A DNA stretch of 30,792 bases from a virus. The stretch is taken from positions 1 through 30,792 of IMG/VR virus record IMGVR_UViG_3300033149_007560; one strand, given 5' to 3'. Below the pieces are notes generated by a model that did no database searches, was not told the origin of the DNA, and saw only the letters and a program-made list of their open reading frames with translations. Made by a program: the position numbers and the translations under genes. Below are positions 1-30,792 of this stretch, piece by piece (the first letter of the stretch is position 1; every line of letters starts with the position of its first letter).

Positions 1-111
1 GTCATATTTGTCCAATTCGGGGTTCTTAATCTTATCTAATCTAAACGCATTATTCTTTGTTGAATACTTATCAGTTATTTCTTTTGGTAATTGTTTTGGT
101 ATTTTTGGCAT
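1..111 (-). CDS. Partial CDS running off the left edge, unknown function
   Basis: An ATG at 111 opens a reading frame that stays open for 37 codons to the window edge. The predicted start is MPKIPKQLPKEITDKYSTKN, a lysine-rich, proline-containing N-terminus. It lies in the same direction as all other protein genes, 66 nt after the preceding stop, so it is probably the next gene of the operon. Short phage proteins rich in Pro and Lys at the N-terminus are common, but no family can be recognised from this fragment. Confidence 0.55.
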   Translation of the reverse strand, partial: MPKIPKQLPKEITDKYSTKNNAFRLDKIKNPELDKYD

Positions 112-177
112 TATATACAAGAGCATTAAGCCCTTGCCTTTTTCAAAGAGCTATGGGCTTTAGCCCTCAATTGTTAT
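112..177 (-). promoter_or_regulatory. Intergenic leader with two mutually exclusive hairpins
   Basis: On the minus strand this 66-nt gap holds GGGC-UAAA-GCCC (166-155). The AAGCCC at 160-155 can instead pair with GGGCUU at 133-128. The two helices share the same strand and cannot form together. There is no U-tract, so this is not a plain terminator. It may shape translation of the following partial gene. The reading is weak because the stems are short. Confidence 0.2.
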
Positions 178-1752
178 TTAACCTAATAAATTTTTACACC
201 ATAAATCATCTATTGTTCCTTCTCTCCAGTTTTGGCAACTCTTTTGACTTCTAAATTGAGAAGGATTCCATCTGGCAACAGTCATATTTTTTCCGTGTTT
301 AATATCTATATTTGGTAATTCTGATTCAAAATATTCTGATCCATAATCATCAACCCTTTCTTTTCTGTTGTGGCTTCCGGGTTCGTATCCCATTTTATTT
401 GAGAAGCCTTCTTTTTTACATCTTCTTAATCTTTCTTCATAATGTTTAAGTAAAAGCCTTCTATCAGCACAAAGCTGAGATAATCTTTTAGCATCATAAC
501 TAACAGTAAATCCGTCTTTTAATCTTAAATGCCAAACATTTTTATTGTAATAATATACATCATTTCTTGGTGGAACAAACTTAAAGTGTGAAGGATGATA
601 TAAAACATCGTGTTCACAAAAAAATACATAATCAGTATCAAGTATTTTTAACCCTTCCATTATTTGCTTAAACATCATTATTGGACCTCTTTTACCTTCC
701 ATTTTTATTCTATATGTTCCAAAATCTATTTCCTTATTTAACGAAACAGCTACAATTTTATTCTTTCCAGCACCAATTTTAATTTGGTTTTGAATTAACT
801 TCTGTAATTCTTCATCTATTAAATTATCTGTATAATAAATTATTCCCATAGTTTTATCCCAATCAGGAATAGGATAAAATTTTTCTAATAACCAAGAAAA
901 TGGATATTTAGCTTTTTCCCATTGATTGTTTAACCATAAATTTTTTGAATACTCCCTTGCTTTTTCAATTCCTTTATTTGGATAAGGAAACCCGAAATCA
1001 CCACCTTGTGTTCTAAACATATGAGCATACCAAGTTCTTCTATTAACTAACAATCTTCCACCAGACAACCAGGTTTTACAGGCAACCTCTACTCCTTGCT
1101 GTCCCCAGCTTCCGTGTTTTTCATCACATATCTCAAGATCCCAATATCTTTTTCTTGTAATCATAAAACAAGAACCCTGTAAACTCATAGTTTCTACTAA
1201 ATCACCTTTCTGTTTTTTCTTATAAGCCCCCCAATACTGAAAATGTAATGTTTTGTCAAATCTGAAGGCTGTACTATTTGGACTTTTCTTTCCTTTCCAG
1301 ATTATATCTCTTTTCATTTTGCCTCCACATTTCGGACAAGGATGTTCTCTCCCCTGATACTCCCTTACTCCACACTTTTTACATACCCAATCAAAAGCGT
1401 GAAGATTTTTCATATTAGGAACCATAGTTACATCATCTCCTACTTCTTTAAAAGCCTCTAACATCTTACGATCAAAACCTTTGTCAAAAGAACAATGGGC
1501 ATCTACTTTCATTATATATTTTGCTCTTGAACGCTTAACCCCCTGATTGATTGCAGCTCTTTGCCCTACTGGCTTATCATTTTTAATCACTCTTACTCTA
1601 CTACTTTTTGGTATTTTTGGAATTGGAATATCATATCCATCTAAAACAACTATTACTTCTGTGTCTGCTTCTATATTATTTAAAATATCTCTTACTGTTA
1701 TTCCGGCAAACATTTCATTTCTTGCTGGAATAACTATACTTAAATTAGGCAT
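178..1752 (-). CDS. Two-domain glycosyltransferase: GT2-type with zinc-ribbon insert, fused to a second GT-A-like domain
   Basis: Residues 1-300 look like a family 2 glycosyltransferase: the start MPNLSIVIPARNE is the usual first strand of the nucleotide-binding fold, MKVDAH (81-86) sits where the DxD metal site is expected, and an LQGSCF block follows at 191-196. A CxxC...CxxC zinc-ribbon pattern (C124, C127, C139, C142) is inserted in the middle. Residues 301-524 form a second unit beginning TMGIIYYTDN with an acidic FFCEHDVLY (377-385). Each half has a stand-alone relative just upstream: the first half resembles the gene at 2951-3826, the second the gene at 1745-2428. Probably transfers a sugar in glycan assembly in the cytoplasm; donor and acceptor are unknown. 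It overlaps the preceding gene by 8 nt. Confidence 0.75.
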   Translation of the reverse strand: MPNLSIVIPARNEMFAGITVRDILNNIEADTEVIVVLDGYDIPIPKIPKSSRVRVIKNDKPVGQRAAINQGVKRSRAKYIMKVDAHCSFDKGFDRKMLEAFKEVGDDVTMVPNMKNLHAFDWVCKKCGVREYQGREHPCPKCGGKMKRDIIWKGKKSPNSTAFRFDKTLHFQYWGAYKKKQKGDLVETMSLQGSCFMITRKRYWDLEICDEKHGSWGQQGVEVACKTWLSGGRLLVNRRTWYAHMFRTQGGDFGFPYPNKGIEKAREYSKNLWLNNQWEKAKYPFSWLLEKFYPIPDWDKTMGIIYYTDNLIDEELQKLIQNQIKIGAGKNKIVAVSLNKEIDFGTYRIKMEGKRGPIMMFKQIMEGLKILDTDYVFFCEHDVLYHPSHFKFVPPRNDVYYYNKNVWHLRLKDGFTVSYDAKRLSQLCADRRLLLKHYEERLRRCKKEGFSNKMGYEPGSHNRKERVDDYGSEYFESELPNIDIKHGKNMTVARWNPSQFRSQKSCQNWREGTIDDLWCKNLLG

Positions 1753-2428
1753 AATACTTCTTTAAAACATCTTTTGCACTTCCCCAATATGGAAGTTCTT
1801 TTAATCTTGGAAAACCTTTTCTTTTCTTTTTTCCTAAATGTCCATAACCTACTGCTTCCGGATGAGAAAAAACTATATTTGGAATTTCAGAATAGAATAT
1901 CTCTGTTTTATTTATTTTTAATCCGAGTTCCTTTTCTTTTCGTCCCGGCTCTCCCCAAGAATATCCATTAAACTTAGGATTATCCCCAAATTTATTTAAT
2001 CTTTCTTCTATGGCTTCAATAAAAGCTTTCCGATTAGCAATTAAACTATTAATAACTAAACGATTTTTAAATGAAAATACTGGTGGTTCAGACCAAGTAA
2101 ATATAGACCATTTACTAACATTATAAGCAAAATTAGTTTTCTTTGGTCTAAAATTAAAATGCTCTGGCGAATACAGAACATCATCTTCAGCCATTGCTAC
2201 ATATTTTGTATTCGCTTTCTTTGCTCCAATTAAGGCTTGTTTAAATATATTAACGTGCGAACGACCAATATCTCCCACACATATATTTTCCCCTAAATCC
2301 ATTGGCTTTTGTGAAACGCTAATCAATGGAATATCTTTTTTTGATAATAATAATTGCTTTTTTGTTTCTTTAAAAAAGTGGTCGTTTATATAATTAGCTG
2401 TATAATAAATTATTGTTAAATCCTTCAT
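1745..2428 (-). CDS. Stand-alone GT-A-like protein (relative of the C-terminal half of the 178-1752 gene)
   Basis: The protein (227 residues from the chosen start) begins MKDLTIIYYTANYI and carries MAEDDVLYSPEHF, an acidic DDV motif at about residues 82-84 that resembles a DxD nucleotide-sugar site. The same layout (IIYYT start, acidic xDVLY motif, ELPNI or EIPNI near the end) occurs in the C-terminal half of the next gene. The start is the ATG at 2428, whose A begins an ATGA overlap with the upstream stop, a normal coupling arrangement. An upstream start at 2449 is possible but would lengthen the overlap. A glycosyltransferase role is inferred from motif and neighbours; the exact family is not certain. 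Confidence 0.6.
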   Translation of the reverse strand: MKDLTIIYYTANYINDHFFKETKKQLLLSKKDIPLISVSQKPMDLGENICVGDIGRSHVNIFKQALIGAKKANTKYVAMAEDDVLYSPEHFNFRPKKTNFAYNVSKWSIFTWSEPPVFSFKNRLVINSLIANRKAFIEAIEERLNKFGDNPKFNGYSWGEPGRKEKELGLKINKTEIFYSEIPNIVFSHPEAVGYGHLGKKKRKGFPRLKELPYWGSAKDVLKKYYA

Positions 2429-2961
2429 CTTTTTACAAACCACCAACAAGGCTGGCGATCGTCTTTAAAGTTATCTGAATTTCTTGGAATTAAATTAAGC
2501 TCCAACTTATGTATTTCCGTATATTTATTTACTGCCTCTACAACTCCAGAATCCTTAAAATGACAATAATCGTGCCCTGAAATAATTCCTCTTTTTCTAA
2601 CTTTACGACTCCATATAATTACATCAGTCATAACGTGATCAAATATATGGTTTCCATCTATAAAAACAAAATCTAAAGAATTGTCAGAAATATCAAGCGA
2701 TGCTTCTAAACTTGGTTTTTTAATTATCTCTGCATTATATTTTCCAAGTCTTTCTTTTGCCTGTTTATAAGCATTATCTTGATAATTCTTTCCTCTCCAA
2801 TTTTTTTCATAAGGTTCCCAAACATCAATACAATAAAGTTTTAGACTTGGAATTTGTTGAAAAAGTATTTCAGAAAACCTTCCTTCTGCTACACCAATTT
2901 CAGCTCCCACTTTGAAACCTCTTTCTTTAAAATATTTTGCTAAATCAATTCTACTTTTCAT
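2425..2961 (-). CDS. Class I SAM-dependent methyltransferase
   Basis: The N-terminal half contains GAEIGVAEGRFSE, the glycine-rich SAM-binding loop (motif I). Later come DFVFIDGNHIFDHV and a GIISGHDYCHF stretch, typical of the Methyltransf_24-like sugar methyltransferases found in polysaccharide clusters. These use SAM to methylate a hydroxyl or similar group on a sugar or glycan; the acceptor is unknown. The ATG at 2961 is preferred; the longer reading would start with TTG at 2973. It overlaps its upstream neighbour by 11 nt and the downstream gene by an ATGA junction, so the genes are probably translated together. It sits between the two separate halves of the fused glycosyltransferase. Confidence 0.75.
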   Translation of the reverse strand: MKSRIDLAKYFKERGFKVGAEIGVAEGRFSEILFQQIPSLKLYCIDVWEPYEKNWRGKNYQDNAYKQAKERLGKYNAEIIKKPSLEASLDISDNSLDFVFIDGNHIFDHVMTDVIIWSRKVRKRGIISGHDYCHFKDSGVVEAVNKYTEIHKLELNLIPRNSDNFKDDRQPCWWFVKR

Positions 2962-3826
2962 TTGGCTTACCAAAATCTTTTAATAATTTATCTTCCCAAT
3001 TTTCTTCCCATCCCGGGATTGGATAAAATCTTTTAATCAACCAATTAAAAGGTTTAGTTTGTTTTTTCCAAGCTGAATTTGTTATCCATTTATTTGTATA
3101 TAAATTTGCTTTTGTAAATTCTTTTTTATCTAAACGATAACCTCTACCATATTTTTTTCCTTTGTGTAAATGAGCATACCAAGTTTTTTTATTTCTCATT
3201 AACTTACCACCTGATAACCAAGCCTTTAAACCAATCTCTTGCATTTCGCTTCCGAATTCTCCATAATTTTTTTCATCCATTAAATCTAAAAAATCAAAAT
3301 ACTTTTTCTTCATAAACCAGCAAGAACCTTGTGCTGATAAATCTTCATCTATTAAAATATTTAATCTTTTTAATATCCTCTCTTTCCATATTCTTCCGTG
3401 TAATCCTACTCCACCTCTATCGTTAGGATCATCAGGATAAGACAAATACATAGAATCTATATCAGGCTTACCAACTTCCTGAACACACCAATTTTCAGCA
3501 TCTAATCTCTTTCTTCTCGGAATAACTACCCAATCATCATCACAATTATCAATTAACTTTTTGTCAAATCCTTCGTCTAACAAACAATGTCCATCTAATT
3601 TCATTATATATTCTCCTCTTGCTACCTTTACTCCATCATTGATAGATCTTCTCATTCCAAGAGGAGAAAAATGTTTCAAGATATTTACTCTTTTATCGTT
3701 ATTAAAGTATATTCCTTCGTCTAAAACAGGAATAACTTCAATTTCTCCCTCTGCTTTTTTGAGTAAATCATCTACTGTATTATCTAAAAATCTTTCATTT
3801 CTGCTTGGTATTATTATTGATAACAT
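2951..3826 (-). CDS. Family 2 (GT-A) glycosyltransferase
   Basis: The 291-residue protein starts MLSIIIPSRNERFLDNTVDD, the classic first strand and loop of a GT2 fold. MKLDGHCLLDEGF resembles the metal-binding D-x-D/H region, and a conserved AQGSCWFMKKKYFD block, followed by WLSGGKLM and TWYAHLHKG, matches the same blocks in the first half of the gene at 178-1752. This shows the two are paralogues. It lacks the zinc ribbon present in the fused paralogue. Its ATG overlaps the preceding stop as TAATG. A role in glycan assembly is inferred from the fold and the neighbouring methyltransferase. Confidence 0.75.
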   Translation of the reverse strand: MLSIIIPSRNERFLDNTVDDLLKKAEGEIEVIPVLDEGIYFNNDKRVNILKHFSPLGMRRSINDGVKVARGEYIMKLDGHCLLDEGFDKKLIDNCDDDWVVIPRRKRLDAENWCVQEVGKPDIDSMYLSYPDDPNDRGGVGLHGRIWKERILKRLNILIDEDLSAQGSCWFMKKKYFDFLDLMDEKNYGEFGSEMQEIGLKAWLSGGKLMRNKKTWYAHLHKGKKYGRGYRLDKKEFTKANLYTNKWITNSAWKKQTKPFNWLIKRFYPIPGWEENWEDKLLKDFGKPNEK

Positions 3827-4029
3827 TATTTTGTTCGGTATCTTTTCTTTTCTCTTTTTTTTGGTTCTTCAGCCCTCATCATTTTATCAACAGGACTTCT
3901 CATTAAATGATTGCGAAAAAGAATAGCAACACCATTTTCAATTAAACCGTGGGCAATATTATTGCCTACAAGTTCAGTATCACCAGCTTTTTTATTTTTA
4001 TAGTTTTTTATATATTGTATCTTTTGCAT
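3826..4029 (-). CDS. Small basic protein after the capsid gene, possible head or connector accessory protein
   Basis: From the ATG at 4029 this gives a 67-residue protein beginning MQKIQYIKNYKNKKAGDTEL. The pattern of a short strand, a KxKKAGDxxLV segment and an AHGLIENGVAI segment resembles small phage proteins that follow the major capsid gene and contain a GD...A..LI..G.A motif. The C-terminus is very basic (KKREKKRYRTK). A frame start at TTG 4053 would fall inside a hairpin arm (4039-4082), so ATG 4029 is preferred. Function is inferred from position only. Confidence 0.5.
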   Translation of the reverse strand: MQKIQYIKNYKNKKAGDTELVGNNIAHGLIENGVAILFRNHLMRSPVDKMMRAEEPKKREKKRYRTK

Positions 4030-4038
4030 AAATTTAGA

Positions 4039-4082
4039 AAGATGAGCCAACAATTAGAGGATACTTCTTGCTAGCTCATCTT
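4039..4082 (-). promoter_or_regulatory. Hairpin in the leader between capsid gene and next gene
   Basis: AAGATGAGC (4082-4074) and GCTCATCTT (4047-4039) form a perfect 9-bp inverted repeat with a 26-nt loop, extendable by U-G and A-U pairs. It lies directly after the capsid stop (4100) and ends 9 nt before the ATG at 4029. Only a weak T-run follows, so full termination is doubtful; attenuation, RNA protection or processing that keeps capsid mRNA in excess are possible. Confidence 0.4.
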
Positions 4083-4099
4083 GAACTCATCGCTAATTA

Positions 4100-4909
4100 C
4101 TAAGGAATGCTTATAAGCTCACGCATTGCAGCTTCAAGAACACAGTTTCCTGCAATTCTTTCTACTACACGAATACCAATTTGATCTCTTTCCCAAGCAG
4201 TGCCAGCAACATTTGATACGGTGACAGTAATTCTTCTACGATCGCCAAGCCAGTATCCCTGTTTGAAATCTCCAAAAAAGATTGAAGATTCAGGAACCCA
4301 GTTGTTTTCGTAAATAGGATATCCGTGAAATGTGTCAGGTTGTCCTGGAGCAACTGCATCCTGCCAAAGATAACGATTATTGCTATCTTTTATCTTTCTC
4401 ATTTCTCTAATGTTAGTGTTGTGTGCTAAGAAAACTGCATTTCTCCTATACTTTGAAGGCAAAGCATAAATAAGATTTATGATATCGTCAAAGTCTAGGT
4501 TCCCAGAACAAGAAACAGTGCTGATTGAACAACTTGTCAAACCAGTAGGTTGTCCTGTTCCTGATCCTGATGTAATAACTTTGTCTTCTTCCTCTGCAAT
4601 TCTTTCTGAGAAAAGTCGGATAATCAACTGAACAATATCAAAGTCAGTAGCATCTTCTACTAATTCTTCAGAAGTATACATAATAGCTGCTACTTTATAA
4701 GCAGTTAATGTCTTTTCATCAAAATCAGCAGTAGTAGTTGACTTTGTAGCATTTTCAGAAGTCCATCTTACTTGAGGCTTGCTTCCTAATTTAGGAATCT
4801 TCAAAACGTCCCTTTTCATAGTAACGACACGAACTAAATTCCTCATAAGAGTAACTTCTGGAATGTCTCGGATAAGTTCAGCCCTAAATTCATCAGGAAC
4901 TAAATAACC
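4100..4909 (-). CDS. Major capsid protein, HK97 fold, exon 2
   Basis: This exon encodes 269 residues and the stop of an HK97-type major capsid protein. It starts GGYLVPDEFRAELI once joined to exon 1, the typical junction between scaffold domain and capsid core. Further capsid features are ITSGSGTGQPTGL, the E-loop and spine region, WGLG-like YWLGDRR, and the ending AMRELISIP. Without exon 1 the protein would lack its scaffolding domain and have only a TTG start at 4912, inside the intron. Spliced length is 395 residues, normal for the family. The protein forms the head shell after maturation by the upstream protease. Confidence 0.9.
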   Translation of the reverse strand, partial: GYLVPDEFRAELIRDIPEVTLMRNLVRVVTMKRDVLKIPKLGSKPQVRWTSENATKSTTTADFDEKTLTAYKVAAIMYTSEELVEDATDFDIVQLIIRLFSERIAEEEDKVITSGSGTGQPTGLTSCSISTVSCSGNLDFDDIINLIYALPSKYRRNAVFLAHNTNIREMRKIKDSNNRYLWQDAVAPGQPDTFHGYPIYENNWVPESSIFFGDFKQGYWLGDRRRITVTVSNVAGTAWERDQIGIRVVERIAGNCVLEAAMRELISIP

Positions 4910-5600
4910 CAATTATGTTAATCTTATGCTTTCACATAAGTTCGGACTATATCTTTTCGCCTCGTAATTCTTTTACAATCTGATTACTTCTTAGGCGAGC
5001 TTCACGTATAGTCTCTGAGGTGCGTCCTCTTGTTTGAATTGATTGGCATAGTTCTACTAACTCTAGTTCTCTATTGCGATACGGTTTCTTATTTTTATAC
5101 ATTCCTTCTTTAACTCTATTCAATCTACTTTCACAAAACTCTATTATATATCTAGCTCTCTCTTTTTTATTTCCAGTCAGTTCATTCAAAATAGGTTTTA
5201 GTATTCTTAGAACTTTAGCAAGATTTTTTATACAAAGCTTGTAATAAACTTTTGCATTTTTCTTTCCATTATGACTATCTCTAATATACGGATTAACTCC
5301 TAATTCTCTCATTATTCTTTGTGTTTTTTTTATAATAGCAACATCTGTATTAACTATCTGTATTTCTGGTCTAAACCATACATATCCGTGGTTTTTACAA
5401 TCTCTTAATCCTATATATCCTTCTCCATCTATTATTCCTGCGAGCCAACCAATTTTTAAAGAACTTACCTGCTGATTGCCTATTGTTTCATCATTCACAT
5501 TTTTACAATTAGTTAGTAATGAATGCTTTAAGGTGTTCCAGCAAATAGTGAAGTTTAATGACGGCAGTTTTATTTAATGTGCAAATGAAACTTGGGGTTT
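4910..5600 (-). mobile_element. Group I self-splicing intron in the major capsid gene
   Basis: The boundaries are set by base pairing. The 5' exon end UGACGGU (5607-5601) pairs with the internal guide GCCGUCA about 30 nt inside the intron, with the standard U-G pair at the splice site (P1). The nucleotides just before the guide (AACU) pair with the 3' exon start GGUU (P10). A P4/P5-like GCUGGAAC...CCUUAAAGC follows. CUCAGAGACUAUAC (5019-5006) matches the R element and AAGAUAUAGUCC (4955-4944) the S element. A P9 hairpin CUUAUGU-GAAA-GCAUAAG with a GNRA loop comes next, and the intron ends with G at 4910. Length is 691 nt. It encodes its own endonuclease. Confidence 0.9.
4947..5498 (-). CDS. 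LAGLIDADG homing endonuclease encoded in the intron
   Basis: The 183-residue protein carries one LAGLIDADG-type motif, WLAGIIDGEGYIGL (residues 18-31), with the two conserved acidic positions in DGEG. A single motif implies a homodimer. It would cut an intronless capsid gene near the exon junction and drive intron copying. Its 3' end overlaps the intron core: the R element lies inside the coding region and the TAG stop lies inside the S element, so RNA folding and protein coding constrain the same bases. It has no bacterial-type ribosome site that I can see; its ATG is at 5498. Confidence 0.9.
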   Translation of the reverse strand: MNDETIGNQQVSSLKIGWLAGIIDGEGYIGLRDCKNHGYVWFRPEIQIVNTDVAIIKKTQRIMRELGVNPYIRDSHNGKKNAKVYYKLCIKNLAKVLRILKPILNELTGNKKERARYIIEFCESRLNRVKEGMYKNKKPYRNRELELVELCQSIQTRGRTSETIREARLRSNQIVKELRGEKI

Positions 5601-5978
5601 ACCGTCAGCTGCTGTCCCCTCAGAAAGAGCTTTTAAAGCTACATTATCGCCCCTAAGTAAAGCACCAAAGAACTTAACGATCTTCTCCTCTTTACTCATT
5701 TTGGCAACATCAAGTGGCTTTATGTCTTCCTTTGAGAACAATTTCTCCTTCAAAGATTCCCCACCTTTAAGAGCTGATTTGATTCCACTGATCTCCTTTT
5801 TGAGTTCTTTTAAACCAAGATAAGATTCAATTGACTTGGCAGCCTTTTTGATTTCTTCATCATCTGATTCTTCTTCCTCAGTTTCCTCATCAGAAGTTTC
5901 AGTTTCTTCTTCAGTCTCTTCTTCGGTAGTTTCCTCTTTTTCTTCCTCTTCTGCTTGCTTTTTCTTTATTTTACTCAT
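5601..5978 (-). CDS. Major capsid protein, exon 1 (N-terminal scaffold domain)
   Basis: Encodes residues 1-126 of the capsid protein. After a short basic start there is a long Glu/Thr/Asp-rich stretch (about residues 8-44), then an amphipathic helical region and the segment ALSEGTAADG, which in HK97-like capsid proteins directly precedes GYLVP. This part is the delta or scaffold domain, expected to guide prohead assembly and then be removed by the protease. Read without splicing it would end with eight intron-encoded residues (KPQVSFAH) and look like a separate scaffold gene. The ATG at 5978 lies in the 3' end of the protease gene (8-nt overlap). Confidence 0.88.
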
Positions 5979-7113
5979 TTTGTATTTTATCTTTTAAGTT
6001 ATTAATATCTTTTAAGATTTTACCCAATGCTAGCACGGCAACACGGTTCTTCCTGTGTTTACGTGCTTGCTTACGACCTTTATCACGTTTATCCTCCCCA
6101 CGGCTCGGTGATGCATCTGCTGCAAGCAGGTCACGAAGCGTGGAAACGGCTATTTTCATTGATCCAATAGCATCTGTAACAATTTTTCTATTTCTTCCAG
6201 AAAGAACTCTACCTTCTTTTAATTCAATAAGCTCACTTTGAAGTTTTTTTAACTCAACTTCAATATCTTTTTCTGTTTTTTCACTAGCTGGTTCAAACTT
6301 TCCACCAGCAGCATTACAATGATTTTTAGCAGAAGAAATATTCCAAACCTTTTTATCATATCTCATAGCTTGAAGTTTTGACTTTCCGTCTTTAATTCCA
6401 AAAATATAATCAACGCATTTTCCATCACTTTTTCTATAACAATTTTTTCTGGCAAATTTATCAAACTTTGAAGGATCTTCAAGTCTACAAGAATGCTCAT
6501 TTGGATATGGCTTTTCCAAAATTTCTTTATTAATAATTTCTTCATCACATAACTCCAGTTCTTTATTTTCTTTTTCAGGTTCAATCTCCTCAGTAGTTTC
6601 TTGTCCATTTTCAACCACTTCTTTCCAGTCTGCTCCTTTTTCTTTTAGCCAATCCTTAACTTTTTCTTTTTCTTCTTCGCCATAGCTTTTAGCATATTGT
6701 ATAAGAGCTTGAGCATTTGCAGGAACAGGAACTGCTGATATTTCTAACAACTCCGACTCAAGTATTATATGAGGATCGCTTTCATCAAATTTCTTTGGAA
6801 TAAATCCGACAGAAAAAGCCCTCATAATGCCTTCCTCAAACATTTGTTTTAACTCCCTGGCAAGCTGAGTTATATTATGAAAAACTGGCTCAAATATTAA
6901 TTTATTTCCTTCAGTTTTTATATTTTCAGCTGTTCCAATAGGAGGCTCCCCATAATTGTGAGCAAACAAAAGAACAGGATTCTTTTTAAAATTTGATAAA
7001 TCCCATCCATCGGCTTTAACTACATCGCCCACTCTATCTTTAGAGTCAGTTGAAGCAACTGCTACTAATTTATCGCCGACCTTCTTTACTATAGCTTCAA
7101 TCTGTTTTTTCAT
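5971..7113 (-). CDS. HK97-type prohead protease with C-terminal extension
   Basis: Residues 1-140 form the U35 prohead protease domain: VGDVVKADGWDL, LLFAHNYGEPP with the likely catalytic His52, AFSVGF with the likely nucleophile Ser101, and ELLEISAVPVPAN (121-133). It cleaves scaffold domains in the prohead. A second region (about 200-270) has the EHSCRL, GK, QAMRYDKKVWN and HCNAAGGKFEP pattern often fused to phage proteases. The C-terminus is a coiled-coil with EGRVLSGRNRK, followed by a very basic tail (KRDKGRKQARKHRKNR) that could bind DNA or the acidic capsid scaffold. Total length 380, longer than the protease domain alone. It starts at ATG 7113 after a hairpin. Confidence 0.88.
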   Translation of the reverse strand: MKKQIEAIVKKVGDKLVAVASTDSKDRVGDVVKADGWDLSNFKKNPVLLFAHNYGEPPIGTAENIKTEGNKLIFEPVFHNITQLARELKQMFEEGIMRAFSVGFIPKKFDESDPHIILESELLEISAVPVPANAQALIQYAKSYGEEEKEKVKDWLKEKGADWKEVVENGQETTEEIEPEKENKELELCDEEIINKEILEKPYPNEHSCRLEDPSKFDKFARKNCYRKSDGKCVDYIFGIKDGKSKLQAMRYDKKVWNISSAKNHCNAAGGKFEPASEKTEKDIEVELKKLQSELIELKEGRVLSGRNRKIVTDAIGSMKIAVSTLRDLLAADASPSRGEDKRDKGRKQARKHRKNRVAVLALGKILKDINNLKDKIQNE

Positions 7114-7128
7114 ACTTCTATTTTTAAA

Positions 7129-7156
7129 CTATCAGATTTATTTATTCGTCTGATAG
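7129..7156 (-). promoter_or_regulatory. Hairpin between MuF and protease genes
   Basis: CTATCAGA (7156-7149) and TCTGATAG (7136-7129) form a perfect 8-bp inverted repeat around a 12-nt AT-rich loop, in the short gap between the MuF stop (7160) and the protease start (7113). The following sequence has only three Ts, so at most a weak terminator or a processing/stability element. Its 5' arm includes TCAGACGAA, which also occurs in the leader of the portal promoter. Confidence 0.3.
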
Positions 7157-7159
7157 ATG

Positions 7160-7921
7160 TTACTTATTAAAAACTGGTATAATTGTGCAACGACATCTTA
7201 CGTGTAATGGTGGATAAGAAACTTCTCCATAACTGAAGTCCAAACCCATAAAAGTATCACCTTTATCAAAATAATTATTTTTTAAACCAATTGTTTTACC
7301 ATTCATTGCAACGCATCTTTCACAAGTTCTTTCATCAAAAGCTGTAAGCCACTGCTTCTGCTCAACAACTTCAGACTGCTTATATGCCTCAATTGTCCCA
7401 AAATTCATAGCTCTTGCAGTTTCAGTTCTTGCAATTGCAATAGACCTATGTCTTTCAGCATTCTCAAATACTTTTTCTACTCTTTTGGCTAAAAGACCAA
7501 TGCCCTCTCCACTATCCAATCCATCTGTGAGTTCTTTTCTCAATTTCTTATTTGTAACTTCATTTACCTCCTCAGCAAATTTAATAGAATTCTCTTTTAA
7601 GAAATCTTTAATTGCCTGAGAAGTCATATCTATTGCCCCAGCACCAATCAAGCTAGCAGCTAAATCACCTTCTTGTTTTAAAACTTCCTTCATTACAGGA
7701 GTTAAAATTATTACAAATTCCTTTGATTCTTCTTTTACATTTAGTAAAACCTGTGGTATATTAAGTGCTTTTGCACCTAATCTTTCTAGTGTTTTTCTTT
7801 TTTGTTTTCTAAAAAGAGCTTTAATTCTTTCACTAAACTTTTCTTCTAAAGCCTCTTGGACTTTTATTTGCGATCTCCAAAAACTTTCAGCTTTTTTTTC
7901 CGTTATTTCCCTTTTTTGGAC
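7160..7921 (-). CDS. MuF-type head morphogenesis protein, probably expressed as a portal fusion by -1 frameshift
   Basis: The C-terminal part has the MuF signature: RTETARAMNFGTIEAY, then FDERTCERCVAMNGKT and YPPLHVRCRCTIIPV, a Cys-His metal-site pattern. MuF proteins are minor head proteins near the portal. The first ATG is at 7693, but the same frame is open and protein-like for 76 further codons upstream (ESFWRSQIKVQEALEEKF and similar helical text), which is the normal MuF N-terminal region. No ATG, GTG or TTG exists in that extension; upstream it reaches an in-frame TAA before the A-run. The extension is in the -1 frame of the portal and enters through a slippery run at 7927-7921. An ATG start at 7693 would lose the helical region. 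Confidence 0.75.
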   Translation of the reverse strand, partial: VQKREITEKKAESFWRSQIKVQEALEEKFSERIKALFRKQKRKTLERLGAKALNIPQVLLNVKEESKEFVIILTPVMKEVLKQEGDLAASLIGAGAIDMTSQAIKDFLKENSIKFAEEVNEVTNKKLRKELTDGLDSGEGIGLLAKRVEKVFENAERHRSIAIARTETARAMNFGTIEAYKQSEVVEQKQWLTAFDERTCERCVAMNGKTIGLKNNYFDKGDTFMGLDFSYGEVSYPPLHVRCRCTIIPVFNK

Positions 7922-7930
7922 TTTTTTTTT
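7876..7930 (-). promoter_or_regulatory. Candidate -1 frameshift signal at the portal/MuF junction
   Basis: Nine As followed by G (7930-7921) contain A-AAA-AAG (7927-7921) in the correct phase of the portal frame, the same heptamer used in E. coli dnaX. Slipping back one base moves the ribosome from the portal frame into the MuF frame at portal residue K461. An inverted repeat TCCAAAAA/TTTTTGGA (7920-7913 and 7883-7876) lies directly after it, though with almost no spacer. The A9 run could also cause polymerase slippage, or hide an assembly indel. Confidence 0.55.
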
Positions 7931-9303
7931 ACTTTTCTTGAATGATATTTAATTATTTTCATTAAATTATCACTCACTTCCTTTTCATCTGCTTGTTTTT
8001 TTCTAAAGCGAATATTCTTTTTAATTGATTTTTTAGGAGTTTCATCTCTTTTGCTTGAACCAACACTTACAAGATTTAACGGAAGATAAATTTCATCTCC
8101 ACCGTTAATTGGTTTCAATCCTTCTTTATCTCTTACTTCATTAATTGTCATCCATCCATTCTTTAGAGCATTTTCATATTTATCAAGTTTGGCTTTTACA
8201 TTTTCAGGAACTGGATCTTCAAAATCTAAATAGAGATCATCACCAAACATTGGAATATAAAATTCATTCAACTGTTCAACTATCTTTTTCATCTTAGGTT
8301 TAATTGTCCATCTGGCAAAAGTATAAGCTCCAGTTTCAGCATTGGCACGATTTACATCATCACTAACAGCAACAACACTCTTTGGAACTCTGAAAATAGA
8401 GAATAATTTATCTCTGCTAAATTTCTGTTGTTCAACAAAATCCATATCTTTCTGGCTTAACTGCATAATTTTAAAATCCATATCTCCCTGTAAAATAGCA
8501 AGTTTTGAAACTTTATCTATTCCACTAAATTTCTTATTCCAAGCTTTTTCTAATCTTGCAATCTGTTGTTCTGAAAGTTTATTCTTAACAGATAGAATTG
8601 AATCAGGTCTTGCTGAATTATAGAAAAATCTTAAATTCCATTCTTCAGAGTACTTATCTAAATTATAAGTTGAAGCAGCAGAAGCTAAAGTTCCTCTTCC
8701 TCTAAAAGGACGATTTGGATCAGGATATTTTAGGAATATAATCTCCCAAGGTTGAAACTCAACAAATTTTCCATTATCTACTTCATATTTATATCCACCA
8801 ATCACATTTTTCTTATCCCATTTAATTGTTAATCTATCAGGTTTCAAAAGATATATTGAAGTAGGAGGAGAATTTTCACTTATTCTTTCCAAAGCCCAAG
8901 GTGCTTCCCCAGCTAATTCTAAATACTCTTGAGTTAACCAAAAATGATCAAATTTTGTGGTAAAATCATTTACTTTAAATAAAAGGTCTAACGCCTCGTG
9001 ATCTAATACTTCTTCTACCTTATTTCCTGATCTCTTATATAATTTAAGTTCTATTCCTGCCACTTCATCACAAATCGCAGAAATACAAGAGTGGACCCAG
9101 CCAGTAGCAGATCTTAAATAATCAGATTCGTTCATATCAGGAGGCATCTCCCCTAAAGTATTTGAAGCAGAAGGAAAATATCCAGTTTGTTCTGGAACTT
9201 CGCTCCAAGGCATTATCTCTCTCTTATTTTTTATATTTGGCTTTTTGCTTTTTGAAGCTTTTTTTTCGTAGCCAAAGTATTTTAAGAAGTTATCTATTAT
9301 CAT
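7903..9303 (-). CDS. Phage portal protein (HK97 family)
   Basis: The 466-residue protein opens with MIIDNFLKYFGYEKKASK, the usual short helix and basic linker of HK97-type portals, followed by SATGWVHSCISAICDEVAGI, LKPDRLTIKWD, RPFRGRGTLASA, LSVKNKLSEQQIARL and NEVRDKEGLKPINGGDE. Twelve copies form the ring through which DNA enters and leaves the head. The ATG lies directly after the eight-T tract of a terminator, so there is no room for a Shine-Dalgarno site and expression requires read-through. An alternative start is the in-frame ATG of MPWSEVPEQ (residue 31), but that removes the typical N-terminus. The 3' end carries the slip site described separately. Confidence 0.93.
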   Translation of the reverse strand: MIIDNFLKYFGYEKKASKSKKPNIKNKREIMPWSEVPEQTGYFPSASNTLGEMPPDMNESDYLRSATGWVHSCISAICDEVAGIELKLYKRSGNKVEEVLDHEALDLLFKVNDFTTKFDHFWLTQEYLELAGEAPWALERISENSPPTSIYLLKPDRLTIKWDKKNVIGGYKYEVDNGKFVEFQPWEIIFLKYPDPNRPFRGRGTLASAASTYNLDKYSEEWNLRFFYNSARPDSILSVKNKLSEQQIARLEKAWNKKFSGIDKVSKLAILQGDMDFKIMQLSQKDMDFVEQQKFSRDKLFSIFRVPKSVVAVSDDVNRANAETGAYTFARWTIKPKMKKIVEQLNEFYIPMFGDDLYLDFEDPVPENVKAKLDKYENALKNGWMTINEVRDKEGLKPINGGDEIYLPLNLVSVGSSKRDETPKKSIKKNIRFRKKQADEKEVSDNLMKIIKYHSRKVKKKSKKGK

Positions 9304-9337
9304 AAAAAAAAGGCATTAAAACAGCTGTTTTAACGCC
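9304..9337 (-). terminator. Factor-independent terminator directly before the portal start codon
   Basis: A GC-capped hairpin (9337-9312) is followed by eight Ts (9311-9304), and the portal ATG is the very next codon. Its core is the perfect 18-bp palindrome TTAAAACAGCTGTTTTAA. It lies only about 12 nt after the predicted transcription start of the consensus promoter, so it would end a transcript of about 46 nt unless read through. The palindrome could also serve as an operator. Confidence 0.8.
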
Positions 9338-9356
9338 AGTTCGTCTGACTTAGTTT

Positions 9357-9385
9357 ATTATAGAAAAAGCCAGACCAATTGTCAA
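9357..9385 (-). promoter_or_regulatory. Consensus sigma70 promoter ahead of the head genes
   Basis: TTGACA (9385-9380), a 17-bp spacer and TATAAT (9362-9357) match the vegetative promoter consensus at all twelve positions. Transcription would start near 9350. It begins 9 nt after the stop of the small gene at 9395 and points into the portal, MuF, protease and capsid genes, with the terminator in between. Confidence 0.85.
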
Positions 9386-9394
9386 CCTTTTAAG

Positions 9395-9610
9395 TTATCC
9401 ACAGGGCTCATAATCATCTTCAGCTAATAAATAGCTTCTTTCTATTGTTATAATCCTTGTGGGACGACCCTTTTTAACTTTAATATCTTTTATAAGTTCT
9501 TCATTAAACTTATAAATAGCATATTTCTCAACAGACATTCTTTGAATAAGATTAAAATATTCCCGATCTATATCTTTATGTAAAGTTATGGTATCTTTAT
9601 TTTTTATCAT
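9395..9610 (-). CDS. Small hypothetical protein
   Basis: A 71-residue protein beginning MIKNKDTITLHKDIDREYFN with alternating charged and hydrophobic residues and no membrane segment or known motif. The middle (KVKKGRPTRIITIERSYLL) is basic. It overlaps the end of the preceding glycosyltransferase gene by 14 nt and is the last gene before the head promoter. The size and charge would fit a small regulatory protein, but nothing in the sequence proves this. Confidence 0.55.
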   Translation of the reverse strand: MIKNKDTITLHKDIDREYFNLIQRMSVEKYAIYKFNEELIKDIKVKKGRPTRIITIERSYLLAEDDYEPCG

Positions 9611-10445
9611 TCTTACATTTTTTAATTATTTCCTTTAATTGTTTTACCGACAATTTTACATCATATTTTTCCCTGATTTCTTTAAATCTTTTATCTGCCT
9701 CTTTCTGTCTTTCTTTTGGATCTAAAAATCTTTCTAATTCTTCAGGAGTAGTAGCAACCGGCATTCCAAGAGCCCAAGCTGTAAAAGTTTTATTTTTAGA
9801 TTTAAATCTTCCTCTTGGTCTTGTATCAGGAGGCATCAAAACAATATCTGCTTCTAATATTTCCTCATTAAAATTAAAATAAGGATCTTCCCAATTATAT
9901 TTTATATTTTTATCAGCTTTTAAATAAGGAGGTCTTCCATTTGATATAACTTTTAATTTCAACCCATATTTTTTAAGAAACATTAAAGTTTGATCAAGAG
10001 TAGAAGCATTATGAGAATAACCAAACCATACTACCCACTTTGCCTTGCCTTCGTGTTTCTTTCTAACATTATGAAACTCTAAATCTTGCCTATCTGGAAC
10101 AAAATATACTGGCTTGCTACTAAATTTATCTAACTCTTTTTTTAATCCAGGACTTGATACAGTGACAGCATCACATTCATCAATTAACTCTACAATCGGA
10201 ACGGTGTCAAGCCAATCAGGATCACATAAATCCAATATCTTAATTCCATTATAAGCTTTTAGATATTGTTTCCAAAAACATTTTTGAAATATAACTGCCT
10301 CATATTTAGCACCTTGCCGAAAAATCTCTGCCTCATCCCAGTGATTAACTAACCAATGCCCTCTTATTCTTGAAGAGCCTAAATTTGACTTTCCGTGCCA
10401 ATCTTCAAATAAAAGAATTCCAACTTTTTTATTTTTTATTTTCAT
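9597..10445 (-). CDS. GT-B (GT4-like) glycosyltransferase
   Basis: The 282-residue protein has a two-domain layout: an N-terminal acceptor half, with CDAVTVSSPGLKKEL followed by KPVYFVPDR, and a C-terminal donor half with WVVWFGYSHNASTL, EILEADIVLMPPD and KTFTAWALGMPVATT. The last block occupies the place of the usual E-A-x-A-x-G-x-P-V nucleotide-sugar site but lacks the normal acidic residue. Likely retaining transfer from a nucleotide sugar in the cytoplasm. It overlaps the previous gene by 17 nt and is part of the glycan operon. Assigned by fold pattern; substrate unknown. Confidence 0.7.
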   Translation of the reverse strand: MKIKNKKVGILLFEDWHGKSNLGSSRIRGHWLVNHWDEAEIFRQGAKYEAVIFQKCFWKQYLKAYNGIKILDLCDPDWLDTVPIVELIDECDAVTVSSPGLKKELDKFSSKPVYFVPDRQDLEFHNVRKKHEGKAKWVVWFGYSHNASTLDQTLMFLKKYGLKLKVISNGRPPYLKADKNIKYNWEDPYFNFNEEILEADIVLMPPDTRPRGRFKSKNKTFTAWALGMPVATTPEELERFLDPKERQKEADKRFKEIREKYDVKLSVKQLKEIIKKCKNDKK

Positions 10446-11466
10446 AACTTTTTAAAACTTTATTTACTAATTTAATCCAATCCTCTCTAAACCTTTCACC
10501 ACTAAATAATTTTTGAGCTGTTTCTTTTCCTTTTTGTCCTATTTCAATTGCTTTCGGATAATTAAATGTCATATCAGCTATTTTTTTAGCAGCGTCTAAA
10601 GGATTGTTTTTACAAATAATACCATTTACTCCATCCTCTATGAAAGTATCAGCATCTTGATATTTAGTGGTGATAACACAACAACCACTAAACATAGCTT
10701 CTGTTCTTGTTCTTGGCATTGGCGAACCGTAAGTGGGATTAAAATATATTAATGTTTTTCCTAAGAATTCACGATATTCATCCCAACTTCCTCCAATAAA
10801 ATCTTGGCTTATCCAAACTATTTCAATTCCATATTTATCTCTTAATATTTCTCTTGTTTCTCTAAACAGACCTCTATTGTAATATTTATCTCCAATTCCA
10901 GCTGGAGATATGCAGGTAGCAGTTCTTGGTTCTTTTCTTAAATCCCACCATTCATCTTTATCAAGTCCGTGAATTATAGCTTGAGTATAATCTCCCCATT
11001 GCTCTTGAGCTTTATGAGAATTAACTACAACAGCATCAACATCTTTTAAAAGCTCTTTCATTTTTTTCTTCCCCCAAGCTATTCCATTTTCATCTGTTGG
11101 ATCTAATCCTTCTTCATCAGCTGCCATTTGATTAAATAATTCAGGATAAATAGGTGTTCCGTGATTAATAACTATTATTGGAAGTTTTCCTTTTAATACT
11201 CCAATTAAATGTTTAAACAGTTTTGACTTTCCTAAACTTTCCAATAAACATTGCTGATCAACGTGAAGAATAGCTAAATCATATTTCCCTTCTTCAAAAT
11301 ATGGAACCCATTTTAAATCTTTAGGCATAGGACGATTTCTATTATCCCATTTCCTCGTATGTTGTATTAAATAATGCCAATTAAAAGGCAATTTTAGCAA
11401 TTCATATTGATGAGCTACGTGCCAAGGCACAGAAAATACATTTATCTTTTTTGTTTTATTTGACAT
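10429..11466 (-). CDS. GT-B (GT4 family) glycosyltransferase
   Basis: The 345-residue protein contains AVVVNSHKAQEQW in the N-terminal half and, in the donor half, TLIYFNPTYGSPMPRTRTEAMFSG with the EAMxxGCxVITT block and EDGVNGIICKNNP, the standard ending of a GT4 nucleotide-sugar pocket. It would transfer a sugar from a nucleotide donor to a growing glycan. The gene starts after a 123-nt intergenic space that holds a plus-strand RNA candidate. A weak minus promoter (TTGTCA, 17 nt, TATAAG) ends 3 nt before its ATG and would make a start inside the gene, so I do not rely on it. Confidence 0.8.
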   Translation of the reverse strand: MSNKTKKINVFSVPWHVAHQYELLKLPFNWHYLIQHTRKWDNRNRPMPKDLKWVPYFEEGKYDLAILHVDQQCLLESLGKSKLFKHLIGVLKGKLPIIVINHGTPIYPELFNQMAADEEGLDPTDENGIAWGKKKMKELLKDVDAVVVNSHKAQEQWGDYTQAIIHGLDKDEWWDLRKEPRTATCISPAGIGDKYYNRGLFRETREILRDKYGIEIVWISQDFIGGSWDEYREFLGKTLIYFNPTYGSPMPRTRTEAMFSGCCVITTKYQDADTFIEDGVNGIICKNNPLDAAKKIADMTFNYPKAIEIGQKGKETAQKLFSGERFREDWIKLVNKVLKSYENKK

Positions 11467-11491
11467 AATCTTATATTTTTAGGTGTAATAT

Positions 11492-11520
11492 TTGACAATT
11501 TATTCCGTCATATTTATAGT
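11492..11520 (+). promoter_or_regulatory. Sigma70-type promoter on the plus strand
   Basis: TTGACA (11492-11497), 17-bp spacer, TATAGT (11515-11520): eleven of twelve consensus positions. It is the only clear promoter pointing against the gene direction. Both this promoter and the portal promoter begin TTGACAATT. Confidence 0.65.
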
Positions 11521-11525
11521 AAAGG

Positions 11526-11590
11526 AATACTGATATAAATTGAAGCTTCAAACCTGCCTATGTCCCGATGAGGGTGGCAGGTTTTTCTTT
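11526..11590 (+). ncRNA. Candidate small RNA of about 65 nt, antisense direction to the operon
   Basis: The transcript predicted from the plus promoter starts near 11526 and ends in a hairpin whose AAACCTGCC/GGCAGGTTT arms (11550-11558, 11576-11584) close a 17-nt loop containing CCCGATGAGGG, followed by a T-rich run to 11590. A GAAGCTTC palindrome lies before it. No ORF of useful length is present. It ends at the stop of the radical-SAM gene coming from the other side. Could be a regulatory RNA or a device that limits opposing transcription. Confidence 0.5.
11550..11590 (+). terminator. Factor-independent terminator on the plus strand
   Basis: A 9-bp perfect stem (AAACCTGCC with GGCAGGTTT) is followed by TTTTTCTTTT when the stem's last Ts are counted. 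On the minus strand the stem is not followed by Ts, so it acts only in plus direction. No protein gene on that strand needs it, which supports the small RNA call. Confidence 0.65.
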
Positions 11591-12309
11591 TAATCAGGAT
11601 CTCTTAAAAAATTACACTGGCTACAAAGCCCAATCTTATCTCTCATTCCTCTTTTTAAATAATATCTTATTTCTAAAAACTTATCGCAATTCCACAAGTC
11701 TATAACATTTTTATCCATTACATTTCCAGCAATCGTTGTTGAGTAATAATCAGCACAACATAAAACCATATTTCCTTGATAATCAATCATTGCTTGTTTT
11801 AATGCCTTATCACAAGGTTTTAAAACTAAGACATCTCTGCCGACCTTTATATTTCCTGCTCTATTCATAAAAATCTTTTGACGATCTCTATTCCAAACCA
11901 CAAATAATCTAACTTTCTTTCCGTCTTCATATTTTTTAAATTTTTCCTCAGTTTCTTTATTATAGCAAGTAATTAAAACTTGAGACATTCCTTTTTCAAA
12001 AAGCATATTATAATAATCCATATCCTTTTCTATTCCATTGCTACCTATCATAATAGGATTATCTGGAAATATCTTTCTAGTTTCTTCAATAAACATCGGT
12101 AGTCTTTCGTCTAAAGTTGGTTCATTAAATCCATACGGAGATATTCTTCCAGTATAATTCCTTTCTTTTAAATCTTTCATAATTTTAAAATAAACTTTTT
12201 CGTCCATTAATTCTCCGTGTTTTTCCATTTTAGAATTTGGGCAAGACCAACAATTAAGATTACAGCCGTGATAAGTTTCTATTTGAATTGCTTTAAATTT
12301 ATCATTCAT
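11590..12309 (-). CDS. Radical-SAM enzyme with C-terminal SPASM-type cluster domain
   Basis: From the ATG at 12309 the protein has 239 residues. HGCNLNCWSCPN gives the CxxxCxxC site (C16, C20, C23) that binds the [4Fe-4S] cluster cleaving SAM. The GFNEPTL segment matches the usual GGEP position. The C-terminus has LCCADYYSTTIAGN, DLWNC and LCSQCNF, the cysteine pattern of an auxiliary-cluster SPASM domain. Such enzymes in glycan clusters carry out sugar dehydration, epimerisation or similar radical steps; the substrate is unknown. The start at 12309 leaves one base after the preceding TAA; the longer start at 12330 would overlap by 20 nt. Confidence 0.8.
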   Translation of the reverse strand: MNDKFKAIQIETYHGCNLNCWSCPNSKMEKHGELMDEKVYFKIMKDLKERNYTGRISPYGFNEPTLDERLPMFIEETRKIFPDNPIMIGSNGIEKDMDYYNMLFEKGMSQVLITCYNKETEEKFKKYEDGKKVRLFVVWNRDRQKIFMNRAGNIKVGRDVLVLKPCDKALKQAMIDYQGNMVLCCADYYSTTIAGNVMDKNVIDLWNCDKFLEIRYYLKRGMRDKIGLCSQCNFLRDPD

Positions 12310-12310
12310 A

Positions 12311-13897
12311 TTAACTCGTTTTTTCTCCAAACAATTTATAATTTATTAACTTTGCCTTTATTAGACCTTTTCTTTTTTCTGGAGTCATTTTACTTGATTT
12401 TAATTCCCTTGCTAAAACATCAGGAAGATATTTCATAATAAATCCCTGATTTTTATATCTCGTTCTTATCTCTTGAGAAGCACCACCCCAACTTGTTATT
12501 CTTTCATTAAACATTCCAGCATTAATCAAATGCTCTCTTTTAATAGCACTAAAATTTTCAACAAAACTTTCTTTATGTCCACCTTTATCCCCAAAAGCCC
12601 AAAATTTTCCATCCTTTGACATCAAGAAATTAACAAATTTTTCTACCACATCTTTCTCAGGACAAATTCTACTATCACAAAAAACTAAAAACTCTCCGAT
12701 AGATTCAACTACAGCCATATTTCTTGCCATAGCTAAATTATATCCTTCCCTTTCAGTAAATACTTGCTTAACAGTTATTTTTGAATCCTTTATATTAAGA
12801 TTTATTTCTTTCTTTTCTTTTTCATCCCAAGCTACAATTGCCTCAATATTATTATATGTTTGACCTGCTAAGGAAGATAATATAGCTCTTACTTGTTCTT
12901 CCCTATCATAAGTAGCCGGAATAATAACACTTACACAAGGCTCTTTTCCAAACATAACTTTATTAAATAGTTTTTCATATTTCTTAGCCAAATATTCGGG
13001 AGTAAATCTTTTAACTGCCTGAAATCCATTTTTTCTTAACTTATTTCTTAAACTTTCATCTTCCATTGCTCTTTTAATCTTTTCTTTCATCTGTTCATAA
13101 TTCTCAAATTCAAAAAATAAGACATTCTCTTCATCTTTCCCAATATCAGTAGCTATACCATTATAGCTAGTAACCACAGGAACACCCATAGCAAGAGATT
13201 CTAAAAATCCTAAAGGACCTGCTTCGTGCCAAGATTCACTATTTCCTACATAAAGAGTAATATTTCTATAAAAGTTTTTTCTTTCTTCATCAGGGCAATT
13301 ATAATAATCAAATCTTATATTATCTTTATATTTTTGAGGAATTGAATCCCAATAATCTGGCTTATCAAAACGACCCATAAAATAAAGTGGATATTTAAGC
13401 TCATAACAAGCTTTAGCAATTTCTTTTAACCCCTTCCAGGGAACAACTCTTCCAACATATCCAATTGCTGGTTCTTTTGGTGGGTAATTTTCATTAAAAT
13501 CAAAGAAATCATATTCTGGAACATTTTCTATTTTATGAGTTTTCCCTGGATATAAATTATTTATAAATTCAAAGTATTGATTTGTCTTAACAACCAAGGC
13601 ATCAAAATCTTCCCATTTTTCAAGTTTCCTTTTTCTTAAGGTATGAAAAGTTAAAATCTTCTTTTTGTCTTTTAATTCAGGAATCTTTTCGCATAACTGC
13701 CAAGCTACATTCCAATACTCAAAATTAATTATATCAGCATCTTTAGCTGCTTCTCTTATTTCTTCCAAATGATCAGAGATATCTCTTGGTGGACAATAAA
13801 TAAGTTTCCACTCAAATTGAGGATTATATTTACGAATATGTCCACATAATCTTCCAATTGACCAAGGACAATCTGGTATTTGTAATATTTTAATCAT
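12311..13897 (-). CDS. Bifunctional glycosyltransferase: GT4 (GT-B) fused to GT2 (GT-A)
   Basis: A 528-residue protein. Residues 1-315 are a GT-B enzyme: AIGYVGRVVPWKGLKEIAKA, then LYVGNSESWHEAGPLGFLES and LAMGVPVVTSYNG give the donor half of GT4. From residue 322 a GT-A domain starts with VSVIIPATYDREEQV, contains FCDSR (about 406-410) at the metal-binding position, and GMFNERITSWGGASQE as acceptor loop. Two transferases in one chain suggest two successive sugar additions. It overlaps the nucleotidyltransferase gene by 8 nt. Confidence 0.85.
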   Translation of the reverse strand: MIKILQIPDCPWSIGRLCGHIRKYNPQFEWKLIYCPPRDISDHLEEIREAAKDADIINFEYWNVAWQLCEKIPELKDKKKILTFHTLRKRKLEKWEDFDALVVKTNQYFEFINNLYPGKTHKIENVPEYDFFDFNENYPPKEPAIGYVGRVVPWKGLKEIAKACYELKYPLYFMGRFDKPDYWDSIPQKYKDNIRFDYYNCPDEERKNFYRNITLYVGNSESWHEAGPLGFLESLAMGVPVVTSYNGIATDIGKDEENVLFFEFENYEQMKEKIKRAMEDESLRNKLRKNGFQAVKRFTPEYLAKKYEKLFNKVMFGKEPCVSVIIPATYDREEQVRAILSSLAGQTYNNIEAIVAWDEKEKKEINLNIKDSKITVKQVFTEREGYNLAMARNMAVVESIGEFLVFCDSRICPEKDVVEKFVNFLMSKDGKFWAFGDKGGHKESFVENFSAIKREHLINAGMFNERITSWGGASQEIRTRYKNQGFIMKYLPDVLARELKSSKMTPEKRKGLIKAKLINYKLFGEKTS

Positions 13898-14327
13898 ATA
13901 TTTTATTAATTTTATCTATCAACCACGAAGAACTTTGAACTTTTTCTCCGCCCACATTTTCAATAACTTTAATCCCAAATAAATCACATATCTCTTGTTC
14001 TTTTTTAGGTATATTATTATAATTTCTATCACCACCTTTAGCAAAAACATCAGGTTTAATAATGGCTAAACTATTTGTTACTGTCTGATCTTTATCAACT
14101 GACTCAAAAACTTCATCAACATACTTTATACTTTCTATTATTTCTTTTCTTTGATGAAATGGCATAAAGAAATAACCCTTCTTCTTTATTAAAAATTCAT
14201 CTGTATTCAAAATAACAATCAATTTTTCTCCCAGTTCTTTAGCTACCTTCATCTGGCGGATATGCCCAATATGAATTGGATCATATCCGCCAGAAACAGC
14301 TACGATCTTATATTTTTTCGTATTCAT
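13890..14327 (-). CDS. Cytidylyltransferase-like nucleotidyltransferase (HldE C-domain/TagD type)
   Basis: The 145-residue protein has SGGYDPIHIGHIRQM with the HxGH signature (19-22), LIVILNTDEF, FMPFHQRKEIIESIKYVDEV, FAKGGDRN and IENVGGEKVQSSSWLI. This is the fold of glycerol-3-phosphate cytidylyltransferase and of the adenylyltransferase half of HldE. It would join a sugar- or polyol-phosphate to CMP or AMP, producing an activated donor for the nearby transferases. The GGEKVQSSS block is shared by several subgroups, so the nucleotide and sugar are not fixed. It starts inside the preceding small gene. Confidence 0.8.
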   Translation of the reverse strand: MNTKKYKIVAVSGGYDPIHIGHIRQMKVAKELGEKLIVILNTDEFLIKKKGYFFMPFHQRKEIIESIKYVDEVFESVDKDQTVTNSLAIIKPDVFAKGGDRNYNNIPKKEQEICDLFGIKVIENVGGEKVQSSSWLIDKINKIYD

Positions 14328-14481
14328 CTTGAGTTAATATAATATCGTAAGTTTTATATTTCTTGTTCTTATTAAATAAGCCCAAGTTTTTTGCCTGTCT
14401 TAAAACTTCATTTTTATCTAAAGTTATAGGACTAGCTTTTTCATCCCCAGAAAGGATTTTCTTTTTTCTTCCACGTGGCAT
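14308..14481 (-). CDS. Small basic hypothetical protein (57 aa)
   Basis: The ATG at 14481 opens MPRGRKKKILSGDEKASPIT and closes at TAA 14308, 57 residues in all. The N-terminal PRGRKKK patch is a common DNA- or RNA-contact start in small phage proteins; the C-terminal half (YKTYDIILTQDEYEKI) is mixed charge. It exactly fills the 175-nt space between two assigned genes and overlaps the next start by 20 nt, as other genes here do. Function unknown. Confidence 0.6.
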   Translation of the reverse strand: MPRGRKKKILSGDEKASPITLDKNEVLRQAKNLGLFNKNKKYKTYDIILTQDEYEKI

Positions 14482-14502
14482 ATTTTTTTAAAGTTAACTT
14501 TA

Positions 14503-15084
14503 TTAAACGACCTTTTTGAAAGCTTTTGCTATTAGCTTCCATTCATATTTATCATAATTAATATTTATTTTCTCAAATCCTGCTTCTTTCAAGTTACTTT
14601 CTAATATCTGTTTAGTAAAAATATTTAAATGATTATCAAAGCGATGCTTTTGAGCTCCACAAAAGGCCATTAACCAACGCATTGGATTTACTTTAGCTTT
14701 TCCTTTACAATTCCAACAGCCCGGAACCCCCCTGGCATCTTTTTCAGACTTCGGTTTGTGAAGAACACAACCACAAATTTCACCTTTAACAAACATCTCA
14801 CACATTTTATCAATTGCTGGAACCTGAATCGTTATTCTTCCGCCTGGCTTTAACATTCTTCTCCATTCTTTTAAAACATTGAGAGTTTCACGCCAAGAGA
14901 TATGCTCTAAACATTCTATTGAAACGATTTCATCAACACTATCATCTTCAGCAAAATCGTAAGGAATATCTGTAATATTCCACTTTATATCAGTAGCACC
15001 ATCCCAATCTAATCCATCTATATTTTTAAATCCATTTATTCTCTTTGGACCACCACCAATATTATATTTTATAGATTTTGACAT
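14503..15084 (-). CDS. Class I SAM methyltransferase with a cysteine-rich insert
   Basis: The 193-residue protein begins KYNIGGGPKRINGFKNID, a motif I variant, followed by VDEIVSIECLEHISWRE (motif II/post I area) and RRMLKPGGRITIQVPAID, as in Methyltransf_11-type enzymes. A region with CGCVLHKPK and GCWNCKGK places four cysteines in an insert that may bind zinc. QKHRFDNHLNIFT follows. Such proteins are common in phage and polysaccharide clusters and probably methylate a sugar. It overlaps the preceding gene by 16 nt. Confidence 0.75.
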   Translation of the reverse strand: MSKSIKYNIGGGPKRINGFKNIDGLDWDGATDIKWNITDIPYDFAEDDSVDEIVSIECLEHISWRETLNVLKEWRRMLKPGGRITIQVPAIDKMCEMFVKGEICGCVLHKPKSEKDARGVPGCWNCKGKAKVNPMRWLMAFCGAQKHRFDNHLNIFTKQILESNLKEAGFEKININYDKYEWKLIAKAFKKVV

Positions 15085-16031
15085 AATTCTATTATATTAT
15101 TGATATTTTTATTTTGATTTGGTATCTCTTTTGGTAAATAATAATTTTCAAGCGATCTAGTAAGAAAAGGAATCTCACCTTTTCTTTCAACCTTAAGTTC
15201 TTCGTTCAAATAAGTATCAAATGGATACCAATCTAAATAAACTATATTACAACCTAGCTTTATTGCTTCCATTACAGTATTGTTTCCCCCAGCCTTAAAA
15301 GGAACAAACAAAGTCTTGTATTTGTCAATTTCTCTCATAAGCTCAGAATGAGTTAATGAATCAATGTCTCCACCTTTTCCTATTGTTTTAATCGGAATTT
15401 CTTTTTTAACATTATTTAAATAAACAAAGTTCTTTTCATCGTTTCCCCATTTAGCAGAAACTGAAATAATTCCTTCCTTTTTCTCTTTCCAGGGAGTAAT
15501 ACTTTTAATATCATTGTTAAATCCCGTAATATAGGTTTTAACTTTTTCTCTTACTTTTGTCCCAAATATCTTTTCTAACAAATCATTCTCTCTTGTCTCC
15601 CAGCCCAATATAACAGGAGCTTTTTCAAAAACTCTTTTTTCCTTTTCGTAGTAATCAACCATTTTTGAATATCTCAAAGCATCAATTAAAATTCTTTGCT
15701 CTTCTGCCATCATTTCATTTAGATTCCAGCCTTTTTCTTTAATTAAAATATTTCTTGTCATAAAACTTCCCATATCATAGACAACATTATTCCATTCACT
15801 TAAAACAAAATCACCAAGCATATAACCGATAACATATATAATATCAGGATTAAAATCTTTTACTTGATTCTTAATATCTGTCTTTATTGAAGTATCAACA
15901 CCTGGAATTGGTTCTATTCTATAACCAATCACTTTTAAATCACAGTATTTTGACATCATTTCAAACTGGACCCTCAAGCGATTATTCCAATCTTCCAATC
16001 TCTTATAAGGATGTATTGCCAATATCCTCAT
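15069..16031 (-). CDS. GT-B-like glycosyltransferase
   Basis: The 320-residue protein starts MRILAIHPYKRLEDWNNRLR and has DFNPDIIYVIGYM in the first half. The second half has GIISVSAKWGNDEKNF, PIKTIGKGG, DKYKTLFVPFKAGGNN and TVMEAIKLGCNIVYLDW. The final block resembles the ExxxxG(C/G)xV part of a GT4 donor pocket. Sequence similarity to textbook families is weak, so this is a fold-level assignment. It overlaps the upstream gene by 29 nt and the downstream methyltransferase by 16. Confidence 0.6.
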   Translation of the reverse strand: MRILAIHPYKRLEDWNNRLRVQFEMMSKYCDLKVIGYRIEPIPGVDTSIKTDIKNQVKDFNPDIIYVIGYMLGDFVLSEWNNVVYDMGSFMTRNILIKEKGWNLNEMMAEEQRILIDALRYSKMVDYYEKEKRVFEKAPVILGWETRENDLLEKIFGTKVREKVKTYITGFNNDIKSITPWKEKKEGIISVSAKWGNDEKNFVYLNNVKKEIPIKTIGKGGDIDSLTHSELMREIDKYKTLFVPFKAGGNNTVMEAIKLGCNIVYLDWYPFDTYLNEELKVERKGEIPFLTRSLENYYLPKEIPNQNKNINNIIELCQNL

Positions 16032-16545
16032 TATTATTTATATAAAAAAGATGAATTCCGAAAGGTTTTTCATTATAACCTACCTTCCATCTTAAATTAT
16101 GATTATCTTGTAAATATTTACATATTTCGTATTCTTCACGACCTTTATGATATTGAAAAGATTTATTTTTTATTGCTTCGTATGCTTCTTTACAATATTT
16201 TGTTTTATAAAAATGCAATCCGTGAATTAAACCTCTTTTAGAGCAATCAACATATCCAGTAAAACACCAAAATCTATTTTCCTTTGTTTTTCTTTCCTGC
16301 CAATTAATATAACTGATAATTTGTTGCAAGCTCATATTTACTATTACATCAGCATCAACTACCATTATCCAATCAAAATTATCTGATAAAGATGAACCCA
16401 TTTTAATCGCCTGCTTTGTCTTATCTTCTAATGTGCTATTTCCTTTAATAACAGCCACACTAAAATCTTTATTTACTAAAGAAGAAAAAGAATCTTTGAA
16501 TGTTTTTTCTTTTGTAGCTCTTATAATTGCATACACCTTTGACAT
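16003..16545 (-). CDS. Small GT-A-like glycosyltransferase
   Basis: The 180-residue protein contains FDWIMVVDADVIVNMSLQQI; the VDAD element is a DxD-type metal site, preceded by a short Rossmann-like first strand (KVYAIIRATKEKTF). It is shorter than a usual GT2 enzyme (250-300), yet ends normally (GIHLFYINNNEDIGNTSL), so it is either a minimal GT-A enzyme or lacks an acceptor domain. It overlaps the radical-SAM gene by 25 nt. Donor and acceptor unknown. Confidence 0.6.
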   Translation of the reverse strand: MSKVYAIIRATKEKTFKDSFSSLVNKDFSVAVIKGNSTLEDKTKQAIKMGSSLSDNFDWIMVVDADVIVNMSLQQIISYINWQERKTKENRFWCFTGYVDCSKRGLIHGLHFYKTKYCKEAYEAIKNKSFQYHKGREEYEICKYLQDNHNLRWKVGYNEKPFGIHLFYINNNEDIGNTSL

Positions 16546-17300
16546 ATTTCTAAATTATCTAAATTATTTAATAATCTTTTTCTCTTTTTTCCGTTCCATA
16601 TTCTTTTCATACTATCTTCATTCAAATTTCCAATCTCATATTCACCAAGCCAATCGTGGCAACATAGATAACACTTTCCATTCCAACCTACTACTAAACG
16701 ACTATCAACATTATGTTTACAAATTACTTTCATCTTTCTTTTAGGCTGGATATTGATATTATCTTTATTTATACATACAAAATCAGAAATCTGGCTAAAG
16801 AAAGCACGAATATCATCTAAATACGCCATATTTACCCTCTGAGATACCACAGAAACAATTATCTCTGGCTTTCCGACCAACTCCCCTCTCTCAGAAAAAA
16901 GTGCCCTTAAATTGGAAATAACAGCGTTATAGTTTAATCCTTTTCTTATCTTCTCATAATCTTCTTTAATATGACTATCTATACTAATGAATATCTTGTC
17001 AACATACTTTAAAACATATTTTCTATTTTTTGTATTTAATAAAGAACCGTTTGTTATTAAAATTACCTTCATTCCTTTATGTCTTGCCAACTTTGCTACT
17101 TTATTCCAATAAGGAACTAATAATGTTTCTCCAAACCATTCTAATTTCACTGTTTTAGCTCCCATTTTTACTGCTTCCTTTATAATATTCTCTGCTTTTT
17201 CTAAATTCATTGTGCCATTTTCTCTTTTTAGTTTTGCTCTCGGGCACATTATACAGTTAGAATTACAAGCTGTTGTTAACTCTAATTGTAGTTCTTCCAT
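16521..17300 (-). CDS. Radical-SAM enzyme with SPASM-type C-terminus
   Basis: A 259-residue protein. TTACNSNCIMCPRAK carries the CxxxCxxC cluster site (C12, C16, C19). LEWFGETLLVPYW takes the place of the GGEP-like segment, VILITNGSLL the third strand, and FISIDSHIKEDYEKIRKG the following SAM-contact strand. The end has YLCCHDWLGEYEIGNL and LEICQRCMQL, an auxiliary-cluster cysteine set. It is a different enzyme from the one at 11590, as little of the sequence matches outside the motifs. Probably modifies a sugar or small substrate; a peptide-maturation role is less likely without a precursor gene. Confidence 0.8.
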   Translation of the reverse strand: MEELQLELTTACNSNCIMCPRAKLKRENGTMNLEKAENIIKEAVKMGAKTVKLEWFGETLLVPYWNKVAKLARHKGMKVILITNGSLLNTKNRKYVLKYVDKIFISIDSHIKEDYEKIRKGLNYNAVISNLRALFSERGELVGKPEIIVSVVSQRVNMAYLDDIRAFFSQISDFVCINKDNINIQPKRKMKVICKHNVDSRLVVGWNGKCYLCCHDWLGEYEIGNLNEDSMKRIWNGKKRKRLLNNLDNLEICQRCMQL

Positions 17301-17301
17301 A

Positions 17302-17751
17302 TTATTTATCAGTTTCTAACCAAACTTCTAATGTTTCGTTATTATGATTTTGTATTTTTTTTATTTTCCATCTTTTATCAAAACCATATCTCCAACGATT
17401 TTCCTTCTGCAAATAAGTAAAAGTTTTTTCATCAAAGTCTCTGCAATGTGTTGGATCTTTATATCTGCTCTGACCCCTCCAATGAGGACATCTAATATAC
17501 ATAGTTCCTTCTTTCTTTAAAACTCTTAAACATTCATTCATTATAAAAATGAAATCATCATTACTTTCAATATGCTCTAAAACACTATCTGCCTTTATGT
17601 AATCAACAGAATTATCACAAAAAGGCAAACCTCTTTTTAAATCTCTTATATATTTTTGTCCATAATCAGCTTTATCCAATCCAATCCAACCATCTTCTTT
17701 TTGTTCTCCACAACCGATTATAAGTTTTATATCTTTATGTATTTTTTTCAT
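17302..17751 (-). CDS. Small SAM-dependent methyltransferase
   Basis: In this 149-residue protein LIIGCGEQKEDGWIGLD is a motif I with the acidic residue of motif II, then NSVDYIKADSVLEHIE and RVLKKEGTMYIRCPHW give strands 4 and 5. SRYKDPTHCRDFDEKTF is a typical phage-cluster methyltransferase ending. It is short but has all SAM-binding strands. One base separates it from the radical-SAM gene and it overlaps the previous gene by ATGA-like spacing. Acceptor unknown. Confidence 0.75.
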   Translation of the reverse strand: MKKIHKDIKLIIGCGEQKEDGWIGLDKADYGQKYIRDLKRGLPFCDNSVDYIKADSVLEHIESNDDFIFIMNECLRVLKKEGTMYIRCPHWRGQSRYKDPTHCRDFDEKTFTYLQKENRWRYGFDKRWKIKKIQNHNNETLEVWLETDK

Positions 17752-18605
17752 AATTTTCCAAAACCATTAAATCCAAATTGTTCCGGCTTTATTTTTTTAA
17801 CTTTTTCTCGTATAAATTTTGAATGTTTATCTAAACTAAAATAACTACATTTTTTTTCTCTTTCTCTCATCATTCCAAGAAAACTATTAAAACAAGTCTC
17901 GCTTCCATATTTCCCTTCTCCTCCAAAAAATCTATCCAAGGCATTAGAAAATCTTAGTCGGTTCTCTCTTATTTGTTTTTCAGTCATAAATGTAAAATCA
18001 TAAGTATAAAACTTAACGTTACTTCTTGTTAACCTCATATTGGACATTTTAATTATTTCCCCCCTATCCATTCCTTCATCGTCAACATATCTTTTCACTA
18101 TTGGTCTTAAAAAGCTACCAGACTTATTCTTTTTAATATCTTCTCCTATTCCATATCTTATAACAGGATATCTTTTTTTATTTATAAGAAGCGGATAATG
18201 ATCTTTTTCAAAACAAGCATTATAAAGCACAAAATTAACTTTTTTCAATTCTATTGCTGGAAGATCTGACTTTTCTACTTCTTCCCTTAATCTTTCCACA
18301 TAATCTTCGTGAAAAATATAATCTACATCAAAATGGAAAGCCCAATCGCTTCTACATTCTAAATACCCAATATTTGTGTTTCTTCCGATAATAGTCCAGT
18401 CAAAATCTCTTTCCCATTTTCTACCCTCAACAATTCTAACCTTATCTATCTTTTTTAAATCTTTTAAACTTCCATCAATTGTTCCTCCATCAACTACAAC
18501 AACTTCATCACAAAAATTAGCAAAACTTTTAATACTTTCTATATAGGGATATCCAGCTGTCTTAGGATTTGTTACGTTGCAATGAGCACTTATTGTTTTT
18601 GACAT
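17748..18605 (-). CDS. GT2-like glycosyltransferase
   Basis: The 285-residue protein has ANFCDEVVVVDGGTIDGSLK (the GT-A nucleotide strand with VDGGxxDG), and DWAFHFDVDYIFHEDYVE, where DVD fits the DxD metal site. Much of the C-terminal half (DRGEIIKMSNMRLTR, RFSNALDRFFGGEGKYGS) is particular to this subgroup, which I recognise only as distant GT2. A 16-nt overlap links it with the methyltransferase gene before it. Confidence 0.7.
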   Translation of the reverse strand: MSKTISAHCNVTNPKTAGYPYIESIKSFANFCDEVVVVDGGTIDGSLKDLKKIDKVRIVEGRKWERDFDWTIIGRNTNIGYLECRSDWAFHFDVDYIFHEDYVERLREEVEKSDLPAIELKKVNFVLYNACFEKDHYPLLINKKRYPVIRYGIGEDIKKNKSGSFLRPIVKRYVDDEGMDRGEIIKMSNMRLTRSNVKFYTYDFTFMTEKQIRENRLRFSNALDRFFGGEGKYGSETCFNSFLGMMREREKKCSYFSLDKHSKFIREKVKKIKPEQFGFNGFGKL

Positions 18606-19168
18606 TTAACTAAATAGCCGACTTCATTGTGATTGAAACCTTTTTGACTTCTCATTCCTTCAGCAGAGTAAACCTCATTTAAGTTAACATTCTCTGCTAA
18701 TCTTGGGATTAACTGAAGTATTTTAAATCCAGCTTTTTCTAGTATTTTAATCACTCCATTTCTGGTATATCTTAAACAATCTTCTCCGACTATTGGATGA
18801 ACAGGATAAACAAAATGAAAAGAGATATATAAAATACCTCCTTTTTTAAGAAATTTGTTAATATTTTTTAATGCACTATTTGGATCAAACCAATATTCCG
18901 ATACCTCTAAACAAAAGGCAACATCATATTCCAAACCTTGAAAATGGACATCACTCCAATCAATTTTTTGGATATCTCCCACTAAATCAGGAACAGCATT
19001 AAAATGATGAGGATTCTTTAAATCTAAAATATCAAATCTTTTAACATTCCAAGTTTTTGTTCTATTTTTAACTGGATTTTGAGCACCACCAATATCAAGT
19101 ACCATAGTTTCATCTACATCTATGGTTTTAAGCCAATTTTCTAATTGTAAGCGTGTTTTACTTGCCAT
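18590..19168 (-). CDS. Class I SAM methyltransferase
   Basis: The 192-residue protein has ETMVLDIGGAQNPVKNR (motif I), KRFDILDLKNPHHF, PDLVGDIQKIDW (motif II area), EYDVAFCLEVSEYWFDPNSA and FLKKGGILYISFHFVYP, a complete Rossmann methyltransferase. PVHPIVGEDCLRYTRNGV is a loop often seen in sugar methyltransferases. Start ATG 19168 overlaps the glycosyltransferase before it by 11 nt. Acceptor unknown. Confidence 0.75.
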   Translation of the reverse strand: MASKTRLQLENWLKTIDVDETMVLDIGGAQNPVKNRTKTWNVKRFDILDLKNPHHFNAVPDLVGDIQKIDWSDVHFQGLEYDVAFCLEVSEYWFDPNSALKNINKFLKKGGILYISFHFVYPVHPIVGEDCLRYTRNGVIKILEKAGFKILQLIPRLAENVNLNEVYSAEGMRSQKGFNHNEVGYLVKCQKQ

Positions 19169-20009
19169 AAACTTTTTTAAATAACTTTAAGTAATCTTTA
19201 GCCATTTCTTCAAGCGATATTTCGCCGACCATAACTTGTTGAGAAATACCGCCACCATCTTGTTCATATGCTACTTTTAGCCCACAAGCCATAGCTTCAG
19301 CAACAACATTTGAACAAGCATCATTAAAGTATGGACATAATAATATATCTGCCGATCTATAAATCTTTGCTAATTCCTTTCTATCTTCTATTATATTGTA
19401 AAAACGGTATCTTTTTTCAGCTCCGCCAAATAAATCAAAATTATATTCTTCCTGTTGAGGACTAAACCTTCCAACTATCCACAAATGAGCTTCCGGATTC
19501 TTAAAGTAAGCTCTTTGAAAAGTATACCAAGCCTTTTCCCACCTTTTTGTCTCGTCTCTATTATATCTAACAAAAATATATTGAGGATTACCTTGTCTAG
19601 GAAGCATATCTCCTGTTCTAGTAAATATATTTTTATCAACTCCATTAAGTATTACTTCGCCATCTTTTTTGATAAATGGCTTGATAAAACTTTTTGCCCA
19701 ATTAGATTGATAAACTATTTCATCTGCCATTTGAGCAAAATCATATAAACGACCTGTTCCGGTATTGCGATTACGACTATTTCTTGGTATATTGTCAATT
19801 CTTAATACTATTTTTTTACCAGCTTTTTTAGCTGCTTTAACTGTATCCCTTGCCTCAAGTGTTGCTCCTGGAATAAAGAAAATATCACAATCTTTCCAAT
19901 CATTTATAAATTCAACTTCATTTTTAAGAGATTGTATAAGGTTTCTAGTAAAAGTGAAACCTCCTCCTAAATCCCCTTGTCTTGCTCTTTCTGGAATATA
20001 TATTTTCAT
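19158..20009 (-). CDS. GT4 family glycosyltransferase
   Basis: The 283-residue protein begins MKIYIPERARQGDLGGGFTF with the G-G loop of GT4 acceptor halves, then IVYQSNWAKSFIKP and VILNGVDKNIFTRTG (the NGVD linker), HLWIVGRFSP, YRSADILLCPYFNDACSN and VVAEAMACGLKVAYEQDGG. The E-A-M-A-C-G block is the classic donor-binding EX7E region. A retaining transferase acting in the cytoplasm. It overlaps the deacetylase gene by 4 nt (ATGA). Confidence 0.85.
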   Translation of the reverse strand: MKIYIPERARQGDLGGGFTFTRNLIQSLKNEVEFINDWKDCDIFFIPGATLEARDTVKAAKKAGKKIVLRIDNIPRNSRNRNTGTGRLYDFAQMADEIVYQSNWAKSFIKPFIKKDGEVILNGVDKNIFTRTGDMLPRQGNPQYIFVRYNRDETKRWEKAWYTFQRAYFKNPEAHLWIVGRFSPQQEEYNFDLFGGAEKRYRFYNIIEDRKELAKIYRSADILLCPYFNDACSNVVAEAMACGLKVAYEQDGGGISQQVMVGEISLEEMAKDYLKLFKKVYGK

Positions 20010-20707
20010 ATCTTTATAATTTTATTAGGATTTCTTTTTTCTGCAATATATCCAATCTCATTCATCTTTTCATTCATATACCAAAGAAAATCTTCTAAAA
20101 ATTCCCACATATTATACTTTTCTAATTCAAAGCTATGCCCCCATATCTCAAATCTACCACCTTTTTCCAAGACCTCATCAAACTTTTTTTCAGCTAACTC
20201 TTTCCAGGTTTCATCCTCATATTCAGGTTTAGCTGGATGAACGTGAATAGTAGGATCCGTTTCAAATGGATCTTTTGGAAAATTAATTTTTAATGGTCTA
20301 GTAGTCCTTGCTTCTTTGAAACCAGCTGCTTGAACATATTGCTTTACTCTTTCATCAAATCTTCCACTTGGATAACAGAACTTAGTTATCTTTCTTTGAA
20401 CAACAATGTTCTGCAAGTCTCTTTTTGATTCACTTATCTCCCAATCCAAGCTATTATCATCTAAGTACCTAAGATTCTCTGGATGTGTCATAGTATGAGC
20501 TCCAACCTCAAATAGCTTCTTTGTTTTATGGCACATATCACAATTAAGAACCCCCGCTAATTTACGAATATCATTTGATGTTAAATCTCTTGTTTCAATC
20601 GGGATATAAAACACTGCTGGAATATTATATTTTAAAAGTAACTGAGCCAAAGTCATATCAAGACTTCCTGCATCGTCCCAACTACTTAGAATCTGTATCT
20701 TTTTCAT
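20006..20707 (-). CDS. Polysaccharide deacetylase (NodB domain, CE4)
   Basis: A 233-residue NodB-fold protein: SSWDDAG (8-14) supplies the catalytic Asp pair, VGAHTMTHP gives the HxxxH zinc ligands (H71, H75), and FCYPSGRFD (110-118) is motif 3. A C-terminal GRFEIWGHSFELEKYN holds the late histidine. It removes acetyl groups from N-acetylated sugars. There is no signal peptide, so it acts in the cytoplasm on a precursor or soluble sugar, or leaves the cell by lysis. DMCHK introduces an insert with two cysteines. Confidence 0.88.
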   Translation of the reverse strand: MKKIQILSSWDDAGSLDMTLAQLLLKYNIPAVFYIPIETRDLTSNDIRKLAGVLNCDMCHKTKKLFEVGAHTMTHPENLRYLDDNSLDWEISESKRDLQNIVVQRKITKFCYPSGRFDERVKQYVQAAGFKEARTTRPLKINFPKDPFETDPTIHVHPAKPEYEDETWKELAEKKFDEVLEKGGRFEIWGHSFELEKYNMWEFLEDFLWYMNEKMNEIGYIAEKRNPNKIIKI

Positions 20708-20909
20708 CTGCGTGTAATTTAGGCTTTAACAATTTATAATGTTCAGTATGAGCAGAACCTAAGTCCTCTTTTCCCATCTTAACTACAAATTGATTATGAT
20801 ATAGCATACCATTCTGCCTTCTAGTTATCATAACTAGAAAACCTTCCGATCTTTCGGCTTCTTTAATTGCTTCGTGAAGACGATTCTCCTTCTTTTTTGT
20901 TGAATTCAT
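20682..20909 (-). CDS. Small hypothetical protein
   Basis: A 75-residue protein starting MNSTKKKENRLHEAIKEAER, with an amphipathic first helix followed by a strand-rich middle (GFLVMITRRQNGMLYHNQFV). No recognised family. It overlaps the coiled-coil gene before it by 47 nt and the deacetylase after it by 26 nt, which is long for neighbouring genes; still it is the only good candidate in this space. Confidence 0.5.
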   Translation of the reverse strand: MNSTKKKENRLHEAIKEAERSEGFLVMITRRQNGMLYHNQFVVKMGKEDLGSAHTEHYKLLKPKLHADEKDTDSK

Positions 20910-21336
20910 AATTGCCTGTCAAATAATTTAAAACTCTTTTATTTGAACTGACCTTTTTTAAGTATTCAATTAAATTGGATATAGATTTAGCAAGATTAAC
21001 ACTTTTTTCCCTATCATCACTCATTTTTTGAAGATTAGATCTAAATTCATTAACTTTACTTCTTAATTCTTCAATTCTATCTTCATTTCTCGATATTCTA
21101 TCTTTGATTTCAGGAGTTTTCATTTTGTTTGGAATCTGCTTATCTTTTCTTACTTTTTCTTCAAGCTCATTAATTTCCTTGCTATAATTATCGTATTCCG
21201 ATTTACGATTCCACATATTTCGGAATTGCTTATCAGCATAATGGGCATCAAATCTTAAACGAACTAGTCCTTTTTCTTTTTCTTTTATTATTCTTTTTAT
21301 TTCTCTTTTTACTTTTCTTTCTGATAAAGTTTGCAT
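20863..21336 (-). CDS. Coiled-coil hypothetical protein
   Basis: The 157-residue protein is strongly charged and helical: YSKEINELEEKVRKDK and RISRNEDRIEELRSKVNEFR have heptad-like spacing of Leu, Ile and Val. No membrane segment or catalytic motif. It sits in the glycan block directly after the sugar epimerase, with a 28-nt overlap. Could be a scaffold for the enzymes or an unrelated phage protein; the sequence does not decide. Confidence 0.55.
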   Translation of the reverse strand: MQTLSERKVKREIKRIIKEKEKGLVRLRFDAHYADKQFRNMWNRKSEYDNYSKEINELEEKVRKDKQIPNKMKTPEIKDRISRNEDRIEELRSKVNEFRSNLQKMSDDREKSVNLAKSISNLIEYLKKVSSNKRVLNYLTGNYEFNKKEGESSSRSN

Positions 21337-22181
21337 AATTTTATTATTTCTTCTTTAAAATTTGTTTTTGGTTGCCAACCTAACAACCTTTTAGCCTTTG
21401 ATATGTCTGCATAATTATGAGGCATATCAGTTTCAGGCATTTCTACCTGCCTAACTTCTAAATTAGGAAACCGACCTTTAATTATTTTGATTAAATCATT
21501 AAGCTCAATCTTTTCTTTTCCCCCTAAGTTTATTATATCAAACTTACTCTTAGGTTTATAGTCAAGTAGCTTGATAATTCCTCTACACAAATCCTTAATA
21601 TTAACATATCCTCTTGTAGAATCACCTTCCCCATATTTATCAAAAGATTGACCTGTTATTCCACAATTTATTATTTTCCTTATAACCATATCCTCCCTTC
21701 CATTTTCGCCATACACTGTAAATGGACGAAAAACTATTGTCGACAAATTAGAGAATAACTTACATAACATTTCACCTGTTTTCTTACTAACAGCATAAGG
21801 AGAAACCTGATGATTGCATTCCATTGTTTCTTTCAATGGCGGTTTGTGTAATCCATAAACAGAAGACGAAGAAGTAAATAGAAAGTTTTTAACCTTATGA
21901 TAATCAGCCCATTTTAATAGCCAATAAGTTCCAATAATATTAGTCTTAAAATAATCATCAGGATTTTCAATAGAGCTTCTAACTCCAGTCAGAGCAGCTA
22001 AATGAACAATAACATCGGGCTTAAACTTTCCTATTCTATGCTTTACAAAAGATTCGTTGCGGATATCCTCATCTCTTCCATTTTTAATATCCATTCCAAT
22101 TACTTTATGTCCTAACTTTTCAAGTTTAGGTTGTAGATGACTTCCTATAAATCCTTTTGAACCTGTCAATAAAATTTTCAT
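21309..22181 (-). CDS. NAD-dependent sugar epimerase (extended SDR), possibly UDP-glucuronate 4-epimerase-like
   Basis: From the ATG at 22181 the protein has 290 residues. LLTGSKGFIGSH is the NAD-binding loop, VIVHLAALTGVRSS and FTSSSSVYG the substrate and Ser positions, SPYAVSKKTGE the Tyr-x3-Lys catalytic pair (Y129, K133). The ending HNYADISKAKRLLGWQPKTN is common in UDP-glucuronate or UDP-glucose 4-epimerases. With the UDP-sugar dehydrogenase nearby, conversion of UDP-glucuronate to UDP-galacturonate is a reasonable idea. The ATG overlaps the MetK stop as ATGA; a TTG at 22190 is less likely. Confidence 0.82.
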   Translation of the reverse strand: MKILLTGSKGFIGSHLQPKLEKLGHKVIGMDIKNGRDEDIRNESFVKHRIGKFKPDVIVHLAALTGVRSSIENPDDYFKTNIIGTYWLLKWADYHKVKNFLFTSSSSVYGLHKPPLKETMECNHQVSPYAVSKKTGEMLCKLFSNLSTIVFRPFTVYGENGREDMVIRKIINCGITGQSFDKYGEGDSTRGYVNIKDLCRGIIKLLDYKPKSKFDIINLGGKEKIELNDLIKIIKGRFPNLEVRQVEMPETDMPHNYADISKAKRLLGWQPKTNFKEEIIKLCKLYQKEK

Positions 22182-23167
22182 ATATCCCAATTAAATTTAT
22201 TAGTTCCAAAATGACCTTTAAGCGAAGCTTCTTTATAAATTGGTTTATCTAACTCTAGTTCTTTTATGACAGTAGCTACATCATATCCCTTAGTATATTC
22301 GCTTTCTTTTCCGTTTATTTTTACATACAATGGCTCTGCCCTTCCTATCACATAAGCTATCTCTACTAACGCCTCACTATCATCTGTTACTTGCAAATGA
22401 TTAAGAGCAATATGTCTAGCCAAATAAGCTCCACTTCTATCTACTTTAGTAGCATCTTTTCCAGCAAAAGCACCGCCCCCTATCGGAATACTTGGACCAT
22501 ACCATAATACATTTTTTCTTCCTGTCAAACCAGTGTCTGCTTCAAACCCTCCCTTCTTAAAATGAATTAAATTATATGTCGTATTATCGTCAAGAATAAC
22601 CAACCCAGCATAAAGCTTCAAAACATAATCTATAACTTTTAATATATAATCATCTTCTTTCTTTTCTGCTTGATAAGACACAGTTATGTTTTTAATTTTA
22701 TAAGGCACCGTGTTTGTTTTATCTATGGTTATCTGAGCTTTTCCATCTGGAAGTATTTTTTTATCTTCATCAAGTTTATCACATATTCCCTTAACTATAT
22801 CCGTTTCTATAGGCAAACCGCTTATCCCCCTACAAGCATAACCTATGACTATTCCACTATCACCTGCACCTTCGTTAGCCAAATCACTAATTTCAGGCGA
22901 TTGTTCATCTATATAAGTAATAATTCGTTTAAACTTTGAAATATATCCTATTTTTCTATACGTATCCATAGCAATTTTAGCATAATCTACCTTTGCTTTA
23001 GTCGTTATCTCTCCGCCTATTGTTAAAAATCCGTGAGAACCAAATACTTCTACAGCTACCCTTGAATCAGGATCTTGTTTAAGGCACTCATCAAGAATAG
23101 CATCAGCAATGATATCTGTTACCCGATCGGGGTGACCTTTACGACAATACTCAGCTGTTTTAATCAT
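22178..23167 (-). CDS. metK: S-adenosylmethionine synthetase, compact bacterial type
   Basis: At 329 residues it is about 50 shorter than E. coli MetK but keeps the key blocks: RKGHPDRVTDII (His12, Asp14), GGEITT (Glu53), EQSPEI (Gln89), GAGDSGIVIGYA, PDGKAQIT (Asp141, Lys143), GLTGRK (213-218), GGGAFAGKDATKVDRS (230-245) and GHFG near the end. It makes SAM from methionine and ATP. The shortening removes surface loops, for example between IGY and the QSPEI segment. It is coupled by ATGA to the dehydrogenase before it and the epimerase after it. A supply role for the many SAM-using enzymes here is likely. Confidence 0.92.
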   Translation of the reverse strand: MIKTAEYCRKGHPDRVTDIIADAILDECLKQDPDSRVAVEVFGSHGFLTIGGEITTKAKVDYAKIAMDTYRKIGYISKFKRIITYIDEQSPEISDLANEGAGDSGIVIGYACRGISGLPIETDIVKGICDKLDEDKKILPDGKAQITIDKTNTVPYKIKNITVSYQAEKKEDDYILKVIDYVLKLYAGLVILDDNTTYNLIHFKKGGFEADTGLTGRKNVLWYGPSIPIGGGAFAGKDATKVDRSGAYLARHIALNHLQVTDDSEALVEIAYVIGRAEPLYVKINGKESEYTKGYDVATVIKELELDKPIYKEASLKGHFGTNKFNWDI

Positions 23168-25068
23168 ATATATTTTTTATAGCCCTGCTTGTCTAGCAAC
23201 TCATCATTATATTTGTCAGTTGCCTCGAGCACAGGCATTTTAATTTTATATTCTTTAGCAAATTCTAATAATGCTTTAGTGTCCTTAGGCAAGCAATTAT
23301 GAACAATAGCATCTGCTACTACAAAAGTTTGATTTCCTTCAACTTCAAAATTATAAACTTTACCAGAATACAAAGTAATGCTTGTTTTTTTAATTGGGAA
23401 ATACAAAAACTTATCATCAAACCAGCTTGTCTTCCTAAATAATTTCAAGTCTTTTTCTATCTTATCGCCTATTAAATCATTGAACTTTTTAATTTCAGTA
23501 TAATTCCTAATACGAATTGTGAAAACTTTCTTATGATTAATTCCATTTTTATCAATTTTTCCTTCTCTTATACTGATAGTAAATCCTATACCAAGTTTCA
23601 GTAAAATAAGTTTCAATTGATAATAAAGATTTTCAGAAATAGTAGTCATTGAATAAATCCCAGTTGATTTACTACCATCTCCTCTAAAATATCCTTTCAA
23701 AAACTCAGATATATTCGCAGAGTTCATAATCTCATTACTAAGTAATTTTTTATCAGCCATTTCACCACAATGTTGTTTTAGTAAATTACTAACTCTTTTA
23801 TCTGTAAATCTAATAACAGAACAATTACATTTTAGATTCCTAATACTAGATTTAATCCCAAATTCATTCTTTATTATATCAACAACATCTTGAATATAAT
23901 CAATTTCGTTACTATTAAATGCTATACTAATTCTATTTTTTCCCTTTTCTACATTTCCTTCAGCTACAAAATATCCGAATAATCTCATTAAATTATCACT
24001 AAAATGACTTATTGTGAAATCTCTTTTTTCTTTTATTTTTGGCAAAACAATAAAATCTCCTTTTTCTAAATCCTCAGCATCAATCCATTCCAAATCATAA
24101 CTATCTTTTTTATAATTACTCAGTTTTTCTCTTTTATTCCCGTAAAAACTTCTATTCGCTTTTACTGCTAAAACTGGATGCTCACCTGTTAAACCAAATT
24201 CTTCCATTCCTTGACCTCTTATAATAAATAGATTTTCTTTTTCATCATCAGTTTCTCTTTCAAATTTCTGTAAAACCTTTCTCCAAGTTCCATCAATAGT
24301 TAAAACATCATCTCCAACCTCAACATCTTTCGCTTTTTTTACAGAATTATTAACATACATCAATGTATTCGCTAATAAGCATTTCCCCCAATATCCACGC
24401 TTCCCTTTATGCATTATAGTTAAATGAGTTCTTTCTATTCTTTTATCTGCAGCTAATCCAGAAACAACAGCTTCCCACTCCTCTTCTGTAAATCCAACAG
24501 CCATAGCTAAATCATAAAGTTCATTATTCTTAGCGACCTTTACAGAAAACCAAGTATTAGTTGCATATTTAACCATTTCAGCTACCCTTGCTGGAACTAT
24601 TTTCTCATAAGGAGCTAATGGAAGCTGTAAAGCCACATCCTTAGCCACAGAATAGCTTTCATTTGTATATCCAATTATCTGCCGATCAGGAAAAGACATA
24701 TCATTATCAGCAGTTTCTTCTGTTAAAAATTCAGGATTAAAAACAAACTTATGCTGTGAAAACTCTTTTTGAAGCATATCAGTAGTTCCAATCATTACAG
24801 TAGATTTGATTATCACTACTTTATTTCCACTTAATTTGCTTACAGCTTCACGAATAATATTTATATCACAACCTTTCTCTGGAACATAAGGAGTGGGCAA
24901 GCAGATATAAACAAAATCTGCAAAATTAACTTTTTCCATTGATCCCAGTCCTTTTTTATCGTAGTAATATAGCTCTACCTCATATTTTGGTTTTTTTTCA
25001 AAATATCTTTTTAAGGCTCCGCCGACCATTCCAATTCCAATTATCCCTATTTTATACTTTTCTGTCAT
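23164..25068 (-). CDS. UDP-glucose/GDP-mannose dehydrogenase family protein interrupted by an intein
   Basis: The 634-residue precursor consists of N-extein 1-229, intein 230-591 and C-extein 592-634. Exteins: GIIGIGMVGG (NAD loop, 8-17), VYICLPTPYVPEKG, IIKSTVMIGTT, FNPEFLTEETA and MVKYATNTWFSVKVAKNNEL are the usual UDP-sugar dehydrogenase blocks, and GYWGK + CLPKDTKALL makes the catalytic cysteine site. After splicing the enzyme has 272 residues, lacking the C-terminal nucleotide-sugar domain that makes family members about 400 long. It would oxidise a UDP- or GDP-sugar to the uronate if active without that domain or with a partner. Tight ATGA coupling to metK. Confidence 0.9.
   Translation of the reverse strand: MTEKYKIGIIGIGMVGGALKRYFEKKPKYEVELYYYDKKGLGSMEKVNFADFVYICLPTPYVPEKGCDINIIREAVSKLSGNKVVIIKSTVMIGTTDMLQKEFSQHKFVFNPEFLTEETADNDMSFPDRQIIGYTNESYSVAKDVALQLPLAPYEKIVPARVAEMVKYATNTWFSVKVAKNNELYDLAMAVGFTEEEWEAVVSGLAADKRIERTHLTIMHKGKRGYWGKCLLANTLMYVNNSVKKAKDVEVGDDVLTIDGTWRKVLQKFERETDDEKENLFIIRGQGMEEFGLTGEHPVLAVKANRSFYGNKREKLSNYKKDSYDLEWIDAEDLEKGDFIVLPKIKEKRDFTISHFSDNLMRLFGYFVAEGNVEKGKNRISIAFNSNEIDYIQDVVDIIKNEFGIKSSIRNLKCNCSVIRFTDKRVSNLLKQHCGEMADKKLLSNEIMNSANISEFLKGYFRGDGSKSTGIYSMTTISENLYYQLKLILLKLGIGFTISIREGKIDKNGINHKKVFTIRIRNYTEIKKFNDLIGDKIEKDLKLFRKTSWFDDKFLYFPIKKTSITLYSGKVYNFEVEGNQTFVVADAIVHNCLPKDTKALLEFAKEYKIKMPVLEATDKYNDELLDKQGYKKYI
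23296..24381 (-). mobile_element. LAGLIDADG intein at the catalytic cysteine of the dehydrogenase
   Basis: Intein 230-591 (362 residues). It begins with Cys230 (CLLANTLMYVNN), contains the block B TGEH at 294-297, and ends VVADAIVHN before the +1 cysteine, so it is a class 1 splicing domain with Cys1, block B His, terminal His-Asn and Cys+1. Between them lie two endonuclease motifs: LFGYFVAEG (363-371) and FLKGYFRGDG (456-465). The +1 cysteine is the catalytic residue of the host enzyme, so the enzyme can work only after splicing. Confidence 0.93.
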
Positions 25069-25175
25069 ATAATAAACAATTTTAAAATTATAATTGTAAA
25101 AATAATTTCAATTACCAATAGTGCAATTAAGAAAATATCAATCAATTCTAAATGTGTCTGGATTTTTTTTATCAT
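25065..25175 (-). CDS. Small single-span membrane protein (36 aa)
   Basis: The ATG at 25175 gives MIKKIQTHLE and then a continuous hydrophobic stretch (about residues 11-36, for example LIDIFLIALLVIEIIF) ending at TGA 25067-25065. The stop overlaps the dehydrogenase ATG in an ATGA junction, as with other genes here. It fills the 69-nt gap otherwise empty and overlaps the cupin gene by 38 nt. A helper holding the glycan enzymes at the membrane is possible; it could also be a chance AT-rich frame. Confidence 0.4.
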   Translation of the reverse strand: MIKKIQTHLELIDIFLIALLVIEIIFTIIILKLFII

Positions 25176-25521
25176 ATAAATCAGATATAGCCGACACAAA
25201 AATTAAATCTTCTTTTCCTGTATTTTCTATACTATGCCAAAGCATTGGCTCCAATTCTATCTGTTTATAATCTCCCTCTTTTATTTTAACATATTCAGTG
25301 TTGCCTGTCTTTATATCTTTAATTCTGTAAACCCCTTCCCCCTTTAATACACAAAACCATTCCTTTCGACCTTTATGATAATGTTGACCTCTTGTTTTGC
25401 CAGGCTTGATAGTAGCAGAATATATTTGATTAAACTCTCCTACTTCATCAGACCTTAGAACTTCTATCAAAGTTCCTCTATCATCTGTCTTTTTTTCTAA
25501 TGTTTTTATCTTATAATTCAT
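25138..25521 (-). CDS. Cupin sugar isomerase/epimerase-like protein (CapF C-domain/FdtA type)
   Basis: A 127-residue single cupin: KPGKTRGQHYHKGRKEWF contains the metal-ligand His-x-His (H47, H49) and the later Glu54, then VLKGEGVYRIKD and the second cupin motif with ELEPMLWHSIENTG. Related cupins change keto-sugar nucleotides (3,4-ketoisomerases, 3,5-epimerases or the CapF cupin). It lies two genes after an SDR that may make such a keto sugar. It is the only gene in this block with a clear Shine-Dalgarno (AAGGA before ATG 25521). Confidence 0.75.
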   Translation of the reverse strand: MNYKIKTLEKKTDDRGTLIEVLRSDEVGEFNQIYSATIKPGKTRGQHYHKGRKEWFCVLKGEGVYRIKDIKTGNTEYVKIKEGDYKQIELEPMLWHSIENTGKEDLIFVSAISDLYDKKNPDTFRID

Positions 25522-25526
25522 TTTCC

Positions 25527-26054
25527 TTACTCATTGTCATTTTTATTTAATTTCTTTTGCATAAACTTACCAATCATATTTTCCCTTTCTTCCTCAATCA
25601 ATTCTTTGGCAAGTTTAACCAACTCTTTCTTTTGGCTATTTAAGAATAATTGAGTTGACAAATCTTTAGCCATTGAAGACCAGCTCTTGTCTTCGTTAAG
25701 AAAGCCAGCTCTGAAAAGGACTCTTTCGTCCTCATCAAAAGTTTGAATTACCATTGGAGTTAATTCTTTCATTTTAATTCTCTCTGGCTTATTTTGTTCA
25801 CCAGTAGAGCTTTTATAACAAGATTTTTTATAATCATAATAAAGATTAGTTAGTCTATCATAGTCGCTATCAACTTTAGAAAAATTGTTTTCAAAGTAAT
25901 TTGGATTATATAACTCATACGATCCGTCATCCCAAATAACTTTATAATTACTACATTTACCTAATTTATCTTCAGGCACTTCAACTACTATTCCTTTTCT
26001 TGAAGTAGTATTACCACTATTATCGCTCACAAAACAACCTTTAATTATTTCCAT
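25527..26054 (-). CDS. Hypothetical protein with small beta-barrel-like N-terminus and helical C-terminus
   Basis: The 175-residue protein has an N-terminal strand-rich part (RKGIVVEVPEDKLGKCSNYK, VIWDDGSYELYNP) resembling an SH3/KOW-like barrel, and a C-terminal charged helix (KKELVKLAKELIEEERENMI). I do not recognise the family. It is flanked by 4- to 5-nt gaps to the SDR and cupin genes, so it is co-transcribed with them. Confidence 0.6.
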   Translation of the reverse strand: MEIIKGCFVSDNSGNTTSRKGIVVEVPEDKLGKCSNYKVIWDDGSYELYNPNYFENNFSKVDSDYDRLTNLYYDYKKSCYKSSTGEQNKPERIKMKELTPMVIQTFDEDERVLFRAGFLNEDKSWSSMAKDLSTQLFLNSQKKELVKLAKELIEEERENMIGKFMQKKLNKNDNE

Positions 26055-26058
26055 AATT

Positions 26059-27102
26059 TTATAACCATCTTTTATTATTTTCCTTTAAATACCATTGAAC
26101 AGTTTTCTTAAGAGACTGTTCAAATTTTATTGGGTATTCAAAGCCGACCTTTTTTAATTTTTCCCCGTCCAACGAATACCTCTTATCGTGTCCGGGTCTA
26201 CATTCACGAGTATCAACTACCTCATACATAAGTCCTTTTCCCAGAAACTCTGCTATCATAAGAGCAAAATCACGATTATTTATCTCTCTCTCTCCCACTA
26301 AATTAAACTTACCTTTAGTTTCATCGTGTATATCTATGAACTCATCTACATTTTCCATTAAATAAATTAGAGCACCACAGATATTTCTAGCGTGTATCCA
26401 ATATCTACTCCCATCGTGAACTGTTAGTTTCTCAGCATTCAACACTTTTCTTATTATAATTGGTATAAACTTTTCAGGATGCTGTCTTTCACCAAACACA
26501 TTCATCGTATTGGTTATCATAACCGGCATCTTGTAAGTATTAGCAAAAGCTACACAGAAATCTTCAGCTGCTGCTTTTGAAGCTGCGTAAGGATTTCCAG
26601 GATTATGTCTATCTCCTTCTTTAAAATCTACTCCCTCTGGAGCTGGTCCGAAAGCTTCATCTGTTGAGAAATATACAAACTTTTCCACAGGATTTTTTCT
26701 AGCATAATTAAGCAAGTTTACTGTTCCTATAGTATTATCCATAGCAAAATCTAAAGGTCTTTCAATACTTCGGTCAACGTGGCTTCCTGCTGCTAAATGC
26801 CAAATATAATTAATCTTTCCTATTTCTTTTGATAATTGATCGTTTATTTCCGATTTTAAATCCCACCAGACAAACTTAACCCTATGTTTTTTTTCTTCCC
26901 AGATCTTTATATCTCTCAATCTTTCAAGATTTCCAGATATATCCAGTCTATCTAAAATTACTATATTCCACTCAGTATTTTTAAGGACTCCTTCTATAAT
27001 GTGATGCCCTATAAATCCAGCACCACCCGTGCAAAGTAATGTTTTATTTTCCATAATTTCATAAGCTAAACCACTTGTGCTTTGTTGTGCTTTAACTAAC
27101 AT
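26059..27102 (-). CDS. dTDP-glucose 4,6-dehydratase-like SDR enzyme
   Basis: The 347-residue protein has LLCTGGAGFIGHH (NAD loop, 25-32), WHLAAGSHVDRSIERP, FVYFSTDEAFGPAPEG (146-152 give the STDE active segment) and NPYAASKAAAEDF (Tyr172, Lys176). STDE-x-FG and HVDRSI are typical of dTDP-glucose 4,6-dehydratases, which make dTDP-4-keto-6-deoxyglucose. ATG 27102 lies two bases after the terminase stop, so the glycan block starts within the packaging operon. An in-frame ATG at 27054 (MENKTLLCTGG) would give a more standard N-terminus. Confidence 0.82.
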   Translation of the reverse strand: MLVKAQQSTSGLAYEIMENKTLLCTGGAGFIGHHIIEGVLKNTEWNIVILDRLDISGNLERLRDIKIWEEKKHRVKFVWWDLKSEINDQLSKEIGKINYIWHLAAGSHVDRSIERPLDFAMDNTIGTVNLLNYARKNPVEKFVYFSTDEAFGPAPEGVDFKEGDRHNPGNPYAASKAAAEDFCVAFANTYKMPVMITNTMNVFGERQHPEKFIPIIIRKVLNAEKLTVHDGSRYWIHARNICGALIYLMENVDEFIDIHDETKGKFNLVGEREINNRDFALMIAEFLGKGLMYEVVDTRECRPGHDKRYSLDGEKLKKVGFEYPIKFEQSLKKTVQWYLKENNKRWL

Positions 27103-27104
27103 AT

Positions 27105-28463
27105 TTATATTATTGTTATATCTACTTCATTTTGTGGCTGGCAAAATGTAAGCATTAAGGCATCAGCCACATCGGGCGACTGAATACCATCTTTTAACAT
27201 TTCTTCTTTACTTTTTATTTTTATTTTTTTATCAGATTGAATTTTATATCTGATATTTAATAATTCATCAAAATTACCCTTTAATTTACCATTACTTTTA
27301 AGCCATTCAGCTACCCTCCAATAATATTGTGCTTTTTGATTTAAAAAATCTTCATCATCATTTTCAGGCTTAGCTCCAACCATAACACCATTAATCTCAG
27401 GATAATTTTCAGACAATCTATCATAAACACCTTTTCCTATTCCTATTGCATCAATAAATATATTTTTTGGTTCAACACTATAATTATTCATTGCTTCTTC
27501 AATCTTGTTAACTAAACTCATAGTATCAGGCGTTCTTTCTCTAAAAAATATCTCTCCACCAATAGAACCTCTAGCCACTATAACAGACATATTTCTACCA
27601 CTGCCACCAACATCAACTCCTAACTTTATCTCACTTCCTAGTCCAATAAAATTAGAATAAGCATTATTAAGATATTTCTCGTAAATCAATGGCAAATATC
27701 CTTTATCATCAATTGTATCAGCATCCGGAAACTTACACTCATAAAGAATATCAAACATTGATTCATTTCTCATTTCTTCTATAAATTCTTCTGTTAATCT
27801 CCCCTCTTTAATTCCATCTTTATAATTTAATACAAACTTTTTATAATTATTGTTTCTATAACTTCTTAAAAAATGGTTTCTTTTAAAAGGATTTCCTACT
27901 TTAAACAGATAATTATCTTTAGTTCCTCCAAGCATTCTCATAACAGTAGAATGTATTTTATCAGGTATTAAAGCTGATTCATCTTCAATTACATTTGGAG
28001 CTCCATATCCCATTAAAGCTTTTTCTACATTAACTTGTCTTGTAGCTTCAGCAGATAAAATAAATACCTCTCCAAATTGATTATCTCCTATTTTAAATGT
28101 TAGTCTATTCTTACTTCTTTCTCTTCTTATTCTTTCCAAACTTTCATCTTTTTTAATCATTAATTTATTCACTATATACGGATTATCAAATATATGCTCA
28201 ATAATATAACTCATAATAATCTTTGCTTTATCTTTAGTTGGTCCAATAATTGCCCACTTTTCAGGAAATGTAGCAACTCTAGTTAAACAAGCTATTCCAG
28301 AAATAAGAGATTTCCCAAATTGAGTATATGTCATTATATGATTTCTATGATTCTTTTTTTTAAAGATCAAGTCAAATAAATCACATTGACTATCAGATAA
28401 CTCTAATTGTTCAATTCCCCCAATCTTATATAATTTTTTAACAAGCTCATAAGTCTTATTCAT
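27105..28463 (-). CDS. terL: Terminase large subunit
   Basis: The 452-residue DNA-packaging motor has an N-terminal ATPase with TYTQFGKS (45-52, variant Walker A) and APNVIEDESALI (Walker B with catalytic Glu, 155-166), and a C-terminal RNase H-like nuclease with KLGVDVGGSG (Asp284), NIFIDAIGIGKGVYDRL (Asp338) and SPDVADALML (Asp431, Asp434). It cuts concatemers and pumps DNA through the portal. It overlaps the small subunit gene by 8 nt. Unusually, the next gene downstream is a sugar enzyme rather than the portal. Confidence 0.93.
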   Translation of the reverse strand: MNKTYELVKKLYKIGGIEQLELSDSQCDLFDLIFKKKNHRNHIMTYTQFGKSLISGIACLTRVATFPEKWAIIGPTKDKAKIIMSYIIEHIFDNPYIVNKLMIKKDESLERIRRERSKNRLTFKIGDNQFGEVFILSAEATRQVNVEKALMGYGAPNVIEDESALIPDKIHSTVMRMLGGTKDNYLFKVGNPFKRNHFLRSYRNNNYKKFVLNYKDGIKEGRLTEEFIEEMRNESMFDILYECKFPDADTIDDKGYLPLIYEKYLNNAYSNFIGLGSEIKLGVDVGGSGRNMSVIVARGSIGGEIFFRERTPDTMSLVNKIEEAMNNYSVEPKNIFIDAIGIGKGVYDRLSENYPEINGVMVGAKPENDDEDFLNQKAQYYWRVAEWLKSNGKLKGNFDELLNIRYKIQSDKKIKIKSKEEMLKDGIQSPDVADALMLTFCQPQNEVDITII

Positions 28464-28872
28464 CTGCTAATTTCCTTAATGCTTTTGATATTTCCTCTAA
28501 TTCATTTGAATTAACATCTATTTCAGATCTTTCCTTCCAATCTTCAATATATTGAAGCCATAATTTAGCTTCTGGAGCCTTTCCTTCACTTATAATCCTT
28601 TTATATAAAGCTTGTATAACATTAGGTGTTCTTTCCTTAAACCAAACCTTTCTATATTTATCAACTTCTTTTTGAAACTTTTCATCTCTTTGCCATAAAC
28701 TTAAAGTTGATCTATCCACCCCATATTTTTTGGCAAAATCACCTAGTAAATTAAAACCAAACTCTTGTTTTCTCATTACATAAGGAAGAGCCATAAATTT
28801 AATAAATTGTCTTTTTTCTTCTTTTTTTTCTTTACCTCCAGTTTCCGCACAGTTTTGAATATCTTTACTCAT
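28456..28872 (-). CDS. terS: Terminase small subunit-like DNA-binding protein
   Basis: The 138-residue protein has a helix-turn-helix LLGDFAKKYGVDRSTLSLWQ and a helical C-terminal part (TPNVIQALYKRIISEGKAPEAKLWL), matching phBC6A51-type small terminases. It would recognise the packaging site and stimulate the large subunit. Directly upstream of the large subunit with an 8-nt overlap. Confidence 0.8.
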   Translation of the reverse strand: MSKDIQNCAETGGKEKKEEKRQFIKFMALPYVMRKQEFGFNLLGDFAKKYGVDRSTLSLWQRDEKFQKEVDKYRKVWFKERTPNVIQALYKRIISEGKAPEAKLWLQYIEDWKERSEIDVNSNELEEISKALRKLADE

Positions 28873-28928
28873 AATTTTTTAGCTTTTTTATTAGTAAATT
28901 GTTCCCAGCGTTTTATTATTACATCACC
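28869..28928 (-). pseudogene. Remnant of a second methyltransferase C-terminus
   Basis: In the frame ending at TGA 28871-28869 the DNA reads GDVIIKRWEQFTNKKAKKL. This resembles the C-terminus of ParB-domain DNA methyltransferases, and the intact gene just upstream has YISVILDRWAKFTGKD at the same place. The remnant stop overlaps the small terminase ATG as ATGA, like intact neighbours. It suggests that an older methyltransferase gene was replaced or recombined, leaving its last codons. Confidence 0.5.
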
Positions 28929-30207
28929 CTTCTTTAATTTTTGACCACTCTTTATTATCGTTTAACCTTACTGGGTCTTTTCCTGTAAATTTAGCCCATC
29001 TATCTAAAATTACTGAAATGTATTTTGGGTCAAGTTCGCACATAAAACATCTTCTATTTAATTGCTCACAAGCTATTAGAGTTGATCCCGATCCTCCAAA
29101 AACATCTAAAGCGATATCATCTCTTTCAGTGCAAGCTTTTAGTGCTGGTTCTGCCAATCTAACTGGTTTTTGAGTTGGGTGCTCATATTTTGCCAGCATA
29201 TCTCTTTTAACATACCAGCTTCCTAAGTGTTCTGAAAATTCATCAAAATCTAAGTCCATTAAATTGCTATGGTATTTTGCATATCTTTTATTTATCTTCG
29301 GCTTTTTACCATTCTTAAAGGCTATAACACAGTATTCTAAGGCTTTATGAAACACACATCCAGGTGACCAAACAAATCCGTTTTTAATCCAAACTGCTAA
29401 TTGATTTATACTACATTTATTTTCTTTACAAGCTCTTATTGCTATATCCAAGTTTCTATCTCCATTCCATAAAAAAATAGCCATTTTTTCCTGTCCGTAT
29501 AAAATACAATTTAAAATACAGTCTTTTAAAAATTGTAAATATTCTTCGGGAGATTTTTTATCTGAAAATACTCCTTTTTTCTTGCTTCCTTTATATTTAC
29601 CCTCGTTATAACTTTGACCCCCTAAACTATGATAATTAATATTATAAGGTGGATCAGTAAAAACCATATCTGCTTTCTCCCCACCCATTAGTTTTTCTAC
29701 ATCTTCTTTTTTTGTAGCATCGCCAGATAAGAGACGATGTGATCCAAGTTGATATAAATCTCCTAACTTTGCTTTCGGCTCTTTTATTTTCTTGTATTCT
29801 GCTTCAGCATCAAAATCATCCTCTTCAATATCTTCCATTAGCATATCAACTTCTTCTGATGTCCAACCAGCTTCTAAAAGCAAATCTTCTTCAAATTCTT
29901 TTAGAATATTATCATCCCATCCACCTCTTTCAGTTAACTTATTATCTAAAAGAACATACTTTTTCTTTTGTTTTTCAGTTAATCCTTCTCTTACAACAAC
30001 ATCAATTTCTTTCTCGCCTAGTTGTTTTAATACCTCAACCCTTCCGTGTCCTGCTAAAATCATATTCTTTTCATCAATTACTACCGGAGCCACATATCCT
30101 AATTCTTTAAAACTTTTTTTAATCAATTCTAAATTGTGTCTTTTTGGATTTTTAGAAAAAGGTTTTAATTCTTTTATTTTTACTTTTTTTGTTTTTAAAT
30201 TATTCAT
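28924..30207 (-). CDS. DNA methyltransferase with N-terminal ParB-like domain
   Basis: Residues 1-90 are a ParB/Srx-type domain with KELKPFSKNPKRHN and LAGHGR (51-56). Residues 150-427 form an N4/N6 DNA methyltransferase: TDPPYNI (184-190) is motif IV, VFGGSGST (369-376) motif I, and CELDPKYISVILDRW the SAM-binding end. The order DPPY first and FxGxG later is that of the beta class. Phage enzymes of this type sit beside terminase genes and methylate phage DNA against restriction or for packaging control. A shadow of a second copy lies just downstream. Confidence 0.92.
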   Translation of the reverse strand: MNNLKTKKVKIKELKPFSKNPKRHNLELIKKSFKELGYVAPVVIDEKNMILAGHGRVEVLKQLGEKEIDVVVREGLTEKQKKKYVLLDNKLTERGGWDDNILKEFEEDLLLEAGWTSEEVDMLMEDIEEDDFDAEAEYKKIKEPKAKLGDLYQLGSHRLLSGDATKKEDVEKLMGGEKADMVFTDPPYNINYHSLGGQSYNEGKYKGSKKKGVFSDKKSPEEYLQFLKDCILNCILYGQEKMAIFLWNGDRNLDIAIRACKENKCSINQLAVWIKNGFVWSPGCVFHKALEYCVIAFKNGKKPKINKRYAKYHSNLMDLDFDEFSEHLGSWYVKRDMLAKYEHPTQKPVRLAEPALKACTERDDIALDVFGGSGSTLIACEQLNRRCFMCELDPKYISVILDRWAKFTGKDPVRLNDNKEWSKIKEG

Positions 30208-30219
30208 TACTATTTAATT

Positions 30220-30792
30220 TTATACTTCGTAAAATTCAAATACAACAGCTACTGTTGCACCATCACTATCAGGTGTATATTTTATAATATAATCCTCATT
30301 CTGATTAAGTACTATTTCAGCTGCTTCTCTTGTAATACCCCCAATTTTCGTTCTATTATTATTAGTTCCAAGATAAACAACTTCTAATAAAGTGCCGTCA
30401 TTACTTGTAGTCGTATCTTTATAAATCTTAGTAGTAGTAGTATTAGATGAATCTCTCTTGCTATTATAGACAGTTAACTCAGTACCACCTGCGTTTATTG
30501 TTGGATTTTCATAGAATTCAACTAATCCAGCTGTATCTACAGATATTGATGAGGAAAAATGTATTCTAACAGCAGTATCAGGGGTTTTAATTCTCCAGTA
30601 CTTAGGAGTTGCATTATCAACATCCAAATCATAATCTGTCATAATAAAATACTTACCTTCGTGAATATTATGATGTTCTATTGGAATAATAACTAATCCA
30701 TCAATGTTATCTTCCATAACCCTTCCATCGCTATAAACAATAGCAACTTTTCCTGAAGGTAATGAATTGAAATTTCCTTTATTATCTGACAT
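30220..30792 (-). CDS. Conserved phage virion-associated protein, possibly truncated at the window edge
   Basis: The 190 residues starting MSDNKGNFNSLPSGK contain PIEHHNIHEGKYFIMTDYDL, PKYWRIKTPDTAVRI, FYENPTINAGGT and a strand-rich ending (EDYIIKYTPD...EFYEV). This pattern, HxxIHxGxxF then IxTPD, is frequent in small phage structural proteins of unknown exact place. The ATG lies on the last three bases of the window, so the true start could be further upstream. It is 12 nt upstream of the methyltransferase gene. Confidence 0.6.
   Translation of the reverse strand: MSDNKGNFNSLPSGKVAIVYSDGRVMEDNIDGLVIIPIEHHNIHEGKYFIMTDYDLDVDNATPKYWRIKTPDTAVRIHFSSSISVDTAGLVEFYENPTINAGGTELTVYNSKRDSSNTTTTKIYKDTTTSNDGTLLEVVYLGTNNNRTKIGGITREAAEIVLNQNEDYIIKYTPDSDGATVAVVFEFYEV

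Follow-up and report, generated by a model that had tools for sequence, protein, structure and literature searches.

Group I introns in capsid genes have been described before, both in mycobacteriophage LittleE, where splicing was demonstrated by RT-PCR and N-terminal sequencing (PMC3706429), and in crAss-like phages, where the genes for the major capsid protein (mcp) carry up to four intervening segments each (PMC7886860). Dense introns have also been reported for Jug phages (PMC12363816). Here, we analyzed a viral DNA record of 30,792 nt (hereafter the window, i.e., the whole stretch at its full length). Our data support the view that it contains a single HK97-type mcp, predicted to be interrupted by a group I intron whose position is the very junction that an earlier note on this DNA had named. 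The LittleE intron (PMC3706429) resembles the one in the window by its insertion into an HK97-type mcp, by the conserved GGY.VP motif, and by a LAGLIDADG-type endonuclease; in both cases, exon 1 ends in U and the intron ends in G. We re-derived the LittleE junction, which lies between GGT GGT and TAC and corresponds to an intron of 808 nt. This site is located one codon downstream of the site in the window (between GGT and GGT TAT). Differences relate to the LittleE endonuclease, which is encoded on the opposite strand, and to the actinobacterial host. The crAss-like phages differ from the window's phage in phage order and capsid family; however, a P5-P4 segment of the window is recognizable in the mcp intron of cr118_1 (L106), with 86% identity over 41 nt. 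The region after R in the cr118_1 intron is different, as an extra hairpin precedes the 3' strand of P3.

The mechanical ORF list shows three minus-strand ORFs between 5978 and 4100, i.e., 5978-5574 (134 aa), 5498-4947 (183 aa), and 4912-4100 (270 aa). Excision of 5600-4910 from the minus strand yields an in-frame HK97-type capsid protein of 395 aa, as the earlier note had claimed, with TAADGGYLVPDEF as the peptide stretch across the junction of exons 1 and 2 (Table 1). Profile searches assigned the mature domain in exon 2 to HK97-type capsid proteins (PF05065, Phage_capsid, 5.8e-60; TIGR01554, 5.4e-71). As the match to PF05065 begins at the second residue of exon 2 and the match to TIGR01554 at profile position 113, the intron is placed at the beginning of the mature domain of the capsid protein. 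The earlier description of the locus as an apparent scaffold gene followed by a truncated capsid gene is apt, given that exon 1 stops just before this domain. Among the capsid relatives in IMG/VR, the closest found were contigs with exon 2 identities of 80, 76, and 68%. In these three contigs and in about 70 further capsid relatives, ALSEGxAADG and GYLxPDEF are contiguous, and the mcp genes that were read out in full consist of a single ORF of 369-402 aa. The intron-less relatives, with flanks identical to those in the window, thus bear out the expectation that ALSEGTAADG and GYLVPDEF normally adjoin, and their unbroken ORF fixes the junction. We further scanned all permitted pairs of U at the 5' end and G at the 3' end near both borders; joining 5601 to 4909 received the top score and reproduced the sequence of the relatives without insertion or deletion. 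No other phage was found to carry an intron at precisely this mcp site. An intein in mcp was considered and rejected, as a stop codon follows eight codons into the insertion in the frame of exon 1.

Table 1. Features of the interrupted mcp and its predicted intron (positions in the window), followed by intron sites in the mcp of relatives.
Feature	Position	Strand	Remarks
mcp exon 1	5601..5978	(-)	126 aa; acidic N-terminal part, delta/scaffold-like region, end ALSEGTAADG
mcp exon 2	4100..4909	(-)	269 aa + stop; mature HK97 capsid domain, start GYLVPDEF
Group I intron (predicted)	4910..5600	(-)	691 nt; U is the last base of the 5' exon, G the last intron base
P1 5' strand, exon UGACGGU	5601..5607	(-)	
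P1 3' strand/internal guide GCCGUCA	5559..5565	(-)	AACU (P10) just before
P3 5' strand CUUCAC	5548..5553	(-)	
P4 5' strand UUGCUG (P element)	5539..5544	(-)	
LAGLIDADG homing endonuclease ORF	4947..5498	(-)	183 aa, GTG start, one LAGIIDGEG motif
P4 3' strand CAGCA (Q element)	5470..5474	(-)	
P6 3' strand ACCU	5018..5021	(-)	partner AGGU 5470-5467; by inspection
R element CCUCAGAGACUAUACG	5005..5020	(-)	includes P7 5' strand GACUAUA (5013-5007)
P3 3' strand GUGAAG	5000..5005	(-)	
P8 hairpin UCGCCU ... AGGCGA	4957..4998	(-)	
P7 3' strand UAUAGUC (S element)	4945..4951	(-)	endonuclease ORF has its stop codon here
P9 hairpin, GAAA loop	4923..4940	(-)	
Relatives' mcp, between SEG and TAADG			L030, L031, L049, L075
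Relatives' mcp, MAAI codon			L081; L075 nearby
Relatives' mcp, between GNLS and FDD			L066
Relatives' mcp, KRG-Y			L055
Relatives' mcp, TA-F			L049
Relatives' mcp, QTAI			L055, L075, L081

On the RNA level, P1, P3, P4, P6, P7, P8, and P9 are all present and arranged in group I order, with the P, Q, R, and S elements of the P3-P4-P6-P7-P8 core in sequence. P1 comprises 7 bp with a U.G pair at the splice site, P10 is formed by GGUU with AACU, and the terminal intron G is located at 4910. All elements that had been named beforehand (P1, P10, R and S, the GAAA loop of P9, and the terminal G) were recovered on the minus strand. In an unconstrained fold with the P6 loop trimmed, P1, P4/P5, P7, P8, and P9 formed, and forcing P3 cost 1.1 kcal/mol. 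A descriptor of P3/P4/P7/P8 matched the real segment, compared to 6 of 300 shuffles. The folding energy of the whole intron was not unusual (z = -1.07), and we therefore left it out of the evidence. By inspection, P7.1/P7.2 are absent between P7 and P3, in contrast to the introns at other sites of the relatives' mcp, and we tentatively consider the intron IB-like. At the Rfam threshold, the covariance search proposed in the earlier note technically had the outcome that the note had listed as refuting (no group I intron hit), but only because the endonuclease ORF separates the two halves of the core. Rfam searches of the whole window and a search of the phage's own record with RF00028 revealed no match, and the isolated intron segment matched RF00028 in two halves, in correct order, with 23.3 bits (3' half) and 13.3 bits (5' half), i.e., below the gathering threshold of 50. 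Roughly 440 nt of coding sequence for the endonuclease, situated in the P6 loop, break the model into two weak halves. Missing a gathering threshold is a matter of detection convention and not a biological criterion, and the intron-less alleles together with the P3 covariation in sibling introns (see below) are stronger evidence than the sub-threshold Rfam result.

The ORF inside the intron, which the earlier note had overlooked, matches LAGLIDADG_3 (PF14528) with 3.1e-6 (27.8 bits at a cut-off of 22.5) and phrog_5046 with 2.4e-13. It begins before Q, fills the P6 loop, and ends inside S, so that protein and ribozyme share sequence; the GNQQ of the endonuclease, for instance, is encoded by GGCAATCAGCAG. 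No close relative was identified among 50,697 phage records or in a close search of IMG/VR, and I-AniI was the only match in the PDB (E 0.03). An AlphaFold2 model calculated without alignment was uninformative (pLDDT 44) and was discarded. Among 380 Patescibacteria genomes, we could identify three relatives of the endonuclease. Two of them (L123 and L124) reside in 23S rRNA genes, within group I introns in which a group I core was detected and the NQQ start is likewise encoded by Q. These introns differ from the window's by their rRNA host gene, and their homologous endonucleases are only about 25% identical to it. The third relative (L122) lies within a group I intron that interrupts a major capsid gene of the SU10 type (PF17236, 1.3e-62), and its endonuclease is 31-32% identical. 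As in the window, its ORF begins before Q and ends in S, the same R 16-mer is present, and P7.1/P7.2 are missing; however, it interrupts an unrelated capsid profile family at another site, and both P3 (UCGAGC/GCUCGA) and P8 differ. Sequence data show that related introns and endonucleases have moved into 23S rRNA genes of Patescibacteria and, taking the siblings below into account, into the capsid genes of several families that are unrelated to each other.

We searched IMG/VR for sibling introns using the exact R 16-mer CCTCAGAGACTATACG alone. It was present in 68 stretches, and S followed at the expected distance in 45 occurrences. P3 offsets were fixed from the introns of the window and L122 and then applied to the siblings. 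P3 was complementary in six of six pairs in 27 of 29 introns and in five of six pairs in one more (25 different sequences). In 2000 shuffles of P3 partners, a mean of 10 and a maximum of 17 of the 29 introns reached at least five pairs, compared to 28 observed. Compensatory changes in core helices among the relatives were found for P3, and the P3 helix covaries in a homologous intron family that includes the window. The downstream exons of 30 siblings were scanned with PHROGs (E up to 0.01), and 22 matched a 'major head protein' (phrog_1328, 2522, 9953, 267, 1357, and 371/4523), the weakest match being that of L173 (E 0.0014). No named replication or packaging enzyme was found among these 30 exons. 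Four further capsid exons were recognized by Pfam, which applies to L142 and L174 (SU10), L183 (Phage_capsid_4), and L146 (Phage_capsid_4, below the cut-off). Six siblings remained without gene assignment, and one IMG/VR 'viral' contig with the R motif of the window (L187) carries a COX1 exon upstream of its intron; given this exon, L187 is probably a mitochondrial or cellular sequence within the virus collection. In total, major capsid genes, from at least seven profile families besides that of the window, are interrupted by 26 of the 33 siblings that were examined, a count based on one exact word, on the longest open frame as exon, and on dereplication of identical sequences only, and to be read with the fact that PHROGs labels capsid genes better than many other genes. 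As a control, the R word of IA-type introns was searched, which delivered 54 exons. Roughly half of them matched major-head families, and single exons belonged to DNA polymerase, RNA polymerase, tail sheath, and topoisomerase. A capsid preference specific to the intron lineage of the window is weakened by this control, since IA-type introns are also often found in capsid genes, and capsid genes seem to be a niche that is generally common among the group I introns of environmental phages. We lean moderately towards the view that the lineage is widespread and resides mainly in the major capsid genes of phages unrelated to each other (at least eight profile families including that of the window) and in 23S rRNA genes of Patescibacteria. 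In this view, capsid genes, rather than the replication genes known from the classical examples, would be a main niche for group I introns of environmental phages, as the control with its high share of capsid exons also suggests. A prior description of a capsid-centred spread of this lineage over unrelated capsid families was not found in open-licence papers.

In relatives of the window's phage, mcp is interrupted by additional group I introns at six more positions (Table 1), with Rfam scores of up to 92.5 bits and two or three introns in a single mcp of some relatives. The splice sites are approximate for the second intron of L075 and for the last introns of L081, L055, and L075. We rejected these introns as representatives of the window's element: those inspected exhibit an extra hairpin between R and the 3' strand of P3 (group IA-like), which is absent from the window's intron and indicates a different intron type. 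L075 shows two Rfam matches within one 1.8-kb interruption, possibly reflecting tandem or nested introns. Outside mcp, group I intron matches were observed in L119 (2054-2309), L120 (256-505), and L118 (1727-1927). Those of L119 and L120 are located about 0.7-1 kb downstream of mcp at the same gene of unknown function. Another match (83.9 bits) was observed in a Pacearchaeota bin (L109, G050:C1:35250-35510) in a region without 80-aa ORFs, perhaps rRNA.

Taken at face value, the ORFs of the locus could represent two genes, i.e., a scaffold ORF of 134 aa and a capsid ORF of 270 aa starting with TTG at 4912, with an unrelated endonuclease ORF in between and no splicing. Both ORFs are indeed open and mechanically listed, and scaffold and capsid are encoded separately in some phages. 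However, we regard this arrangement as extremely improbable: the closest relatives carry a single unbroken ORF with the same flanking residues, the start of exon 2 is unconvincing because its TTG consists of the last three intron bases, and the stretch exactly between the ORFs holds a complete core of the group I type, the P3 of which covaries. The weak covariance-model score could also point to a decayed intron or a free-standing homing endonuclease gene (HEG) insertion that no longer splices and leaves the phage defective, or to an assembly chimera. This is very improbable as well, as P7, P3, P8, the U.G pair of P1, and the terminal G are conserved, the 183-aa HEG frame is open, both exons have kept their reading frames, and no correction is required to obtain the joined protein. 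We are thus highly confident that the best overall explanation is a mobile group I intron with a LAGLIDADG ORF in mcp, for which both splicing and homing are predicted.

Regarding the host, a 78.6-kb contig of Candidatus Magasanikbacteria contains chromosomal genes (an ATP synthase operon, DnaG, and several tRNA synthetases, identified by reading the proteins), followed by a prophage that is syntenic with the window, harbors 13 orthologues of its genes, and has an uninterrupted mcp. Together with the endonuclease relatives, this prophage indicates a Patescibacteria host, and the window's phage probably infects this phylum. An archaeal host (Pacearchaeota) of a phage with a genuine group I intron is unlikely in comparison. 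Among genomes, the nearest capsid relative (70% identical) does belong to an 18.9-kb contig of a Pacearchaeota bin, but this contig looks wholly viral, making its binning uncertain; no clearly chromosomal integration was found other than that in Magasanikbacteria, and endonuclease relatives occur in Patescibacteria genomes (in a search that covered that phylum alone). As to further contents of the record, structural genes in the window (178-30792) stand amid many glycosyltransferases, sugar epimerases, methyltransferases, and radical SAM proteins, as well as a SAM synthetase gene (metK, 3.3e-70). This sugar/SAM gene cargo is unusual for a phage, and much of it is common to the Magasanikbacteria prophage. 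A UDP-glucose/GDP-mannose dehydrogenase-like gene (23164-25068, minus strand) is interrupted by an intein with a LAGLIDADG domain just before the conserved CLPKD motif (PF14528, 1.9e-18; Intein_splicing, 5.1e-8; TIGR01443 C-terminal region), which represents a second self-splicing element in the 31-kb phage record.

According to the proposed mechanism, a mobile group I intron would have inserted into the most conserved stretch of mcp, where the mature capsid domain starts. Based on the intact core and the exact junction, two guanosine-initiated transesterifications are predicted to remove it from the mcp pre-mRNA and to restore the full-length capsid protein, with P1 setting the 5' splice site and P10 together with the terminal G setting the 3' splice site. 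The predicted endonuclease may cut intron-less mcp alleles, so that the intron would be copied in during mixed infection. Ordinary annotation would miss this capsid protein, since Rfam reports nothing above its threshold and the locus reads like a scaffold ORF followed by a truncated ORF for the capsid. The capsid gene often serves as a phage marker and is highly expressed, so that an intron within it would have to be spliced efficiently at late stages of infection. Movement of homing elements between unrelated genes can be studied in the sibling families as a natural data set, and these families extend the range of group I introns to phages with Patescibacteria as probable hosts.
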